From Armatimonadota bacterium (GTDB lineage: Bacteria > Armatimonadota > Zipacnadia > Zipacnadales > JABUFB01): DNA of 64,000 nucleotides. The position numbers were made by a program, and so were the translations under genes. The notes beneath the pieces are model-generated. The model was not told the DNA's origin and did not search any database. It saw nothing but the letters and a program-made list of their open reading frames with translations. Below, one piece after another: positions 1 through 64,000 of this stretch (positions are counted from its first letter, which is position 1; every line of letters begins with the position of its first letter). The stretch spans positions 1 through 64,000 of the forward strand of contig JABUFB010000012.1 of assembly GCA_013314775.1 (NCBI GenBank), given 5' to 3'.

Positions 1-1
1 G

Positions 2-127
2 GGTGACAATGTTCGGATCACGGGGGAACTGATCGTACCGATCGCGATGGAAGAGGGTCTGCGGTTCGCGATTCGCGAGGGCGGCCACACCGTGGGCGCC
101 GGCGTGGTGACGAAGGTTATTGAGTAG
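2..127 (+). CDS. tuf: Elongation factor Tu, C-terminal fragment
   Basis: The frame enters from the left edge of the window and stops at TAG 125-127, leaving 41 codons. The translation contains [19 protein letters not shown] and ends [17 protein letters not shown], the standard end of EF-Tu domain III, in the beta-barrel that contacts aminoacyl-tRNA. EF-Tu delivers aminoacyl-tRNA to the ribosome. Its position 86 bp before rpsJ matches the usual join of the str operon with the S10 operon, so rpsL, rpsG and fusA probably lie to the left; that is inference. Identity is secure even though most of the gene is outside the window. Confidence 0.95.
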
Positions 128-213
128 CAGTCCGCGGGCCGGAAAACTCCGGCCTTGCGATGCAGCGCCGCTCCCCGCGAGGAGCACAGGACACCTGAAA
201 CGGAGCTTCAACC

Positions 214-540
214 ATGGCGAAGACTTCGAGCATCCGGATCAAGCTAAAGGCGTTCGATCACGAGATCCTGGACCGTTCGTGCCAGAAAATCGTTGAGACC
301 GCCGAGAGGACTGGCGCCCGCGTGGCGGGTCCGATCCCCCTGCCGACTGAAAAGCGCGTCCACTGCATTGTGCGCCCCACGGCCCTTGGCCGGAGTTCGC
401 GAACCATGGAGCATTTCGAGATGCGGGTGCACAAGCGGTTGGTGGACATTCTCGACTCCACCGCGCGGACGGTCGACGCCCTGATGAAGCTCGACCTGCC
501 CGCAGGCGTTGACGTGTCAATCAAGACCACAGCGGGCTAA
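214..540 (+). CDS. rpsJ: Ribosomal protein S10 (uS10)
   Basis: This 108-residue protein has the S10 signature: [15 protein letters not shown] at the N-terminus, and [17 protein letters not shown] in the extended hairpin loop that reaches into the 30S head. S10 belongs to the small subunit and is also the NusE partner of NusB in antitermination. ATG 214 is preceded by GGAGC-type purines within about 14 bp. It is the first gene of the S10 operon, with tuf directly upstream. Length is normal for the family. Confidence 0.97.
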
Positions 541-606
541 GCCCACGCCCCTCTCGGACACCGGATCAGCCGGCGCTGCCGATGGGCGATACGAGCGGTG
601 ACTGAT

Positions 607-1227
607 ATGGCGAAGACGATTCTCGGTAAGAAAATCGGGATGACGCGCATTTTCGAGCCCAATGGGGTCGAGGTTGCCGTCACCGTTGTTCAGGCCGGGC
701 CCTGCACAGTTGTGCAGCGCAAGACCACGGACGTGGACGGGTACGAGGCCATGCAGCTTGGCTTCGAGGAACGCAAGCGCAGCCGGACTAACGCGCCACT
801 TACCGGTCATTTCCAGAGCCGCAATGTGACCCCGAAGAGGTATGTGCGCGAGTGCAGGCTGAAGGACGGGGAGGGCTACGCCCCCGGCGACCAGGTGAAG
901 GTGGACATTTTCAAGACCGGCGATGTGGTAGACATCGTGGGCACGAGCAAGGGAAAAGGTTTCGCCGGTGGGATGAAGCGCCACGGCTTCAAGGGCGGCC
1001 CCGCAACACACGGTTCCAAGGTGCACCGCGCTCCGCAGTCCAGCGGTGCGACCGACGCGGCCCGCGTTTTCAAAGGTACGCGCAAGCCCGGGCAGATGGG
1101 GAATGCGCGCGTCACCGCCAAGGGCCTGAAGATTCTGGAAGTCGACCCCGAAGCGAACCTGCTGGTCATCAAGGGCTCAGTTCCCGGCAGCAACGGTGGT
1201 CTGCTGATCATCACGGGCCGCGAGTAG
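607..1227 (+). CDS. rplC: Ribosomal protein L3 (uL3)
   Basis: A 206-residue L3 beginning MAKTILGKKIGMTRIF, the conserved first strand. It has the long internal loop region with GTSKGKGFAGGMKRHGFKGG at about residues 115-134 that approaches the peptidyl transferase centre. L3 is an early-assembling 50S protein. ATG 607 is chosen because family members start there; a GTG at 598 in the same frame would add three residues and neither start has a strong ribosome binding site. It lies 66 bp after rpsJ and 21 bp before rplD. Confidence 0.96.
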   Translation: MAKTILGKKIGMTRIFEPNGVEVAVTVVQAGPCTVVQRKTTDVDGYEAMQLGFEERKRSRTNAPLTGHFQSRNVTPKRYVRECRLKDGEGYAPGDQVKVDIFKTGDVVDIVGTSKGKGFAGGMKRHGFKGGPATHGSKVHRAPQSSGATDAARVFKGTRKPGQMGNARVTAKGLKILEVDPEANLLVIKGSVPGSNGGLLIITGRE

Positions 1228-1248
1228 TCACGAAGGGAAGAGTTGGCA

Positions 1249-1893
1249 ATGCCTAACATGGCAGTTTACGACATGGCCGGGGCGAAGACGGCGGACTTGC
1301 AGGTTCCCGATGAGCTTCTCGGCCTGCCGTTCAACCCAGACCTGGTGCGTCAGGCCGTCGTGGCCGTGGACCACGCGCGGAAGAGGCGCTGCGGCAAGTC
1401 TATCCGCAGGGACGAAGTGGATATGACCGGCGCGAAGTGGTATCGGCAGAAGGGCCTGGGCCGCGCTCGCCATGGCGCACGCAGCGCTCCGAATTTCGTG
1501 GGCGGCGGCAAAGCGCACGGCCCCACGGGCGAACAGGGCACCCACAAGATGCCCAAGCGCATGCGCCGGAAGGCAGCGGCGGTCGCACTGTCCGAGAAGG
1601 TGCGGGACGGTAATGTTACCCTTCTTGAGAAGATCGAACTTGAGAACATCAGCACCCGGCAGTTCGTGTCCATCCTGAACGCACTCAAGTTGAGCGGCAA
1701 GGTGCTCATGCTGCTGAGCAGCGCGGAAGCGCGGGATGAGGTGCTGTATAAGAGTTGCCGGAATGTCGCCGATCTCACGGCCCGGGAAGTGCCGCATTTC
1801 AACACCCGAGACATCGTGCTGGCGGACGAGATCGTGATTACCCGGGCTGCGCTGGAGCAGCTGATGAAGGGTGGCGCGGACAGTGCTGAATAG
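1249..1893 (+). CDS. rplD: Ribosomal protein L4 (uL4)
   Basis: A 214-residue L4 with the conserved exit-tunnel loop containing KWYRQKGLGRARHGARSAP and FVGGGKAHGP at about residues 64-90, and the C-terminal Rossmann-like part ending in LADEIVITRAALEQL. ATG 1249 is preferred over TTG 1243 because GAAGGGAAG lies about 9 bp upstream of it. In Escherichia coli L4 is the autogenous repressor of this operon. No comparable leader hairpin was recognised here. The 3' end overlaps the chosen start of rplW. Confidence 0.96.
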   Translation: MPNMAVYDMAGAKTADLQVPDELLGLPFNPDLVRQAVVAVDHARKRRCGKSIRRDEVDMTGAKWYRQKGLGRARHGARSAPNFVGGGKAHGPTGEQGTHKMPKRMRRKAAAVALSEKVRDGNVTLLEKIELENISTRQFVSILNALKLSGKVLMLLSSAEARDEVLYKSCRNVADLTAREVPHFNTRDIVLADEIVITRAALEQLMKGGADSAE

Positions 1894-2197
1894 CCAGGAC
1901 ATGAACCGTTACCGCAGCATCATCCTGCAGCCTATCGTGACCGAGAAGTCCATGGAACAGTCCGAGGAGCTGCACAAGTACCACTTCCGTGTGCACCCCG
2001 ACGCCAACAAGGTGGACATCCGGCACGCGGTTGAGACCCTTTTTGGTGTGCGAGTGACCGACGTAAACACGATGATGGTGCGTGGCAAGAGCCGGCGGCG
2101 GAGCTACCGCTACCGCACCGGGAAGACCGCGCGCTGGAAGAAGGCCATTGTTACGCTTCGGCCCGGCGACCGCATCGAGGTCATCGAGACAGGTTAG
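1883..2197 (+). CDS. rplW: Ribosomal protein L23 (uL23)
   Basis: L23 sits at the polypeptide exit and docks trigger factor and SRP. The conserved core starts at YRSIILQPIVTEKSME and ends with KKAIVTLRPGDRIEV. The start is uncertain. ATG 1901 matches the usual family start but has AGGA only one base away. GTG 1883, chosen here, has AAGG about 12 bp upstream and overlaps the L4 stop, implying translational coupling; GTG 1871 is also open. Length is 104 residues from 1883 or 98 from 1901, both normal. Confidence 0.93.
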   Translation: MLNSQDMNRYRSIILQPIVTEKSMEQSEELHKYHFRVHPDANKVDIRHAVETLFGVRVTDVNTMMVRGKSRRRSYRYRTGKTARWKKAIVTLRPGDRIEVIETG

Positions 2198-2248
2198 CGG
2201 CACGCGTCTTGACCACGGACAGCTTGATGTCCAACAGGAGTGTTCCTG

Positions 2249-3079
2249 ATGCCGATCAAAGAGCATAACCCAACTACCCCGGGAAGGCGTGAATACGCCA
2301 CCGTCGACACTTCGCATCTGGATAAGAAGAAGCCGGAGCGCGCGCTGCTGTCCCCGCGGAAGAAGTCGGCCGGCCGCAACAACCAGGGCCGCGTGACGAC
2401 GCGGTTCCGCGGTGGCGGCCACAAGCAGAAGATTCGCGAGATCGACTTCAAGCGTGACAAGGACGGTATCCCTGCGCGGGTTGCAGCGTTGGAGTACGAT
2501 CCCGGCCGGACCGCGCATATCGCGCTGCTGCATTACGCGGACGGCGAGAAGCGCTATATTCTCGCACCCGAGGGCCTGAAGAAGGGCGACAGCGTGGTTT
2601 CGGGCCCCAATGTCCCGGCGCGTCTGGGCAATGCTCTGCCCATCGCCAGCGTTCCGGTGGGTACGGTTATCCACAACGTCGAGCTAACCCCGCAGCGCGG
2701 CGGACAGTTGGGGCGGAGCGCCGGCACCGAGATCCAGTTGGTGGCCAAGGAAGGCAAGTATGCCCACCTGAAGCTTCCGTCTGGTGAAGTACGGCTGGTG
2801 TCGGTGCAGTGTCGGTGCACCATCGGTCGTGTGGGCAATTCTGAGCACGGCAATATCCAGGATGGTAAGGCCGGTCGGCGCCGTTGGCGTGGACGGCGGC
2901 CTCACGTCCGCGGCGCAGTGATGAACCCGCGCGACCATCCACATGGCGGCGGCGAGGGCAAGGCGCCTATCGGTATGGACAGTCCGCGGAGCCCGTGGGG
3001 TTGGAAGACCCTGGGTCGCAAGACCCGGAACAACCGCAAGCCATCGACCAAGTACATCGTTCGGCGCCGCAAGACCTGA
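2249..3079 (+). CDS. rplB: Ribosomal protein L2 (uL2)
   Basis: A 276-residue L2 of standard length. Key segments are the N-terminal RNA-binding part with [18 protein letters not shown] near residues 45-62 and the C-terminal peptidyl-transferase loop [18 protein letters not shown] near residues 220-238. The latter includes the conserved histidine implicated in 50S activity. ATG 2249 has CAGGAG 8 bp upstream and is preferred over GTG 2240. It lies 51 bp after rplW and 65 bp before rpsS in the usual S10-operon order. Confidence 0.97.
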
Positions 3080-3144
3080 TTGCGGGCGTCTTGAGCCCGG
3101 ACAGCGCTGGGCATTGAGACAGGCAGTATCCTGGAGGATCAGCA

Positions 3145-3429
3145 ATGGCACGCTCAATGAAGAAGGGTCCGTACTGCGACCCCAAGCTTCTGGCGAAGAT
3201 CGAGAAGATGAACGACGCGGGCGAGAAGAGGATCATCCGCACCTGGTCGCGGCGTTCGACGATCTTCCCAGACATGCTTGGACATACTATCGCAGTGCAC
3301 GACGGCCGCAAGCACGTGCCGGTTTACGTGACGGAGAACATGGTGGGTCACAAGCTCGGGGAGTTCGTGCCGACCCGCACGTACCGTGGCATGCGCCCGT
3401 CGCGCTCTGAGCGGACCAGCGGCCGGTAG
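3145..3429 (+). CDS. rpsS: Ribosomal protein S19 (uS19)
   Basis: A 94-residue S19 with the family start [16 protein letters not shown] and the core [17 protein letters not shown] plus the C-terminal [13 protein letters not shown]. It binds 16S rRNA in the 30S head together with S13. ATG 3145 is preceded by CTGGAGG at good spacing. Length is normal. A short inverted repeat, GTCCGG-TTA-CCGGAC at 3454-3468, lies in the gap before rplV; it is too small to call a terminator. Confidence 0.97.
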
Positions 3430-3491
3430 GACAAGAGTCCGGGCTGCTCACCTGTCCGGTTACCGGACCTGGCAAAGGAGTTTACCCAAGG

Positions 3492-3842
3492 ATGGAAGTA
3501 CGAGCGATCTCCAAATGGGTGCGCAAAGGCCCGCGCAAGGTGCGGGGCTACGCGGAACTGATCCGGGGCAAGACGCCGCAGCAGGCTCAGGCCATTCTGG
3601 GCGCTGTGGCCAGCCCGTCGGCCCAGGCGCTGCTGAAGACTCTGAACTCCGCCATCGCCAACGCGGAGAACAACCATGACCTCGACCCGGAGGACATGGT
3701 GGTCAGCAAGGCCTTCGTGGACGGCGGCTTCACGATCCCGCGCATGATTGCCCGGGCCCGTGGACGGGGCGACCGTATCCGCAAGCGGACCTGCCACATC
3801 ACCGTCGTGCTGAGCGATGAACAGGGAAAGGACGAGTCGTAG
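3492..3842 (+). CDS. rplV: Ribosomal protein L22 (uL22)
   Basis: A 116-residue L22 showing ISKWVRKGPRKVRGYAELIRG at the start and the beta-hairpin tip region around RARGRGDRIRKRTCHITVVL that lines the peptide exit tunnel. The globular part contacts 23S rRNA domains. ATG 3492 follows AAGGAG with an 11-base gap and a second AAGG directly before it. The gene keeps the normal S19-L22-S3 order, with 36 bp to rpsC. Confidence 0.97.
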   Translation: MEVRAISKWVRKGPRKVRGYAELIRGKTPQQAQAILGAVASPSAQALLKTLNSAIANAENNHDLDPEDMVVSKAFVDGGFTIPRMIARARGRGDRIRKRTCHITVVLSDEQGKDES

Positions 3843-3878
3843 CTTCGACTCGGTACCCCTCATCGGGGAGTGACCTGA

Positions 3879-4745
3879 ATGGGACAGAAGGTACATCCAT
3901 ACGGCCTGCGGCTGGGCATCATCCGCCAGTCTCGGAGCACCTGGTTCGCGGAGGGCAAGAAGTACCGCGAGCAGCTGATTGGGGACTTGAAGATTCGTCA
4001 GTTCCTTGAGAAGGAGCTGCTGAACGCCAGCGTCTCCAACATCGCCATCGAGCGTGCCGCGGATAACATCTCCGTCACCATCGAGACCGGCAAGCCCGGT
4101 ATCGTCATCGGTCGCGGTGGCCGTGACGTTGAGAAGCTGCGGCAGAAGGTGGAGAAGGTCGCCGGCCGGCGTGTGCGCGTGAACGTCGAGGAGACGAAGG
4201 ACCCCGACACCAATGCAGCGCTGGTGGCCCAGAACATAGCCCGTCAGATCGAACGGCGCGTGTCGTACCGCCGCGCGATGCGCCAGGCAATTGACCGGGC
4301 CATCCGGATGGGCGCGCAGGGGATGCGGTGCACGGTGAGCGGACGCCTGCAGGGCGCCGAGATCGCCCGCACCGAAGCTCTCGGCCCCGAGGGTCGGGTG
4401 CCGCTGCACACACTCCGCGCGGATGTGCACTTCGGCTTCGCGGAGGCCCGGACCGGCTACGGCAACATCGGCGTAAAGGTCTGGATCTACAAGGGCGACA
4501 TTTTGCCCCCGCGCAAGGTCAAACAGTCCGACATGTACGTGCCTGAAGAGACGGCGGAAGCGCCGGTCGAGGATGTAGTGGCCGAGGGCGCGATCGAGGA
4601 TGTGGCACCATCGGTGGAAGCGGCTTTCGAGACGCCCGTCGAGGCCGAAACACCAGCCGCACCGGAGACCGCTGAGGCGCCGACCGAGAGCGTTGCGCCG
4701 GCCGATGAGCCCGCAACCGAACCCGAGCCGGAACAGGGACAGTGA
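3879..4745 (+). CDS. rpsC: Ribosomal protein S3 (uS3) with acidic C-terminal extension
   Basis: S3 lies at the mRNA entry tunnel of the 30S subunit. Residues 1-210 are canonical: [16 protein letters not shown], the KH-domain [18 protein letters not shown] near residues 72-89, and the C-domain ending in [13 protein letters not shown]. Residues from about 213 to 288 form an extra low-complexity tail rich in Glu, Ala, Pro and Val, ending EPEPEQGQ. Typical S3 is 210-235 residues, so the 288 here is long. The tail is very acidic, opposite to the rest of the protein. It is probably disordered; its role is unknown. Confidence 0.96.
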
Positions 4746-4752
4746 TCCAAAC

Positions 4753-5166
4753 ATGTTGATGCCCAAGCGCACGAAACACAGGAAGCACCACCGTGGCCGC
4801 CGCACGGGGATTGCCCGACGCGGAGCCACGCTGAACCAGGGCGAACACGGCCTCCAGGCGCTGGAACCGGGCTGGATCACCAGCCGGCAGATTGAGGCAG
4901 CGCGTGTGGCCATCACCCGGACCGCTGCTCGCGGCGGTAAGCTTTGGATCCGGATTTTCCCGGACCACGTGGTGACGGAGAAGCCGCCAGAAACCCGCGG
5001 TGGTAAGGGTAAGGGTTCGCCGGCTTACTGGGTCGCCGTGGTGAAACCGGGCCGGATCATGTTCGAGGTCGCAGGCTTGCCGCGTGAACTGGCACGTGAG
5101 GCGCTGCGGAAAGCTGCTCACAAGTTGCCGATCGCTGCGAAGATCGTGTCTCGGGAGGAGGAGTAA
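4753..5166 (+). CDS. rplP: Ribosomal protein L16 (uL16)
   Basis: A 137-residue L16 beginning [16 protein letters not shown], with [19 protein letters not shown] near residues 36-54 and the conserved [17 protein letters not shown] stretch around residue 85. L16 binds near the A-site tRNA elbow on the 50S subunit. ATG 4753 is the family start; the open frame extends upstream inside rpsC but that part is a shadow. It begins 7 bp after the S3 stop and ends 2 bp before rpmC, so the three are probably co-translated. Confidence 0.96.
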
Positions 5167-5168
5167 CC

Positions 5169-5408
5169 ATGCCTGATGACGCCAAGACCACCACAGACTT
5201 TTTGGGCCAACTGAGGGACTCCACCGACGCCGAGCTTGAACTTCGCAAGGCGCACATCATGGAGAGTCTGTTCAATCTGCGATTCCGGCTGGCTTCCGGA
5301 CAGATCGAGGACCCCAAGCGCGTGAACAAGTACCGCAAGGCAATCGCGCGAATCAACACCATCCTGCGGGCGCGTGCTCTCGGGATTGAGAAAGAGGGGT
5401 CCCGCTAA
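5169..5408 (+). CDS. rpmC: Ribosomal protein L29 (uL29)
   Basis: L29 is a small two-helix protein near the tunnel exit. The 79-residue product contains the family core LRDSTDAELELRKAHIMESL and FNLRFRLASGQIEDPKRV, followed by KYRKAIARINTILR. About ten extra N-terminal residues precede the usual start. GGAGGAG in the L16 end supplies the ribosome binding site for ATG 5169. Normal context between rplP and rpsQ. Confidence 0.95.
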   Translation: MPDDAKTTTDFLGQLRDSTDAELELRKAHIMESLFNLRFRLASGQIEDPKRVNKYRKAIARINTILRARALGIEKEGSR

Positions 5409-5420
5409 GGGGTACCGGCC

Positions 5421-5675
5421 ATGAGTGACAAAGTTATCGCAACCCGCGAAGGCGTCGTCGTCAGTGACAAGATGGACAAGACCGTGGTCGTTGCCGTGGA
5501 GCGCCTGACCCGGCACCCGCTTTATGGCAGGGTTCTGCGCCGGACGCGGAAGTTCAAGGCACACGACGAGCGCAATGAGTGCCATACCGGCGACAGGGTG
5601 CGGATTCAGCACTGCCGGCCGCTGAGCAAGGACAAGTCGTGGCGCGTTATCGAGATTGTGGAGCGCGCGAGGTAA
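5421..5675 (+). CDS. rpsQ: Ribosomal protein S17 (uS17)
   Basis: An 84-residue S17 with the OB-fold signature [20 protein letters not shown] at about residues 9-28, the [17 protein letters not shown] loop, and [18 protein letters not shown]. It is a primary 16S rRNA binder. ATG 5421 is 12 bp after rpmC. In most bacteria rplN follows directly; here a 2.1 kb GTPase gene comes between, 39 bp downstream. Confidence 0.96.
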
Positions 5676-5714
5676 GGGGTCCTTACCAAAGCCGCGTCTC
5701 TGGAGGTAAAGCAG

Positions 5715-7802
5715 TTGCCTGCTTTCAACACAGACCAGATCAGAAACCTTGTCCTGGTGGGACACCGCAGTTCGGGCAAGACGAGTCTTGCTGAAGCCGC
5801 GCTGTTCCTGACAGGTGCTGTGGATCGCCTCGGCTCGACGGACGCCGGGACGGCAACCACGGACTTTGTGCCGGAGGAGAAGGAACGGAACCTCTCCATC
5901 TCCCCAGCACTGTGCTACGTTCAGCACGGCGGCGGGAAGACAAATATCATCGATGCACCCGGCTACGCCGAGTTCTACTCGGAAGTCATCCCGTGCATGT
6001 GGGTCGCGGACACCGCGGTGCTGGTGCTTGACGGTGTCGCCGGTGTCGAGGTCATGTCCCGCAAGGTCTTCGGGAACGCGGTCAACAGCAATCTTCCCGT
6101 GATCGCCGTGGTGAACAAGCTCGACAAGGAGCACTCCAGCTTCTCGGCGGTTGTCGACCAGATGAACGAGAGCCTGCCGGGTTGCCGTGCGGTGCCGGTC
6201 CAGCTTCCCGTGGGCGATCAGGCCAGCTTCAGCGGCGTCATTGATCTGGTGTCGATGAAGGCGTACATCGGCGAGGGCAAAGGGGTTCAACCATCGGCAA
6301 TTCCCTCGGAGCTTGCTGCTGATGCGGAGGCCGCTCGCGCCGCATTGATCGAGGAAGTCGCTGGTACCGACGAGGAACTGATGGAGAAGTTCTTCGAGAA
6401 CGATTCCCTTACGGACGAGGAGCTCATTGGTGGTCTGAAAGCAGCCCTGAACTCGGGATCCCTGGTTCCCGTACTGGCGAGTGCGGCCACCAAGTGCATC
6501 GGCGTTGCGGCGTTCCTCGATTTCGCCCGCAACGTGGTCCCTTCTCCGGCGGAGCGTCCGGCCTGGATAGGTAAGAAGCCGAACAGTGACGAGACCGTGG
6601 AGATCACTGCGGATCCATCCGCGCCGATGCGCGCAGTGGTTTGGAAGACCATGCGGGACCCGTTCGTCGGGCGGCTCTCTCTGGTGCGCGTCCTGTCGGG
6701 TACGCTGAGCAGCGACGGGCAGGCTGTTACGGTTCGCACTGGCAGCCGTGACCGCCTGTCGGGCCTCACGCTGATCCGCGGCAACCAGACCCAGGATGTG
6801 GATCGGGTCGCGGCCGGCGACATGGCGTGTATAGCGAAACTGGAGACGACGCTGACCGGCGACACTCTGTGCGATGCGAATGCCCAGGTCATCGTGGAGA
6901 TGCCGAGTCTGCCCGAGGGGATGCACTCGGCTGCAATGTCCGCTGAGTCCCGCGCTGACGAGGACAAGCTCTCCGGCGCCCTGGCCCAGATTGCCGAGGA
7001 AGATATCGGCTTCACCTATGAGCGCATCGCCGAGACTGGCGAGTTGATCGCCCGGGGGTTCGGTCCGCTGCACCTTCAGATCATCAAGGACCAGCTCCTG
7101 CGCAAGTTCAAGGTCAACGTAACCCTTGGCGCTCCCGAAATCCCGTACCGCGAGACGGCGCGCAAGTCTGTTCGGGTGCAAGGTCGCCACAAGAAGCAGA
7201 CCGGTGGCCGCGGCCAGTTCGGCGACGTGTGGCTGCGGCTCGAGCCTCTACCCCGTGGTGGAGGGTTCGAGTTCGTGGACGAGATCAAAGGCGGGACGGT
7301 TCCGACCCAGTTCATCCCGGCTGTCGAGAAAGGCGTCCGGAGCGCTATGGCGGCCGGCCCGTTGGCGCGGTATCCAGTGGTTGACATCCGCGTGATCCTT
7401 GATGACGGCAGCTCACACCCGGTGGACTCATCAGATATGGCCTTCCAGTTGGCGGGCCAGATCGGGTTCCGCAAGGCCATGGAGGAAGCCGGCCCCACGC
7501 TGCTGGAGCCAGTGGTCATGGTCGAGGTCACCTGCCCTGAGAGCATTATGGGCGATGTCATGAGTGACTTCAGCAGCCGGCGCGGCAGGTTGCAGGGCAC
7601 CGAGGCTGCGGGTGGCGCAATGCAGATCGTCCGGGCTCTGGTTCCGTTGTCGGAGATGTCGACATACTCGTCCGACCTGACTTCGATGTCTCAAGGCCGC
7701 GCGAGCTTCAGCATGGAGTTCTCGCATTACGAGGAAGTGCCGAACCAGGTGCAGGAAGAGATCGTCGCGCGGCGCAAGGTCGCCGAGGCAGCCGACGAGT
7801 AG
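5715..7802 (+). CDS. EF-G-like translation GTPase (EF-G2 type) inserted in the spc cluster
   Basis: A 695-residue protein with the full five-domain EF-G layout. GTPase motifs are visible: G1 GHRSSGKT (residues 16-23), G3 DAPGY (80-84) and G4 NKLDK (134-138). Domain IV shows GGRGQFGDVWLRL and HPVDSSDMAFQ; domain V shows SRRGRLQG. Unlike canonical EF-G the switch I motif RGITI reads RNLSI (58-62), and the catalytic histidine after DTPG is Tyr84, both as in the EF-G2/FusA2 paralogue group. The start is TTG 5715, with GGAGG 10 bp upstream. The location between rpsQ and rplN is highly unusual. A canonical fusA is expected beside tuf outside the window. Whether this protein translocates, recycles or only binds ribosomes cannot be told. 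Confidence 0.93.
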   Translation: MPAFNTDQIRNLVLVGHRSSGKTSLAEAALFLTGAVDRLGSTDAGTATTDFVPEEKERNLSISPALCYVQHGGGKTNIIDAPGYAEFYSEVIPCMWVADTAVLVLDGVAGVEVMSRKVFGNAVNSNLPVIAVVNKLDKEHSSFSAVVDQMNESLPGCRAVPVQLPVGDQASFSGVIDLVSMKAYIGEGKGVQPSAIPSELAADAEAARAALIEEVAGTDEELMEKFFENDSLTDEELIGGLKAALNSGSLVPVLASAATKCIGVAAFLDFARNVVPSPAERPAWIGKKPNSDETVEITADPSAPMRAVVWKTMRDPFVGRLSLVRVLSGTLSSDGQAVTVRTGSRDRLSGLTLIRGNQTQDVDRVAAGDMACIAKLETTLTGDTLCDANAQVIVEMPSLPEGMHSAAMSAESRADEDKLSGALAQIAEEDIGFTYERIAETGELIARGFGPLHLQIIKDQLLRKFKVNVTLGAPEIPYRETARKSVRVQGRHKKQTGGRGQFGDVWLRLEPLPRGGGFEFVDEIKGGTVPTQFIPAVEKGVRSAMAAGPLARYPVVDIRVILDDGSSHPVDSSDMAFQLAGQIGFRKAMEEAGPTLLEPVVMVEVTCPESIMGDVMSDFSSRRGRLQGTEAAGGAMQIVRALVPLSEMSTYSSDLTSMSQGRASFSMEFSHYEEVPNQVQEEIVARRKVAEAADE

Positions 7803-7878
7803 ACGGGCTGGTGCGGTTGGCGTTTCCGCCGGCCTGACAAGTAGCGGTTCGATATATTCGTCCACGAGGACTATAGCG

Positions 7879-8247
7879 ATGATCCAGCACATGACTCGAC
7901 TAAAAGTGGCGGACAACTCTGGCGTCCAGGAAGTGGGCTGCATCCGGGTGATGGGACGCGGACAGAACGTCTACGGTTCTCTCGGAGACCAGATCGTCTG
8001 TTCGGCCAAGCAGGTGACGCCGCAGAGCCCGATTGCCAAGGGCAGCGTCCTGAAGGGCGTTATCGTCCGGTGCAAGCAGCCTGTAAAACGGGCGGACGGC
8101 ACCGAGATCAGGTTCGACGACAACGCTGTCGTCATCGTGGACGACAATGGGAACCCGCGGTGCACCCGTGTCTTCGGTCCTGTGGCCCGCGAGCTGCGTG
8201 ACCGCAAGTTCATGCGGATCGTCTCGCTGGCCGAGGAAGTCGTCTGA
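7879..8247 (+). CDS. rplN: Ribosomal protein L14 (uL14)
   Basis: A 122-residue L14 starting MIQHMTRLKVADNSG, with CIRVMGRGQNVYGSLGD and the conserved FDDNAVVIVDDNGNPRCTR near residues 80-98. It forms intersubunit bridges with 16S rRNA. The 76-bp gap after the EF-G-like gene includes TATATT at 7852-7857, a possible internal -10 box without a well-spaced -35, so promoter activity there is only a guess. Length and sequence are normal. Confidence 0.97.
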   Translation: MIQHMTRLKVADNSGVQEVGCIRVMGRGQNVYGSLGDQIVCSAKQVTPQSPIAKGSVLKGVIVRCKQPVKRADGTEIRFDDNAVVIVDDNGNPRCTRVFGPVARELRDRKFMRIVSLAEEVV

Positions 8248-8298
8248 CCGCGCGCACTACTCTTGACTGGCCCGCCGGCACACAGGGAGAAGAGCAGG

Positions 8299-8643
8299 AT
8301 GCAGAAGAACAAGCTAAACATCAAGAAGGGCGATGAAGTGCTGGTGATCGCGGGTAAGGACCGCTCGACCCGGCACCACCCCAGGCGGGGGCGTGTCATC
8401 AGCGTCATGCCCGACAAAGAGCGCATCTTTGTTGACGGGGTCAACATCATCAAGCGCGCGGTGCGTGCTTCGCAGAAGGTTCGGCAGGGCGGCATTGTGG
8501 AGTCCCCTGGCCCGATCCATGTGTCCAACGTGATGCTGATCTGCCCGTCGTGCGACGCGCCGACCCGGATTGCCAACAAGCGCAATGACAAGGGCCAGCC
8601 CGTTCGCTACTGCAAACGCTGCAAGGCCGCAATCGACGAGTAA
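8299..8643 (+). CDS. rplX: Ribosomal protein L24 (uL24)
   Basis: L24 starts 50S assembly. The 114-residue product has the KOW motif region IKKGDEVLVIAGKDRS and the zinc-like CPSCDAPTRI ... CKRC stretch near the C-terminus. After GKD the usual short GKxGKV turn is replaced by RSTRHHPRRGRV, a few residues longer and more basic. ATG 8299, preceded by GGGAGAAGAGCAGG, is chosen over the in-frame ATG 8263. Order L14-L24-L5 is normal. Confidence 0.95.
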   Translation: MQKNKLNIKKGDEVLVIAGKDRSTRHHPRRGRVISVMPDKERIFVDGVNIIKRAVRASQKVRQGGIVESPGPIHVSNVMLICPSCDAPTRIANKRNDKGQPVRYCKRCKAAIDE

Positions 8644-8721
8644 GCACTGTCGAACCCAGCCGCTCGCGCGGCGCAAGAACGTCGCGGACGACGGCGGCAA
8701 GTGAAAGCGCAGGGGAACATG

Positions 8722-9288
8722 ATGGCTGAAAAGCCTAGACTCAAGGAAATGTACGAAACCGAGTTGCGCCCGAAGCTCATCGAGCGGTTCGGTTTCCGCA
8801 ACGTGATGCAGGCGCCGCGTCTGGTGAAGGTCTGCGTGAACATGGGCATCTCGGAGGCGAAGTCGGGCCCCGAAGCCGGGCAGATCATGGAGACGGCGAT
8901 GCGGGAGATGGCTCTCATTACCGGGCAGCGGCCGTGTATTACCCGGGCCCGCAAGTCCATCGCATCGTTCCAGGTTCGCGCCGGCGCAATGGTCGGTTGC
9001 CGCGTGACTATCCGCGGGGCCCGGGCCTGGGAGTTCCTGGACAGGCTGTTCAACATCGCTCTGCCGCGCATCCGCGACTTCCGCGGATTGCCCCGGAACA
9101 GCTTTGACGGCCGCGGGAACTACAGTCTGGGCATCAATGACCAGCTGATATTCCCTGAATTGAACTATGACGACGTGAAGACCCAGCGCGGCATGGACAT
9201 AACCATCGTAACGACGGCCCGGACCGACGAGGAAGCCCAGGCGTTCCTCGAGGGTCTTGGCCTTCCGCTGGCCCGGCCCGAGGGGTAG
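8722..9288 (+). CDS. rplE: Ribosomal protein L5 (uL5)
   Basis: A 188-residue L5 with [19 protein letters not shown], the conserved [14 protein letters not shown], and [17 protein letters not shown]. It binds 5S rRNA and contacts P-site tRNA. ATG 8722 is chosen because AGGGG sits 6 bp upstream; GTG 8701 and ATG 8719 are in the same frame. The end, [14 protein letters not shown], is the usual helix. Seventy-eight bases separate it from rplX. Confidence 0.96.
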
Positions 9289-9344
9289 AGCGAGCAAGGC
9301 CGGCGCGGGCGCACCGTCCGCGCAACCATCAGGAGGCACGCAGC

Positions 9345-9530
9345 GTGGCACGCAAATCGTGGATTGCGAAACAGAAGCGGGAACCGAAGTTCGCTGTGAG
9401 AGCATACAACCGGTGCAGTCTGTGCGGACGCCGGCGGGCTTACATGCGCAAGTTCGGCCTCTGCCGGATATGCTTTCGGGAGAACGCCCTGGCGGGGAAC
9501 ATCCCGGGGATTACGAAGTCGAGTTGGTAG
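9345..9530 (+). CDS. rpsN: Ribosomal protein S14, zinc-binding type (uS14)
   Basis: A 61-residue short S14. Cysteines 24, 27, 40 and 43 in CSLCGR and CRICFREN form the zinc ribbon typical of the C+ form found in most Gram-positive and deep-branching bacteria, in contrast to the 100-residue zinc-free form of enterobacteria. It ends [11 protein letters not shown], the family signature. The start is GTG 9345, preceded by AGGAGG at 12 bp. Confidence 0.97.
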
Positions 9531-9637
9531 TCGGTCCGTGGGCGATACGCCCTGACGCGGGAGTTCCCGCAGCAACCTTTGACGGATTCAGGCCGTTTGT
9601 TGCATGCCCAGCATAGGGCCCAGCAGGAGGAACTGGC

Positions 9638-10033
9638 ATGGCTGCCGTTAGCGACCCCATCGCCGACATGCTGACGAGAATTCGAAACGCCGCAGAATCG
9701 CGGCACACGAACGTGCGTGTGCCAATGTCGAAGATCAAGCTGGAGATCGCCAAGATCCTCCACGATGAGGGCTACATCCGCGGGTTCCAGCTCGTGGGCA
9801 AGGGCCGGGATCTTCGCATCCGGTTGAAGTACGATGATCATCGCCAGCCCGTGATCAAGGGGCTCAAGCGAGTGAGCAAGCCCGGCCGGCGCGTGTACTG
9901 CGGGAAGGAAGAGCTTCCCCGGGTGCTCGGCGGTCTCGGCATCGCCATCGTTTCCACGAGCCAGGGCGTGCTGACCGCGCGCGAGGCTCGGCGGCGCGGT
10001 ATCGGCGGCGAAGTGCTGGGCTTCATCTGGTAG
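9638..10033 (+). CDS. rpsH: Ribosomal protein S8 (uS8)
   Basis: A 131-residue S8 beginning with DPIADMLTRIRNAAES and ending with the highly conserved STSQGVLTAREARRRGIGGE and LGFIW. It binds helix 21 of 16S rRNA and is the autogenous regulator of the spc operon in Escherichia coli, acting around L5. No obvious S8-like mRNA mimic was identified by eye here. ATG 9638 follows CAGGAGG. Confidence 0.97.
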   Translation: MAAVSDPIADMLTRIRNAAESRHTNVRVPMSKIKLEIAKILHDEGYIRGFQLVGKGRDLRIRLKYDDHRQPVIKGLKRVSKPGRRVYCGKEELPRVLGGLGIAIVSTSQGVLTAREARRRGIGGEVLGFIW

Positions 10034-10085
10034 TAGGCTGTACGTTCGCGGAATACACGAAACTTCGGATCGGGAGCGAGTCTCG

Positions 10086-10634
10086 ATGTCTCGAGTAGGC
10101 AAGAATCCCATACCCATCCCTGACAAGGTCAAGGTCGAGGTTGAGGCCGGCAACGTGGTGAAGGTCAAGGGCCCTCTGGGGCAGCTTGAGCAGCAGCTTG
10201 CACCCGAGATCGAGCTCACGATCGCCGACAATACCATCACCCTGACGCGGAAGAACGAGACCCGCGAGGCACGGGCGTTGCACGGGCTTTCCCGCGCGCT
10301 CGTAGCGAACATGGTTCATGGTGTCAGTGAGGGCTTCGAAAAGCGCCTTGAAATCCAGGGCGTCGGCTACCGGGGCGACATGGAGGGCAAGAACCTCAAG
10401 CTGCGTATCGGTTTCAGTCACGAGGTTCTGGTCCAGCCGGCGGAGGGCACTGAGATCAGCACTCAGGGCCAGCAGGTCATCATTGTCAAGGGCTGCGACA
10501 AGCAGGTCGTGGGGCAGGTGGCCGCCAACATTCGCAAGGTTCGCCCGGTGGAGCCCTACAAGGGCAAAGGCATTCGCTACGCGGGCGAGAAGGTGCGGCG
10601 GAAGGCCGGCAAGTCGGCCAAGGTCGGCGGCTAG
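10086..10634 (+). CDS. rplF: Ribosomal protein L6 (uL6)
   Basis: A 182-residue L6 starting MSRVGKNPIPIPDKVKVEVE. The signature KGKGIRYAGEKVRRKAGK lies at the C-terminus and GVGYRGDMEGKNLKL at the start of the second repeat of the duplicated RNA-binding domain. It sits near the sarcin-ricin loop on the factor-binding side of 50S. Length is typical. It is separated from rplR by 111 bp, the longest gap in the spc segment apart from the one holding the GTPase. Confidence 0.97.
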   Translation: MSRVGKNPIPIPDKVKVEVEAGNVVKVKGPLGQLEQQLAPEIELTIADNTITLTRKNETREARALHGLSRALVANMVHGVSEGFEKRLEIQGVGYRGDMEGKNLKLRIGFSHEVLVQPAEGTEISTQGQQVIIVKGCDKQVVGQVAANIRKVRPVEPYKGKGIRYAGEKVRRKAGKSAKVGG

Positions 10635-10745
10635 TAGAGATACGCGCAGGCAGGGCTCCGGGTTGTTGTGGTGCACCTGGGGCCCGGCGGCAGCGGCCGA
10701 TTAGTCCGGCCGTTGCTGCGGCGCTGGAAATCAGAGGTGTAGACA

Positions 10746-11114
10746 GTGAGTACCGAAAGAGATCGCACCAAGAGCCGTATGAAGCGCCATGCGCGTATCA
10801 GGCTGAAGGTAGCCGGCACCGCCGAGCGGCCCCGGCTGTGCGTTACGCGGAGTCTTGACCACACCTACGCCCAGATCATCGACGACCGCGCGGGCCGAAC
10901 GCTGTGTGCGGCGTCCACCCGTGAGGCGGGGGTGAGTGATGAGAACGGGCAGACCGGGAACATCGCTGCCGCTGCGAAGGTAGGGGCGCTGGTGGCCCAG
11001 CGCGCTCTGGAGAAAGGCATCACCTCAGTGGTCTTTGACCGCTCGGGCTGGCCCTATCACGGCCGGATCAAGGCTGTTGCAGAAAGCGCGCGCGAGGCCG
11101 GTCTGAAGTTCTAA
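10746..11114 (+). CDS. rplR: Ribosomal protein L18 (uL18)
   Basis: A 122-residue L18 that binds 5S rRNA. Visible signatures are [19 protein letters not shown] near residues 12-30, HTYAQIIDD, and the C-terminal [23 protein letters not shown] 10746 is the start. The protein is complete to its normal end, REAGLKF. In nearly all bacteria rpsE follows directly; here the next gene, 37 bp downstream, is rpmD, so rpsE has been lost or moved from this junction. Confidence 0.96.
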
Positions 11115-11151
11115 CTGGCGTTCTGGTAGTACAAGCACAGGAGTGGACCTG

Positions 11152-11343
11152 ATGGCTAACGGCAAAGTGAAAGTTACCCTCACAGGCAGCCACTGTGGCT
11201 GCACCCAGCCCCAGCGCGCAACGCTGCGCGCCCTGGGTCTGCGGAAGCGGGATGACTCCCGGGAGCACAACCTCACGCCTGTGGTCAAGGGCATGATCGA
11301 TAAGGTTAAGCACCTGGTAGAGGTCAATCCGATCAGCGAGTAA
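11152..11343 (+). CDS. rpmD: Ribosomal protein L30 (uL30)
   Basis: A 63-residue L30. The diagnostic parts are [35 protein letters not shown] and [16 protein letters not shown]30 is a small 50S protein that is absent from some phyla. ATG 11152 has CAGGAG 7 bp upstream. Upstream rpsE is missing: the space from the rplR stop to this start is only 37 bp and cannot encode S5. Confidence 0.95.
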
Positions 11344-11386
11344 CCCCCGGTGGCGCACAGCGCCCCCGGCAGACGGGAGCACATTC

Positions 11387-11836
11387 ATGGACTATCAGAG
11401 CCTCGACGGAACAAAGCGGAAAGACGGCAAGCGGGTCGGCCGTGGCCACGGCTCGGGGTCCGGCAAGACCAGCGGACGCGGCCAGAAAGGCCAGAAGGCC
11501 CGGACCAATACGGCGCCGGGGTTCCAGGGCGGGCAGAACCCCCTGTACATGCGGCTGCCGACCCTGCGCGGTATCAGCAATAAGTCCCACAATATCGGCA
11601 TCTTCCGCAAGCGGTTCGCCATCGTCAATGTGGCGACGCTGGCCGGCTTCGAGGCGGGTACCGAGGTGACCCCCGAACTCCTGGTGGAGACCGGGGTGGT
11701 CAAGAAGCTGCTGGATGGCCTGAAGATTCTGGGAGAGGGTGAGCTGGACCGCGCCCTCACCGTCAAGGCCAACGCCTTCAGCGCATCGGCCCGTGCAAAG
11801 ATTGAGAAAGCCGGCGGCACCGCCGAGGTGATCTGA
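11387..11836 (+). CDS. rplO: Ribosomal protein L15 (uL15)
   Basis: A 149-residue L15. The glycine- and arginine-rich N-terminal extension [20 protein letters not shown] at residues 18-37 threads through 23S rRNA, and the globular C-terminal half contains [17 protein letters not shown] and [20 protein letters not shown] 11387 follows GGGAGC. It ends 2 bp before secY, the usual arrangement, so secY is probably translationally coupled. Confidence 0.97.
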
Positions 11837-11838
11837 CG

Positions 11839-13173
11839 ATGAAAGAGCGACTCGCCGGGCTTGCCCAGGCGCTGAAGCTGCCCGATGTGCGCAAGCGCAT
11901 CATGTTCGTCATGTGGATGTTTGCTCTCTACGTGGCGTGCGCGCACGTGCCCCTTCCCGGAATTGACAAGGAAGCCCTTGCGCAGTTGTTCAGTGGCGGC
12001 GGGTTCGGGCTGGGCGAGATCCTTGACACCTTCGCCGGCGGGTCACTCAAACGGTTCTCGGTCTTTGCGCTGGGCATCATGCCCTACATCAATGCCTCGA
12101 TCATCTTCCAGCTGCTGGTAATGGCCATCCCGTCCCTCGAGGAACTGCAGAAAGAGGGCGAGTACGGCCAGCGCAAGATCAACGCCTGGACGAAGTACCT
12201 GACGGTCGCTCTCGCCATGCTCCAGGCGTTCGGGATGATCAGTTGGTTCCGCGCGGGACAGGCGTTCGTGGGCGGCCCGTTCATGGTGGTTTTCGACGTG
12301 CTGATGATGGCCGCGGGCACGTCCTTCCTGATGTGGATGGGGGATATGATCACGGAGCGCGGCATAGGTCAAGGCGTGAGCCTCATCATCTTTGTGGGGA
12401 TCATGACCCGGATGCCGCAGGACGTGGCCCAGACTATGACTATGTGGGCCAACGAACAGATCGGGATTGCGAACATCGCTTTCCTCGCGCTGATCTTCGT
12501 GGCCACCATCTACGGTATCGTCAAAGTGCAGCAGGCGCAGCGGAAGATACCGGTGCAGTATGCCAAGCGAATCAAGGGCAATAAGGTCTATGGCGGGCAG
12601 AGCAGCTTCCTGCCAATCCGAGTGAACCAGGCGGGCGTGATCCCGATCATCTTCGCGATCTCCATCGCCCTGTTCCCGGCGACCATCGCCCAATTCATCG
12701 GCAACCCGGATGTGGTGAAGAGCATCAGCCGCATCGGGATCAGCGAGGACGCCATCAGCAACACGTTGTTCGCGGTGGTTCAGTTCACGACGCCGGGACG
12801 CAACGGTTTCGCGACGCTCCTGTACTTTATCCTGGTCGTCCTGTTCACGTACTTCTACACCGCAGTCACCTTCAACCCGGAGCAGATAGCGGAGAACCTT
12901 CAGAAGAACGGCGGTGCGGTGCCGGGCATCCGGCCGGGGGAACGGACCCGCGACTACCTCGACAAGATATTGTTCCGAATAACGCTGGCGGGAGCGTTGT
13001 TCCTGGGCGTCATCGCCGTGATGCAGTATTACGTGGGCACGATTACGGGTGTGGAAACCTTCACACTGGTTGGCGGAACGTCCCTGCTGATTGTGGTCGG
13101 CGTGGCGCTGGACACCATGCAACAGATTGAGGCCCAGCTGCTGATGCGCCACTACCAGGGCTTCCTGGCGTAG
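11839..13173 (+). CDS. secY: Protein translocase subunit SecY
   Basis: A 444-residue SecY, the channel of the Sec translocon in the inner membrane. About ten membrane segments can be seen. Signatures include FALGIMPYINASIIFQLL near residues 73-90, the plug and TM2 region before it, and the cytosolic loop PVQYAKRIKGNKVYGG. The late segment with NPEQIAENLQKNGGAVPGIR near residue 350 holds the residues that contact SecA and the ribosome. Start ATG 11839 lies 2 bp after the L15 stop. Normal in length and position. Confidence 0.97.
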   Translation: MKERLAGLAQALKLPDVRKRIMFVMWMFALYVACAHVPLPGIDKEALAQLFSGGGFGLGEILDTFAGGSLKRFSVFALGIMPYINASIIFQLLVMAIPSLEELQKEGEYGQRKINAWTKYLTVALAMLQAFGMISWFRAGQAFVGGPFMVVFDVLMMAAGTSFLMWMGDMITERGIGQGVSLIIFVGIMTRMPQDVAQTMTMWANEQIGIANIAFLALIFVATIYGIVKVQQAQRKIPVQYAKRIKGNKVYGGQSSFLPIRVNQAGVIPIIFAISIALFPATIAQFIGNPDVVKSISRIGISEDAISNTLFAVVQFTTPGRNGFATLLYFILVVLFTYFYTAVTFNPEQIAENLQKNGGAVPGIRPGERTRDYLDKILFRITLAGALFLGVIAVMQYYVGTITGVETFTLVGGTSLLIVVGVALDTMQQIEAQLLMRHYQGFLA

Positions 13174-13210
13174 GCGACGGCGCGCAGGCGCCTGGAACGG
13201 AGATACGCAG

Positions 13211-13879
13211 ATGGCAAGCAATCTCATTCTCCTCGGCCCTCCGGGGGCCGGGAAGGGAACGCAGGCCGAGTTCCTGGTGGACCGCCTGGCGATTACCCAC
13301 ATCTCGACCGGCGACATGCTGCGGGCAGCAGTTGCGAAGGGCACCGAGCTGGGCCTCGAGGCCAAGCGGTACATGGACGCGGGGAACTTGGTGCCCGACG
13401 AGTTGGTCGTGGGGATCGTACGCGAACGGATTTCCGAGCCTGACTGCGCCAACGGCTTCTTGCTGGATGGCTTTCCACGGACCATCCCGCAGGCCGAAGC
13501 TCTGGATGCAGCCATTGCGGAGCTGGGACTGGAGCCGCCGACCGTGGTGAACATGGAAGTGCCGGACCAGGTGCTCATCGACCGTCTCTCGGGGCGGCGC
13601 ATGTGCGATACCTGCAAGTCGATCTTCCATATCAGCCGCGACAGCGTGGACGTGGGCGCCCCCTGCCCGCAGGAGGGCTGTTCCGGGAAAATCTATCAGC
13701 GGTCGGACGATCAGGCTGAAGCGATCGCGCAGCGCCTTGAGGTGTACAAGCGTCAGACCGAGCCGCTGATTTCGTACTATGAGGGCAAAGGCCAGCTGGT
13801 CAGGGTGGACGCGGTGGGGACTGTGGAAGAGGTCAACGCCGGCGTATTCGCGGCCCTGAAGGCACGAGGCGTGGGTTGA
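13211..13879 (+). CDS. adk: Adenylate kinase, long zinc-lid form
   Basis: Catalyses AMP + ATP to 2 ADP. The 222-residue protein has the P-loop GPPGAGKGT at residues 9-17, the AMP-binding DELVVGIV and DGFPRT motifs, and the long LID. The LID carries Cys132-x2-Cys135 and Cys152-x4-Cys157, consistent with a bound structural zinc as in Gram-positive and thermophile enzymes. ATG 13211 follows CGGAGAT. The stop TGA overlaps the next start as TGATG, so map is coupled to it. Confidence 0.97.
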   Translation: MASNLILLGPPGAGKGTQAEFLVDRLAITHISTGDMLRAAVAKGTELGLEAKRYMDAGNLVPDELVVGIVRERISEPDCANGFLLDGFPRTIPQAEALDAAIAELGLEPPTVVNMEVPDQVLIDRLSGRRMCDTCKSIFHISRDSVDVGAPCPQEGCSGKIYQRSDDQAEAIAQRLEVYKRQTEPLISYYEGKGQLVRVDAVGTVEEVNAGVFAALKARGVG

Positions 13880-14667
13880 TGTCACGGCTTGTGAGACGCA
13901 TCCCGGACGTCCCGCGGAAGTCGGACGCCGAGATCGAACTGATGCGCGAGGCCGGAAGGATCGTCGGGCGGGTTTTGCAGGCGATCGGAGAGGCTATTCA
14001 GCCGGGCATCAACACTGCGGAGATTGACAAGCTGGCGGAAGAGATTATAGTATCTTCGGGCGCACGGCCGAGTTTCAAGGGCTACCGGGGCTATCCAGCA
14101 ACGATCTGTGCCGACCCCGACGATATTGTGGTCCACGGAATCCCCAGCGAACAGATGGTCCTGGCGGGGGGCATGCTGTTTGGTGTGGACGTTGGCGCCC
14201 ATTACCAGGGATACCACGGCGATGCGGCCATGACCTGGCCGGTCGGCGACGTGTCACCGGAGAAGCTCGCTCTTCTGGAGGCGACCCGAGAGGCGCGTGA
14301 TCTCGGGATCGCTGCCGCGGTGCCGGGCAATCGGCTGCGCGCGATCAGCGTTGCGATCCAGAACCATGTAGAGGCGCGCGGGTTCTCAGTGGTGCGAGAC
14401 CTTGTGGGGCACGGTATCGGCCGGTCCATGCATGAGCCGCCCCAGGTGCCCAATTTCGTGGACGAAGGGCATTTCCCGGAGTACAACCTGACCCTGCGCC
14501 CCGGCCACACGCTGGCGATTGAACCGATGGTGAATGCCGGGGGATGGGCGGTGACCCAGGACGACGATCATTGGACGATCCGCACCGCCGACGGGAGCCC
14601 ATCCGCGCACTTCGAGCACACCATCGCCGTAACCAAGGACGGTCCGGTGATTCTGACGCTGCCCTGA
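13879..14667 (+). CDS. map: Methionine aminopeptidase, type I
   Basis: Removes the initiator methionine from nascent proteins. The 262-residue enzyme shows the pita-bread metal ligands: Asp in FGVDVGAHYQGYHGDAAM, His in VGHGIGRSMHEPPQVPN, Glu in IEPMVNAGG and Glu in FEHTIAVT. ATG 13879 overlaps the adk stop; TTG 13876 is also open. adk-map-infA order is common in many phyla. About ten residues longer than the shortest family members, owing to a basic N-terminus. Confidence 0.96.
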   Translation: MSRLVRRIPDVPRKSDAEIELMREAGRIVGRVLQAIGEAIQPGINTAEIDKLAEEIIVSSGARPSFKGYRGYPATICADPDDIVVHGIPSEQMVLAGGMLFGVDVGAHYQGYHGDAAMTWPVGDVSPEKLALLEATREARDLGIAAAVPGNRLRAISVAIQNHVEARGFSVVRDLVGHGIGRSMHEPPQVPNFVDEGHFPEYNLTLRPGHTLAIEPMVNAGGWAVTQDDDHWTIRTADGSPSAHFEHTIAVTKDGPVILTLP

Positions 14668-14722
14668 TCGGTTCGACTGATGTGTACCAGCCGCCAGCCA
14701 ATAAGGAGCCAAGAGGCACTTC

Positions 14723-14971
14723 ATGGCTAGAAAAGAGAACAAGGCGCCCGAAAGCGACAAGAAAAAGGCCATTCCGGTCCGTGGCACCGTTGTGGAGAAG
14801 CTGCCGAATGCAGTCTTCCGTGTGGAGTTGGAGAACGGTCACGAGGTACTGGCTCACGTTTCGGGCAAGATCCGCACCCGGGTCATCCGCGTGATGGCGG
14901 GGGACAAGGTGACGGTTGAGTTGACGCCTTACGACCTCACCCGGGGCCGGATCACCTGGCTGCACAAGTAG
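14723..14971 (+). CDS. infA: Translation initiation factor IF-1
   Basis: An 82-residue IF-1 with an extra N-terminal lysine-rich stretch of about ten residues before the OB-fold. The core contains [28 protein letters not shown] and the end DLTRGRITW, all diagnostic. IF-1 occupies the ribosomal A site during initiation. ATG 14723 is preceded by AAGGAG at a somewhat long spacing. It is followed by rpmJ as in most bacteria. Confidence 0.96.
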
Positions 14972-15054
14972 CTTTCGAGAGAGCCGGTTCGCCACGACCG
15001 TAGCCGCAGCACACCGACGGCGGAGTTGCTGACCGGCATTTGAGGAGCATCCCG

Positions 15055-15168
15055 ATGAAAGTACATCCGTCCGTGAAGAAGCGTTGTGACAAGTGCAAGA
15101 TCATCCGGCGCCATGGCGTCGTTCGCATCATCTGCGAGAATCCCCGGCACAAGCAGCGCCAGGGCTAA
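15055..15168 (+). CDS. rpmJ: Ribosomal protein L36 (bL36), zinc-binding form
   Basis: A 37-residue protein, [19 protein letters not shown] and onward to KQRQG, found by reading the gap between infA and rpsM. Cys11, Cys14, Cys27 and His32 form the zinc ribbon of the C+ type L36. ATG 15055 follows GAGGAG 8 bp upstream. Length is exactly that of the family. The infA-rpmJ-rpsM order supports the call. Confidence 0.97.
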
Positions 15169-15195
15169 ACGGTAGATATCGTAGGAGGCGCGTAA

Positions 15196-15579
15196 ATGCC
15201 GCGTATTGCAGGCGTAGACCTTCCGAGAGACAAACGGGTTGAGATTGCCTTGACCTACATCTATGGGATCGGCCGGCACACCGCCGCCGAGATCATGGAG
15301 AAGACCGGCATCGACACCGCTCGTCGGATGAGGGACATCACCGAGGCTGAGGCTGCGAAGCTGCGCGAGGTCATCGAAAACGACTATGTGATTGAGGGCG
15401 ACAAGCGCCGCGAGGTGCAGACGAATATCCAGCGCCTTATCGAGATCGGCACCTATCGTGGCCTGCGCCATCGCCGTGGTCTGCCGGTTCGTGGCCAGCG
15501 CACCCGCACCAATGCACGCACGCGCAAGGGCAAGCGGAAGACCGTTGCCGGGAAGAAGAAGGCCAGCGCCAAGACCTGA
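15196..15579 (+). CDS. rpsM: Ribosomal protein S13 (uS13)
   Basis: A 127-residue S13 beginning [20 protein letters not shown] and containing [34 protein letters not shown] and a lysine-rich tail. It contacts tRNA and the 50S subunit from the 30S head. ATG 15196 follows GGAGG by 8 bp. It opens the alpha-operon segment S13-S11-S4-rpoA-L17. Confidence 0.97.
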
Positions 15580-15693
15580 TGCGGGCTCTGGAGGTCCCTC
15601 GGCATGCCGTGCAAAGGCACGGCATCGCCCGGACCCTCGCGCCTGGTGCCGTCGACGTCATCGAACAGCCGGTTCGGATACTGGAGGATACTC

Positions 15694-16083
15694 ATGCGTC
15701 AGTCCCAGAGCGGTCGCAAGGCCAAGGCCAAGCGCCAGGTTCCGTATGGCCGCGCGAATATCAAGTCCACTTTCAACAATACCATCGTGAGCATCGCCGA
15801 CCAGCAGGGCAACGTTCTGTGCTGGGCAAGCGGCGGCACGATCGGCTTCTCCGGGACCAAGAAGGGCACGCCGTTCGCCGCTCAGCTCGCTGCTGAGAAT
15901 GCGGCCCGCAAGGCCCAGGAGTACGGCATGCAGAGGGTCGAGGTGTTCACGCGGGGGCCCGGTTCGGGCCGCGAGACGGCTGTGCGCGCGTTGCAGGCTG
16001 CGGGCCTGGAGGTCGCCTCTGTGCGCGATATCAGCAACGCCCCGCACAATGGTTGCCGGCCGAAGAAGCGCCGGCGCGTCTAA
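15694..16083 (+). CDS. rpsK: Ribosomal protein S11 (uS11)
   Basis: A 129-residue S11 with [40 protein letters not shown] and the C-terminal [18 protein letters not shown]. It forms the 30S platform near the E site. ATG 15694 has CTGGAGG 7 bp upstream; the frame stays open upstream to 15604, but that segment has no S11 similarity. The gap of 114 bp after rpsM is larger than usual for this pair. Confidence 0.96.
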
Positions 16084-16185
16084 GCTCCACGGATGGGCGG
16101 CGTGTGAGAGCGCCTGCCAAGCTGAGACTATCAAACTGTGTGAACGAAAGAGCGTCGCAGGACGCTTTGGAGGAGACCAAGCCAC

Positions 16186-16821
16186 ATGTCACGCTACCGA
16201 GGCCCCGTGTGCCGGATCTGCCGCCGCGAAGGGCAAAAGCTTTTCCTGAAGGGCCAGCGCTGCAATGGCCCCAAGTGCGCGATTGAGAAGAAAGCGTACC
16301 CGCCCGGGCAGTTCGGCGATTCAACCCAGCGCCGCCGGCGCATCAGCGACTACGGCATGCAGCTTCGCGAGAAGCAGCGGTTGCGGGCCATCTACGGGGT
16401 GCTCGAAAAGCCTTTCCGCAAGTACGTGATGGAGGCTGAGCGGATGGAGGGCGTCGCGGGCGAAAATCTGCTCAAGCTGCTTGAGAGTCGCCTCGACAGC
16501 GTGCTTGTGCGCGCTTCCCTGGCATCCAGCCGCGCCGAGGCCCGCCAGCTGATCGCCCACGGTCACGTGACCGTAAACGGCCGGAAGGTCACCATCAAGT
16601 CCTTCCGGATGCGGCCGGGTGACGTTGTCGGCGTGCGCGAGAGGAGCCGGGAAATTCAGCCGATTGCCGGTGCTGTGGCGTCGGCCGGAGGCCGCCCCAG
16701 TCTCCCGTGGCTGCAGGCGGATCCGGAAAATCGGACCGCCACCATGCTCAGCCTGCCCGAGCGGGCTGACATTGACGTAGACATCGACGAGCAGACCATC
16801 ATCGAGTTCTACTCTCGGTAA
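16186..16821 (+). CDS. rpsD: Ribosomal protein S4 (uS4), zinc-finger form
   Basis: A 211-residue S4, primary 16S rRNA binder and, in Escherichia coli, repressor of the alpha operon. The N-terminus MSRYRGPVCRICRREG contains Cys9, Cys12, Cys26 and Cys31, the zinc-binding C+ arrangement. The S4 domain SRLDSVLVRASLASSRAEAR near residues 103-122 and HGHVTVNGRKV follow. ATG 16186 is preceded by GGAGG at about 12 bp. Length is normal. Confidence 0.97.
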   Translation: MSRYRGPVCRICRREGQKLFLKGQRCNGPKCAIEKKAYPPGQFGDSTQRRRRISDYGMQLREKQRLRAIYGVLEKPFRKYVMEAERMEGVAGENLLKLLESRLDSVLVRASLASSRAEARQLIAHGHVTVNGRKVTIKSFRMRPGDVVGVRERSREIQPIAGAVASAGGRPSLPWLQADPENRTATMLSLPERADIDVDIDEQTIIEFYSR

Positions 16822-16825
16822 AGTG

Positions 16826-16845
16826 CTGTCCCGTGTTCGGGACAG
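16826..16845 (+). other. Short perfect hairpin between rpsD and rpoA
   Basis: CTGTCCCG and CGGGACAG form a perfect 8-bp stem around a TGTT loop, starting 4 bp after the S4 stop. No T-run follows, so it is not a typical intrinsic terminator; it could be a pausing, processing or attenuation site. The remaining 100 bp to rpoA show nothing else convincing. Confidence 0.45.
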
Positions 16846-16944
16846 GCTTAGGGGAGATGACCGGGCGTCGGCCTGTGCGATTTTTGGCCGCCGCCATGCT
16901 TTTCCGGTCTGCCGCCAGGACATTCGCCCAAGGGAGCGCAGAGA

Positions 16945-17916
16945 ATGATAGGGGAACTTGACCCCAAGATCACCGCAATGGCACTGGACCCGAAGTACGG
17001 GAAGTTTGCCATCGAACCGCTGGAGCGCGGTTTCGGGCACACGCTGGGGAACGCGTTCCGCAGGGTTCTGCTGGCCCATATTCCGGGCGCGGCAGTAACT
17101 GATGTGCGCATCGAGGGAGCGCTGCATGAGTTCACGACGCTCCCGGGTGTTGTCGAAGACGTGATGGAACTGGTCCTGAACCTGAAAGAACTGGCCATTA
17201 AGGTCTCGCCACTACCGTCGGACGAGGAACATGAGGAGCGTATCTGCCGCATTTCGGCGTCGGGAGAGACCGAGGTTCTGGGCGCGGATGTGGTGACCCC
17301 TGCGGGTGTGGAGATCCTAAATCCCGAAATCCACATCGCCTCGCTCAGCGATGCGGACGCGCGGCTGGAAATCGAGTTCTGGGTGGAGATCGGCACGGGC
17401 TACGAGCCTACGGAGGAGCGCACTCGGCCGCGACGCGGCAGCGACATCATCCCCGTTGATGCGTTGTACGCTCCGATCAAGCGCGCGACGTACGCCGTTG
17501 AGCCTACCCGTCTGGGGCACCGGACCGACCTGGATCGGCTTGTCCTGGAACTTTTCGGAAACGGCACTGTCTTGCCCGAGGATGCATTGAAAATCGCCGC
17601 GAAGATCATGCAGGGGTACATCGCGATCTTCCTGGGCGACGTCGAAGAGGACCACGCCCTGACTGAAGCAGCTGCAGAAACTGCCGACGAGGGCAACAAG
17701 TGGCTCGAGACGCCGATTGAGGACGTGGATTTCAGCGTCCGGACCTTCAACTGCCTGAAGAAGGAAAGCATCAACACCCTGGGCGAGCTTGTCCGCAAGT
17801 CTCCGGAGGACCTGCTGGGTATCCGGAACTTCGGGAAGCGCTCGCTCGAGGAAGCCATCGAAAAGCTTGCACAGTTCGGCCTGTCCCTGGCCGAGCCCAG
17901 CGAAGACAGGGGCTAA
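16945..17916 (+). CDS. rpoA: RNA polymerase alpha subunit
   Basis: A 323-residue alpha subunit. The N-terminal dimerisation domain shows FAIEPLERGFGHTLGNAFRR and LLAHIPGAAVTDVRIEG near residues 21-60. A flexible acidic linker leads to the C-terminal DNA- and activator-binding domain with FNCLKKESINTLGELV, LLGIRNFGKRSLEE and LAQFGLSL at about 268-315. It nucleates core polymerase assembly. ATG 16945 is preceded by AAGGGAGCGCAGAGA. Confidence 0.97.
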   Translation: MIGELDPKITAMALDPKYGKFAIEPLERGFGHTLGNAFRRVLLAHIPGAAVTDVRIEGALHEFTTLPGVVEDVMELVLNLKELAIKVSPLPSDEEHEERICRISASGETEVLGADVVTPAGVEILNPEIHIASLSDADARLEIEFWVEIGTGYEPTEERTRPRRGSDIIPVDALYAPIKRATYAVEPTRLGHRTDLDRLVLELFGNGTVLPEDALKIAAKIMQGYIAIFLGDVEEDHALTEAAAETADEGNKWLETPIEDVDFSVRTFNCLKKESINTLGELVRKSPEDLLGIRNFGKRSLEEAIEKLAQFGLSLAEPSEDRG

Positions 17917-17986
17917 AACCGGTTCTGACCCGGGCCTTTGGCGGCGTGGTGCGCGGCCTGGCCCCGGAGATGCGAAGGAGACGGCA

Positions 17987-18340
17987 ATGCGACACCGCAA
18001 AGACCATAAGCGCATGGGCAGGGCAGCCGACCAGCGGATCGCCCTCCTGCGCAGCCAAACGGGCTCTTTGTTCCGGCACAACCGGATCAAGACCACCGTC
18101 ACCAAGGCCCACGAGACCAGCCGTTTCGCAGAAAGGCTTATCACGCTGGCGAAGCGCGGCGACCTCGCAGCACGCCGTCGGGTGCTGCAGGAGCTTCCGC
18201 AGCCGGATGTAGTGGCCCACCTGTTTTCTCAGATCGCCCCGCGCTATGCGGATCGTTCCGGTGGGTTTACACGGATCACGCGGGCCGGACAGCGCCAGGG
18301 CGATGGCTCCGAGATGGCCATTCTTGAGCTGACGGACTAG
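17987..18340 (+). CDS. rplQ: Ribosomal protein L17 (bL17)
   Basis: A 117-residue L17 with MRHRKDHKRMGRAADQRIAL, LFRHNRIKTTVTKAHETSRF and the end GFTRITRAGQRQGDGSEMAI. It lies near the tunnel exit. ATG 17987 has GAAGGAG 7 bp upstream; the open frame extends upstream to 17789 within rpoA, which is a shadow. It completes the alpha operon. Confidence 0.97.
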   Translation: MRHRKDHKRMGRAADQRIALLRSQTGSLFRHNRIKTTVTKAHETSRFAERLITLAKRGDLAARRRVLQELPQPDVVAHLFSQIAPRYADRSGGFTRITRAGQRQGDGSEMAILELTD

Positions 18341-18412
18341 GAGCAGACGCGCTGGACCGCACACACCTTGACAGACAGGTGAGCGCCGACGCGGGCGCAC
18401 GAAAGCCCGTCC

Positions 18413-19153
18413 ATGCGACACTTCAAGCTCGTCGTGCAGTACGATGGGACCGGCTATGCGGGCTTCCAGAGACAGCCTGACCGGCCCACGGTGCAGGGTG
18501 AGATCGAGAAAGCGCTGGAAGGCATACTGGGCGAGCCGTCCCGAATAGTAGGGGCGGGGCGCACCGATGCCGGGGTCCACGCAACCGGGCAGGTGATCCG
18601 AGTCTCCACGGACAAGCCGATCCCCTGTGAGCGGCTTGTGGAGGCGTTGAACGACTCGTTGCCGCGCGCCATCTGCGTCAGCGGTGGCCAGGAGGTCGGC
18701 GAGGAGTTCCATCCGCAGTACAGTGCGATCGCGAAGACCTACTCGTACCAGATCATGAACCGCAACGCGCGCTCACCTTTCCTGGAATTGTGGGCGTGGC
18801 ACATCCGCCAACGGCTGGATGTGGACGCCATGCAGCAGGCGGGGGATGTGCTGGTGGGGGAGCACGATTTTGCAGCTTTCGCGGCCTCGGGTGGGTCGGC
18901 CTGCAGCACAGTTCGGACGGTGACAGAACTGAGTTGTCGGCGCCTGGATGAGGGCCTTGTGCAGATCAGGATCACCGGGAACGGGTTCCTTTACATGATG
19001 GTTCGCAATGTGGTGGGGACGCTGGTGGAAGTGGGGTTGGGGCGTCGCTCCGCGGAGAGTATGCCTGCGGTGCTGGCGTCGCGGGACAGGGGTCTTGCCG
19101 GCGCAACGGCCCCAGCTCACGGCCTGTGTCTGTGCGAGGTCATCTACGAGTAA
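18413..19153 (+). CDS. truA: tRNA pseudouridine synthase A
   Basis: TruA isomerises uridines 38-40 in the tRNA anticodon arm. The 246-residue enzyme shows VQYDGTGYAGFQRQ, the catalytic Asp52 in GAGRTDAGVHATGQ, FHPQYSAIAKTYSYQI, and the C-terminal GNGFLYMMVRNVVGTLVEVG. The rplQ-truA-rplM-rpsI order is seen in Firmicutes and several other phyla. ATG 18413 lacks a strong ribosome binding site nearby. Confidence 0.96.
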   Translation: MRHFKLVVQYDGTGYAGFQRQPDRPTVQGEIEKALEGILGEPSRIVGAGRTDAGVHATGQVIRVSTDKPIPCERLVEALNDSLPRAICVSGGQEVGEEFHPQYSAIAKTYSYQIMNRNARSPFLELWAWHIRQRLDVDAMQQAGDVLVGEHDFAAFAASGGSACSTVRTVTELSCRRLDEGLVQIRITGNGFLYMMVRNVVGTLVEVGLGRRSAESMPAVLASRDRGLAGATAPAHGLCLCEVIYE

Positions 19154-19219
19154 ATGCCGATGCCCCGCCGTTCACAGACTGCAGTGGAAGCGCCGGGTTC
19201 GCATATTCGGAGGTCAGTG

Positions 19220-19657
19220 ATGGATAACCAGAAGACCAAGTCGATGAAAGCCGAGGACGCCCAGGCAGACTGGTGGCATGTGGATGCCGACGGTCAGGTT
19301 CTCGGTCGGTTGGCCGCCAAGGTTGCGGCTATTTTGCGCGGGAAGCATAAGCCGACTTACACCCCGCACACTGCCTGCGGCGACTTTGTGGTGGTCACTA
19401 ACGCCAGCAAGGTCGTCCTGACGGGACGGAAAGCGGCGCAGAAGAAGCGCTACAGCCACTCGGGCTACCCGGGGCATCTGAAAGAAGAGTCCTATGAGCA
19501 CTTCCTCGCCCGGGCCCCCGAGAAGGTGGTCCTGAAAGCCATTGCGGGGATGCTCCCGCACAACGCGTTGGGCCGCAAGCTCATCGGTCGCGTGAAGGTG
19601 TACGCCGGCTCTGAGCACCGCCACGACGCGCAGCAGCCCAAGCCGCTGGAGATCTAA
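19220..19657 (+). CDS. rplM: Ribosomal protein L13 (uL13)
   Basis: A 145-residue L13 containing WWHVDADGQVLGRLAAKVA, RGKHKPTYTPHTACGDFVVV, the YSHSGYPGHLKEESYEHFLA region and the signature GMLPHNALGRKLIGRVKVYAG. It is an early 50S assembler. ATG 19220 has CGGAGGT 6 bp upstream and is chosen over the in-frame ATG 19154. Confidence 0.96.
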   Translation: MDNQKTKSMKAEDAQADWWHVDADGQVLGRLAAKVAAILRGKHKPTYTPHTACGDFVVVTNASKVVLTGRKAAQKKRYSHSGYPGHLKEESYEHFLARAPEKVVLKAIAGMLPHNALGRKLIGRVKVYAGSEHRHDAQQPKPLEI

Positions 19658-19720
19658 CTGCGGCTCGCCGTCTATCCAAACAACTACTCTCAGCCCCATA
19701 AGTCGAGGGAGGCGCTGATC

Positions 19721-20113
19721 TTGGAGCAGGACAGGTTCTACGGCACCGGCAAGCGGAAGGATGCAGTTGCGCGCGTTTGGGTGGCTCGCGGCACCGGAGA
19801 ATTCACCATCAACGGGCAGCCTTACGCTGAGTACCTGCACCGCGTGCAGCTTGAGCAGATCGTTCTGCAGCCCCTGCAGCTGATCGACGGTGTCGACAAG
19901 TACGATGTGCGGGCTTTCGTGAAGGGCGGGGGCATCAGCGGACAGGCTGGCGCAGTCCGTCACGGCATCGCCAAGGCTTTAGTAGCGGAGGATGAAAGCC
20001 GGCGCACCCTTCTTGGCGCTGCCGGGCTGCTCACTCGTGACCCGCGCGTCAAGGAGCGCAAGCACGCCGGGTTCCGCCGGGCCCGCCGCGCGAAGCAGTT
20101 CTCCAAGCGGTAA
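19721..20113 (+). CDS. rpsI: Ribosomal protein S9 (uS9)
   Basis: A 130-residue S9 with FYGTGKRKDAVARVWVARGT, GGGISGQAGAVRHGIAKAL, TRDPRVKERKHAGFRRARR and the basic C-terminal QFSKR tail that touches P-site tRNA. The start is TTG 19721, with GGGAGG about 9 bp upstream. It is the last gene of the translation block and is followed by a strong hairpin. Confidence 0.97.
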   Translation: MEQDRFYGTGKRKDAVARVWVARGTGEFTINGQPYAEYLHRVQLEQIVLQPLQLIDGVDKYDVRAFVKGGGISGQAGAVRHGIAKALVAEDESRRTLLGAAGLLTRDPRVKERKHAGFRRARRAKQFSKR

Positions 20114-20143
20114 GGCACTTCCGTCCTTCGCAAGGGTTTGATC

Positions 20144-20178
20144 GAGCCGGCCTTGCTCCCCGGGGGAGCGGCCGGCTC
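20144..20178 (+). terminator. Hairpin after rpsI, probable terminator
   Basis: GAGCCGGCC at 20144-20152 pairs perfectly with GGCCGGCTC at 20170-20178, and the inner GCTCCCC pairs with GGGGAGC, giving a very stable stem about 30 bp after the S9 stop. There is no T-run behind it, so termination may depend on other factors. It marks the end of the ribosomal block. Confidence 0.6.
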
Positions 20179-20370
20179 GTGTCGTCTGCCCGTCGACCCA
20201 GGAAGCCCTGAAGTCGGGGGCCGGGAAACATATCCGGACCTGCGAATGTCCAACAGGTAAGGGTGTTGGCGTGCAAGGCAGTGCGCGCGGCCCTGACATG
20301 GCTTTATGATGCGTCTCCTCGAAGCACCGTCCCGGTAGGCCGGGAGGTTCTACTCAAGGTGGAAAGATTC

Positions 20371-22389
20371 ATGGCGGTTGTAATGTCCCGCTGGGCCGCC
20401 GTTCTCATTCTCGGGTTCGTCGTGGTTTCGTATTGCGCCCCGGCAGTGGCGGCCGGCGGCGAGCGCGACGGCCATCTCCTGGAGCTTGCGGTCGCCTATG
20501 GAGACAGCCATCTGGACTTCGCGTCTAACCTCGTCCTGACTGAGAGAGGGTACGCGGATATCCCCGAATACAGCCTTCCTTACGCCATCGCGCTGCTCGA
20601 GCTTGGCCTCAGCAACTCTCGGGCGAAGGCGGTGCTGCAGGCATGCATTGCGACCCAGGACGTTGACCCAAAATCGCCCACTGTGGGCCAGTTCAGGGAT
20701 ACCACGGCCTCGACTGAGTATTCCCCTTCTGCGACTGCGATCGCGGCAGTCCTGCTGTCCCGTGCGATCAGCGCGCATGGGGACAAGCTGGGAGATGATT
20801 TCCGGGCCACGGTTCGCGCATCCGTGGAATTGTGTGCCCGCGCACTTGCAGCGCTCTTGAGGCAGACGAAAGATGAAGACGAGTCCCTGGCATTGCACGC
20901 AGCCGCGGCACGGACGGGGATTGCGCTTGGAGATCCTGCCCCCACCGAGGCCGCAGTGGCGATGGTCCGCAGATGGCTGGCGGAGATCGCGCGTGGCGGA
21001 CGAACCTGGGGGCCGTCGCCGCGTGCCGACGCTCTGCGGCTGCTCTACCTGCAGTGGCTGTGGGACGCGTGCAGTCCTGAAGCCCGTGCGCCGGTGGACG
21101 AACTCTTGCGACTGTGCCTCCTGGATTTTGCGCAGCGGGTGCCCCCGGGCGCCGGCATCCCGGCCGGGGCCGTCTTCCGCGCAACCCCCGAGGATTACAC
21201 AGCCACTCCGGGCTTTGCCGCGAGCCTGATCTACCGCGATCTTGCTGGTCCCCTGCCCGAACGAGTCACACCTTTCGCAGCGACGTTGGCACTGAGCAGC
21301 TATGTGCCGCCGGCGGATCTTGTTTCCAGGCCGGAACCGGCATTTCAGCCCTACCAGCTGACCACTCGTGCCCAGCGCGAGTTGGTGCCGGATCAGACAG
21401 ACACCTACATTGCCCCGCAATTCACGCTGGGGAGTATGAGCGGCTGGTGTCTGCCGGGGACACTGCCAGTGATGGCGACGTTCGCGGCGGCGCAAAGGCG
21501 GCCCACTGCCCGGTTCCAGGTCCACGGCACTCCCGCGCACGTCAGCTCGTTGCAGTTCGGGAACCTTGTGATCTGCTCGCTGAACTTCGACCGGATGGGA
21601 GTGGGCCAGAGGCTGCAGGCTTACGTGCGTGGTGCGCTGGGAAGCGTGCATGACATCGAAGAAGTTTTCACCATGGGCCAGATGTGGAATGGAGAGCCGA
21701 TTGCGATCGGCGCCCGGGCGACGGTTGTGGTCAAGCGCGCCGGGGTGTACATGGCGATCACCTTGCTGGATGGGGGCACCGCCGACAGCGAAGCGGGTTC
21801 CCGCCGCAAACCGGGGGTCCTGGAATGGGATGGGGTGGGTGAGAACGCGGAGCTCACCCTGACGGTGTACGCGCGGCAGGAGGAATACCGGCTGCGGCGG
21901 CCTGCCGACGACCTGAAGGCCGGCATGGTGGTGCAAGTGTGGGACGCCGCGCAGTTCCCCTCCAGTGCGGACGTGGACAACTGGCTGGCGCGCTCGAAAA
22001 TCAACCAGCGCGAGAACTCGACAACCGAGCGAACCTACCAGCCGCGGGAGACCCACCCGATTCTTGATCGGAACAAACCCCAGCCCAAGGGGAAAAGTGT
22101 TTCGCGGACGGTCTCACTGCACACCATCGAGTACTCGTACTTGAGGGGCAGAGGGGACACTTTTGTGCTGGTTGAGGACATTCGCAATGAGCGGGTGCTG
22201 AGCCGGACTGCGAACGGGGTGGCAATCGGCGGCCAGCAGTGGTGGCTCACCCCGGCGTTCAGTCTGATGCCCGGCCAGAATGTGGCCGAAGCGCTGGCGC
22301 CTCTAACTTCTCCACAGGCCCCGGTTGAGCCAACGGGTGGGGAACCGGTGGGGCAACCCGCGGAACCAGCGGAAACCCCGTCGGAGTAG
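20371..22389 (+). CDS. Secreted protein of unknown function, possible lyase-like fold
   Basis: A 672-residue protein. A signal peptide is clear: MAVVMSRWAAVLILGFVVV then SYCAPAVAAGG, with cleavage likely after AVAA. ATG 20371 is chosen because AAGGTGG lies 8 bp upstream; the frame is open back to 20263. The first half is rich in alanine and leucine helices. The second half, from about TDTYIAPQFTLGS near residue 340, looks beta-rich with LEWDGVGENAELTLTVYA, followed by a Pro/Glu-rich end. The helical-then-beta layout and the TDTY...FTLGS motif recall heparinase-type lyases, but this is only a resemblance and no catalytic residues were identified. It stands alone between two hairpins. Confidence 0.7.
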   Translation: MAVVMSRWAAVLILGFVVVSYCAPAVAAGGERDGHLLELAVAYGDSHLDFASNLVLTERGYADIPEYSLPYAIALLELGLSNSRAKAVLQACIATQDVDPKSPTVGQFRDTTASTEYSPSATAIAAVLLSRAISAHGDKLGDDFRATVRASVELCARALAALLRQTKDEDESLALHAAAARTGIALGDPAPTEAAVAMVRRWLAEIARGGRTWGPSPRADALRLLYLQWLWDACSPEARAPVDELLRLCLLDFAQRVPPGAGIPAGAVFRATPEDYTATPGFAASLIYRDLAGPLPERVTPFAATLALSSYVPPADLVSRPEPAFQPYQLTTRAQRELVPDQTDTYIAPQFTLGSMSGWCLPGTLPVMATFAAAQRRPTARFQVHGTPAHVSSLQFGNLVICSLNFDRMGVGQRLQAYVRGALGSVHDIEEVFTMGQMWNGEPIAIGARATVVVKRAGVYMAITLLDGGTADSEAGSRRKPGVLEWDGVGENAELTLTVYARQEEYRLRRPADDLKAGMVVQVWDAAQFPSSADVDNWLARSKINQRENSTTERTYQPRETHPILDRNKPQPKGKSVSRTVSLHTIEYSYLRGRGDTFVLVEDIRNERVLSRTANGVAIGGQQWWLTPAFSLMPGQNVAEALAPLTSPQAPVEPTGGEPVGQPAEPAETPSE

Positions 22390-22408
22390 GTATTCGGTGG
22401 AGACCATA

Positions 22409-22447
22409 ACGCCCGGCCCTGTCCTCTCGGACAGCGGCCGGGCGTTT
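22409..22447 (+). terminator. Intrinsic terminator after the secreted protein
   Basis: ACGCCCGGCC at 22409-22418 pairs with GGCCGGGCGT at 22435-22444 around a loop that itself contains CTGTCC-TCTC-GGACAG. It ends in GCGTTT, a short T-run. It lies 20 bp after the stop at 22389 and is well placed to end that transcript. Confidence 0.75.
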
Positions 22448-22471
22448 CCGATTGCGCATAGATGTGGCCTA

Positions 22472-22717
22472 TCAGGGGAAGGGTGGCGGTGGCGGCAGGC
22501 CGTCACTGCCGGGAGTGGGGGGAGTGGGCGGCATGACCACGCTCCCGCCTCCACCCAGTGGCGGTGGGGGAGGCAGGTCCGGGGTGGTGCTCCCGCCGTT
22601 CCCACTGCCGTTGCCATTATTGTCACCATTACCCGAGGGCACGGCGCTATCCGAGCCGCATCCGGCGACGGCTACGATCAGGGCGATGAGGCCCACTGCG
22701 AGCAGCCACTTCGTCAC
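22472..22717 (-). CDS. Small Pro/Gly-rich lipoprotein
   Basis: An 81-residue protein starting GTG at 22717, with AGGAGG 8 bp upstream. MTKWLLAVGLIALIVAVAGCG is a signal peptide with a lipobox, so Cys21 should be lipidated and the protein exported. The remainder is low complexity: Gly/Asn stretches (GNGDNNGNGSGNGG), then poly-proline and poly-glycine, ending DGLPPPPPFP. No enzyme motif is present. It may be a surface or envelope spacer protein; function is unknown. Confidence 0.65.
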   Translation of the reverse strand: MTKWLLAVGLIALIVAVAGCGSDSAVPSGNGDNNGNGSGNGGSTTPDLPPPPPLGGGGSVVMPPTPPTPGSDGLPPPPPFP

Positions 22718-22782
22718 TCGCACTTCCTCCTGTTCACGTGCCGGTATCGGTAGGAACATTGACCCCGCCTGTTCCTGTCTCG

Positions 22783-22811
22783 AGTATACATGCCCCACGG
22801 CGCCTGTGCAA
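22783..22811 (-). promoter_or_regulatory. Candidate sigma70-type promoter for the lipoprotein gene
   Basis: On the minus strand TTGCAC (22811-22806) is followed by a 17-bp spacer and TATACT (22788-22783). The -10 is good, the -35 poor (3 of 6). It lies 66 bp upstream of the GTG start and just after the aminotransferase stop, so it could give the lipoprotein its own transcript. Confidence 0.35.
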
Positions 22812-22825
22812 CGGTTCGCGAGCTG

Positions 22826-24076
22826 CTACAGTAGCTCATCCACGTTGTCACGGACTTTGCGGATTGCCGCGAGGATCAGGTCCATGTCGCTGGTGTCGCC
22901 AAGGAACACCGAGTGGCCCAGTGAGCAGCCCTCTTCGGCCAGGACACGGTCTGCCACGGGCGTCTCAACGGTCGAGTAATCCGGAGGCTCGCAGCCGCTG
23001 GGCCAGCAAACAGGGCCGAAGTTGCGGTTGGTGAAGAGCGGGTTCTTCTGGATCGGGTGCAGGTGCCCGCTGCCGATGCTCAGGCCCTCGGCAGCCATTG
23101 CCTCGACGAACTTCGCCCGGGAGAGTCCGGCGAACTGGTCGCTCTTGAACTTGAAGTGGTAGAAGTAGCATCCGCGGCGGGTCACCACGTTCTCATCCCA
23201 CTCGATGGGCTCCACACCGGGGATTTCGCGCAGACCGGCTTCGAGATGCCGGAAGTTGCGCATGCGGGTGAGGTTCTGCTCAGGCAGACGGCTCAGCTGC
23301 GCCAGGGCGATGGCGCCCTGCCACTCGGTCATGCGCAGATTGCTGGCGACGATGTGGTGTTCGTAGAAGGGCCGCCCGGCGATGCGCCCGATGTGGTGGT
23401 AGCTGAAGGCCTTGGCGGCGAGCTCCTCGTCATTGGTGAGGACAATGCCGCCCTCACCGGCTGTGAGGTTCTTGCCGGCCTGCAGGCTGAAGGTGCCGAA
23501 CTGACCGAAAGTGCCGCAGCCCTTGCCCTTCCACTGGCTGCCATGGGCATGTGCGCAGTCCTCGATCACGAACAGGCCATGCTTAGCGGCGATGTCCATA
23601 ATGCGGTCCATATTGCATGGATAGCCGCCATAGTGGACCGGGATGATGCCGGCAGTGCGCGGAGTGATCGCCGCCTCGATGGCATCGGGGTCAATCTGGT
23701 AGGTTTCGGGCTCGATGTCCACGACGATGGGAATCGCGTTGACGAGGATGACTGCGGTGGCGGTGGCGACGAAGGTGGATGCGGGGCAGATCACCTCATC
23801 ACCCGGCTTGATGCCGACGGCTTTGAGGGCGAGCTCGATGGCCTGGGTACCGTTGGTGCAGGCGACCCCAAACCTGGCGCCCTGATACTCGGCGAAGGCA
23901 GCTTCGAAGCGCCCCACCTGAGATTCCGCGCTATCCTGATATGCGCCGCGCCACCACTTTCCCGACTCCAGCACGCTGGTGAGCGCCTGGCGCTCTTCAT
24001 CGCCGTAGATCGGCCACTGTTTCCCTATGGGCCGGTCGATAGTCTTCGGTCCGCCATTGATCGCGAGGTTCGGCAT
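22826..24076 (-). CDS. DegT/DnrJ/EryC1/StrS-family aminotransferase
   Basis: A 416-residue PLP enzyme. N-terminal NLAINGGPKTIDRPIG and TNGTQAIELALKAVG (residues 74-88) are typical, with EDCAHAHGSQWKGK near 172-185 and the PLP lysine K202 in SLQAGKNLTAGEGG. The family transaminates keto-sugars or inositol-type ketones, usually with a Gfo/Idh dehydrogenase partner. ATG 24076 is chosen because the family starts there; the frame is open to 24151. The nearest neighbours are a lipoprotein and hemC, which do not reveal the substrate. A second family member lies at 39316-40596. Confidence 0.9.
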   Translation of the reverse strand: MPNLAINGGPKTIDRPIGKQWPIYGDEERQALTSVLESGKWWRGAYQDSAESQVGRFEAAFAEYQGARFGVACTNGTQAIELALKAVGIKPGDEVICPASTFVATATAVILVNAIPIVVDIEPETYQIDPDAIEAAITPRTAGIIPVHYGGYPCNMDRIMDIAAKHGLFVIEDCAHAHGSQWKGKGCGTFGQFGTFSLQAGKNLTAGEGGIVLTNDEELAAKAFSYHHIGRIAGRPFYEHHIVASNLRMTEWQGAIALAQLSRLPEQNLTRMRNFRHLEAGLREIPGVEPIEWDENVVTRRGCYFYHFKFKSDQFAGLSRAKFVEAMAAEGLSIGSGHLHPIQKNPLFTNRNFGPVCWPSGCEPPDYSTVETPVADRVLAEEGCSLGHSVFLGDTSDMDLILAAIRKVRDNVDELL

Positions 24077-24595
24077 GAAAGGAGGCACCTGCCTGGTTGC
24101 GGATTGTGAACGTCGATGGATTGTTCGTCGGAGGCGTTCCGGGACCTTCATGGGGTGGAAGAGTTGCTTTTCGATGAAGAAGGATCGATGCGAGCCGACG
24201 GGGTAACTGCCCCCGGTGCTTCATCCGGTGGGCCTCCAATAACCGATCAAAGCGTCCGTTGGTCGTTTGCAGACACCGCCACCGGCACCGCGAGAGCGTA
24301 TCCCCACCACCCATGCACGTGCACTGCGTCTGCGATGCTTGCGACGGCGTTCCGCCAGCCCCTGGGGGGCCGCAGGGATTGCGTCAAGGGCGCCGACAAC
24401 ACTGGCCTCGGGCATGATGGGCCCGTTTACCCGATTGCGCATATCCCGATCCGGGCCAATCCGCAGCTGGAAGACCGCCGGCAGTTCGTCAGTGTGATTT
24501 GGCATCGGTGCCCAGTGGCTCCCGGGTTGCGAGCACCGACGAACGGAAGAAGACCGGAGCAGACTCGAGTGCCACTGAATCGATGCCCAGGCCTT
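24077..24595. other. Gene-free stretch between the aminotransferase and hemC
   Basis: These 519 bp lie upstream of the aminotransferase start and downstream of the hemC stop, both on the minus strand. Several open frames cross it on both strands, but none has a ribosome binding site with a recognisable protein. It presumably holds the aminotransferase promoter; no well-spaced boxes or strong terminator were seen. Confidence 0.5.
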
Positions 24596-25552
24596 CTATT
24601 GCTTCCCCCGTGGGTGCTCCGTCGACCAGGATCCCTTGTTCTGTTCCAGCATGCGGGTGGCTCCCATCTGGCGCAGTTCGCGAGCAAGCTCTCTTCCGAG
24701 GTCTTCCGGCGCATCGAGGCCGCCTGTCACGCAAGCACGGCAGCAGTCTCTGCCGTCAGGTTCGAGAATCACGCCCCGAACCTGGCACATACCGGCGTCC
24801 ACTCGGGCGAGTACTCCGACTGGCTGACGGCATCCTCCCCCAAGCGCAGCGAGAGCGGCGCGCTCCACAAGGGCACAGACCCTTGCGGTCCGGCAGTCAA
24901 TCGCTGAGAGCGCGGAGATCGTCCTGGTATCGTCGGCTCGCGCCTCGACTGCCAGGATGCCCTGCCCGGCGGCGGGTAAGGAGATCTCCAGCGGCAGCCA
25001 CTGAGTAATCCTGTCGGCCATGCCCAGTCTGAGGAGGCCCGCACCTGCAAGGACAATGGCATCCAGGCCTTCGCTCTCCAGCCTGCGCAGTCTGGTATCT
25101 ATGTTGCCGCGAAGCGGGTGGAAGCGCAGGTCGGGCCGGTAGTGGGCAAGTTGCGCCATGCGCCGGGGGCTGGATGTGCCGATCACCGCGCCCTCGGGAA
25201 GGGCATCGATCCCGTCTGCATCTCTGCAGACCAGCACATCACGGGGGTCGGCGCGTTCCGGCATGGCAGCCAGTGTGAGGCCGGAAGGCATTTCGGTGGG
25301 CAGGTCCTTGAGACTGTGGACGGCGAAATCGGCGCGCCCGTCGAGCAGCGCCTCTTCGACCTCCTTCGCGAACAGGCCCACGCCGCCGGCTTCGGACAGT
25401 GATCCATCGGAGATTTTATCGCCCGTGGTCTTCACGACCAGGAGTTCTATCTGCAGATGGGGAGCATGTTGGCTCAACTGCTCCGCCACAAGCTGCGACT
25501 GCGCCAGCGCGAGTTTGCTCCCGCGCGTGGCGAGCACAAGGCGATCAGGCAT
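24596..25552 (-). CDS. hemC: Hydroxymethylbilane synthase (porphobilinogen deaminase)
   Basis: Joins four porphobilinogens into hydroxymethylbilane. The 318-residue enzyme has ATRGSKLALAQSQLV at residues 8-22, catalytic Asp83 in AVHSLKDLPTEMP, TSSPRRMAQL, and Cys241 in ALGGGCRQPVGVL, which carries the dipyrromethane cofactor. ATG 25552 is chosen over 25561 because AAGGATGGGGG precedes it at good spacing. The start overlaps the hemL stop by 8 bp. It is the last gene of the leftward tetrapyrrole operon. Normal length. Confidence 0.97.
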   Translation of the reverse strand: MPDRLVLATRGSKLALAQSQLVAEQLSQHAPHLQIELLVVKTTGDKISDGSLSEAGGVGLFAKEVEEALLDGRADFAVHSLKDLPTEMPSGLTLAAMPERADPRDVLVCRDADGIDALPEGAVIGTSSPRRMAQLAHYRPDLRFHPLRGNIDTRLRRLESEGLDAIVLAGAGLLRLGMADRITQWLPLEISLPAAGQGILAVEARADDTRTISALSAIDCRTARVCALVERAALAALGGGCRQPVGVLARVDAGMCQVRGVILEPDGRDCCRACVTGGLDAPEDLGRELARELRQMGATRMLEQNKGSWSTEHPRGKQ

Positions 25553-26846
25553 AGCCCCCATCCTTCACGACCGCAAACGCTTCGCCAGCCGCGGCGATGG
25601 TCTTCTCCAAATCCTCTTCGTCGTGGGCTGTTGAGATGAACGCCGCTTCGCAGTATGAGGGCGCGAAATACACGCCTCGCTCCAGCATCGCGTGGAAGAA
25701 GGCGGCGTACGCAGTGGCACTTGCACAGGCGATGTCATCCGCGCTTGTTACAGGTCGGTGTGAGAAGAACGCGGTCATCATTGAGCCGACCCGGTTACAG
25801 GTGATCTTGACGCCGGCTCTCGCCGCGGCGGAGCTGATGCCTGCCTCAAGAGTGGCGGCTTTTCGCTCCAGCAGCTCATACACGCCAGGCTCGCGCAGGG
25901 CCTCCAGGGTGGCGATCCCGGCCGCCATGGCTACAGGGTTTCCTGCGAGAGTGCCCGCCTGCACAGCCGGTCCCAGGGGAGATACGTACTGCATGATGTC
26001 ATGCCTTCCGCCGTATGCCCCGACCGGGAAACCTCCTCCGATAATCTTCCCCAGGGTGGTCATATCGGGAGTTACCCCGTACCGTTCCTGTGCACCTCCC
26101 CGGGCGACCCGGAAACCGGTGATGACTTCGTCGAAGATAAGGAGTATCCCCGCGGCAGCGGTTATCTCGCGTAGGCCCTGCAGGAAACCTTCCGCCGGCG
26201 GCACGACGCCCATGTTGCCGGCCACCGGCTCGACGATCACGGCCGCAATCTGGTCCGGGTGATCGGAGACCAGCGCCCGCACGGAGTCGAGATCGCCGAA
26301 CCGAGCGACGAGAGTCTCCCGCGCATAGCCGGCAGGTACGCCGGCGCTGTCGGGAACGCCGTACTGGAGGCCGGTTGAGCCGGCTTTGACGAGGAGCCCA
26401 TCGGCGTGACCGTGCCAACAGCCGTCGAACTTGATCACTTTGTCTCGACCAGTGAAGGCGCGCGCCACCCGGATAGCGCTCATCGTCGCCTCCGTGCCGG
26501 AGTTGACCATGCGGACGAGTTCGAGAGATGGCATGGCTTCCTGAAGCAGTTCGGCCATACGGACCTCGGCGGATGTCGGGGCGCCGAAGCTGGCGCCCTT
26601 TGAGATTGCCTCGGTCGCCGCAGCGACCACCCGGGGATCTGCATGGCCGAGGATGAGTGGTCCCCACGACATCACCCAATCCACGTACTCATTACCGTCT
26701 ACATCCCATAGCCGGCCGCCCTTGCCGTGGCTGATGAATCGAGGGGTTCCGCCCACCGATCGGAACGCTCGGACCGGAGAGTTTACGCCTCCGGGCAACC
26801 GTCTCTGGGCCTCTTCGAACAGGACTGCGGACTTACTCGTGTTCAT
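25545..26846 (-). CDS. hemL: Glutamate-1-semialdehyde 2,1-aminomutase
   Basis: Converts glutamate-1-semialdehyde to 5-aminolevulinate, the second step of the C5 pathway begun by HemA. The 433-residue PLP enzyme shows PGGVNSPVRAFRSVGG, VNSGTEATMSAIRVARAFTG near 114-133, FDEVITGFRVARGG at 238-251, and the PLP lysine K267 in TTLGKIIGGGFPVGAYGG. The start overlaps the ahbB end by 14 bp and the end overlaps hemC by 8 bp, implying coupled translation. Confidence 0.97.
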   Translation of the reverse strand: MNTSKSAVLFEEAQRRLPGGVNSPVRAFRSVGGTPRFISHGKGGRLWDVDGNEYVDWVMSWGPLILGHADPRVVAAATEAISKGASFGAPTSAEVRMAELLQEAMPSLELVRMVNSGTEATMSAIRVARAFTGRDKVIKFDGCWHGHADGLLVKAGSTGLQYGVPDSAGVPAGYARETLVARFGDLDSVRALVSDHPDQIAAVIVEPVAGNMGVVPPAEGFLQGLREITAAAGILLIFDEVITGFRVARGGAQERYGVTPDMTTLGKIIGGGFPVGAYGGRHDIMQYVSPLGPAVQAGTLAGNPVAMAAGIATLEALREPGVYELLERKAATLEAGISSAAARAGVKITCNRVGSMMTAFFSHRPVTSADDIACASATAYAAFFHAMLERGVYFAPSYCEAAFISTAHDEEDLEKTIAAAGEAFAVVKDGGYA

Positions 26847-27327
26847 CTCGCTCGCTCTCCGGTCTTCGATATACAGGACTGGTCTTCTTCAACTCGCGCA
26901 CGGTACTCAGCAGCAGGAACTCGGAAAGGCCGGACTGCTGCGCAAGCCGACGTATGACCTGATGCACGGTGTCGACATCAGGGCCATGGATCATGGTGTA
27001 TAAGGTGTAGGGGAAGCCCTCGAAGGCCGGGCGGAGATAACAGTGGCTCACGTGACTGTCGCCGGCGAACAGCCGGCCGACCTCATCCTGGCGCGCGAGT
27101 GGCACTTTCCACACGACCATGACATTCCCCGCGATCCCCGCCTGACGATGTCTCAGTCGGGGCCCCAGCCTGCGGATAACCCCTTCATCGCGGAGACGCC
27201 GCATCCTGCACAGAAACTCATCCTCAGACATCCCGGTGTCGCCTGCCATTTCCTGAAATGGACGCTCGGTCAGCGGGATGCCCTGCTGCAGACGCTCGAT
27301 CACGAGCCAGTCGGCCGGGTCAATCAT
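26833..27327 (-). CDS. ahbB: Siroheme decarboxylase subunit AhbB
   Basis: A 164-residue Lrp/AsnC-like protein. An N-terminal helix-turn-helix-type part (EMAGDTGMSEDEFLCRMRRL, EGVIRRLGPRLRHR) is followed by an AsnC-type ferredoxin-like domain with VSHCYLRPAFEGFPYTLYTM. With AhbA it removes two acetate carboxyls of siroheme, giving 12,18-didecarboxysiroheme. ATG 27327 overlaps the ahbA stop as ATGA. Family knowledge and the neighbouring ahbA, ahbD, hemL and hemC support an enzymatic role rather than a DNA-binding regulator; assignment of the B rather than A label follows from the R-H-type loop and gene order and is less certain. Confidence 0.88.
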   Translation of the reverse strand: MIDPADWLVIERLQQGIPLTERPFQEMAGDTGMSEDEFLCRMRRLRDEGVIRRLGPRLRHRQAGIAGNVMVVWKVPLARQDEVGRLFAGDSHVSHCYLRPAFEGFPYTLYTMIHGPDVDTVHQVIRRLAQQSGLSEFLLLSTVRELKKTSPVYRRPESERDEHE

Positions 27328-27785
27328 GACGCCATCTCGTCTGCGCGGAAAGCGACCCGAATCTTGTAGACCCTCTCAGCTGGAAGATTATGAATGGGCC
27401 CACACTCCGCGCGGTCGGCGATTGTGGCCAGTTTCTCGTTGATCTCTTCCTCCGAGGGGGCAATCAGTGTGAACCACATGTTGTACTCATGGTCGCGCAG
27501 GTAGTTGTGGGTCACTTCCGGCATTTCGGCAAGCAAGGCGGCGACTTCGTCCACGCGTTCCGGAGGGACTCTCACACAGGCGAGGGTACTATGATAGCCC
27601 AGGCTGCGCGGATCTAGGAAGGCAGACAACTCACGGATGATGCCCTCCCGTTGTAACCGGTCAAAGGCATCGATCACTTCCCTCTCGGAAGCACCCAGTT
27701 GCTCGGCCAGCGCCTTGAAGGGGCGCGTGACCAGGGGCAGGCCTTCCTGCGCTGCTTCCAGTAGACGGGCATCGAAACTATCCAC
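27324..27785 (-). CDS. ahbA: Siroheme decarboxylase subunit AhbA
   Basis: A 153-residue Lrp/AsnC-like partner of AhbB. It begins [19 protein letters not shown] (GTG start 27785, with GGAGGGG about 8 bp upstream), has the helix-turn-helix LAEQLGASEREVIDAFDRL, then EVTHNYLRDHEYNMWFTLIA, the usual AhbA active-site strand. The long upstream open frame lies inside ahbD and is a shadow. It overlaps ahbD by 8 bp and ahbB by 4 bp. The heterodimer decarboxylates siroheme in the alternative heme pathway. Confidence 0.9.
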   Translation of the reverse strand: MDSFDARLLEAAQEGLPLVTRPFKALAEQLGASEREVIDAFDRLQREGIIRELSAFLDPRSLGYHSTLACVRVPPERVDEVAALLAEMPEVTHNYLRDHEYNMWFTLIAPSEEEINEKLATIADRAECGPIHNLPAERVYKIRVAFRADEMAS

Positions 27786-28791
27786 CGGCGGCACCCCTCC
27801 GTCCGGGCGATCTATACAGACACCAGGGGTCCTCGGCCATGTAGTCGCCCGCCGAGTAGTAGTATGCGCGTGCCCGGCACCCACCGCAGATCGTCTCGGC
27901 GTCGCAATCCTGGCAGCGCCCGGACGGTTTCTCTGTCCGCAACCGGCTGAAGACGGGACTGGTGGCCCAGATTTCTGAGAATGGTGTTTCGCGAACATTG
28001 CCCACTTTGAGCGGCAGGTATGGGCAGGGCTGTACGTCGCCGTTGGGGATGATGACGCAATACGCCGTCCCAGCCAGGCACCCTTTGGTGTAGCGCATGG
28101 GAATGCCCTTGCGTCTTGCGATGCGCATGAACTGCGGAGCGCAGGTGGGCTTGAGCTCGATCTCAACCTCGCGCTGCTTGTCGAGGATGCAGCTGAGAAG
28201 GCGCTCGTACTCGCGCGCTTTGAGGCTCTCCGCCTCGATGTCCTCGCCCCGGCCGGTGGGCACAAGGAAGAAGATATGGTGCCCCACCGCGCCGAGTTCC
28301 CCGGCGAGATCGGTCATTTGCGTGATGATCTGTGCATTGCGCTCGGTGACGGTGGTGTGGATTTGGAAGGGGAGGCCGCCCTCCAGACAGTGTTTCATGC
28401 CCTGCACAGAGGCTTCCCACGCCCCGGGCATGCAGCGCCATTCATCATGTATGTCGGGATCGATGTGATCGAGGCTGATACCGACGCGCGCCAGTCCGGC
28501 AGCTTTGAGCCTGGCGACGACTGCAGGAGTGATGAGCGTGCCATTGGTCCCAAGGACCACCCTCAGGCCCTGCTCCGTGCCATGGCGGCACAGATCGTAG
28601 ATGTCCTCGCGCATGAGCGGCTCGCCGCCGCTGAGCACCATGATCTTGAACCCGGCCCGGGCTATCTCTTCCAGCAATTGCCTGCCCTCATCGGTGGTCA
28701 GTTCGTCGGGGTCCGGTTCGGCTCCCGCTGCCCGGTAGCAGTGCCTGCAGAACTGGTTGCACTGGCGCGTGGTGTTCCACGATATCAGCAT
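27778..28791 (-). CDS. ahbD: AhbD-type radical SAM heme synthase
   Basis: A 337-residue radical SAM enzyme. The cluster motif is Cys11-x3-Cys15-x2-Cys18 in [10 protein letters not shown], followed by [13 protein letters not shown] and [18 protein letters not shown]-terminal SPASM-like region holds [29 protein letters not shown] and [10 protein letters not shown], enough for a second iron-sulfur cluster. AhbD decarboxylates the two propionates of Fe-coproporphyrin III to vinyls, giving heme b. It is assigned as AhbD because the other radical SAM protein of the locus (34288-35490) has the distinctive AhbC N-terminus. It overlaps hemB by 7 bp. Confidence 0.88.
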
Positions 28792-29771
28792 CCGGCCTGC
28801 TCCTTGAGCCAGCGAGCAACATCAAGCGCGTGGTATGTGAGAATGATGTGGGCGCCGGCCCGTTTGATCGATGTCAGTATCTCGAGGGCCACTCTGCGCT
28901 CGTCGATCCAACCTCGTTCCGCAGCGGCCTTGACCATAGCGAATTCGCCGCTAACATTATACGCGGCGACAGGCACCGGGAATGTGTCCGCGACGGTGCG
29001 GATAACGTCCAGGTAGGACAAAGCCGGCTTGACCATGATCAGGTCGGCGCCCTCGTCGATGTCCAGGGCTGCCTCGCGCAGGGCTTCGCGGGCATTGGCA
29101 GGGTCCATCTGATATGCGCTGCGGTCACCGAACTGCGGGGCGGAGTCTGCCGCCTCGCGGAACGGTCCGTAGAAGCCGGAAGCGTACTTGACCGCATAGG
29201 ACAGGATGGCGGTCTGTGTCAGCCCGGCGTCGTCCAGGGCGCTGCGGATGGCGCCGACACGTCCATCCATCATGTCAGAGGGAGCCACGATGTCCGCACC
29301 GGACTGAGCGTGGGAGACTGCGACGCGGGAAAGCAAGTCCAGGGTGGCATCATTCAGCAGATTGCCCTGATCATCGAGTTGTCCGCAGTGTCCGTGGCTC
29401 GTATACTCACAAAGGCAGACGTCGGTGATGACGCACAGATCGGGCGCAAGTCGCTTGATCTCAGCAACTGCCCGCTGCACCACGCCTGTCTCGGCCCAGG
29501 CTTCGCTCCCGAGGTCATCTTTCGCTTCCGGGAGACCAAACAGCAGCACGGCGGGAACTCCCGCTTCCGTGACGCACTCGACGACCCGCCCGAGTTCGTC
29601 AACAGACAGGTGATAGTTGCCGGGCATGGAACTGATTTCCTTGCGAACGCCTCGACCGGGCACCACGAACAGGGGCAGGACCAGGTCTGACACCTGCAGC
29701 TGTGTCTCTCGGACCAAGGTGCGGATAGCCGGGGTGCGCCTGAGCCGGCGCAAGCGAGTTCGGGGGAACAA
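28785..29771 (-). CDS. hemB: Porphobilinogen synthase (5-aminolevulinate dehydratase)
   Basis: Condenses two 5-aminolevulinates. The 328-residue enzyme has the Schiff-base lysines K195 ([17 protein letters not shown]) and K248 ([12 protein letters not shown]). Cys119, Cys121 and Cys129 in [14 protein letters not shown] give the zinc-dependent type. The start is TTG 29771, with GGAGGTG about 7 bp upstream. It lies 22 bp after sirC and its 3' end overlaps ahbD, in the leftward operon. Confidence 0.97.
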
Positions 29772-29793
29772 AGTGCACCTCCGTATTGCTGAA

Positions 29794-30432
29794 CTAACTG
29801 TTGAGACCCATCAGTTCCCGGGCATGCTCCCGCGCGCTGTCGGTGACGCCCTGCCGCAATCGGTCCAGGATGTCAGACTGCAGGAGACGCTGCCAGGCGG
29901 CGGCTCGGTCGGATTGCCGGTCAAACTTTGCCAGCACTTCAGGGCGGAGCTCACCCATGAGTTCGGCCAGGTGCCCGTGCTCTTCGCCGACCACGCTCTC
30001 AAGCAGAATACGCAAATGTTTGGCGAGGGCCGGCGCGGTGCCGCCTGTGGAGACGGAGATGGACACCGGGCCCCGTTCGATCTGGGCGGAGACATAGAAG
30101 TTGCAAAGGGCCGGCTGGTCAACCACGTTCACGAGCAGTCTGCGTCGCCTGCATTCCTCGGAGACAGTGGCATTCAGAGCCGCATCATCCGTGGCCACAA
30201 TCACCAGGAAGACGTCGTCGAGATCGGGATGACTGTAATCGCGCACGTGCAGCTCGAGGGTTCCGTCACCGGCCAGTTGTCGCACCATCGGGGACGGGTC
30301 ACGCGCCACCACGCGAACCATGGCTCCGGCTCTGAGCAGCGAGTTGATCTTGCGCTCCGCAATTCGGCCCCCACCAACGACGAGGCATCGTTGGCCGTCG
30401 ACACGAAGACTTATGGGGAAGCCATGGCTCAT
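29794..30432 (-). CDS. sirC: Precorrin-2 dehydrogenase / sirohydrochlorin ferrochelatase family
   Basis: Oxidises precorrin-2 to sirohydrochlorin and, in bifunctional members, inserts iron to make siroheme. The 212-residue protein resembles the N-terminal half of CysG. The NAD-binding [16 protein letters not shown] lies at residues 18-33, and Asp104 in [12 protein letters not shown] matches the catalytic Asp of Cys[22 protein letters not shown] follows. ATG 30432 is chosen as the family start; the frame is open to 30498. No other ferrochelatase is seen in the locus, so this protein may supply iron insertion too; that is inference. First gene of the leftward operon. Confidence 0.9.
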
Positions 30433-30613
30433 GATTCCACATCCGAAGCCGGCTGGGTCCCGCCGGCAAGCGGCGCCTGAGGGGTCTACTGCGGTCACAG
30501 ACGGGGCCCTGCTGATTCGGAGCCGGCCTGAACGGAAGTGTACTTAGCACTCCTCCAGCCGTCAAGGCGGCCGTTTTGAAGCAACGACACGATGCTCGAG
30601 AGCACAAGACGCC

Positions 30614-31918
30614 ATGCGGATCGCTCTGGTTGGAGTGAATCATCAGACGGCAAGTGTGTCCCTGCGTGAGCGGGTCGCGATCGCGCCCGATCAGCTATCA
30701 CGGTGCCTGAGAACGGCGACAGCCTTTGAGGGGGTCGATGAGGCCCTCATCCTGTGCACCTGCAACCGATCGGAGCTCTATCTTGCATTGTCGAACGGTG
30801 TTCCCGGCCCCCGGCCCCAGGACGTTTTCGCACAGATTCACCAGATTGACCCCAGGCTAATCGAGTCAAGCTACTACGTGCGCGAAGACGCTGAGGCCGT
30901 TGTGCATATGTTTCGCGTAGCCGCGGGGGTGGACTCGCTGGTCCTGGGTGAGACCGAGATCATCGGTCAGCTTCGGCAGGCCATCCAGAGCGCCCGGAAA
31001 GCCGGTACCGCGGGCAGAACCCTCACACGCCTGGGGCAGAAGGCTTTGGCCGCTGGCAAGCGCGCACGCACAGAGACCTCGATCGACCAGGGCTGCATGT
31101 CTGTGCCGTCAGTAGCGGCAGAGCTTGCTTTGCAGGTTTTCGACGACCTTTCGGCGCGCGAAATACTGGTGGTGGGAGCCGGCGAAGCGGGGCGACTGGT
31201 TGCGCGGCGGATGATCAGCTGCGGGGCGCGGAAGGTTTCCATCACCAGCAGATCGCGGGAGCGCGCTGAGGTTCTCGCGGCTGACCTCGGAGCGCGGCCT
31301 GTCGAGTTGAGCGATCTGCCGGATGAGTTGGCGAAAGCCGACGTTGTAATCACTTCCACCAGTGCACCCCATCCACTGATCACCGCAGAGCTCCTCGAAC
31401 GCAACACGGCCCGCAGGCGGGGGCAACCAATGGTGATTATTGACCTCGCGGTTCCGCGCAACGTCGACCCTGCGGTGCGCGCACTACGGGACCTGTACCT
31501 GTATGACCTGGACGATCTGCAGAAGTTCGTGCAGGAGGCTGAACAACAGCGGGTGTGCGAACTGCCTTTGGTCGAGGAGATCACCGCCCAGGAGGCCAGC
31601 GACTTCATGGTCTGGCTCAGGTCGCAGGAGGTCAACCCTCTGCTGTTGAGCATACGCGAACAGGCCGAGGCAATCCGCCGAGAAGAGATAGCCCGTCTTC
31701 AGCAGACCGTCCCGAACCTCACCCGGAAGACCGACCGAGCGATCCACCTGATGAGCAAGCGGCTTGTCCGGCGACTGCTGGGGCAGCCTTTGGAGCGCAT
31801 CAGGCAACTCGCCTGTGACGGCCTGTCAGAGCACGATTGCCGGCTGATCGCTGAACTGCTGGACCTCGATTCAGCAACGGGCGGCATGTCTGAGCTTGAG
31901 GATGGTCCGGATGAGTGA
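30614..31918 (+). CDS. hemA: Glutamyl-tRNA reductase
   Basis: Reduces glutamyl-tRNA to glutamate-1-semialdehyde with NADPH, the committed step. The 434-residue enzyme has the nucleophile Cys50 in ILCTCNRSELY, VGVNHQTASVSLRER at the start, GVDSLVLGETEIIGQLRQA, and the nucleotide-binding VVGAGEAGRLVARRM near residue 186. The C-terminal dimerisation helix is complete. It is divergent from sirC with 181 bp between the two starts, where promoters for both operons are expected; no good boxes were seen. Its stop overlaps the next start. Confidence 0.97.
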   Translation: MRIALVGVNHQTASVSLRERVAIAPDQLSRCLRTATAFEGVDEALILCTCNRSELYLALSNGVPGPRPQDVFAQIHQIDPRLIESSYYVREDAEAVVHMFRVAAGVDSLVLGETEIIGQLRQAIQSARKAGTAGRTLTRLGQKALAAGKRARTETSIDQGCMSVPSVAAELALQVFDDLSAREILVVGAGEAGRLVARRMISCGARKVSITSRSRERAEVLAADLGARPVELSDLPDELAKADVVITSTSAPHPLITAELLERNTARRRGQPMVIIDLAVPRNVDPAVRALRDLYLYDLDDLQKFVQEAEQQRVCELPLVEEITAQEASDFMVWLRSQEVNPLLLSIREQAEAIRREEIARLQQTVPNLTRKTDRAIHLMSKRLVRRLLGQPLERIRQLACDGLSEHDCRLIAELLDLDSATGGMSELEDGPDE

Positions 31919-32726
31919 AGTCCTGCTGCTGGTGATCCCTGCGGCCGGCTACCTCGTCGCCGGTATGCTCCTCAGAATCTCGCGAAAGCGCCCGGCCGCG
32001 CGATCACCTGGGTGGGCGCGAGTGCTGGTGTGGACCAGTGCAGCCATTCACGCAACGCTCATGGTGGTGCGCCACCACTCCCAGCCGGCCGGCACGCTGA
32101 CCAGTGCGCGGGAGCTGCTCGTGCTGATCTCCTGGCTTGCAGTGTGTGCGTACCTGCTGACCGCGGCTTTCCTGCGCGGTTCCGGGGTTTCAGGTCCGAT
32201 TCTTTGGGGAGCGGGGCTTGCGCTACTAGCCGGCGCCCTCGCTCTTCCGACGCACCCCGCACCTGTCTCCGATCTCCTGACCAGCCCCTGGCTACTCCTC
32301 CACGTTCCATTGATCATCATTGCCTACCTGATGTACGGAATGGCGGGGGCAGCGAGCGTGATGTATCTGGTTGTGAGTGGCACGCTGAAATCCCGCAGAC
32401 CGTTTGCACTGCCGGGCAGGATGCCCACCCTTGAGTCCCTCGGTCGCTTCTCAGACCAGATGGCCGGCATAGGATTCCCGTTCCTTACCGGGGGACTGAT
32501 CGCGGGAATGCTCTGGTCGCAGGAAGCGTGGGGAGAGTTGATTCCCGGGTCCCCGAAGCAGGTGATTGCGCTGGCGAGCTGGGCGATCTACGCTACCCAC
32601 CTGTATGCCCGCCTGGCCAAGAGGAGCGGCAGGCTGTGTGCCTGGCTGCTGGTGGGAGGGTATGTGGTTGTGATCGCAGGCTTGCTGGCGCCCACAGTAT
32701 CAGGCGGACCTCACCGGTTTGTATGA
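31911..32726 (+). CDS. CcsA/HemX-like membrane protein
   Basis: A 271-residue integral membrane protein with about eight hydrophobic segments, beginning MSEVLLLVIPAAGYLVAGM. Conserved-looking histidines sit in AAIHATLMVVRHH, LLLHVPLIIIAYLMYGMAG and AIYATHLYARL. The layout matches the CcsA/CcmC/HemX family, which includes heme-handling proteins and HemX, a modulator of glutamyl-tRNA reductase in Bacillus, encoded right after hemA. The tryptophan-rich WWD motif of cytochrome c synthases is not seen, which favours HemX-like. ATG 31911 lies inside the hemA end; the stop overlaps cobA/hemD as ATGA. Confidence 0.8.
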   Translation: MSEVLLLVIPAAGYLVAGMLLRISRKRPAARSPGWARVLVWTSAAIHATLMVVRHHSQPAGTLTSARELLVLISWLAVCAYLLTAAFLRGSGVSGPILWGAGLALLAGALALPTHPAPVSDLLTSPWLLLHVPLIIIAYLMYGMAGAASVMYLVVSGTLKSRRPFALPGRMPTLESLGRFSDQMAGIGFPFLTGGLIAGMLWSQEAWGELIPGSPKQVIALASWAIYATHLYARLAKRSGRLCAWLLVGGYVVVIAGLLAPTVSGGPHRFV

Positions 32727-34291
32727 AGGGCGACCCGACCGTGAAGAACGGCAACATTGGAAAGGTCTTTCTGGTTGGCGCAGGCCCGGGCGACCCTGGC
32801 CTGATCACCGTCAAAGGGCAGGCTTGCCTTGCTGACGCCGACGTCGTGCTTCACGACCGGCTGGTCAACCGCCGCTTGCTTGCCATGGCGCGGCCTGACG
32901 CTGAGTTGATCTACTGCGGGAAATCGCCGGAAGGCCGCGAGATGCGGCAGGATGAGATCAACCAGATTCTCGTGGACAGGGCGCTGCAGGGCAAGCGGGT
33001 CTGTCGTCTGAAAGGCGGGGACCCCTTCGTCTTCGGACGTGGTGGTGAGGAGGCGCTGGCTCTTGCGGAACACAACATTCCTTTCGAGATCGTCCCCGGC
33101 GTAACATCCGCTATCGCTGTGCCCGCGTATGCAGGCATACCGGTAACACACCGCGGTATCTCGACAAGCGTCGCCGTAGTGACCGGGCACGAAGATCCCG
33201 AAAAGCCTGTAAATCAGGTGGACTGGGTGAAGCTCGCCACTGCGGCCGACACCCTGGTGGTTCTGATGGGAGTGGGCAATTTCGCCTCAATCGCTGACGG
33301 TCTGCTCAGGGGCGGACGGGACCCGCAGATGGCCGTTGCGATCATCAGCCGGGGTACACTCCCCGAGCAGACGACGCTGATTACGACCCTGGCTTCAGCG
33401 GCGAGGGAAGCGGAGACAGCAGGCATCCGTCCCCCCGCCATCGTCATCATCGGTGATGTCGTCAGACTACGCCCCGAATTGGGCTGGTTCGATGGCCGGC
33501 CGCTGTTCGGAAAGACAGGCCTCGTAACCCGCACCGCAGAGCAGGCTGGACAACTGAGCGCCACGCTGGAGGACGCAGGCGCTTCAGTGGTGGAGTTCCC
33601 TGTGATACGCATTGCCCCGCCTGAAAGCTGGGCGCCTCTGGACGACGCGCTCTCGCAGATTGAAGGCTTCGACTGGGTTGTCTTTACAAGTGCCAACGGC
33701 ATCGCGAAGCTCCAGGAACGGCTCGAGACACTGGAATCGGATATCCGGACGCTCAAGGGGCCTCGGATTGCCGTCGTTGGACCCGGCACGGCCTCAGCTG
33801 CCCGGGCCGCGGGACTTCGGGTGTCTCTTTGCCCGGAGGAGTATGTGGCCGAGTCCCTGGCAGAGGCACTGATCCATGAGGGGATTGATGGGAAGCGGGT
33901 GCTTCTCCTGCAGGCCGCCCAGGCTCGGGTCACTTTGGCTGAGAAACTGGCGGCTGCCGGCGCGGATGTCGTGGGCGTGCCCGTGTACCAGACGCTGCCG
34001 GCGTCGCCCGACGACCCTGAGGCTATCGGTATGCTCGCGGACGGTCGCGTGGATTTCGTCACCTTCACAAGCTCCTCGAGCGCCCGCTACTTCGCCATGG
34101 CCGTCGGCCCTGAACAGGCTCGCGAACTGTTGTTGAACGTCTGTGTCGCATGCATCGGCCCCATCACGGCCGCTACTGTCCGCGGCCTGGGCGTCGAGCC
34201 CGCGGTGGTAGCGGAAGAGCACACCATCCCCGGATTGGTGGCGGGATTGGCTGCTCACTTTGCCCAGGAGACCAGGAGGTCCGCCGAGTGA
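32723..34291 (+). CDS. cobA-hemD: Fused uroporphyrinogen-III C-methyltransferase / uroporphyrinogen-III synthase
   Basis: A 522-residue bifunctional protein. Residues about 14-255 are SUMT: VFLVGAGPGDPGLITVKG, VCRLKGGDPFVFGRGGEEA, PGVTSAIAVPAYAGIPVTHR and VVLMGVG. It methylates uroporphyrinogen III to precorrin-2. From about 262 the HemD part follows: FTSANGIAKLQERL, VVGPGTASAARAAG and FTSSSSARYFAMAVG. It closes hydroxymethylbilane to uroporphyrinogen III. Such fusions are known in clostridia and sulfate reducers. ATG 32723 overlaps the upstream stop; GTG 32741 is an alternative. The stop overlaps ahbC as GTGA. Confidence 0.95.
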   Translation: MKGDPTVKNGNIGKVFLVGAGPGDPGLITVKGQACLADADVVLHDRLVNRRLLAMARPDAELIYCGKSPEGREMRQDEINQILVDRALQGKRVCRLKGGDPFVFGRGGEEALALAEHNIPFEIVPGVTSAIAVPAYAGIPVTHRGISTSVAVVTGHEDPEKPVNQVDWVKLATAADTLVVLMGVGNFASIADGLLRGGRDPQMAVAIISRGTLPEQTTLITTLASAAREAETAGIRPPAIVIIGDVVRLRPELGWFDGRPLFGKTGLVTRTAEQAGQLSATLEDAGASVVEFPVIRIAPPESWAPLDDALSQIEGFDWVVFTSANGIAKLQERLETLESDIRTLKGPRIAVVGPGTASAARAAGLRVSLCPEEYVAESLAEALIHEGIDGKRVLLLQAAQARVTLAEKLAAAGADVVGVPVYQTLPASPDDPEAIGMLADGRVDFVTFTSSSSARYFAMAVGPEQARELLLNVCVACIGPITAATVRGLGVEPAVVAEEHTIPGLVAGLAAHFAQETRRSAE

Positions 34292-35490
34292 TTGGCTGCA
34301 CCAAGCTGCTTTGTGGTACCGCAACCGTCTCAGAAGCTCTTCGTCACGGCCGCGACAGTAGCAAGCTTCCGCCACATATGCTGCAGTTCTCTTCAGACTA
34401 TCGTCCGCTGGTGGTCTGGAACGCCACGAACCGCTGCAATTTGCGCTGCCGCCACTGCTACCTGAGTGCCGAAGACCGCGACTACAGCAACGAGTTGACC
34501 CACGCGGAAGCCCTCGCGTTCATCGAAGACATCGCGCAGATGAAGTGTCCGGTGCTCCTGTTTTCGGGTGGGGAGCCGCTGCTGCGTCCCGACCTGTTTG
34601 AACTGGCGGCGCACGCGAGCTCCCTGGACCTGCGCCCGGTGCTGTCCAGCAACGGGACGCTCATCACACCCGAGATCGCCGAGAAGCTCGTGGATTCAGG
34701 GTTCCGGTACGTCGGCGTCAGCCTGGACGGTCTCGAGGAGACGCATGACGCTTTCAGAGGCCGAAAAGGTGCTTTCCGCGAAGCGATTCAGGGCCTGCAG
34801 AATGCAGCCGCCGCAGGTCTGAAGACTGGCGCGCGTTTCACGGTCAATGCGGACAATGTCGCGGACCTGCCGGGGGTTATGAACCTCGTGGCCGAGGCGG
34901 GCATTCCGCGCTTTTGCATGTATCATCTTGTGTACGCCGGGCGCGGCTCGAGCATGGTCGCGTGCGACACTGATCTCGAGACGAAGCGCAGAACCATCGA
35001 GCTCGTGCTGGAGATGACGCAGAGGTTCGCGGACGGCGGCGTGGAGATCGAGATTCTCACCGTGGATAACCACGCCGATGGGGTGTACATCCGAAACCGG
35101 ATCGCATCCGAGCAACCGGAAAGGCTGGCTGAGGTGGACCGCCTTCTCGAAATGCACGGTGGCTGCTCCGCCGGTACCAAGATGTCCAACGTCGACCCAC
35201 AGGGCAACGTGCATCCCTGCCAGTTCTGGGGACACGTTACCCTCGGCAACGTCAGGGAACGGCCTTTCAGTGAGATATGGAAGGACCCGGACAATGAACT
35301 CCTGAAAGGCCTGCGCAACAAGCAGGAGCATCTCAAAGGGCGCTGCGGCAGCTGCGGTCGCAAGGCGATCTGCGGAGGTTGCCGGATTCGGGCCGAAGCA
35401 GTCACAGGCGACATCTGGGGGGCGGACCCGGCATGCTATCTGACGGATGACGAGATCGCTATCAAAGGTGACACGCCATCGGGGTCATGA
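34288..35490 (+). CDS. ahbC: AhbC-type radical SAM, didecarboxysiroheme deacetylase
   Basis: A 400-residue radical SAM enzyme. The start MIGCTKLLCGTATVSEALR, then HGRDSSKLPPHMLQFS, is the AhbC family N-terminus. The cluster motif is Cys50-x3-Cys54-x2-Cys57 (CNLRCRHC). VLLFSGGEPLLRPDLF, VGVSLDGLEETHDAFRG and TVDNHADGVYIRNRI follow, with a C-terminal cysteine set CGSCGRKAICGGCRIRAEA. AhbC removes the two acetate-derived groups of 12,18-didecarboxysiroheme, leaving methyls and giving Fe-coproporphyrin III. GTG 34288 has AGGAGGT upstream and overlaps the previous stop. It closes the rightward heme operon. Confidence 0.92.
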   Translation: MIGCTKLLCGTATVSEALRHGRDSSKLPPHMLQFSSDYRPLVVWNATNRCNLRCRHCYLSAEDRDYSNELTHAEALAFIEDIAQMKCPVLLFSGGEPLLRPDLFELAAHASSLDLRPVLSSNGTLITPEIAEKLVDSGFRYVGVSLDGLEETHDAFRGRKGAFREAIQGLQNAAAAGLKTGARFTVNADNVADLPGVMNLVAEAGIPRFCMYHLVYAGRGSSMVACDTDLETKRRTIELVLEMTQRFADGGVEIEILTVDNHADGVYIRNRIASEQPERLAEVDRLLEMHGGCSAGTKMSNVDPQGNVHPCQFWGHVTLGNVRERPFSEIWKDPDNELLKGLRNKQEHLKGRCGSCGRKAICGGCRIRAEAVTGDIWGADPACYLTDDEIAIKGDTPSGS

Positions 35491-35496
35491 GAGTCA

Positions 35497-35548
35497 ATGC
35501 CCCGGGTTGACGCCCCGGGTTGACGCCCCGGGTTGACGCCCCGGGTTG
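35497..35548 (+). repeat. 13-bp subrepeats, block 1 (four copies)
   Basis: Four head-to-tail copies of ACGCCCCGGGTTG (the first with AT for AC) immediately before the first GAAACCCGGGG landmark. The last copy forms half of the 10-bp palindrome. Confidence 0.95.
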
Positions 35549-35758
35549 AAACCCGGGGCTAGGGGCCTTCGGCCGTGCGTCCTGAGGGACGCAAAGGCCG
35601 AGTGTCCCGCCCGACAGGCCGTTGCCGTCCAGCCCCGCAGGGGCGGAAGCCCTTTGCCACCAGCGTAAGCTGGTGGAATCAGGCCCCTCCTTCGAGATTA
35701 TAAGAGCCCCCGAGGGGGGCGGCAGAAATCCGACCTCCGCCTGCGGGCGCGTCCGTCG

Positions 35759-35797
35759 ACGCCCCGGGTCGGTGCCCCGGGTTGACGCCCCGGGTTG
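35759..35797 (+). repeat. 13-bp subrepeats, block 2 (three copies)
   Basis: Three copies: ACGCCCCGGGTCG, GTGCCCCGGGTTG and ACGCCCCGGGTTG. The order of the variants is the same as in block 4. Confidence 0.95.
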
Positions 35798-36007
35798 AAA
35801 CCCGGGGCTAGGGGCCTTCGGCCGGGCGTCCTGAGGGACGCAAAGGCCGAGCGTCCCGCCCGACAGGCCGTTGCCGTCCAGCCCCGCAGGGGCGGAAGCC
35901 CTTTGCCACCAGCGTAAGCTGGTGGAATCAGGCCCCTTCTTCGAGATTATAAGAGCCCCCGAAGGGGGCGGCAGAAATCCGACCTCCGCCTGCGGGCGCG
36001 TCCGTCG

Positions 36008-36059
36008 GTGCCCCGGGTTGACGCCCCGGGTTGACGCCCCGGGTTGACGCCCCGGGTTG
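36008..36059 (+). repeat. 13-bp subrepeats, block 3 (four copies)
   Basis: Four copies, the first beginning GT and the next three identical to ACGCCCCGGGTTG. It matches block 1 in copy number, which accounts for the 262-bp spacing. Confidence 0.95.
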
Positions 36060-36269
36060 AAACCCGGGGCTAGGGGCCTTCGGCCGAGCGTCCTGAGGGA
36101 CGCAAAGGCCGAGCGTCCCGCCCGACAGGCCGTTGCCGTCCAGCCCCGCAGGGGCGGAAGCCCTTTGCCACCAGCGTAAGCTGGTGGAATCAGGCCCCTC
36201 CTTCGAGATTATAAGAGCCCCCGAGGGGGGCGGCAGAAATCCGACCTCCGCCTGCGGGCGCGTCCGTCG

Positions 36270-36308
36270 ACGCCCCGGGTCGGTGCCCCGGGTTGACGCC
36301 CCGGGTTG
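36270..36308 (+). repeat. 13-bp subrepeats, block 4 (three copies)
   Basis: Same three variants in the same order as block 2. The repeat unit after it stops after about 53 bp, near 36361. Confidence 0.95.
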
Positions 36309-36395
36309 AAACCCGGGGCTAGAGGCCTTCGGCCGGGCGTCCTGAGGGACGCAAGGGCCGAGGAGCTTCCCGACCGGGACGGGCGGCCTACGCGT

Positions 36396-36423
36396 TTGAC
36401 ACCGGCCAGATTCTTCGTATACT
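36396..36423 (+). promoter_or_regulatory. Strong sigma70-type promoter upstream of the hydrolase gene
   Basis: TTGACA at 36396-36401, a 16-bp spacer, and TATACT at 36418-36423: a perfect -35 and a 5-of-6 -10. It lies directly after the repeat array, about 200 bp before the hydrolase start. It would give a leader of about 190 nt. Confidence 0.7.
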
Positions 36424-36508
36424 GCCTGCGAGTCGTGGCTCTCTCCTTTCACGGCGTCTCAGACCGAGTCTTTGGGAGATACTGTGACTGAACTTTGAAG
36501 AAGGTTCT

Positions 36509-36631
36509 ATGCCACAACCCAGGCGTGCTCGTTTTACACGCGTTACTGGTCCTCATGGGCTCGTAGCGCCAATCTCTGACATGGGTGTTGTGAACCGTGA
36601 CCCGGATGGGAGGAGAGAGCATGTCAAGTGA
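36509..36631 (+). CDS. Possible 40-codon upstream reading frame
   Basis: ATG 36509 has AAGAAGG about 5 bp upstream and opens a 40-residue frame beginning MPQPRRARFTRVTG. It ends at TGA 36629-36631, inside the hydrolase gene whose ATG is at 36621 in another frame. The overlap would allow translational coupling. No similarity is recognised and the frame may be fortuitous. Confidence 0.25.
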   Translation: MPQPRRARFTRVTGPHGLVAPISDMGVVNRDPDGRREHVK

Positions 36632-37481
36632 ACTGCGGGACGCGTACGATCGGCATCGTGAGCGTGTGCTTACGCGGGAAGAGTTCCTGGTGAAAGTGGC
36701 AAGCATCGCCGGGGGGATCGCGGCGGCATCTGCGATGTCACCTCTGCTCGAAGCGGGCGCCGATGGTGAAGCTGAAGCCCCAAAGGAGGCTAGACCCTTG
36801 CACACACAGGACATCGAGTATCCCGGCGAAACGGGTGCGGTCATTGCTTACCTCGCGCGACCCGAGGGCGATGGGAAGTTCCCCGGCGTCATCGTGGTCC
36901 ATGAGAACCGGGGCCTGAACAGGCATATCAAGGACGTAACGGAGCGTATCGCGCGCGAGGGTTTCCTCGCGGTAGGGCCGGATGCTCTGTCGCCCTTCGG
37001 GGGGACGCCCGAAGATGCGGATGAGGCGCGCGAACTCATCGGCAAGCTGGACCCCGAAGCAACACTGAAGAACTTTCTGGCGGCCATCAGGTATCTGAAG
37101 GCGCATCCGTCCTTTGAGGGTAAGGTCGGAGTCGTGGGGTTCTGCTGGGGCGGGAGGATGGCTAACCAGATGGCGGTGCATGCGCCGGATCTTGCCGCCG
37201 CGGTGCCCTACTACGGGAGCCAGCCTGCGGTTGAGGATGTTCCGAAGATCAAGGCGGCGCTCCTGCTTCACTATGCCGGGCTCGATGAGCGCATCAACAG
37301 CGGGATCCCGGCCTTCGAGGCGGCGTTGAAGGCGGCTGGTGTGGAGTACAGGCTGCACATGTACCAGGGCGCCCAGCATGCGTTCAACAATGACAGCAAC
37401 CCGGAGAGGTACGACGCCGAAGCCGCCCGGCGTGCCTGGCGACGTACCGTGGCTTTCCTGAAAAGGAAGCTGCGGACGTAG
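36621..37481 (+). CDS. Dienelactone hydrolase family protein
   Basis: A 286-residue alpha/beta hydrolase. The catalytic triad is visible: Cys175 in VVGFCWGGRM, Asp222 in YAGLDERINSG and His253 in GAQHAFNND. The oxyanion strand reads VIVVHENRGL. An N-terminal segment of about 60 residues includes VASIAGGIAAASAMSPLL, a hydrophobic stretch that may be a weak export signal; no twin arginine precedes it. ATG 36621 follows GGGAGGA and is chosen over GTG 36597. Family members cleave lactones such as dienelactone, but substrates vary. The neighbours give no pathway. Confidence 0.88.
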   Translation: MSSELRDAYDRHRERVLTREEFLVKVASIAGGIAAASAMSPLLEAGADGEAEAPKEARPLHTQDIEYPGETGAVIAYLARPEGDGKFPGVIVVHENRGLNRHIKDVTERIAREGFLAVGPDALSPFGGTPEDADEARELIGKLDPEATLKNFLAAIRYLKAHPSFEGKVGVVGFCWGGRMANQMAVHAPDLAAAVPYYGSQPAVEDVPKIKAALLLHYAGLDERINSGIPAFEAALKAAGVEYRLHMYQGAQHAFNNDSNPERYDAEAARRAWRRTVAFLKRKLRT

Positions 37482-37493
37482 GGCGTGGCGGGG

Positions 37494-38741
37494 TTACTTG
37501 CGCATGCAGCACGCTTTGTACTTTCGCCCGCTGCCGCACGGGCAGGGGTCATTGCGTCTGGGCTCGGCTCTGCGGTCGTCCTCCGGGGTGGGTTCCTTCA
37601 GGGCAAGCTGCCGGCGCCTGAGTGTTGCCAGTGCCGTGAGGAAGGGCCTGAGGCTCGTGAAGAAGCGGCGGTAACCCTCGCAGAGGTAGTTCAGGCCGGG
37701 CTCACCGTCCGGGGTGAGCAGAAAGCGGTCCTTCGGGCACCCTCCATTGCACATTTCCAGCACCGGGCAGTCCCGGCAGTAACGGGGCAATGTGCTCGAT
37801 TTCGCCCGGCCGAAAGCCCTCTGGGCCGGGCTCTCCAGCAGTTCAACCAGGGGTTGCTCCCGGATGTTGCCGACGAGATGCTCCGGGTCCACGAAATGGT
37901 CGCACGAGTAGAAGTCGCCATTGTGTTCGACCACCGGTATGTTTCCGCATTTCCTGCTGAAGATGCAAAGGGCATGATCCTGCCCGAGTGCCGGCCGGAC
38001 CGCCTCGTCGAAGATCTGGATGCCGACCTTGCCAATATCCTGGCGCTGCCACTCCTCGTGGATCGTGCACAGAAACTCGCCCCAGGCCGCGGGTGGCACT
38101 GAGAGCGCGCTGGCGCCGGTCCCGGAATCGGGCTGTCGCACGACCAGGGGCAGGAATGTAAGGTAGCGGGCGCCGATGCTCTTGAGGAACCGGTACACGC
38201 GAGTGGGGTGGACGGCGTTGTGGGCGCCGACTACACAGAGGACGTCGCAGTCCACACCATGGCTGCGCAGGAGCTCGTAGCCACGCATGGTGCGCTCCCA
38301 GGCGGACTCACCGTCCCGCGTGACGCGGTGCAGATCGTGCAGTTCCCGCGGTCCGTCAATGCTGATGCCCACGGCAAAGTTCTCGTCCGCCAGAAACCGG
38401 CACCAGTCCTCATTGAGAAGCGTTCCGTTTGTCTGGATCCCATTTTCAATGCGTCGCCCGGCAGGTGTGTGCCGGCGCTGGATTGCCACGATCCTGCGGA
38501 AGTAGTCCAGACCCAGAATGGTCGGTTCGCCCCCGTGCCAGGAAAAGCGGATGACCGGTCCGGGCGAGGCCTCGATGTGCTGGGCGATGTACAATTCCAG
38601 CAGATCATCGGGCATTTTCAAAGGCATGTCGCCCGGGAAGAGTTGCTCCTTCTCAAGGTAGTAGCAATAGTGACAAGCGAGGTTGCAGGCCGGGCCAGCC
38701 GGCTTTGCGAAGACCTGAAAATCGCGGGATGCGGTGGCCAT
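37494..38741 (-). CDS. anSME-like radical SAM/SPASM maturase with SEC-C tail
   Basis: A 415-residue protein. Cys19-x3-Cys23-x2-Cys26 in CNLACHYCYY binds the radical SAM cluster. RFSWHGGEPTILGLDYFR, QTNGTLLNEDWCRFL and VGISIDGPRELHDLHR follow, then SPASM cysteines in CSCD-like YSCDHFVDPEHLVGNI and CPVLEMCNGGCPKDRF. This is the layout of anaerobic sulfatase-maturing enzymes, which make formylglycine in sulfatases. The last 20 residues, with NDPCPCGSGRKYKACC, are a SEC-C zinc motif. No sulfatase lies in the window. ATG 38741 is chosen from the family start. It converges with the hydrolase gene, 12 bp apart. Confidence 0.88.
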   Translation of the reverse strand: MATASRDFQVFAKPAGPACNLACHYCYYLEKEQLFPGDMPLKMPDDLLELYIAQHIEASPGPVIRFSWHGGEPTILGLDYFRRIVAIQRRHTPAGRRIENGIQTNGTLLNEDWCRFLADENFAVGISIDGPRELHDLHRVTRDGESAWERTMRGYELLRSHGVDCDVLCVVGAHNAVHPTRVYRFLKSIGARYLTFLPLVVRQPDSGTGASALSVPPAAWGEFLCTIHEEWQRQDIGKVGIQIFDEAVRPALGQDHALCIFSRKCGNIPVVEHNGDFYSCDHFVDPEHLVGNIREQPLVELLESPAQRAFGRAKSSTLPRYCRDCPVLEMCNGGCPKDRFLLTPDGEPGLNYLCEGYRRFFTSLRPFLTALATLRRRQLALKEPTPEDDRRAEPRRNDPCPCGSGRKYKACCMRK

Positions 38742-38916
38742 CAGTCTGTTCCTGGTACAGCCGATTGGAGCGCGGCGATGTCGCGCCGACGCCCTGGGAC
38801 AGGTTTGCCGAGGCAGGGGACCCATTCTCGGCACTGCGACATATTCGCGCAGGAAGTAAGGCACCTCGCGGCGAAGTCAAAGAGTGAAGTGGATCCACTG
38901 ACCCCGGAGGCACGAC

Positions 38917-39261
38917 ATGCCCGGCGGCTTCCCGGATGAACTGAGCGATGCGGCTTGCACGGTGCACGACTTCAACTCAGGCGAATTGATCGCTTCCGGT
39001 CGCATGGACGTCAGGTTCGTGCCGCATAAGGATCGGCTGCGCGTTATGCGGGTGAGATTCACCGGTGAGTTTCGGCCCGATACCCCGGATGACCGGAGCG
39101 CACTGGAGCAGTCGATGATTGTGGGCTTCGCGACTGGCTCCCCGGCCCACAAGATCGAGGTTGAGCAGGCGGGCCGGACCTGGGTGCTGGTGGTCAAATT
39201 CGAGGCCACAGGTGGAGCGTTCGCGTTCACCGGGCGCGCCGACCCGAAACCCAAGCTGTGA
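38917..39261 (+). CDS. Small hypothetical protein
   Basis: A 114-residue protein without recognised motifs. ATG 38917 has CGGAGG 7 bp upstream. It lacks a signal peptide and membrane segments. Alternating hydrophobic residues (FVPHKDRLRVMRVRFTGEF, TWVLVVKFEATGGAFAFTG) suggest a beta-rich fold. It is convergent with the aminotransferase gene and probably a single-gene unit. Function unknown. Confidence 0.6.
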   Translation: MPGGFPDELSDAACTVHDFNSGELIASGRMDVRFVPHKDRLRVMRVRFTGEFRPDTPDDRSALEQSMIVGFATGSPAHKIEVEQAGRTWVLVVKFEATGGAFAFTGRADPKPKL

Positions 39262-39315
39262 GATTTGAGAGGAAGACCCCGTCCCTTCCCAGAGTCACTG
39301 GGGAGGCGAACGAGA

Positions 39316-40596
39316 TCACTCCCCGGCCAGTTCCCAGACCCGCGTCGCGTTCTCGCTGACCTTCTGGAATGCCTCGATATACTGCCGCATCAGGTCCATG
39401 GTGTTCGGCGGGTATACCCCGCCAAGGTAGGAGTGGGCGTCAATAAACTCCACCGTGTTCGTATATTCGTCCCCGTCGTAGTACACATCGCCGCGGCCGA
39501 AGGGACAGGTCCAGGGGCAGCCCTTGCCGTAGCCGACTCGGTCCTTGAACACATCCTGCCCGGGCACCGGGCGGGTCTGCCACTGGCCAAGTCCCACGCC
39601 CTCGGCAGCCAGGGCTTTCTGTGCCGCGGCTTTCCATTGGGCCGGGGTGACGTCCAGGCCGACCTCTTCCGGCTTGAAGGTGACCACGTAGCTGAAGTAA
39701 CACGGGTTCGCATAGTCTGGGGTGTACGGGCCCTCGAAACCGGGGATCTGTGCGAGTTCGGACGTGAGGTAGTTCGCGAACTCCCGGCGGATGGCGTTGT
39801 ACTCGTCCAGACGCTCGAGCTGGGCGAGGATGAAGGCATTGATGAACTCATGCGGACGGTACATCCAGCCGAGCCCGTAGGCGTTGTACTCCCGCTGCTG
39901 GTCGGGCAGAACGACTTCGCCGAACTCCCTGAGCCTTGATGCCCGTGCAGTGAAGACTTCGTTGTCGCTGGTCCAAAGGCCGCCTTCGCCGCCGGACAGG
40001 TTCTTCGAGCGGTTGCAGCTGAAACAGCCGATGTCTCCGAGTGAGCCTGTTTTCTTCCCCTTGTATTCGGCCCCGTGCGCCTGGCAGGCATCTTCGATAA
40101 CCACCAGACCATGCTTTTTCGCGATTGCGTTGATCGGGTCCATGTCCGCGACCATGCCGTGGATGTGGACAGGGAGGATCGCACGGGTGTGCTCGGTAAT
40201 ACGCTCTTCAATGAGCGCGGGGTCCATAGTGTAGGTTTTCGGGTCGATGTCCACGAAGATTGGGATTGCGTTGTGGTGCAAGATGGCGGCGGCCGTAGAC
40301 CAGTAGGTGAAGGCGCTGGTGATAACCTCATCGCCGGGGCCGATACCGGCTCCGGCCACGGCCATGTGGAGCGCAGCGGTGCCGCTGTTGGTGGTGAGCG
40401 CGTACTTGGTGCCCACGTAGGCGGCCCATTTCTCCTGGAGTTCCAATGCCTTCGGTGCGGAAGTGCCGTGGAGTTGGTTGCTGTCGAAGACGGCCATCAC
40501 CGCGTCACGGTCTGCCTGTGTCAGCGGCGGCCAGCTCTTGACCGATCCCGGTGTAACGACCCCTGTGCCGCCATCGAGTGCCAGCTTGGATGCCAT
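39316..40596 (-). CDS. DegT/DnrJ/EryC1/StrS-family aminotransferase
   Basis: A 426-residue PLP enzyme with NSGTAALHMAVAGAGIGPGD at residues 70-89, DACQAHGAEYKGKKTG, the PLP lysine K198 in CNRSKNLSGGEGG, and MYRPHEFINAFILAQLERL. It differs from the other family member at 22826-24076 in its cysteine-rich CFSCNRSK loop and in a C-terminal GKGCPWTCPFGRGD insert. ATG 40596 has AGGAGG upstream on the minus strand. It is divergent from the ABC importer genes, so its substrate may be a keto-sugar brought in by that system; this is inference. Confidence 0.9.
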   Translation of the reverse strand: MASKLALDGGTGVVTPGSVKSWPPLTQADRDAVMAVFDSNQLHGTSAPKALELQEKWAAYVGTKYALTTNSGTAALHMAVAGAGIGPGDEVITSAFTYWSTAAAILHHNAIPIFVDIDPKTYTMDPALIEERITEHTRAILPVHIHGMVADMDPINAIAKKHGLVVIEDACQAHGAEYKGKKTGSLGDIGCFSCNRSKNLSGGEGGLWTSDNEVFTARASRLREFGEVVLPDQQREYNAYGLGWMYRPHEFINAFILAQLERLDEYNAIRREFANYLTSELAQIPGFEGPYTPDYANPCYFSYVVTFKPEEVGLDVTPAQWKAAAQKALAAEGVGLGQWQTRPVPGQDVFKDRVGYGKGCPWTCPFGRGDVYYDGDEYTNTVEFIDAHSYLGGVYPPNTMDLMRQYIEAFQKVSENATRVWELAGE

Positions 40597-40984
40597 GTCT
40601 GTGTCCTCCTGAAGCCCTCTGCGCAGATGCGGTTCGGGCTTGCTCGTCGGTTGTGCGTCGGGATATTCGCCGTCGGTGGCCTTGCACCTTCCGGACCGGG
40701 CGCGGACGCGTTACCGGGTTGCGGACTTGCCAAGCCGGACAGCGCACATGGAGTGAAGTTCGTTGTCCATGGGCGCCGTGTCTGGTAAACTCTCGCCCGT
40801 CCCCATATTTGCGGCTCCGCGGGCGCAGTCAGGAACCCCCATCAGATGTCGGGCAGTACTCTTCTGGCATCACCTGGCGCAGGTCTCGCGCCAAGAAACG
40901 CACAACGGCGGCGCCGGCTATAAGAAGGGCAGCCGCTCATTTCAGGCGAATACCGGACCCATACCTGCCCATTACAGGAGGACG
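40597..40984. other. Divergent intergenic region, aminotransferase and ABC importer
   Basis: These 388 bp separate two divergent genes and should contain both promoters and possibly an operator. One candidate promoter for the importer was found at 40763-40791. No clear palindromic operator longer than 6 bp was noticed. Frames reading through it are open by chance. Confidence 0.5.
40763..40791 (+). promoter_or_regulatory. Candidate promoter for the ABC importer genes
   Basis: TTGTCC at 40763-40768, a 17-bp spacer, and TAAACT at 40786-40791; each box matches the sigma70 consensus at 4 of 6. It lies about 190 bp upstream of ATG 40985. Confidence 0.3.
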
Positions 40985-43771
40985 ATGTTGACACTCCTAG
41001 CCATTGCCATTCGAAGCGCCCGCTTGCAGGCCGTCTGTGCGGCGGGCATCGTGCTATTGCTGGCGCTCGCTTGCTCCCCCGTTACTGCCGGGTATATCGA
41101 GGACCGCGATGGCACTACGGTCATTCACGTCACCGTATTCGGGTTGCCGGACCCGAGCAACACCGACACTTTCAACCGCGGAGAGGTGGCGGCCGTTCGC
41201 GCCTTTCAGGAGCGGTTCCCGGAGATATTCGCGGAACGCTATCGCGAAAAGTACAAGGCTAATCCTGCCAAGTACGGGAACCACAACTGGGACAAGGTTG
41301 AGGTCGAGCTTCAGCAGTTCTCCGGCATCAAGGTGGAGGGCGTGGAGAACGACCTGCTGGCCATTGCCGGCGGAATGGCTCCTGACGTGCTGTATCTCAA
41401 CTTTCGGCGTTCGGACAACTATATCCAGAATCGCTTCCTGTATCCCCTGGACAAGCCTGAGGATAACTACCTCACCAGCATGACCCAGGAGGAGATCGAC
41501 TTCCGCATCCACCCCAAGCTCATGCCGGTCATTCACCGCAAGGGGCCGGATGGCGAGAAGCACGTCTGGGCGCTGCCATATGGCGGCGCGCTGGGCAAAG
41601 TCCTTCTGTTCCGCAAGGACCTCTTCGACGCCAAGGGCATCCCGTATCCCACCGCTGATTGGACCTGGGACGACCTCATTGCAGCCGCGAAGAAGATTAC
41701 GGACCCGGCCAAGGGCATCGATGGCATGCTTCTGGGACGGGGAAAACACGAAAGCTGGTACTGGGTTACCTTCTTGTGGTCCGCCGGCGGCGAAGTCATG
41801 GTATACAACGAGGAGAAGGACGAGTGGCGCTGCACCTTCGACGGCCCGGAGGCAGCGGAAGCGCTGGACTTCTACACGCGCCTGAGCGCTGAAAAGTGGA
41901 TTGACGCCGAGGGCAAAGTACGCCGGGGATACTCATCCAAGGACGTGGAGAACGCTTACCAGAAGTGGGACCGCGGCCAGATTGGGATGATGTTGTCGTA
42001 CATCGACGAAAAGGTTTTCGCCACCATCAACCCCGAGGTCACCGGGATGGTGCCGGTGCCGAAGGGCCCCACGGGCAAGCGCGGCGGGGAGCTCAACAGC
42101 CGCATGATGTCCCTCTTCAGCGAGATCAAGGACCCGGCGGTCCGTGACGCGGCCTGGGAGTACATGCGCTTTTACGAGAGCGAGGATGCTGTCCGCATAA
42201 AGACGCGGATCATGGTGGAGGGAGGCCTTGGGCGCTTCGTGAACCCCAAGTACCTGCGGATGTTCGGGTACCCGGAAGTGGAGCGTCTGGCGCCGAAGGG
42301 CTGGAGCGAGACCTTCAATATCGCCATCGCCACCGGTCGCCCCGAGCCGTACGGCCGCAACAGCAACGTGGCCTACGACCTGATGACCTTCCCGATCCAG
42401 AAGGCCGAGCAGATGGCGATCAACGATCAGCTTCCCTCGGATAAGAAGGAGCGGCTCAAGGTATTGGGTCAACTGCTCAAGGAGGGCTGCGCCCGGGCGA
42501 ACGAAGAGATGATCGGCCTGATTACCCCGGCCGAGCGCCTGAAACGCCGCATCTGCGCGACCGTCATGCTTTTGGCTCTTGCGGTCACAATGATCCTGGT
42601 GTTCCGCAAGATCCTCCAGGCATTTACACCGGACACGGCGGACATGCAAAAGCGCAAGGGACTGAATCTTGCCCGCTACGGCTGGCCCATGGTCCTGCTT
42701 ATTCCGGCGGTGGGCACGATCCTGGTCTGGCAGTACGTGCCCGTGCTCAAAGGCTCGCAGATGGCTTTCTACGACTACCGCCTGCTGGGGGACTCGCCCT
42801 GGGTGGGGGTGGACAATTTCGGCGACCTGCTGTTCAACCGATATTGGTGGACCGCAGTGTGGAACTCGGTGCGCTACAGTTTCCTGGTGCTGGCGCTGAC
42901 TTTCCTGCCGCCCATCGTGCTGGCGATCATGCTGCAGGAAGTCCCCCGCGCAACGCTCCTGTTCCGAACCATCTACTATCTGCCGGCTGTCATCAGCGGC
43001 CTGGTTACCGTTTTGCTCTGGAAGCAGTTTTATGAACCTTCGGAGACCGGGACGCTGAATGCCGTGGTGATGCACATCCCGGCGATTGTGTACCTGGCCG
43101 TGGGGCTGACTATCCTCGCTCTGGCGGTAACCTTCGCCCGCCGCCTGCTGTATCACGATATGCGTGTGGGTGCGGCGTGTTTCGTGGCCGCGGGCCTTCT
43201 CCTGCTGGCCACTTGTGTCTCGCTGGCCGCCCCGATTCTGTTCCGATCTGACGAGACGCTGATGCAGAGCATCCTGCTGATTCCCTCGCGCCTGCTCGCG
43301 GTGGTGCCGGAGCCGTACCGGTGGCTCAGCAACCCAAAATCCGCGATGCTGTCGTGTGTAATCCCCATGGTCTGGGCAGGGATGGGCCCCGGCTGTCTCA
43401 TCTACCTTGCGGCTCTCAAGGGCATTCCGGATGAGTACTTCGAAGCGGCGGAGATCGATGGGGGCAATTTCATGGATCGCATCATTCACGTGGTGTTCCC
43501 GATCCTGCGCCCGCTGATCACCATCAATTTCGTGGGCGCCTTTATCGCCTCCTGGTACTCCGGCGCCGGGAATATCCTGGTGATGACCGGCGGTGGTGCG
43601 GGGACTGAAGTGGTAGACCTGCATATCTGGTTCAAGGCATTCACATTCCTGAAATTCGGCCCCGCCACGGCGATGGCGTGGGTCCTGGGATTCATGCTCA
43701 TCGGCTTCACGCTGCATCAGCTTCGCATGCTGTCGCGCCTGGAGTTCCGCACTACCGGCGCCAAGGAGTAA
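40985..43771 (+). CDS. Sugar ABC importer: solute-binding protein fused to MalF-type permease
   Basis: A 928-residue fusion. After a hydrophobic N-terminus (VCAAGIVLLLALACSPVTAG) comes a family 1 extracellular solute-binding domain, about residues 35-500, with LLAIAGGMAPDVLYLNF, HVWALPYGGALGKVLLFRKD and WTWDDLIAAAKKITDP. A membrane segment near 530 (ICATVMLLALAVTMILVF) leads to a permease core with ARYGWPMVLLIPAVGTIL. The EAA loop EYFEAAEIDGGNFMDRI lies near residue 818, where the ATPase docks. ATG 40985 has AGGAGG upstream. The binding protein is thus tethered to its channel. No ATPase gene is nearby; a shared one elsewhere is likely. Confidence 0.9.
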   Translation: MLTLLAIAIRSARLQAVCAAGIVLLLALACSPVTAGYIEDRDGTTVIHVTVFGLPDPSNTDTFNRGEVAAVRAFQERFPEIFAERYREKYKANPAKYGNHNWDKVEVELQQFSGIKVEGVENDLLAIAGGMAPDVLYLNFRRSDNYIQNRFLYPLDKPEDNYLTSMTQEEIDFRIHPKLMPVIHRKGPDGEKHVWALPYGGALGKVLLFRKDLFDAKGIPYPTADWTWDDLIAAAKKITDPAKGIDGMLLGRGKHESWYWVTFLWSAGGEVMVYNEEKDEWRCTFDGPEAAEALDFYTRLSAEKWIDAEGKVRRGYSSKDVENAYQKWDRGQIGMMLSYIDEKVFATINPEVTGMVPVPKGPTGKRGGELNSRMMSLFSEIKDPAVRDAAWEYMRFYESEDAVRIKTRIMVEGGLGRFVNPKYLRMFGYPEVERLAPKGWSETFNIAIATGRPEPYGRNSNVAYDLMTFPIQKAEQMAINDQLPSDKKERLKVLGQLLKEGCARANEEMIGLITPAERLKRRICATVMLLALAVTMILVFRKILQAFTPDTADMQKRKGLNLARYGWPMVLLIPAVGTILVWQYVPVLKGSQMAFYDYRLLGDSPWVGVDNFGDLLFNRYWWTAVWNSVRYSFLVLALTFLPPIVLAIMLQEVPRATLLFRTIYYLPAVISGLVTVLLWKQFYEPSETGTLNAVVMHIPAIVYLAVGLTILALAVTFARRLLYHDMRVGAACFVAAGLLLLATCVSLAAPILFRSDETLMQSILLIPSRLLAVVPEPYRWLSNPKSAMLSCVIPMVWAGMGPGCLIYLAALKGIPDEYFEAAEIDGGNFMDRIIHVVFPILRPLITINFVGAFIASWYSGAGNILVMTGGGAGTEVVDLHIWFKAFTFLKFGPATAMAWVLGFMLIGFTLHQLRMLSRLEFRTTGAKE

Positions 43772-43834
43772 GACTGGCCGGAGGATCGGCCTGCCCATCG
43801 TTAGCAATCAACCTAGAACGGTCAGAACATACCC

Positions 43835-45742
43835 ATGCCAATCATCTCAAAGATAGACCGCAAGAGCCCCAAGACCCGGCTGCTCATCGGCTTTATCTAC
43901 ATAGTGCTGAGCGCCGGGGCAGTGACGATGCTGTACCCCTTCGGTCTCATGCTCGCGGGGAGCACGAAGAGCGCGGTGGACTTTCCGCACAACGTGATTA
44001 TCCCCAGGTTCCTGGTGGATGACGAAGCGCTCTACCGCAAGCACATAGAGGGACTGTTCAATGAGTCCCTGGAGCAGATGCTCATCGCCTATGGCGTCCC
44101 GGCGACTTCATTTCTCACGCTGGAGATGCCGACGGACGTGAACACCAAGCTGGTCTCTGAGTGGCGGGCGTTCCTGGACGAGGAGAAGCCACCGTTCTAC
44201 TCGTACGCCGTGGGTTACCTGCACGCTCCGGTCTCCCGCGGGGTGCTGCCAAGCGCACTGCGCCAGTTCAAGGCACAGCTCATAGAGCGCTTCAACGATG
44301 ACATCACCGAAATGAACCGGGAGCTGGGGACGGAGTTCGTCAACTGGAATGCCTTCTGGATGCTCCCAGAGGACTACACGCTACGGCGCAACAAGCCGGG
44401 TAATGGGCCGCTTGATCTGGCCTTCCGCGAGTTCAAGCAGACCCTCCCTGTGGAACAGCGCACCTACTTCAGCATCGAAGGCTTCTATAAGAAGTCCTTC
44501 CTCAAGAGCCAGTACACAGACGACATTGAGGCCTACAACAAGGAGCACGGGACGAAGTACGCAAGTTGGGACGAGATTCACCTGAGCAGACGCCTGCCCC
44601 AGGGCACGGCAAAGGAGCGCGAGGACTGGGAGACCTTCGTCCGCACGATTCTGAACATGCTCTGGATCAAAGCGGACCCCGAGGCCGAACCTTTCTACCA
44701 GCGCTTCTTGCACAGCAAGTACCAGGACATCGCGCACCTGAACCGCAATTACGAGACGAACTATAAGTCCTTCGCGGAGGTGCGGCTGTTTGATGAGCTG
44801 CCAACTGAGGGCCTGGTGCTCTCGGACTGGGACGCTTTCGTGCAGGGCTGGAAAGACCCGGATACCGGGCAGGAGCACAAGCTGCCGGTGTCGATGATCT
44901 CCGTCCACAGCGTGGACTTCATGTTCCGCGACTACCTGGAGCGCAAGTTCGGGACGCTTGAACGCGCCAATTCCGAATTGGGGCTTCGGGCAGCCTCCTG
45001 GCTGGATATCCTGCCCCCGCAGCAGGCTTGGCACCTGGAGGCCTTCCAGGCCATGAAAAGGCCCCTGCGCAAGGAGTTCATGACTCGGAACTTCGTGACC
45101 GTGGGCGACTACGTGATCCGTCACGGCCGTGGTATCTTCAATACGGTGGTCTACTGCACGCTGGCGATTCTCGCAGCGCTGATCGTCAACCCGCTAGCTG
45201 CCTACGCACTGAGCCGGTACCGACCACCCTGGTCATACAAGGTGCTGCTGTTTCTGATGCTCACCATGGCCTTCCCACCGATGGTGACGCAGATCCCCGT
45301 GTTCCTCATGTTGCGCGAGTTCAACCTGCTCAACACTTTCTGGGCACTGCTGCTGCCCGGACTTGCCAACGGTTATATGATCTTCCTGCTCAAGGGGTTC
45401 TTCGATTCGCTGCCCCAAGAGCTGTACGAGAGTGCAGCGCTTGACGGCGCGGGCGAGCTGCGCATTTTCTGGCAGATCACTATCCGGCTAAGCCAGCCGA
45501 TCCTGGCGGTCATCGCCCTGCAGGCCTTTACCCACGCTTACAGCAATTTCATGATGGCACTGCTCATCTGCCAGGACGAGCGCATGTGGACCCTCATGCC
45601 ATGGCTCTACCAGCTTCAGCAACGTAGCGGTCAGGGCGTGATTTTCGCGTCCCTGCTGATTGCCGCCATCCCGACCTTTGTGATCTTCGCGCTGTGCCAG
45701 AATGTGATCATGCGCGGGATCGTGGTGCCGGTGGAAAAATAG
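43835..45742 (+). CDS. MalG-type sugar ABC permease with large repeat-containing external insert
   Basis: A 635-residue partner permease. The first membrane segment is near residues 18-40 (LLIGFIYIVLSAGAVTMLYP). The usual core resumes only near 432 (GIFNTVVYCTLAILAALIV). The EAA loop ELYESAALDGAGELRIF is near 528 and the C-terminal segment ends RGIVVPVEK. The intervening insert of about 390 residues carries four repeats of the form Y-x-D-I-x3-N-x3-GT-x-Y-x-SW-x-EI, at about residues 152, 226, 295 and 372. Ordinary MalG is about 280-300 residues. The insert should lie outside the membrane. It lies 63 bp after the fusion permease gene, so both are probably one operon. Confidence 0.9.
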   Translation: MPIISKIDRKSPKTRLLIGFIYIVLSAGAVTMLYPFGLMLAGSTKSAVDFPHNVIIPRFLVDDEALYRKHIEGLFNESLEQMLIAYGVPATSFLTLEMPTDVNTKLVSEWRAFLDEEKPPFYSYAVGYLHAPVSRGVLPSALRQFKAQLIERFNDDITEMNRELGTEFVNWNAFWMLPEDYTLRRNKPGNGPLDLAFREFKQTLPVEQRTYFSIEGFYKKSFLKSQYTDDIEAYNKEHGTKYASWDEIHLSRRLPQGTAKEREDWETFVRTILNMLWIKADPEAEPFYQRFLHSKYQDIAHLNRNYETNYKSFAEVRLFDELPTEGLVLSDWDAFVQGWKDPDTGQEHKLPVSMISVHSVDFMFRDYLERKFGTLERANSELGLRAASWLDILPPQQAWHLEAFQAMKRPLRKEFMTRNFVTVGDYVIRHGRGIFNTVVYCTLAILAALIVNPLAAYALSRYRPPWSYKVLLFLMLTMAFPPMVTQIPVFLMLREFNLLNTFWALLLPGLANGYMIFLLKGFFDSLPQELYESAALDGAGELRIFWQITIRLSQPILAVIALQAFTHAYSNFMMALLICQDERMWTLMPWLYQLQQRSGQGVIFASLLIAAIPTFVIFALCQNVIMRGIVVPVEK

Positions 45743-45968
45743 GGGACAGGCCGGCCCGGTCTTCCGGAAGCGTTGCGTCCCGGCGCGCGTGTGGCAGACA
45801 CGTCGGGCCGAAGCGTATTCGTGCCGGTCGTCGGTTTGAGGAACTGCCCGGCGATTCACCAAATGCCTCGCAAGCAGGCGAAAAGCATGCGGGGGGATAT
45901 ACCGCCCGACGCCAATGTGCCTGGTGCGCGATGACGTTCGACGTACGAATTCCGTCGGAGACCAGACA

Positions 45969-48032
45969 ATGACTGAACTACGCTTTGAGCCGTATCGCCT
46001 CCCAGCTGCCGAGGTCGGGCCGGAGAATCCGCTGCCCAACTTCCGCTCGCCGCAACACGACTCGAAGATCGACCCCGCTGCCCACAATATCCCGCCGGAA
46101 GACCTGGACGGCCTGGGGTATGCCACGGGTTTTCGCGTGCTACCGTGGCGGATGCAGGACGGGTACTCGCGCCGCCGCGAGGTCCGTGAACTGCCCTCTT
46201 TCGTGCTGGAGAACGAGGTCCTGAGGGTAAGGGTGCTGCCGGGCGTGGGTGGGAAGGTGGCAGACATTTACCACAAGCCGCTGCAGCGGGAATTGATCTA
46301 CCGCAATCCTGTGTTCCAGCCAGGAAACCTGGCGCTGCGCAATGCCTGGACCAGCGGCGGGATCGAGTGGAACACCGCGCAGATCGGGCATCATTACCTG
46401 GCCTGCTCTCCGGTGCACTGCGCGCGAGTCGATGGCCCCGACGGCAGCCCGGTGCTGCGCATCTACGCCTGGGAGCGGGTGAAGCGGTTCCCGTACCACA
46501 TCGACCTGCACCTGCCGCCGGACTCGCCCTTTCTGTTCGCTCGGGTGCGTCTCATCAATCCCCACGACCACGAACTGCCCATGTACTGGTGGTCGAACAC
46601 CGGGATGGTTGAGCTTGAGGGCGGACGGGTCATCGCCCCCGCGGATACCACTTACCACGGAATTACCGTGCACGACTGCCCGGTGATCAAGGGCCTGGAC
46701 TACAGCTATCCGACCCAGGTTCGCCGAGCGTATGACCTGTTCTTCCGCATCCCGCCGGAGCGCCGCCCATGGGAGATTTACGTGGACCGCGACGGGTGCG
46801 GCTATGTTCACACATCCACCGCGCGGCTCAAGGGGCGCAAGTTATTTGCCTGGGGAATGGCTCAGGGCGGACGGCGCTGGAGCGAGTACCTGGCGGTTCC
46901 AGGCAAGCCCCACATGGAGATCCAGGCGGGGCTCATGTACACGCAGTCCCACAGCGCCCGGATGCCTGCGAGGACCCAGTGGACCTGGACGGAAGCGATG
47001 GGGTACTTCGAGGGCGACGCGACGCGGCTGCATTCCGAGAACTGGCAAGAGGCGTACTCAGAGGGCGAGCGGGTACTCGAAGCCATGCTGCCTGGCGACG
47101 AACTTGAACGTCTTGACGCCGAGTTCGCCCGGACTGCGGAGCGAGTGCCGGAAGAAGTGCTGTTCCGGGGTCACGGCTGGGCGGCGTTGGAGCAGTTGCG
47201 CGCACAGGCAGCAGGTGATGAGACGGGCATACCACCGGAATTGCCCTTCGATGAAGGCGACCTTGGCCCGGATCAAGAGCCATGGCTTCAGCTTCTGCGG
47301 ACCGGCACCTTTCCGGCCCGCGACCCGAAGGAAGACCCCGGCCAGTTTCAGATTCAGCCCGAGTGGCAAGCGTTGCTGCGGAAGTCGGTGGACGAGGGGG
47401 CGAGTGACCACTGGTTGGGTTGGCTCCATCTGGGCGTCATGGCCATGGAGGCGGGCGACACCGAAGAGGCAAAGGCAGCCTGGGAGACCTCTTTCGAGCG
47501 CACCCCAAACGGTTGGGCATTACGCAATCTGTCGGTGATCGAGACCCGCGCCGGTCGAGACGATGCGGCGGCGGAGCTGCTGGCACGAGCGGTGAAGACC
47601 GGTCCAGCCGTTCCCGCGCTTGTGGCCGAGTATGTCGCGGTTCTCTCGCGCCGGAAGGATTTTGAGGCCATCGACGCTCTGCTGCGGAGCCTGCCCGAGG
47701 AGGTCAGGCAGGCCGAACGGTTGAGACTTGCAGCCGGTTGGGCAGCGCTCCACGCGGGCAGGTTCGGGGAGGTCGAGGAGATTCTGTCGGGCGAATTCGC
47801 CACGATCCAGGAGGGCGAACTGACGCTCAGCGAGTTGTGGTTCGGGCTGCAGGAGCGCAAGCTGGCATTGTCCGAAGGGATTGAGATCGACGACGAGCTC
47901 AGGGCACGAGTGAGGCGGGACTTCCCACCGCCGTACGCCATCGATTTCCGTATGTCTGCCGAGGGTGACGATAAGTACATACCACCACAGGCGCAGCGCT
48001 GCTCGGGCGCCTGCGGAAGAACTCCAGAGTGA
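45969..48032 (+). CDS. DUF5107 and TPR-repeat protein
   Basis: A 687-residue protein without signal peptide, probably cytosolic. Residues about 60-330 look like the DUF5107 beta-sandwich (galactose-mutarotase-like), with LENEVLRVRVLPGVGGKVADI, SGGIEWNTAQIGHHYLA and YWWSNTGMVELEGGRVIAP. The C-terminal third has helical TPR-like repeats (GWLHLGVMAMEAGDTEEAKAA, LARAVKTGPAVPALVAEYVA). Family members are thought to act on or bind carbohydrates. ATG 45969 has GGAGA upstream. It follows the importer by 226 bp on the same strand, supporting a sugar-related role. Confidence 0.85.
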   Translation: MTELRFEPYRLPAAEVGPENPLPNFRSPQHDSKIDPAAHNIPPEDLDGLGYATGFRVLPWRMQDGYSRRREVRELPSFVLENEVLRVRVLPGVGGKVADIYHKPLQRELIYRNPVFQPGNLALRNAWTSGGIEWNTAQIGHHYLACSPVHCARVDGPDGSPVLRIYAWERVKRFPYHIDLHLPPDSPFLFARVRLINPHDHELPMYWWSNTGMVELEGGRVIAPADTTYHGITVHDCPVIKGLDYSYPTQVRRAYDLFFRIPPERRPWEIYVDRDGCGYVHTSTARLKGRKLFAWGMAQGGRRWSEYLAVPGKPHMEIQAGLMYTQSHSARMPARTQWTWTEAMGYFEGDATRLHSENWQEAYSEGERVLEAMLPGDELERLDAEFARTAERVPEEVLFRGHGWAALEQLRAQAAGDETGIPPELPFDEGDLGPDQEPWLQLLRTGTFPARDPKEDPGQFQIQPEWQALLRKSVDEGASDHWLGWLHLGVMAMEAGDTEEAKAAWETSFERTPNGWALRNLSVIETRAGRDDAAAELLARAVKTGPAVPALVAEYVAVLSRRKDFEAIDALLRSLPEEVRQAERLRLAAGWAALHAGRFGEVEEILSGEFATIQEGELTLSELWFGLQERKLALSEGIEIDDELRARVRRDFPPPYAIDFRMSAEGDDKYIPPQAQRCSGACGRTPE

Positions 48033-48198
48033 GCCTGGTGTTCGGCCTGGAGGCGATGATGAAAGCCCTCACCTGCGTCTGGTTCTGATGCGGGTTCGGC
48101 CTCGAGAACCCGGCACGCTGCGCGCAGGCCGGGGCATGAGACGATTGCCGCCAGAAGAGCGCGTTGAAGAGTGGGGCAGTGGATGAGCGGCCGGACGC

Positions 48199-48450
48199 TC
48201 AGCGCCTTCTCCCGCGGATGGCCGCTGCGATGAGGATGAAGATCACGGCGCCGACTACCGCCACGAACAGGCTCCAGCCGTTGAACCCGGTGAAGCCGGT
48301 TGCCCCAAGCTGAGAGAAAACGAAGCCGCCGATGAAGGCGCCGACGATGCCGATGGCGATGTTCGCGAGCAGGCCGGAGCGTGCACCGGTGATCAGGGCG
48401 GCGATCCAGCCCGCTGCTCCCCCGAGTATGATCCAGCCCAGGATGCTCAT
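48199..48450 (-). CDS. GlsB/YeaQ/YmgE-family small membrane protein
   Basis: An 83-residue protein with three hydrophobic segments: MSILGWIILGGAAGWIAALI, NIAIGIVGAFIGGFVFSQLG and LFVAVVGAVIFILIAAAI, ending in RGRRR. The GWIILGG-GWIA opening and the GIVGAFIGG motif are typical of this family, often called transglycosylase-associated, linked to stress response in some bacteria. ATG 48450 has GGAGAGGTGG 6 bp upstream and is chosen over in-frame starts further up that overlap the next gene. Confidence 0.85.
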   Translation of the reverse strand: MSILGWIILGGAAGWIAALITGARSGLLANIAIGIVGAFIGGFVFSQLGATGFTGFNGWSLFVAVVGAVIFILIAAAIRGRRR

Positions 48451-48502
48451 AATCATCCACCTCTCCGCGCATCCCCAGTTCCTGCCCGGCCCGGCGCCTT
48501 GG

Positions 48503-49948
48503 TCAGCACCAGGGCTCACCGCGTGCCATCATGACGGTGGCCAGCAGGTGGTGCATGACTGACAGGGCGCGGATCATGCGCTCTATGCGGCCTTCGTCTT
48601 CCGCCTGGCCAAGGAGGGGCTGCAGTTCGGCCAGCGCCCCTCGGATGCCGGCCCCGCAGGCCACCCGCCCGGGAGCATCCAGGTAGGGCTCGGCGAGGAA
48701 CGTGGCGGCGTCGGGCTGGGTGCCGAACAGGTTGCCGACGATGAACTCGCCGGGCATCTCCAGGTGCCAGGTGTGGTGGAACGCTTCCGCCTTCCACTGG
48801 CCGAAGTAGGCCTCCTCGACAGCGATGAAAACTTCCGCCAGCTTGCGGCGGACGTCGGCGCTGTGAGGTCGGTAGTAGACCTCGATGACTTCCTCCAGCA
48901 CGTCTCTGGCGTCCCTCCCCGGATCGCACATGATTCGTCCGGCGACTGAGCTGTTGACTTCCACGGCCGGGTTCACCATCGGGCCCTGATAGTAGAGGCA
49001 TGCGCGTGTGCCGTGCGCGTGGTGGTCCTTGAGATGGTTCGCCGCGCGCAACGGGTAGGCGAGGAAGTAGGACAGGCGGTCCTGCCGCGAGCCGTGATAG
49101 GACCACAGCCCGCCCGATGTCCCGTACGCGCAGTTCAGACGGGATACATCATCCCAGGAGATGTGCCGGCCGTGGTGGCCCTGATCCATGAAAATGTCGA
49201 TGTGATCGCTCAGTTCAATGATATGGGCCAGATCATCACCGGCGAGCTTCGGCTGCTGCCCTGTCTCGTCGATCGTGAATGGCGCCCAGCTGATGGGGCA
49301 GCTGTAGACGACGACTCCCGGGTGCCGGCTCTTGATGTAGTCGGCGGCACGGGCGTTGATGCGCGCGTTGTAGCCGACAACGCCGTACTGACCGGTACAT
49401 TCGGGGCACATGCAGTAGCCCAGGTCTGCTGATTCCAGATGCACGGCTCCGAAGTCGTGGCGCTGGAACATGGTGTCGATGATCTTTTCCACGTAGCGCC
49501 AGGACTTTTCTTTCGCACCGCACATGGCGTGTGGATGCGGGTTGCCTGTCTGATCCAGTCCGCGCACCGCGGGGTCTTCGCGGATGATGCGGTCGTAGCC
49601 CCAGGTCATGAGCCCCAGGGGCAGAGACATGCGAATGCCTCTGCTTTCCGCTGCCCGAAAGATGATGTCGAGCTGCCGGTTGCGCTCTTCGTCGCCGAAG
49701 GCACTGACGATGTCCGGCGGGTATTCCCCCGTCGCATACAGCCCGAAAGAGTCCAGGAACTGGTATCCGGCTTCGCTGATGACATCGAGGGTGCGCACGA
49801 CACCCTCCACGGTGCGATCGTCGCAGTGAGGGGCAGGCCAATTCTGCAGAGGCAGGGCGGAGTTGCGCATGTCATTGATCCAGCAGCCGAAGGCGATACG
49901 GTACTGGTATGGGTCGTGCGTGGTCGGGTCGGTCACATTCCCGGGCAT
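48503..49948 (-). CDS. Putative glycoside-hydrolase-like TIM-barrel protein
   Basis: A 481-residue protein without signal peptide. YRIAFGCWINDMRNSALP opens the barrel. SRGIRMSLPLGLMTWGYDRI is a barrel strand, and AVHLESADLGYCMCPECTG carries an acidic strand end followed by C-x-C-x2-C, reminiscent of the metal cysteines in GH42-type enzymes. DHIDIFMDQGHHGRHISWDD and RAANHLKDHHAHGTRACLYY are later strands. No exact family could be named and the catalytic acid is a guess (Glu in HLES). ATG 49948 has AGGAGG upstream. It stands on the opposite strand to most neighbours. Confidence 0.7.
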   Translation of the reverse strand: MPGNVTDPTTHDPYQYRIAFGCWINDMRNSALPLQNWPAPHCDDRTVEGVVRTLDVISEAGYQFLDSFGLYATGEYPPDIVSAFGDEERNRQLDIIFRAAESRGIRMSLPLGLMTWGYDRIIREDPAVRGLDQTGNPHPHAMCGAKEKSWRYVEKIIDTMFQRHDFGAVHLESADLGYCMCPECTGQYGVVGYNARINARAADYIKSRHPGVVVYSCPISWAPFTIDETGQQPKLAGDDLAHIIELSDHIDIFMDQGHHGRHISWDDVSRLNCAYGTSGGLWSYHGSRQDRLSYFLAYPLRAANHLKDHHAHGTRACLYYQGPMVNPAVEVNSSVAGRIMCDPGRDARDVLEEVIEVYYRPHSADVRRKLAEVFIAVEEAYFGQWKAEAFHHTWHLEMPGEFIVGNLFGTQPDAATFLAEPYLDAPGRVACGAGIRGALAELQPLLGQAEDEGRIERMIRALSVMHHLLATVMMARGEPWC

Positions 49949-50091
49949 GCGCCGGTCCTCCTGGGGTGCGTCGAGCGCTCTGGACTGAACAGTCTGCGTG
50001 ATATGCGCTGCGACCGGCGCAGATTCCTTCGCGAGTTCGGGCGACGTGGACCGATGCGTGGTATACTCCGTCCTGTCGGGCAGACAGGCAG

Positions 50092-50135
50092 AAGGGCCGA
50101 TCCGACTGCTCCCCTTGAGCGCTGGATCGGCCCTT
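50092..50135 (-). terminator. Long hairpin, probable terminator
   Basis: AAGGGCCGATCC at 50092-50103 pairs perfectly with GGATCGGCCCTT at 50124-50135, a 12-bp stem with a 20-nt loop. On the minus strand it begins 6 bp after the stop of the small frame 50141-50323. The A/T pairs at its base give a short T-run in either direction. Confidence 0.6.
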
Positions 50136-50140
50136 CCGAA

Positions 50141-50323
50141 TCACGTGCTGGCAGGTTCACCTTGTTCGGGCGCTACTTCACTCTTCAGCGACGAATGATT
50201 TTGAGCTGAGCCGGGTGACGCCGGCTCCTTCACCATGACCGGGAAGCTACTCGGTTTCGCACTGACCTGGGCCCAATACTCTTTGATCTCCCGCAACCAC
50301 GCCGAATCGTCATACTGCGGCAT
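50141..50323 (-). CDS. Possible small hypothetical protein
   Basis: A 60-residue frame starting MPQYDDSAWLREIKEYWAQV. GTG 50329 lies two codons upstream with GAAGGGG close to it and may be the true start. The C-terminal half is rich in Pro, Ser and Glu. A strong hairpin follows directly, which supports expression. No similarity is recognised. Confidence 0.35.
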   Translation of the reverse strand: MPQYDDSAWLREIKEYWAQVSAKPSSFPVMVKEPASPGSAQNHSSLKSEVAPEQGEPAST

Positions 50324-51013
50324 CCATATCACAGCCCCTTCTCTCCCCGCGCGCCGGGACACGCCCTATGTCCCCGAAACGCGCCGCCCCTGCATTGCTC
50401 TTTCGGTTCCGCCGCCCGCAACAGCCGCGAGGGCAGGAACCGGTAACAGGTCACTGATGGAGCAGGAAGGTGGCAAGAAGCGTGACCTCCTACGATCGGA
50501 TCGCGTGCTTATGAATGCGCGCCTTCTGCCACTTGATCTTAGGCACACGATGCCCCGCCGTCTGTCGGGGCCGTTGGATCGCCTCACAGCCGGCTTCTTC
50601 GATACTGTCGTTCGAGGTGTAAATGATCTCGGCGGACTTTGCGGACCGTACTGCAAATTCATGTTTACCCCATAATCCGCCAATCCAGTCCTGCTTTTTC
50701 AGTCTGAATCAGGTTCGAAGTGTAATTTGAGAGTATGACTGTGGCAAATACCAGAACGTTCCAGTCTCGCGGAACTCCCGTTCCCAAAGGGAAAAACCAC
50801 TTCGGGCCATCTGCACCGTTGAGTATTGAACCGGAAGGCCCGACATGGCGTTCGCTTGGCGTTGTCAGGCAGGAGTGCAGGCGGACGTGGCGAATTGTTA
50901 GCAGACCGCCCGACGCCCGGGGCGGCGCAGGTCACTTGCGGGTGTTGGGGAGCGGCGACCTGCAGAGCGGTCTCGCTCTGACTGACAACCACACGAGAAC
51001 GGGAGACTGTATG

Positions 51014-52300
51014 ATGACTGATGGCTCCAATGCCGGGGGAAACGCCGCGGTGCACAAAGGTGCGAGGCCGATTCGCGTGGGGGTGCTAGGTGTTGGCCGG
51101 GGACAGAGTTTCGCTGGGGGAGCTACCGAGACGGTTGGGATGGAACTTGTGGCCCTGTGCGACACCTGGGAAGAGCGGCTCCTGGAGGTGGGCAAGCGTT
51201 ACGGGGTGGCCACGTACACGGACTATGACCGGTTCCTGGAACATGACATGGACGCGGTGGTCCTCGCGAACTATTTCCACCAGCACGCGCCTTTCGCAAT
51301 CAAGGCCCTTGCAGCCGGCAAGCACGTGATGAGCGAAACCGCCGCCTGCAAGACCCTCGGCGAGGGAGCGGCTTTGTGCCGGGCGGTTGAAAAGAGCGGG
51401 CGCATCTATATGTTCGCAGAGAACTACCCGTATTCCGCGGCGAACCAGGAGCTTCGCAGGCTGTACCGCGCCGGGGAAATCGGCGATGTGCGTTACGCCG
51501 AGGGCGAGTACAACCACCCGGGCGAAGAGGACTGGCGGCTGTCTATCTCGCCGGGTGCGAAACACTGGCGAAATTGGCTCCCCTCCACGTACTACTGCTC
51601 CCACGCCCTGGCGCCACTCATGTGCATCACCGACACCATGCCGGTGAGTGTCAATGCGCTGGCTATCACCGAAGAGCGCACACAGTCGCCGTATACCGTG
51701 AGGGTCTCGGATGTGGGCAGCGTGATCCTGACGCGCATGGACAATGGCGCGGTGTTCCGCATCTGGGGCCTGTCGATGAGCTCCATCCACCGGGTCAAGT
51801 ATGAGGTGCACGGAGACCGGGGATACATTGCCACCGCCGAGCCTGATCACTGGAGCCATGTGCGCGTCCACCACGAGCCTTGGCTTCGCAGGGCTGAGGA
51901 TGAGGGTGACAGGACCTATCAGGCCGACTGGCCGGAGCATGGGGATCTTGCGCGGGCAGCAGGGCACGGGGGCGGCGATTTCTGGATGAATTTCCACTTC
52001 GCCAACGCCATCCGCTCCGGCGAGCCACCCTATCTCGACGTGTATCGCGGGGTCGCGATGGCTGCGGTGGGAATCCTCGGCTGGCGCTCCTGCCTGGAAG
52101 ACGGCAAGCCCTTCCAACTACCGGACTTTCGATCCGAAGAGCAGCGCACGGCAGTGGAGGACGACCACTGGTCGCCGTACCCGGAAGACGCCGGACCGGG
52201 CCAGCCGCCGCCGTCGATCCGCGGTCTGATCGAACCGTCTTTCGAAGCCCTCGCCCATGCGCGCGAGGTCTGGCAGAAGCACGGCTACGGGGGGCAGTGA
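51014..52300 (+). CDS. Gfo/Idh/MocA-family oxidoreductase-like protein
   Basis: A 428-residue protein. A Rossmann start IRVGVLGVGRGQSFAGG lies at residues 20-36; VALCDTWEERLLEVGKRYGV and DAVVLANYFHQHAPFAIKAL follow. The usual E-K-P motif after AGKHV is changed: here AGKHVMSETAACKTL, so the conserved lysine is missing. The C-terminal beta-sheet domain is present. The family uses NAD(P) on sugars and inositols. ATG 51014 has GGGAGA 7 bp upstream; an upstream open frame to 50735 is ignored. It is directly adjacent to the URO-D-like gene (stop and start touch), so the two probably act together. Confidence 0.88.
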   Translation: MTDGSNAGGNAAVHKGARPIRVGVLGVGRGQSFAGGATETVGMELVALCDTWEERLLEVGKRYGVATYTDYDRFLEHDMDAVVLANYFHQHAPFAIKALAAGKHVMSETAACKTLGEGAALCRAVEKSGRIYMFAENYPYSAANQELRRLYRAGEIGDVRYAEGEYNHPGEEDWRLSISPGAKHWRNWLPSTYYCSHALAPLMCITDTMPVSVNALAITEERTQSPYTVRVSDVGSVILTRMDNGAVFRIWGLSMSSIHRVKYEVHGDRGYIATAEPDHWSHVRVHHEPWLRRAEDEGDRTYQADWPEHGDLARAAGHGGGDFWMNFHFANAIRSGEPPYLDVYRGVAMAAVGILGWRSCLEDGKPFQLPDFRSEEQRTAVEDDHWSPYPEDAGPGQPPPSIRGLIEPSFEALAHAREVWQKHGYGGQ

Positions 52301-53458
52301 ATGACTGATCTCGAGCGCTTCAAGGCGGTGGCGCATTTCGAGCAGCCCGACTACGTGCCGATCTTCGGCTTCCCCGGCGCGCCTGGTATGAGTTGGGGCT
52401 GCATGCGCCTGACCTATGAGCGGCTTCTCGCCACCGGCATGCCCGACATAGGCGGAAGCTTCCACGGCTGGCAGTACCACAGTCCCGAGGGCTGGATGCG
52501 CTACTGGGGCACAACGGGGCCGATCGGGATCGATTTTGGGCTTTCCTGGGGTGCCGAGGGGTTTCGGTCTACGAAGCGCGTGGAGGACGGGTTCGAGATC
52601 ATCGAGTGCGAGGACGGGTCAGTGACCCGGCAGGTCATCGACAATGACATCACCTACAGCATGCCGGAGTTCGTGCGCTACCCGGTGCGGGACCGTGACT
52701 CCTGGGAGCTGTACAAGAAGCGACACACGCCGACGCAGTTCATGTCCAGCGAGGACATGGAAGCTAACTGCCGGCGGTTCGACCAGCGGGATAGGCCGCT
52801 GTGCATCGGGGCCGGCGGCGGATACGGGATGGTGCGCGGATTGATGGGCCCGGCGGCGGCCAGCCTGGCCTTCTACGATGACCCGGAACTGGTGCACGAC
52901 ATGGTGGGCTGGCAACTGGAGCAGTTGCGACGCGATGTGTTCCCGCTCATCGAGCGCCTGCGACCGGAGATCGTGGCGATAGGCGAAGACCTGTGCTACA
53001 ACCACGGGATGCTGCTGTCCCCCACGCAGTTCCATGAGTTCTTCGGCGCTCACTACCAGGCAGTGTGCGACTGCGCCCATGCGAACGGCGCGGACCTTGT
53101 TGCGGTTGATACTGACGGAAATGCCATGGAGTTCACCGGCGTCGCGGCCTCATACGGCGTGAATGGCATGTACCCGTATGAGGTGAAAGCGGGCAACGAC
53201 CTGTTCGCATTGAGGCAGCGACACCCCGACTTCGTTCTGTTTGGATGGCTTGAGAAGGAGAGCGTCAACGAGGGCAATGAAGCCATGATCGAAGCGGAGA
53301 TCATGAGCAAAGTGCCGCCGCTGCTGGCACGGGGAGGCTACTTCCCCAATGGAGACCACGGCATCCAGCCGCTGGTCACATTTCCGGCCTTGTGCAGGTT
53401 CATGACATTGCTGCATGAGGTCTGCAACAATCCCGAGGGCGAGTTCCCGCGGGTGTAA
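52301..53458 (+). CDS. Uroporphyrinogen-decarboxylase-family protein (not HemE)
   Basis: A 385-residue URO-D-fold protein beginning MTDLERFKAVAHFEQPDYVP. AAASLAFYDDPELVHDMVGW, EIVAIGEDLCYNHGMLLSP and ANGADLVAVDTDGN match the MtaA/MtbA-like URO-D group. True HemE has an N-terminal RxPVWxMRQAGR motif, absent here, so heme synthesis is not its job; the genome appears to use the siroheme route instead. Many relatives sit beside Gfo/Idh proteins in saccharolytic uncultured bacteria, with unknown reactions. Its start follows the preceding stop without a gap. Confidence 0.88.
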   Translation: MTDLERFKAVAHFEQPDYVPIFGFPGAPGMSWGCMRLTYERLLATGMPDIGGSFHGWQYHSPEGWMRYWGTTGPIGIDFGLSWGAEGFRSTKRVEDGFEIIECEDGSVTRQVIDNDITYSMPEFVRYPVRDRDSWELYKKRHTPTQFMSSEDMEANCRRFDQRDRPLCIGAGGGYGMVRGLMGPAAASLAFYDDPELVHDMVGWQLEQLRRDVFPLIERLRPEIVAIGEDLCYNHGMLLSPTQFHEFFGAHYQAVCDCAHANGADLVAVDTDGNAMEFTGVAASYGVNGMYPYEVKAGNDLFALRQRHPDFVLFGWLEKESVNEGNEAMIEAEIMSKVPPLLARGGYFPNGDHGIQPLVTFPALCRFMTLLHEVCNNPEGEFPRV

Positions 53459-53493
53459 TCGCGAGACATACTGTCGCCGCAATTGGCCTCGGA

Positions 53494-55911
53494 CTACTCG
53501 GCCTCCCAGGTCAGGGCGGCGTACTGGGCCAGTTCGCTCAAGCGGACTTCCGCTCCGTTGGGCACCGCGTGGAACTCCACCGCTGGTTCGCCCTCCGGGC
53601 AGTGCAGTTTCGCGCTTTCGGCCCGCAGGGAGACCCCCGGCAGGCTGAGCCGGATGACCAGGTCCTTCGCCGGAACGCTGTGCTCCTGGGCCTGCTGCTC
53701 GAGCTCGGGCAGGTCCGGATGAAGCTCGGCGGCGTAGTTGATGAGATGCAGCGCGATTCGCTTGCCGCTGCGGGTGAGATTGGCGCAGACGAGATCGGCG
53801 CCCTGGCCGGAGATCTCAAGGGAGCGACTTTCGGGGAGCAGCGGCTGGAGCAGCCCAAGGATGGCCTCTTCATCCGGGCCGAAGGGTTGGTTCATCGGGG
53901 CGACGCTTAGTCCGCGTGCAGCGGAGGTCTTCACCCACCAGCCCTGCTCCAGCATATTCTCGAGTTCGTAGCCCTCCTGGTATGGGTACCAGACACCGGC
54001 GCCGTCGGACTCCGCTGCCCCGAAGACCTTGCCTTCTTTGTCTTGGAAGCGGTTGCCCAGCAGGTTCTCGGTGATTTGCTTTTTTTCCTCGTCCCAGACG
54101 CCGAAGCGCACATCCTTGAACCACGCGGTGCCACCATGGCCGCGGAAGAGAATGTGCACGTTGGCGCTGCGCATGGGCCGCTCGTCTGCGATGATGGTGC
54201 GCGAGAACTGCCAGTCGTGGGTGCCGGTGTCGAAGGTGGCCACCTGGCCCCAGAGATTGGAGCCGTCAGCACGGGTGAAGTCCACATAGAGGGAGTAGTT
54301 GCTGTCCCGAGTGCCCGTGACGCCCTCGGACTTCGACCAGCCCTCAATGGCATACTTGACCGGCTCGGTGTGGTTCAGGATTACATTCTGCGAAGCGCCC
54401 AGTTGCTTGACCTCGAACAGCTTCTCCAGGGAGTAGTACACCTTGCCCTTGCCCAGGTCGCGTCTAGCGCGAGGCTCATCGGTAGCCGGGGCGATGGCGA
54501 ACTCGGGGCGGTTTTCGCGGGGCTGCCAGTCAGGGGTAAGAGTGGCGGCGTTGTCGCCGAGAACAAGAGCCTGCCCTCCATCGCGGACGTACTCATTCAC
54601 GGCGGCGCAGGCTTCGTCGCTGAGCACGCGGCTGTCCAGGAGAACCAGGGCCGGCAGGTCGCCCAAGACTTCAGCGGTCAGGCCCACATCGGAGACGATC
54701 CGGTACGGGATGTGGCGCTTCATCAACGCCTGGGTGAAGGCGTACAACTGGGTGCGTGAGGCGCTGCTGAGGAGGTACGACTTCGCGGAGAAGAGCAGGC
54801 CGACTTCGGCAATCTCCCGGGCGCCCGTGAGCGCGGGTTGCAGATCTCGCGCGGTGCGGAAGTAGGCTTTGACGAGCTCCTGGTGCTCTTTGAGAAGATT
54901 CCCGGTGCCGGGGCCTCCAAGTCCCAGCCAAGAGACCGCGCCTTCGCTGATGATCTCACTGAGTGCCACGCGCACCCGGTCGGCAGCCATGCGTCCGTGG
55001 TGGATGGTGCCCTTCTCGTCGGGCAGGAGGTGGTAGGTGACAGACATCGCAACCGGTTCGCGGTCGGGGCGGCGAGAGAGAACATGGGCCAGCTTGAGCC
55101 ACGGAATCTGGGTGCTGGCGGGAGGGAACGGCCCCCAGGTGGTGCCCTCGATGCACATCAGGTCGAAGTGATCGCCGTATGCCCACTGGTAGGTGCTGCC
55201 ATTGTCGTGGTGCCAGGTGCCGTCATTGGCGAAAGCGGGGTTGATCTCGCGCGCAGCGCGCTCAAGGCCCTTCAGGAACGCCATGACGCGCTGAATGCGG
55301 AACTCCCGCAGGAGCATGCGCACCCGCAGATCACCGGAATTGGAAGCGGCGAGCAGGTCCAGACCTTCGATGGCGTGTTTGGGCGCCCAGTCTGCCCACG
55401 CGGCCTTGCAGTGGTCGCAGAAGCAGTTCTCGTAATGGGACGCGAAGTCGATGTGGCAGCCGTCGTAACCGTCGCGGGCCTTCTTGCGGAACTCTTCCTG
55501 CGAGCGCTCGATCCACAGGGGGTTATTGATGCAGGCGGTCCAGCCGTACTGCCCGACGGTAGGGAAGAGGGGGTCGAAGGGGCGGGCGAAGGATCCGTCC
55601 GCGTGAACCGCCGCCATGGCCTTGATGCGCTCTTCGGGCAGCCAGCGGCTGTCCATGTAGTTCATGGTGAACCAGGTGCGGGTCTTCAGGCCTGCCGCAT
55701 GGGCCAGTTCCGGGTTGACGCCGGTGACGCAGTTGACGCCGTTTTGCGCCCACATCTCCAGGCCCCCTGCATCCGCCGGAAGGCCCGAGATGAACAGTTC
55801 GCGCACCTGCCCGGGACGCCAGAAGGCGGATGGATCGTCCTGGGCAATCGCAGGTGTGAAGACGGTAGTGACTGCAAAGGCTGCGAGCGTTCGTGCAAGC
55901 CGGGTTTTCAT
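53494..55911 (-). CDS. Secreted GH42-like barrel protein with glutamine-amidotransferase-type domain
   Basis: An 805-residue exported protein: signal peptide MKTRLARTLAAFAVTTVFTP then AIAQ. The barrel contains TWFTMNYMDSRWLPEERIKA, GYDGCHIDFASHYENCFCDHC near residue 155-175 (C-x-C-x2-C as in GH42-type enzymes) and DLMCIEGTTWGPFPP. From about 390 a beta-galactosidase trimerisation-like domain follows: VGLLFSAKSYLLSS, LPALVLLDSRVLSDEACAAV, VRDGGQALVLGDNA. C-terminal beta domains complete it. ATG 55911 has AGGGAGA upstream; the frame open to 56142 is ignored. It probably acts on a glycan; substrate unknown. Confidence 0.8.
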   Translation of the reverse strand: MKTRLARTLAAFAVTTVFTPAIAQDDPSAFWRPGQVRELFISGLPADAGGLEMWAQNGVNCVTGVNPELAHAAGLKTRTWFTMNYMDSRWLPEERIKAMAAVHADGSFARPFDPLFPTVGQYGWTACINNPLWIERSQEEFRKKARDGYDGCHIDFASHYENCFCDHCKAAWADWAPKHAIEGLDLLAASNSGDLRVRMLLREFRIQRVMAFLKGLERAAREINPAFANDGTWHHDNGSTYQWAYGDHFDLMCIEGTTWGPFPPASTQIPWLKLAHVLSRRPDREPVAMSVTYHLLPDEKGTIHHGRMAADRVRVALSEIISEGAVSWLGLGGPGTGNLLKEHQELVKAYFRTARDLQPALTGAREIAEVGLLFSAKSYLLSSASRTQLYAFTQALMKRHIPYRIVSDVGLTAEVLGDLPALVLLDSRVLSDEACAAVNEYVRDGGQALVLGDNAATLTPDWQPRENRPEFAIAPATDEPRARRDLGKGKVYYSLEKLFEVKQLGASQNVILNHTEPVKYAIEGWSKSEGVTGTRDSNYSLYVDFTRADGSNLWGQVATFDTGTHDWQFSRTIIADERPMRSANVHILFRGHGGTAWFKDVRFGVWDEEKKQITENLLGNRFQDKEGKVFGAAESDGAGVWYPYQEGYELENMLEQGWWVKTSAARGLSVAPMNQPFGPDEEAILGLLQPLLPESRSLEISGQGADLVCANLTRSGKRIALHLINYAAELHPDLPELEQQAQEHSVPAKDLVIRLSLPGVSLRAESAKLHCPEGEPAVEFHAVPNGAEVRLSELAQYAALTWEAE

Positions 55912-55981
55912 GGGTGTCTCCCTGCAATCAATGGGGTTCCAGGCGCAACTGGCGATGGGCACACCGGCGAGAGAGCGGTGC

Positions 55982-56734
55982 TCATGGTGCCTGGAGTGTG
56001 ACCGCATCCGGGAAGGTGACGGTGAGGTCCAGGTGCAGCCTGTCGTCGGCGAAAACGTCTCTGCCGGGGTCTTCCATGATCGCCGGGAAGCGGATTTCGA
56101 AGACCTGCTGCTCCCACTGGCGCAGGTCCTGGATGACCACATCCGCCGCGGCCCGGAACTGGATCGTCATCGCTTGTGGCGTGCCTTTGGCAACCTCGAT
56201 CTTCGCTCCGTCCCCGCGCCAGAGCTGGAAGCCGCGTGTGCCCTGCTCCTCCGGCAGCGCGACGACCTCGGGGTCGTTGTCGGGCCGTGAGACCACGATC
56301 TCCTTCCCTGCGAACAGCGCTACCGGCAGAAGCACCGAGACCTGCACCCCACTGAGCTTCATGTCCGCGCCCATGGCGAGGTCGTAGGTCAAGTTCGCGC
56401 CTTGCGGCAGCGTGCGCACTGTCTCGACGAACTTGATGGCTGCACCCGCGGTGGTGTTGGGGATAGGCAAGCTCCCCGAGACTCGCTTCCCGGCGTTGCC
56501 CCGGAGGCTGCTTATCTGTCCCGTGGCGCTCTTCTGGGGCGCGTGCTGCCAGTTGGGACCATGAGCGTTGAGTTCTATGGCACCCGCGTCAACGCCGCCC
56601 CGGAAGATGGTGATCAGACCCGTGGGATCGAGCTTGAGTGTACATCCCTCTTGCGCGCAAGAGATGCTGGTGGACACGAGAAGCGTCAGGGCCACCAGGC
56701 CCGAGAGTATTGCGGACAAGCGGATGCGCTCCAT
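55982..56734 (-). CDS. Secreted hypothetical protein
   Basis: A 250-residue protein with signal peptide RLSAILSGLVALTLLVSTS followed by ISCAQEG. The rest is beta-rich (KLSGVQVSVLLPVALFAG, AMTIQFRAAADVVIQDLRQW, LHLDLTVTF), suggesting a beta-sandwich. ATG 56734 has GGGAGGA about 8 bp upstream. It lies 70 bp upstream of the secreted barrel gene on the same strand, so the two are probably an operon and may act on the same polymer. No known family is recognised. Confidence 0.7.
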   Translation of the reverse strand: MERIRLSAILSGLVALTLLVSTSISCAQEGCTLKLDPTGLITIFRGGVDAGAIELNAHGPNWQHAPQKSATGQISSLRGNAGKRVSGSLPIPNTTAGAAIKFVETVRTLPQGANLTYDLAMGADMKLSGVQVSVLLPVALFAGKEIVVSRPDNDPEVVALPEEQGTRGFQLWRGDGAKIEVAKGTPQAMTIQFRAAADVVIQDLRQWEQQVFEIRFPAIMEDPGRDVFADDRLHLDLTVTFPDAVTLQAP

Positions 56735-56938
56735 TGGTCTGTCCTCCCGCAGTCACGTTATTTCAGCACGGCCCGGCAGGAATGCCCAGGCACGGAGCGA
56801 ACTGGAACCAGTGACGACTTCTCGCACTGACGATTTCGTCGGTTCGCGGCTCAAACCCTTGTTGATGCTGGAACGTCTGCCATGCGGCGATGTTCTTACC
56901 ACAATAAGCGGGCCATCCTGGAAATGCTAACTCATCCA

Positions 56939-58495
56939 ATGAGACAGCCCATCCTGCCGGCCTCGATTCTTCTCGCACTCCTCATATCAGCCGCGGCTCT
57001 AGCGCAGGCAGTGGCTCCCTTCGAAAGTCAGGACTGGAGCGTGCCGGCCAGTGAACTCGATGGTCTGGTGCTTTCCGCGCTGCGCGAGAAGGCGATTGAG
57101 CCTGCATACCCGTGCTCCGATGAGGTTTTCCTGCGCCGGGCTTACCTGGATGTCATCGGCACCTTGCCCGAGCCTGAGCGGGTGCGCCGGTTCCTGCAGG
57201 ACGCGTCTCCAGACAAGCGCGCCCGGCTCATTGATGAGCTATTTCAGCGCGAGGAGTTCGCCGACTACTGGTCTCTCAAGTGGGGCGATCTGCTGCGCAT
57301 CAAGGCGGAGTTCCCGGTGAACCTGTGGCCCAATGCGGTGCAGGCTTACCACCACTGGGTGCGCGAGGCGATCCGCGAGAACCGCCCGTATGACCAGTTC
57401 GCGCGGGAGCTGTTGACGTCCAACGGCAGCAACTTCCGGGTGCCGCCGGTGAACTTCATGCGGGCCGTGCAGGGCAGGGAACCTTCGGCACTTGCGGAAG
57501 CCGTTGCCCTCACCTTCATGGGTACCCGCCTGGCGACCTGGGATGAAAAGCGGCGGGCGGACATGGCCGCATTCTTTTCGCGGGTCGCGTACAAGAAGAC
57601 CGGTGAATGGAAGGAAGAGATCGTCACCGTCAGCCTGGATGCAAACACCCCACTGGACGTCGTGTTCCCGGACGGCACGAAAACCACCATCGCGCCGGGG
57701 GATGACCCCCGCATTGCCTTTGCAGACTGGCTGACTGCGCCGGACAACCCGTGGTTTGCACGGAATATCGTGAATCGTATCTGGTCATGGCTCATGGGCC
57801 GGGGGATTATCCACGAGCCGGACGATATTCGCCCAGACAACCCGCCGTCCAATCCAGAGCTTCTCGCGTACCTGGAGCGAGAGCTGGTCACGTCGGGCTT
57901 CGATCTGCAGCACATCTACCGGCTGATCCTGAACTCACGCACATATCAGCAGTCCTCGATCCCGCGCAGTGAGAACCCGCGCGCGCCGGCGCTGTTCGCA
58001 TACTATCCGGTGCGGCGACTGGGCGCCGAGGTGCTGGTGGACGCCCTCAACTGGATCGGTGGCACGGGCGAGGGGTATGTCAGCCCGATACCGGAACCCT
58101 TCACTTTCGTGCCTGAGAGCCAGAGGACCATCGCTCTCTCGGACGGGAGCATCACCAGCCCGTTCCTGGAAATGTTCGGGCGACCCGCGCGAGATACCGG
58201 GCTGGAATCCGAGCGGAATCTGCAGCCGTCGGATGCGCAGATGCTGTATCTGCTGAACTCCAGCGACGTGCAACGCTGCATTGCCCGTAGTCCGCGTCTG
58301 CGCGCGATCGCCAAGGATGCGGAGGGGAACAGCGCAGAGCTGATCCGAGAGACCTATCTGCTGCTGCTGTCGAGATACCCCACGGCCGGGGAGCAAGCCC
58401 TTGCCGAAGAGTACTGGCAGAGCAGTCCGGGCACGGCGGCGACGGACCTGGCGTGGTCATTGATCAACAGCGCGGAGTTTCTCTACCGGCATTGA
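56939..58495 (+). CDS. Secreted DUF1549/DUF1553 protein, compact form
   Basis: A protein of about 518 residues with signal peptide MRQPILPASILLALLISAA. DUF1549 part: FLRRAYLDVIGTLPEPERVR, LIDELFQREEFADYWSLKWG and DLLRIKAEFP. DUF1553 part: IAFADWLTAPDNPWFARNI, VNRIWSWLMGRGIIHEPDD, LILNSRTYQQSS. Relatives in Planctomycetota are usually longer and often carry cytochrome-like domains, missing here. The start is uncertain: ATG 56939, 56924 and 56882 are all in frame. It pairs with the DUF1501 gene 25 bp downstream, a partnership seen across these phyla; function unproven. Confidence 0.88.
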   Translation: MRQPILPASILLALLISAAALAQAVAPFESQDWSVPASELDGLVLSALREKAIEPAYPCSDEVFLRRAYLDVIGTLPEPERVRRFLQDASPDKRARLIDELFQREEFADYWSLKWGDLLRIKAEFPVNLWPNAVQAYHHWVREAIRENRPYDQFARELLTSNGSNFRVPPVNFMRAVQGREPSALAEAVALTFMGTRLATWDEKRRADMAAFFSRVAYKKTGEWKEEIVTVSLDANTPLDVVFPDGTKTTIAPGDDPRIAFADWLTAPDNPWFARNIVNRIWSWLMGRGIIHEPDDIRPDNPPSNPELLAYLERELVTSGFDLQHIYRLILNSRTYQQSSIPRSENPRAPALFAYYPVRRLGAEVLVDALNWIGGTGEGYVSPIPEPFTFVPESQRTIALSDGSITSPFLEMFGRPARDTGLESERNLQPSDAQMLYLLNSSDVQRCIARSPRLRAIAKDAEGNSAELIRETYLLLLSRYPTAGEQALAEEYWQSSPGTAATDLAWSLINSAEFLYRH

Positions 58496-58520
58496 ACCGG
58501 GAGAAAGGTGGGGAGCACAG

Positions 58521-59876
58521 ATGTCGAACGAAGGCGGCACGGGGGGGATCAGCAGGCGCGATGCCCTGAAGCGGATGATTCTCGGCGGAGCGGGGCTGGC
58601 GCTTCTCGATGGCAGCCTTGCCTTCCTGCTCCCCGGGAAGGCGCATGCGGCCGAGGCAGCCCTGCCAGCGAAGGCCAAGTCGGTGATCCAGATTTGGCTC
58701 TGGGGTGGCCCGTCGCACCTGGACACTTTCGACCCCAAGCCGGACGCAGGATATGACTACTGCGGCCCCCTGAACAAGCCCATCGAGACCAATGTGCCCG
58801 GGGTATTCATCGGCCAACTGCTGCCCCAGTTAGCTCAGCAGGCGGACAAGTACTCGATTATCCGAAGCATGACCCACGGGAACAACGGGCACGAGACAGC
58901 GGCGTATATCGTCCAGACTGGCCACCAGCCGGGGGAGAGACTGGTATATCCGTCTATCGGCGCGCTGGTCTCGAAATTCAAGGGTTACGAACACGGGTAC
59001 ACATCGCTGGTTCCGCCGTATGTGGTGCTCACCACGCCGCAGGGACGCTTCGATGAGGCTGGGTTTCTCGGGCCGCGGTACAAGCCTTTCGCAACTGGCG
59101 GCAATCCGGCGGCGGCGCGGTTCGTGGTGGAGGGCGTTGTGGCGGAGGGCATCACCGAAGAGCACCAGCGCAGGCGGCGCTCCCTGCGCGATTCCCTGGA
59201 TACGCTGGCGCAAGCCATGCCTGATGATCCGCAGCTTGCGGCGCTGGAAGAGGCCCGGGGGAACGCTTACGAAATGATCCTGGGAGATGGCAGCAAGCTG
59301 TTCGACCTGTCCCAGGAGGACACCGAACTGCGCAACCGCTACGGGCGCAATACCTTCGGGCAGTCATGCCTCATGGCGCGAAGGCTGGTAGCTGCAGGCG
59401 TCCCCTACGTGACCATCAACTACGGCGGCTGGGACACCCACAAACAGCACTTCGAGACCATGCGCTGGAAGCTCCCGGAGATGGACCGGGCGGTTGCAAC
59501 GCTTCTGCAGGACCTGGCCGAGCGGGGGTTGCTGGACAGCACCATCGTCTGGTGGAGCGGAGAGTTCGGGCGCACCCCCAGGGTCCAGTGGGAAGCGCCC
59601 TGGAATGGCGGACGGTCACACCACGGGGCGTGTTTTTCGGCAATGGTTGCGGGAGGCGGGTTCCGCGGCGGCCACGTTGTGGGCGCCTCCGATGCGAAGG
59701 GGGAGTATGTGGCGGAGCGGCCGGTGTCCGCACCGGACCTGCTGGGGAGCATGTGCCAGTTACTGGGCATCGATCCCGACGGCCCCTTGCCCAACCCGCG
59801 CGGGCTGGACCTGAAGGTTATGCCTCTTAGCGAAAAGCCCAATGAGGGCGCGGGCCGCCTGACGGAGATCATGTAA
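58521..59876 (+). CDS. Tat-exported DUF1501 protein
   Basis: A 451-residue protein. The twin-arginine signal ISRRDALKRMILGGAGLAL at residues 10-28 predicts Tat export. IQIWLWGGPSHLDTFDPKP, SIIRSMTHGNNGHETAAYIV and WWSGEFGRTPRVQWE show the DUF1501 core, which has an alkaline phosphatase/sulfatase-like fold with metal-binding Asp and His residues. ATG 58521 follows GTGGGGAGC. It almost always follows a DUF1549/1553 gene, as here. Substrate unknown. Confidence 0.92.
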   Translation: MSNEGGTGGISRRDALKRMILGGAGLALLDGSLAFLLPGKAHAAEAALPAKAKSVIQIWLWGGPSHLDTFDPKPDAGYDYCGPLNKPIETNVPGVFIGQLLPQLAQQADKYSIIRSMTHGNNGHETAAYIVQTGHQPGERLVYPSIGALVSKFKGYEHGYTSLVPPYVVLTTPQGRFDEAGFLGPRYKPFATGGNPAAARFVVEGVVAEGITEEHQRRRRSLRDSLDTLAQAMPDDPQLAALEEARGNAYEMILGDGSKLFDLSQEDTELRNRYGRNTFGQSCLMARRLVAAGVPYVTINYGGWDTHKQHFETMRWKLPEMDRAVATLLQDLAERGLLDSTIVWWSGEFGRTPRVQWEAPWNGGRSHHGACFSAMVAGGGFRGGHVVGASDAKGEYVAERPVSAPDLLGSMCQLLGIDPDGPLPNPRGLDLKVMPLSEKPNEGAGRLTEIM

Positions 59877-59910
59877 CAGGTGGGCCGCAGAAGCGAACTG
59901 TGAGGCGCGA

Positions 59911-62241
59911 ATGAGACGGTCTACTCAAAGCGTACCGATTTCACCCGTCCTGTGTCGGCTTTTGACGCTGGCCTTCGCCGCCTGCACCGGTATCGCCAGT
60001 GCCCAGAATTCGCCCCATATCGGTTACGTGTATCCGGCAGGCGGCCAACAGGGGACCGTGCTGCTGGTGACGGTGGGTGGGCAGTTCCTGGCGGGATGCG
60101 ATGGCGCGTATGTATCTGGAGAGGGCGTTCGGGCTTCGGTAGTCCGGTATGTTCGGCCGCTGAACGACAACGAGCGGGGATATGCCCGAGCCTTCGTGCG
60201 CGACCTGGTGAAGCGTCGCTGGGGACCGACGGCGGTGGGTAAGGTGGCCAAGCCGGCTCCTGACGCGGAGATGCTGCCCGATCACCCGTGGCTGTACGGG
60301 CTGGATCGCATGACCCCGGGGGAGCTTTCGCTGCTGCGCGCCCGGCTCTCCGATGACAAGAAACAGCCCAACGCGCAGATCGCCGAGCAAGTGCAGGTTG
60401 AGGTCAGTATCGACGCCGACGCCCCATTGGGAGACCGGGAACTTCGCCTTGTCACCGCCGGCGGCCTGAGCAACCCCATGTGCTTCCAGGTGGGCAGCTT
60501 GCCGGAACTCCGCGAGGGCGAGGACACCGGCGCAGACAGTCCTGACGTGCCCGCGGCTGACCTGCCGGTCCTGATCAACGGCCAGGTGATGCCGGGCGAA
60601 GTGGACCGTTTTCGGGTCAACGCGCGCAAGGGGCAGCAACTGGTACTCCGGACGCAGGCCAGGCATCTCGTCCCGTACCTCGCGGATGCTGTGCCGGGCT
60701 GGTTCCAGGCGATACTGGCGCTGTACGACCCGCAGGGGAAGCGGGTGGGCTTCGCGGATGACTTTGGCTCGGATCCCGATCCAGTGCTGCGGTACCAGGT
60801 GGAGCGGGACGGGACCTACACGGTTGAGATCCGTGACTCCATCTATCGGGGACGCGAGGACTTTGTCTACCGAATCGCCGTGGGAGAGCTGCCCTTCGTC
60901 ACCCACGTCTTTCCCCTTGGCGGCCGCGAGGGAGAGACGGTTGCAGCGAACCTCGGCGGCTGGAACCTGCCCGTGGCCGAGATCACACTGGACACCAGTC
61001 CCGGCCAACATTCTGTGCGCCTGGCGCGCGTTGAGGGCATTCCGGAGCCTGTGGCCTACGCAGTCAATGCAGTGCCCGAGCGCATTGAGCGGGAGCCCAA
61101 CAATCTCCCAGGGCAGGCCGAAGGGGTTGCGCTACCGGTCATCGTGAACGGCCGCATCGACAAGCCCGGAGACGTGGACAGCTTCGGCTTTGAGGGCCGG
61201 GCAGGCGAGGAGATCGTGGCTGAGGTCTTCGCACGGCGGCTTGGGTCGCCTCTAGATGCAGCCCTGCGACTGGTGGGTCCGGGTGGGGATGTGGTCGCCG
61301 CCAACGATGACCACGACGACCTTGCGGCCGCGCTCATGGCGCACCAAGCCGATCCATACCTGATGGCAACGCTCCCCGCCGATGGCGCCTATCGCGTGGA
61401 CGTGCTGGACATTCAACGACAAGGAGGCGAGGCCCACGGCTATCGCCTGCACCTGCGTTTTCCACGGCCGGATTTCGAGCTTCGGGTGACGCCATCGAGC
61501 ATCAATATGCCTGGGCGACGGGCCGCACAGGTGACCGTCCATGCCTTGCGCAGGGACGGTTTCGCGAGTGAGATCGCGCTCACCCTCAAGGACGCGCCGG
61601 ACGGATTCACGCTGGTGGGCGGCAAGATAGCTGCGGAGAAGGCCTCTGCGCAGGTGACCGTCAATGCACCACGCGACGCCGGCTTCGGCGTGTTTCCGGT
61701 GCAGATTCAGGGCCGTGCGCAGATTGGTGATGACGTGGTCACGCGAACGGCAATTGCGGCGGAGGACATGATGCAGGCCTTCGCATACCGGCATCTCGTG
61801 CCCTGTGAGGAACTTCTGGTGGCAGTGACGGGTGCGAGGACAGTGCCGGTGGTGTGGCGGCCGCTTGCGCCGGGGATGTCGGTGGACTTGGGCGAGAACC
61901 TGCCTATTCCGCTGGGGGGCACTTCGACCGTGCACATTTATGCGCCGGAGACTCTGCCTGACCAGATACAGTCGCCGCTTGAGACCGTGCGTTTCGACCT
62001 GTCCGCGGCTCCGCGAGGTATCACTCTTGTGGGGGCGAGCCCGGTTCCCGGCGGCGTGGATGTAATCATTGAGGCCGATGCGAACGTGGCGCGGTGTGGG
62101 GATAGCGGCTACCTGATCCTCGAAGCGCGTCGGGGGGATCGGGGCCAAGGGGCAAGTGGGCAGAGGGCCGGGGTGGACCGTTACGTGTCCCTGGGGGTGC
62201 TTCCGGCGATCCCCTGCGAGGTCGTGCGGCCGGAACTGTGA
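59911..62241 (+). CDS. Secreted protein with pre-peptidase C-terminal (PPC) domains
   Basis: A 776-residue exported protein; signal peptide region VLCRLLTLAFAACTGIASAQ. An N-terminal IPT/TIG-like start (IGYVYPAGGQQGTVLLVTVG) precedes two PPC-like beta domains, near residues 220-330 (VLINGQVMPGEVDRFRVNA) and 395-510 (VIVNGRIDKPGDVDSFGF). The C-terminal third is further beta-sandwich. Such proteins bind surfaces or polymers. It lies 34 bp after the DUF1501 gene, so the three genes likely form one operon that ends at the next hairpin. Confidence 0.85.
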   Translation: MRRSTQSVPISPVLCRLLTLAFAACTGIASAQNSPHIGYVYPAGGQQGTVLLVTVGGQFLAGCDGAYVSGEGVRASVVRYVRPLNDNERGYARAFVRDLVKRRWGPTAVGKVAKPAPDAEMLPDHPWLYGLDRMTPGELSLLRARLSDDKKQPNAQIAEQVQVEVSIDADAPLGDRELRLVTAGGLSNPMCFQVGSLPELREGEDTGADSPDVPAADLPVLINGQVMPGEVDRFRVNARKGQQLVLRTQARHLVPYLADAVPGWFQAILALYDPQGKRVGFADDFGSDPDPVLRYQVERDGTYTVEIRDSIYRGREDFVYRIAVGELPFVTHVFPLGGREGETVAANLGGWNLPVAEITLDTSPGQHSVRLARVEGIPEPVAYAVNAVPERIEREPNNLPGQAEGVALPVIVNGRIDKPGDVDSFGFEGRAGEEIVAEVFARRLGSPLDAALRLVGPGGDVVAANDDHDDLAAALMAHQADPYLMATLPADGAYRVDVLDIQRQGGEAHGYRLHLRFPRPDFELRVTPSSINMPGRRAAQVTVHALRRDGFASEIALTLKDAPDGFTLVGGKIAAEKASAQVTVNAPRDAGFGVFPVQIQGRAQIGDDVVTRTAIAAEDMMQAFAYRHLVPCEELLVAVTGARTVPVVWRPLAPGMSVDLGENLPIPLGGTSTVHIYAPETLPDQIQSPLETVRFDLSAAPRGITLVGASPVPGGVDVIIEADANVARCGDSGYLILEARRGDRGQGASGQRAGVDRYVSLGVLPAIPCEVVRPEL

Positions 62242-62244
62242 ACA

Positions 62245-62280
62245 GGGCCGCGGGCAGATGGGGTCTGCCACGCGGCCCCT
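62245..62280 (+). terminator. Hairpin terminator between convergent genes
   Basis: GGGCCGCG (62245-62252) pairs with CGCGGCCC (62271-62278), with an inner GGCAGA/TCTGCC stem, 4 bp after the PPC gene stop. Followed by CTATT. It lies between two convergent genes and could serve both. Confidence 0.65.
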
Positions 62281-62299
62281 ATTGAGGTCATCAGCAACA

Positions 62300-63439
62300 T
62301 CAGTACCGCAGAATCGCCGCTGCGGGCGCAGGGGCGGGCATGCGCTCCTGAGGCAGGATATGGATCGTCCCCTTGCTGATCAGGGTCCAAACCGCGGCCA
62401 GGTCCAGAAGGTCATCATCTCCCGCCTGCCGCTCATCATGGACATCCAAGCGCTGTTCCATGGGGTCGAAGACGCCCCACTGGTTCGCCCCGTCCTGCAG
62501 GAACAGTGTCATTATCCTGCCCTGGTGCGCTGCAGCGAGAATGTCGGCGAGAACGGATGTGGCCCGCTCCGTGCCTGCTACTTTCTGGTAGTTCGCGATG
62601 GACTCTTCCTGCGGTCGTTTCAGCGCGGGTTCCACGATCGGCCAGGCCTTTTCCCGTAGCTCGTCGTCACTCAGGTGGTCAGGATTGCCGTCCAGTCCCT
62701 GCGGCAGGATATTCGGATAGGCCGATACCTCCGAGTAAAGTGCTCTCGTGTGCTCCACCGCAGCGATGACGAGAGGAGAGCCGGAGGGCAGGAGCGCTCT
62801 GGTGAGTGGCTCATCAATCAACTGCAGGTACCGACGCTCCTCATCAAGGCTGTCGTCCTTTCCCGCTCCATGTCCGTGGAAGATGCCCTCGCGCCGCGCT
62901 CCGGCAGCGGATGGGTGAAGCTGCAGGTACTGGTCGGCCACCTCGCGCCCGAGCGCGTCCTCGATGCTTCCGGGCATGTCAGGGACCTCGACCGGGCGTG
63001 ACTCCCGGCGGGTGCAGGACAGCAGCCGCGTCTGCTTCCGACTCAGGGCGAGGATGTAGTAGTGCCCGTCGGCAGCCAGAGCCGGCAGAAGTGGGCGAAG
63101 GTGGAAACGCGGCCCGACTTCAACCGTCTGCGCGACATCGATCGGCTGGTGGTAGATCCGGAAGAAGCCGGGTGCTACAAAGACCGCAAGGCTGCCGCCT
63201 CGGTAGCGGTCCAAGTTTTCGCCGGACTGGAACTTCCGGGCCTGCTCGAGCAATTGGTCAATTGGTCGCTGCTTCCAACCCATCCCCTCAAGCCGGTCCG
63301 CCGCCTCCTGAAGGGCGCTCTTCAAGCGGATCGGGTTGCCGGCCGCTTCCGCGCCGGCCTTGGCAACAGGCACATAGATGGTTACGAACGGCCCCTCATG
63401 GTGGTTTGCAAGCTCCTCGATCTGTTCGCGCGAGATCAA
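62300..63439 (-). CDS. baeRF-like protein (bacterial archaeo-eukaryotic release factor family)
   Basis: A 379-residue cytosolic protein. It has LISREQIEELANHHEGPFV, VFVAPGFFRIYHQPI, DGHYYILALSRKQTRLLSCT, then a peptide-release-factor-like middle with LLPSGSPLVIAAVEHTRALYSEVS and a C-terminal domain with LADILAAAHQGRIMTLFLQ. This is the layout of baeRF proteins, related to archaeal/eukaryotic aRF1 and Pelota. TTG 63439 is chosen for the AGGGGA 6 bp upstream; GTG 63460 and earlier starts are open. The family is thought to act on ribosomes or RNA, without proof of function. Convergent with the PPC operon. Confidence 0.78.
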   Translation of the reverse strand: MISREQIEELANHHEGPFVTIYVPVAKAGAEAAGNPIRLKSALQEAADRLEGMGWKQRPIDQLLEQARKFQSGENLDRYRGGSLAVFVAPGFFRIYHQPIDVAQTVEVGPRFHLRPLLPALAADGHYYILALSRKQTRLLSCTRRESRPVEVPDMPGSIEDALGREVADQYLQLHPSAAGARREGIFHGHGAGKDDSLDEERRYLQLIDEPLTRALLPSGSPLVIAAVEHTRALYSEVSAYPNILPQGLDGNPDHLSDDELREKAWPIVEPALKRPQEESIANYQKVAGTERATSVLADILAAAHQGRIMTLFLQDGANQWGVFDPMEQRLDVHDERQAGDDDLLDLAAVWTLISKGTIHILPQERMPAPAPAAAILRY

Positions 63440-63617
63440 TGCAATTCCCCTCGCTTTCACCTGCGTGCTTGGAACCAGTTGCGCCTGAACTTCTGTAATG
63501 ACTATAACGCACCTGCCCCGGTGACAAGTTCGCCGTGGTGTTGCACCAGTCCTTGAATCAGGAAGGACAGCGCCTCGCGGCAGGGAACTGCCCGACATGA
63601 CCGAATCGGGAGGTAGC

Positions 63618-64000
63618 ATGCAGGACATGGCTTTCACAGATCATGCGTCGGATGCTGACGACGGTTTGCGTGCAGGGGTCGCGCGGGTGGACGTCACAGA
63701 CTATGAGGCCGGCCCTGTGAACGACCCGCTGTACGTAAAGGCCCTGGTGTTGGCCAAGTCCGGTCTGACTGTGGCGATCATCACCGTGGACGCCGTAGCG
63801 CTGGGCGAAATCGGACATATCGGGAACGACTACCTGCCCGCAGTGCGAGAGAGGCTGCGTGCGGAGCTGTGCATTGAGCCCCGGAACATCGTGGTCAATG
63901 CCAGCCACTGCCACGGTGTGGTGTGCGATGATGTGGCGGAGCGGACTGTGCAGGCCGTTGCCGGGGCGAAACAGAGCCTGGTCCCTGTCAGGGTGGGTGC
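63618..64000 (+). CDS. Neutral/alkaline ceramidase-like protein, N-terminal part
   Basis: The frame runs off the right edge after 127 codons. The N-terminus LRAGVARVDVTDYEAGPVND, KALVLAKSGLTVAIITVD and NIVVNASHCHG match the start of neutral ceramidase-type proteins, where the corresponding S-H-x-H motif holds the zinc ligands. No signal peptide is seen, so it may be cytosolic or a divergent relative rather than a true ceramidase. ATG 63618 has GGGAGG just upstream; ATG 63597 is in frame. In bacteria of this type such proteins are common and their substrates mostly unknown. Confidence 0.75.
   Translation, partial: MQDMAFTDHASDADDGLRAGVARVDVTDYEAGPVNDPLYVKALVLAKSGLTVAIITVDAVALGEIGHIGNDYLPAVRERLRAELCIEPRNIVVNASHCHGVVCDDVAERTVQAVAGAKQSLVPVRVG

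Follow-up and report, generated by a model that had tools for sequence, protein, structure and literature searches.

We propose, with a probability of about 85%, that the gene encoding ribosomal protein S5, rpsE, left the spc operon in the ancestor of Candidatus Zipacnadia and became a single-gene transcription unit elsewhere in the genome, an arrangement that the descendants of this ancestor have inherited. The spc operon is among the most conserved bacterial gene strings, and S5 is a stoichiometric component of the ribosome, universal and encoded in a single copy. In the scenario that we favor, rpsE would have been removed from between rplR and rpmD in the class ancestor, with clean closure of the spc junction, and set up at another site under its own signals; later rearrangements would then have carried it as a self-contained unit of promoter, leader, gene, and terminator.

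The window, which is the whole stretch of 64,000 nucleotides that was analyzed, contains an otherwise ordinary spc segment with an empty rpsE slot. The final gene ahead of this slot is an intact rplR (L18; 10746..11114, plus strand; PF00861, E 1.3e-43), which ends with a TAA codon at 11114, and the next gene is an intact rpmD (L30; 11152..11343, plus strand; 63.3 bits with Pfam PF00327 and 73.4 bits with NCBIfam rpmD), which starts with an ATG at 11152. The 37 bp between them (11115..11151, plus strand), where rpsE would usually be found, contain no rpsE; these coordinates and a PF00333 profile search agree with the sequence-only reading that S5 is missing between an intact L18 and an intact L30. 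An in-frame GTG is present at 11143, upstream of the L30 ATG. The gene for L15, rplO (11387..11836, plus strand), follows in the normal spc order, and both L14-L24-L5-S14-S8-L6-L18 and L30-L15-secY are ordered as in the canonical operon (L14-L24-L5-S14-S8-L6-L18-S5-L30-L15-secY), with tight spacing. The remaining genes of the S10-spc-alpha region are all present in the window in their usual order, including L36, which the open reading frame list suggested to be absent and which we located at about 15055-15168. The sole gene-order change beyond the S5 gap is a gene for an EF-G-like GTPase between S17 and L14 (5715..7802, plus strand), which constitutes a second gene-order character of the class. 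Unlike the canonical operon, therefore, this segment has an empty S5 slot and an EF-G-like gene before L14, and in some members of family f3 it has lost L30 as well. The EF-G-like gene occupies the S17/L14 position also in the class members for which that stretch was read; several armatimonads outside the class have an EF-G gene at a different place, between L5 and S14. On contig C13 (G000:C13:253-2274) the window genome encodes another EF-G, which shares 40% identity with the first.

A search of the window genome (6.12 Mb in 37 contigs) with the PF00333 profile identified exactly one S5, encoded outside the window on contig C2 by a full-length rpsE (G000:C2:324295-324924, corresponding to L062:8296-8925). 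Its product scores 184.5 bits against the NCBIfam model rpsE_bact (TIGR01021; curated cut-off 164.05) over model positions 2-156 of 156, and both S5 domains, PF00333 and PF03719, exceed their cut-offs. The relocated S5 proteins of the class retain the KTVKGGR loop and the overall S5 motifs. They also have variable acidic C-terminal tails rich in Asp and Glu, which in the window genome read DDDDSDDSDD. Given a single intact rpsE on another contig, the gene has been neither lost nor deleted in assembly; of the two possibilities raised from the sequence alone, a move elsewhere in the genome is borne out, and a clean assembly deletion is ruled against by the contig C2 copy together with the S5-less junctions described below, identical in this respect in 25 of 25 class members. 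Absence from the operon, flanking genes in order, and a copy elsewhere are the features of the "deletion" class of Brandis (2021; PMC8046335).

The same arrangement extends throughout the class. We searched for S5 and L18 in 61 genomes, comprising the window genome and 60 relatives, and in 38 of the 38 class genomes in which both genes were found these lie on separate contigs; in genomes of other classes among the 61, S5 adjoins L18. The class genomes are all drafts, mostly metagenome-assembled genomes (MAGs), and the lack of an S5 match in six and of an L18 match in two of the 46 sampled is consistent with incompleteness. When the class junctions were read as DNA, all 25 (24 genomes and one named MAG) proved to be L18-(L30)-L15 and never to include S5, which answers a comparison of related genomes that had been suggested as a check. 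Outside the class, S5 directly follows L18 in 106 of 106 armatimonads among the matches listed, with the starts of the two matches 227-502 bp apart in these 106 genomes. In a set of named genomes fetched by L18 similarity, S5 is next to L18 in 79 of 80, and the single exception, L128, is a MAG titled Candidatus Zipacnadia bacterium. A tree of seven spc proteins places L128 inside the order of the window genome, within the class; given this nesting, the class formed by the window genome and its relatives with S5-less junctions is most likely Ca. Zipacnadia, a class of Armatimonadota that corresponds to UBA5377 of GTDB (PMC10290634). Because the S5-less junction is found throughout the class and S5 is in place outside it, the relocation marks the class as an old and fixed character. 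The sequence-only reading had foreseen a useful lineage marker, and in this character all 106 other armatimonads among the matches listed do indeed differ from the class; the age of the change and its extent across the whole class, beyond the window genome, were not anticipated. L30 is also gone from the L18-L15 slot in several f3 members and in the named Zipacnadia MAG (loci L086, L041, L043, L045, L047, L049, L054, and L128), where the gaps measure 58-132 bp.

An assembly or binning artefact, in which S5 was deleted or collapsed during assembly, might be entertained given that the genomes are drafts. We consider it extremely improbable, since the same S5-free junction was assembled in 25 genomes, S5 matches in class genomes never exceed one per genome and lie on a different contig, and the S5 copies carry class-specific sequence. 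A more substantial competitor is xenologous replacement, in which a foreign S5, already a single-gene unit, displaced the native rpsE in the class ancestor. The class S5 proteins form one clade (support 100/98) with family splits that approximate those of a concatenated spc tree, apart from a slightly different position of f5. On a fixed species tree, the S5 stem of the class amounts to 0.057 of the outgroup tree length versus 0.007-0.028 for eight spc neighbors, making it 2-8 times longer. Mean S5 identity is 48.5% between the class and other armatimonads versus 57.0% among the latter, and the corresponding drop is almost nil for the neighbors S8, L6, L18, L15, S13, and S11. Both the long stem and the lowered identity would be expected from a foreign gene; however, L14 shows a similar identity drop (in a comparison that rests on only four outgroup genomes), the S5 tree does not place the class S5 inside any sampled phylum, and a tree with all Armatimonadota S5 united is not rejected (p-AU 0.45), although it receives no positive support. 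The long stem is compatible either with a foreign origin or with fast change after the move under relaxed or shifted constraint, and we prefer the latter because no donor group appears; replacement by a foreign gene is in our judgment unlikely. Taken together, the stem length and the identities indicate that S5 changed unusually much around the time of its departure from spc, and under relocation of rpsE the copy now present would be the native gene, moved once.

Several features support the view that the relocated rpsE is a transcription unit of its own. In the window genome it is preceded by a predicted promoter of the sigma-70 type (L062:8211-8239; TTGACA-17-TATCCT, with a TG that extends the -10 box), by a GC-rich leader hairpin, GCCTCCC...GGGAGGC (L062:8247-8268), and by a GGAGG ribosome-binding site, it starts with GTG, and it is followed by a predicted intrinsic terminator (L062:8950-8977, then a T run). 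A scan around this gene returned one promoter (0.1 expected) and one terminator (0.6 expected). Across the class, a sigma-70-like promoter of the form TTGAC(A/C/T)-17/18-TAnnnT, nearly always with an extended -10, lies ahead of a GC-rich hairpin in 30 of 32 loci and in nine of ten families, the two loci without the consensus belonging to f9. Downstream of rpsE, 25 of the 32 loci have a hairpin with T residues that resembles a terminator. Class DNA totaling 546 kb contains only 25 strict matches to the promoter pattern, and rpsE promoters account for 20 of them; the whole window genome has 41 sites that fit the pattern, versus 4 for a reversed control. No such promoter was found in the L18-S5 gap of 13 non-class armatimonads. 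Based on these patterns, transcription of rpsE probably starts at a sigma-70-type promoter of its own, and we infer that the predicted promoter and terminator are functional. Its mRNA would start within a few bases of the hairpin, continue through the ribosome-binding site and the GTG start, and end at the intrinsic terminator; S5 would no longer be co-transcribed with spc and its expression would be independent of the operon.

The hairpin lies about 5-13 nt past the -10 box in most loci (20 nt in f10), at a near-constant distance in nine of ten families. The sequences of its arms differ between families on both sides and pairing is kept: the arms are CCTCCC/GGGAGG in f1, most of f3, and part of f4, CTTCCT/AGGAAG types in f4, CCCCCG/CGGGGG in f6, GCCCGC/GCGGGC in f2, and CGCCGG/CCGGCG in f8. 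These arms were picked for pairing, and when the leaders were aligned with MAFFT the hairpins did not line up by structure; the meaningful control is therefore the rate at random positions in the 546 kb of class DNA, where strict stems of at least six pairs occur at 4.65%, versus 19 of the 25 strict promoter matches. Hairpins follow nearly all of the 20 rpsE promoter matches and only a few of the 30 promoter-pattern sites examined among the 41 in the window genome; this type of hairpin is thus not strictly unique to rpsE, given that a few other strong promoters also precede one. The GCCTCCC/GGGAGGC hairpin itself occurs at four places in the window genome, and just one of these, at rpsE, is behind such a promoter. 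The moved gene is, as judged from sequence patterns, equipped with a conserved promoter and leader hairpin of its own, which had not been anticipated.

We are cautious in assigning a function to this leader. The hairpin could stabilize or regulate the rpsE mRNA, and in this way match S5 output to that of the other ribosomal proteins, and the departure of S5 from spc may have had a regulatory consequence. We lean slightly toward a hairpin that is an mRNA stabilizer or a feature of strong promoters with no regulatory role specific to rpsE, an interpretation that is compatible with relocation; the arms vary in sequence with pairing kept, the leaders are short, hairpins also lie behind a small number of other strong promoters in the window genome, and a cmscan of six loci matched no Rfam leader family, detecting only a tRNA. 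The near-constant spacing from the -10 box in nine of ten families argues against such a generic role, however, as does the observation that the exact combination of promoter and GCCTCCC/GGGAGGC hairpin is present once in the window genome, the other three hairpins being without such a promoter. That the hairpin is a new regulatory leader, evolved when rpsE left spc and mediating feedback by S5 itself or by a partner (S8 or S4, for example), is a tentative idea that we think is probably incorrect. Autogenous leaders of ribosomal proteins are known for S15/rpsO, for L25/rplY, and for S8 on the spc mRNA, which in Escherichia coli places spc under S8 control, and the part of the review on which we draw (PMC10931766) names no autoregulation by S5. 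The Zipacnadia rpsE resembles these systems in having a conserved structured 5' leader ahead of a gene that encodes a ribosomal protein and constitutes a unit by itself; it differs from them in that the leader consists of one short candidate hairpin with no match in Rfam.

Departures of single genes from spc have been described for secY in Bacillus selenitireducens, where no long-distance gene transfer was seen, and for rpmJ and rpsN in Gammaproteobacteria and Bacilli (Brandis 2021, PMC8046335). Given these precedents, we regard the rpsE case as a further event of the same kind, in which a single gene departs, the genes on either side remain together, and its function passes to a copy at another site. 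The known escapes, however, are recent, confined to single species, or replacements by pre-existing paralogs, whereas in Zipacnadia an essential single-copy gene of the 30S subunit appears to have left once, its new state is fixed across about ten families, and a conserved leader accompanies it. The text of Brandis (2021) does not name rpsE, and in our incomplete coverage of the literature we found no published mention of an rpsE relocation in Armatimonadetes. The relocation offers a clean synapomorphy in gene order for Ca. Zipacnadia, a candidate leader with which rewired control of ribosomal proteins could be tested, and, in a class that would express S5 from its own unit, a natural experiment on the need for ribosomal-protein operons in balanced synthesis.

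The genomic surroundings of rpsE vary among families. S5 alone is common to all loci, and no neighboring gene shared by the rpsE loci of all families was found that could indicate the ancestral landing site; some local neighbors are retained within f3, within f6, and within the genus of the window genome. In the window genome, an ISNCY-family insertion sequence (IS) with inverted-repeat ends lies at L062:6755-8194, and its 16-bp flanking repeat, AACGCCGCGGGAAAGG, which resembles a target site duplication, abuts the -35 box of rpsE. We rejected a transposon-borne move of rpsE, since in the sister species G001, which lacks the IS, S5 is flanked by the same genes for a secreted protein and an ABC transporter; the IS is consequently a late insertion. 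In family f6, at about position 6352 (minus strand) of locus L076, a similar IS end with no transposase gene nearby, CCGGACATTATCAC, is located just upstream of the rpsE promoter.

Follow-up and report, generated by a model that had tools for sequence, protein, structure and literature searches.

A MalG-type permease with a five-repeat extracytoplasmic insert and a binding protein-fused MalF-type partner in an Armatimonadota genome

A MalG-type permease gene (positions 43835..45742, plus strand; 635 aa, stop included) carries, between its first two membrane helices, an insert of about 390 residues (about 43-430; 43961..45124, plus strand) that consists of five diverged repeats, and it lies directly downstream of a gene encoding a solute-binding domain fused to a MalF-type permease. 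Both genes were found in a stretch of 64,000 nt, here called the window. The architecture and position of the insert and its pairing with the fused partner are well supported. By a slight balance of probability, the best explanation is that the two proteins belong to a CUT1 oligosaccharide importer, whose MalG P1 domain serves as a scaffold and dock for the tethered binding domain. Type I importers are usually pictured as a compact membrane pair with a free binding protein.

The gene product is a MalG-type CUT1 ABC permease by its core domain, its EAA-type motif, and the adjacent MalF-type partner and binding protein. Pfam detected a BPD_transp_1 domain (PF00528) at residues 455-622 (56.4 bits), and NCBIfam models of the MalG/UgpE type matched from residue 430 on (430-630), under their equivalog cut-offs. 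Against the PDB, the core matched AlgM2, SugB and MalG by sequence, and the full-length model matched the solved MalG (2r6g_G) with a Foldseek E value of 2.5e-7. The stretch ELYESAxLDGAGE (about residues 530-543; 45422..45463, plus strand) is conserved in the columns of the permease alignment, with A534 invariant and G538 nearly so, and we take it, from its sequence, to be the EAA-type coupling motif of MalG. By hydropathy, TM1 occupies residues 16-34 and the membrane helix that follows it 433-451, with no hydrophobic segment in between. The net charge is +4 before TM1, +3 after TM2 and -11 in the insert; thus, the positive flanks (positive-inside rule) and the topology of homologous MalG indicate that the insert lies outside the membrane. 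An external insert of about this size at this place had been proposed in the initial annotation, and hydropathy, charge and homology all agree with it.

The partner gene (40985..43771, plus strand) encodes 928 aa if translated from the ATG at 40985, while the open frame itself opens at 40763. The protein begins with an N-terminal signal or anchor; next come, according to Pfam, an SBP_bac_1 domain and a MalF-type permease. Between conserved membrane parts of this protein lies a variable region (residues about 696-772) with two additional hydrophobic segments; the more distant homologues align with the sequence to both sides of this region and not across it.

Pairing of the insert-bearing permease with an SBP-fused permease, named as a check when the sequence was first read, was borne out in a wide set of genomes. 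At 76 of 80 loci, which are the best 80 of 564, the insert gene is preceded by a homologue of the fusion; of the remaining four loci, two (L080, L114) have less than 250 bases of upstream sequence, and two (L099, L129) have enough and lack the fusion. The upstream fusion is split into two open frames at three loci (L103, L125, L137), and several others are cut by contig ends. Among 151 genomes of the phylum, the insert was detected in 64 (E <= 1e-10), the fusion in 75 (E <= 1e-30) and both in 62, giving a Fisher p of about 1e-26 on the assumption, suggested by the genomes named in both searches, that these covered the same set. On this assumption, two genomes have the insert without the fusion (G130, G145), and 13 have the fusion without the insert; twelve of these 13 possess a short-insert relative, and the other (G133, 78% complete) has none. 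A smaller set of 17 hand-chosen genomes gave the same picture at E <= 1e-30, with the fusion in 7/7 genomes carrying the insert and in 0/10 lacking it. The two genes are on different contigs in G056 and G057 and are not adjacent in G116 either. Some insert-lacking genomes (e.g. G047) hold open frames of SBP-plus-MalF length with weaker matches to the fusion, which suggests that there are other SBP-MalF fusions without the insert and that fusion does not require it.

The five repeats are about 70-75 aa each, with an anchor spacing of about 77, 74, 69 and 77, and were delimited on the plus strand by profile comparison and a repeat HMM: R0 (residues 60-128; 44012..44218), R1 (137-205; 44243..44449), R2 (213-281; 44471..44677), R3 (282-350; 44678..44884), which bears the best GH42 match by Pfam and VIA-align, and R4 (359-427; 44909..45115), whose final helices run toward TM2 in the model. 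All ten repeat pairs had a profile-profile score above every one of 60 column-shuffled controls (0/60 reached the observed score), from the weakest pair, R0-R1 (19.2 vs a shuffled maximum of 15.8), to the strongest, R2-R3 (77.7 vs 16.6). Four copies had been placed earlier at about residues 152, 226, 295 and 372; these places are real, but the count was one short, since the first copy, R0, had been missed. Profile comparison of R0 with R3 gives 39-41 (shuffled maximum 20), and R0 scores 54.9 bits with the repeat HMM, the training set of which included the window copies. The motif printed with the four copies was too strict: no match was obtained with two loosened regular expressions based on it, and the copies share rather a degenerate pattern, roughly F/Y-x3-L-x3-[YF]-...-L-N-x3-G-T-x-[YF]-x-S-[WF]-x-E-I. 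The additional L-x3-LP and DW-x2-FV elements noted in its copies 2 and 3 can be seen by reading the sequence.

The repeat HMM was trained on units from 17 of 81 sequences (the permease of the window and those of the best 80 of 564 loci). Above 8 bits it finds at least five units in all 81, namely five in 76 and six in 5; among the 64 sequences outside the training set, 59 have five and 5 have six. With shuffled proteins the score never exceeded 0.9 bits, and no unit in the partner proteins scored above 0. At L121, L122, L131, L134 and L135, where the inserts have 439 residues, the extra sequence is an apparent half-unit duplication inside R3. In the more distant members of a 19-sequence alignment, the HMM detects either two to four units that exceed 4 bits or weak units. 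A short-insert family (f21; 12 proteins, L162-L173) has one or two repeats detectable with the same HMM, so five repeats are not essential. In genomes with this shorter-insert subfamily (e.g. G056, G154, G174) the open frames are about 503-543 aa long.

The homologue set comprises the best 80 of 564 confirmed stretches at named loci, and the true range may be wider. Within this set the insert is 398-412 residues long at 72 loci and 420-453 at 8, and it is 39-65% identical to that of the window. The record titles of these 80 loci name Armatimonadetes, Ca. Zipacnadia, Lentisphaerae, Kiritimatiellae, Verrucomicrobia, Planctomycetes, Gemmatimonadetes and Latescibacterota, although most of the loci come from MAGs, the labels of which may err. 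One locus belongs to the strain Victivallis vadensis DSM 14823 (L132), and three (L096, L125 and L127) are on one complete chromosome. The closest named relative among the 80 is from a MAG of Ca. Zipacnadia (L064, 74% identity), Zipacnadia being a class of Armatimonadota. The genome that contains the window encodes two more insert-bearing permeases (G000:C4:24365-26272 and G000:C12:112824-114773), about 31-38% identical to that of the window, and each is a full paralogue with an adjacent SBP-MalF fusion. The insert has no model of its own in Pfam or NCBIfam, and no description of it was found in the open-licence PMC literature, which agrees with its having been called apparently undescribed. 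The available text of a paper on Zipacnadia (PMC10290634) does not contain the word permease.

Comparison with the maltose importer of Escherichia coli (MalFGK2-MalE, 2r6g) reveals a common plan, consisting of a MalF/MalG-type pair with an EAA-type motif and a matching MalG core. In E. coli, MalE contacts the P2 loop of MalF and the P1 loop of MalG, as the title of Daus et al. 2007 (cited in PMC3150292) puts it; P2 is given in PMC3150292 as residues 91-271 of MalF, and MalE is stated in PMC3328499 to bind its transporter tightly. The large loop of E. coli is in MalF and its MalE is a separate protein, whereas here the large domain, helical and repeated, occupies P1 of MalG, and it is MalF that carries the fused binding domain. 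The insert is not a MalF-P2-type loop, which would be a large periplasmic domain within MalF, since it lies between TM1 and TM2 of the MalG-type subunit. The periplasmic loops of the E. coli importer contact the binding protein, and by analogy the insert may do so here. Of solved sequences, those of the alginate importer AlgM1M2 (4tqu) come nearest to the MalG core (E 9e-16); they are also the nearest solved permease sequences to the MalF part (E 4e-13). The solved AlgM2 chain of 305 residues, however, is about half as long and has no room for a five-repeat insert. Binding domains tethered to a membrane subunit, as in the present importer, are described for ArtRQP (PMC11466899) and OpuA (PMC11065425), and a repeat insert on the other subunit is not among the features described in the available parts of these papers.

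The relation between insert and binding domain was approached by distance-based partial correlations over 67 paired sequences, a number too small for residue-pair coevolution. The divergence of the insert correlated most with that of the binding domain (0.38, bootstrap 0.18-0.55) and less with the MalG core (0.19) and the MalF core (0.10), and the insert-SBP value (0.30-0.44) was the insert's highest in 9/9 settings. When only variable columns were used, the link of the insert with the membrane part of MalF (0.32) came close to that with the binding domain (0.36), and thus shared fast evolution could explain part of the correlation. This tracking fits the docking of the tethered domain and is no proof of it. 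Together with the location of the insert in the P1 loop, which is a MalE contact in E. coli, it makes docking by the insert plausible, with a probability that we judge to be about even.

The importer would thus be a two-gene type I (CUT1) cassette. Its MalF-type half carries the solute-binding domain at the N-terminus, and in its MalG-type half the P1 loop between TM1 and TM2 has grown to a periplasmic domain of about 390 residues with five tandem alpha-rich units of about 75 residues. This domain might form a rigid scaffold beside the mouth of the pore, holding or orienting the tethered binding domain while capture and release take place, and would do the work of both MalF-P2 and MalG-P1 in the maltose transporter of E. 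coli. The fusion of MalE and MalF in Bdellovibrio is another case of a binding domain joined to a permease.

The ATPase of the system would be shared and encoded elsewhere, and the substrate would be an oligosaccharide. Conservation of the EAA-type sequence implies that an ATPase should couple. A single match to OB_MalK was found in the whole genome, on contig C14 and not adjacent to the permeases, and a neighbour cluster that is presumably ATPase-like, as recognised from its sequence, is present at no more than 4 of the 80 loci (best of 564); together these observations suggest a shared ATPase. No recurrent third gene that could serve as a clue to the substrate was found at the 80 loci (best of 564; 610 kept open frames), the next commonest neighbour cluster being present in 6 of them.

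A repeated fold, which had been set beforehand as a test, is seen in the AlphaFold2 model of the insert (81 sequences; pLDDT 91.8, pTM 0.89), judged by secondary structure and confidence values. Five times, a pair of helices is followed by a short turn and one more helix, with a three-residue strand after each of units 1-4. The model of the full-length permease (79 sequences; pLDDT 86.5, pTM 0.82) has the same elements in the insert; confidence is lower in its membrane part, where most blocks of ten residues are at 58-91. A Foldseek search of the insert alone against the PDB found nothing at E <= 0.001 (best 0.34). The best VIA-align superposition put one repeat unit on 6ptm, a GH42 enzyme, over 65 residues at 1.7 Å with Z 7.9, which is middling, as the tool advises caution under Z 8 (under about 13 where proteins are helical or made of repeats); 6y2k, the beta-amylase 1b90, 5gsm and others were superposed as well. 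Only model residues 238-319 were covered by at least one fifth of the VIA-align rows, so that the other repeats were barely compared with structures.

Matches by sequence point to the same kinds of enzymes. The insert profile found the GH42-type proteins 9ta3 (E 4e-5) and 7vkx (E 1e-4), the beta-agarase 4bq4 (E 0.002) and the beta-amylase 3voc (E 0.003) in the PDB; the Pfam GH42 model matched the permease with 25.8 bits (cut-off 21) over profile positions 150-190, that is 41/376 or about a tenth; and in the family, GH42 was matched in 15 and GH14 in 7 of 19 members at E <= 0.1. Elsewhere in the same genome, outside the three permeases, the insert profile gave ten matches, all of them single short stretches, in open frames of which 8/10 carry Pfam GH42, and no multi-unit repeat array. 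The resemblance of the repeats to a segment of GH42-type barrels, suggested earlier from the motif, is upheld by these profiles and by the superposition. Taken together, they support the view that each unit resembles one beta/alpha segment of GH42/GH14-type barrels, with descent possible in either direction. In GH42 beta-galactosidases, GH14 beta-amylases and agarases, one segment of about 65 residues superposes on the repeat unit and matches it by sequence; unlike these enzymes, the insert has no whole barrel, and the segment is repeated five times in a membrane protein. The complete (beta/alpha)8 catalytic domain of GH42 was not found, the insert model being a repeat array.

This resemblance to carbohydrate-active barrels also favours a live rival, in which the repeats themselves would be glycan-binding, concentrating a long oligosaccharide or threading it toward the binding domain or the pore, and the nearest solved transporter relatives do handle oligosaccharides (alginate AlgM1/AlgM2, arabino-oligosaccharide and maltose-type binding proteins). 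However, a single barrel segment is repeated while the rest of the barrel is absent, five residues inserted behind the LN helix in the best-scoring LacZ match are missing from the repeat, and the importer already has a binding domain, so that we regard glycan binding as unlikely. Still less probable is a role as an envelope scaffold that would link the importer with peptidoglycan, with the outer membrane, or with a secreted hydrolase or porin. The large, confidently folded domain with its variable repeat number would suit such a role, as would its occurrence mostly in records labelled as groups that are diderm, but the lack of a recurrent third gene at the 80 loci and the closest tracking of the insert with the binding domain argue against it. 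It is very improbable that the permease carries, in the insert, a fused GH42-type enzyme, whether degenerate or active, since, despite a GH42 score above the Pfam cut-off and GH42 matches in most family members, the profile is matched only in part, the model consists of five repeats of one segment, and the structure matches span only about 65 residues.

A broader proposal may be made, tentatively and with a probability somewhat short of even. The system might represent an undescribed class of importers, in which duplication of one glycosidase-barrel segment gave rise to a MalG P1 scaffold of five units that co-evolves with the MalF-fused binding domain, forming a permanently assembled machine for capture, docking and translocation, while the number of repeats (one or two detectable, five, or five and a half) would tune it in different lineages. 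A widespread family with a tethered binding protein and a scaffold at the MalE-contacting loop would offer a system for studying how docking geometry sets affinity and rate, and it suggests the reuse of a barrel segment as a repeat. It is also a warning that proteins matching the GH42 HMM over the Pfam cut-off can be permeases.

Several other features of the window were recorded. Rfam gave no matches in its 64,000 nt. Directly downstream of the permease is a gene for a protein with DUF5107 and TPR domains according to Pfam (45915-48032). Large open frames near the transporter genes (48503-49948 and 53494-56142 on the minus strand, 52301-53458 on the plus strand) had no Pfam match above the cut-off. 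Genes of the PSD1/PSCyt2 and DUF1501 types are located side by side at 56882-59876, a pairing familiar from planctomycetes.
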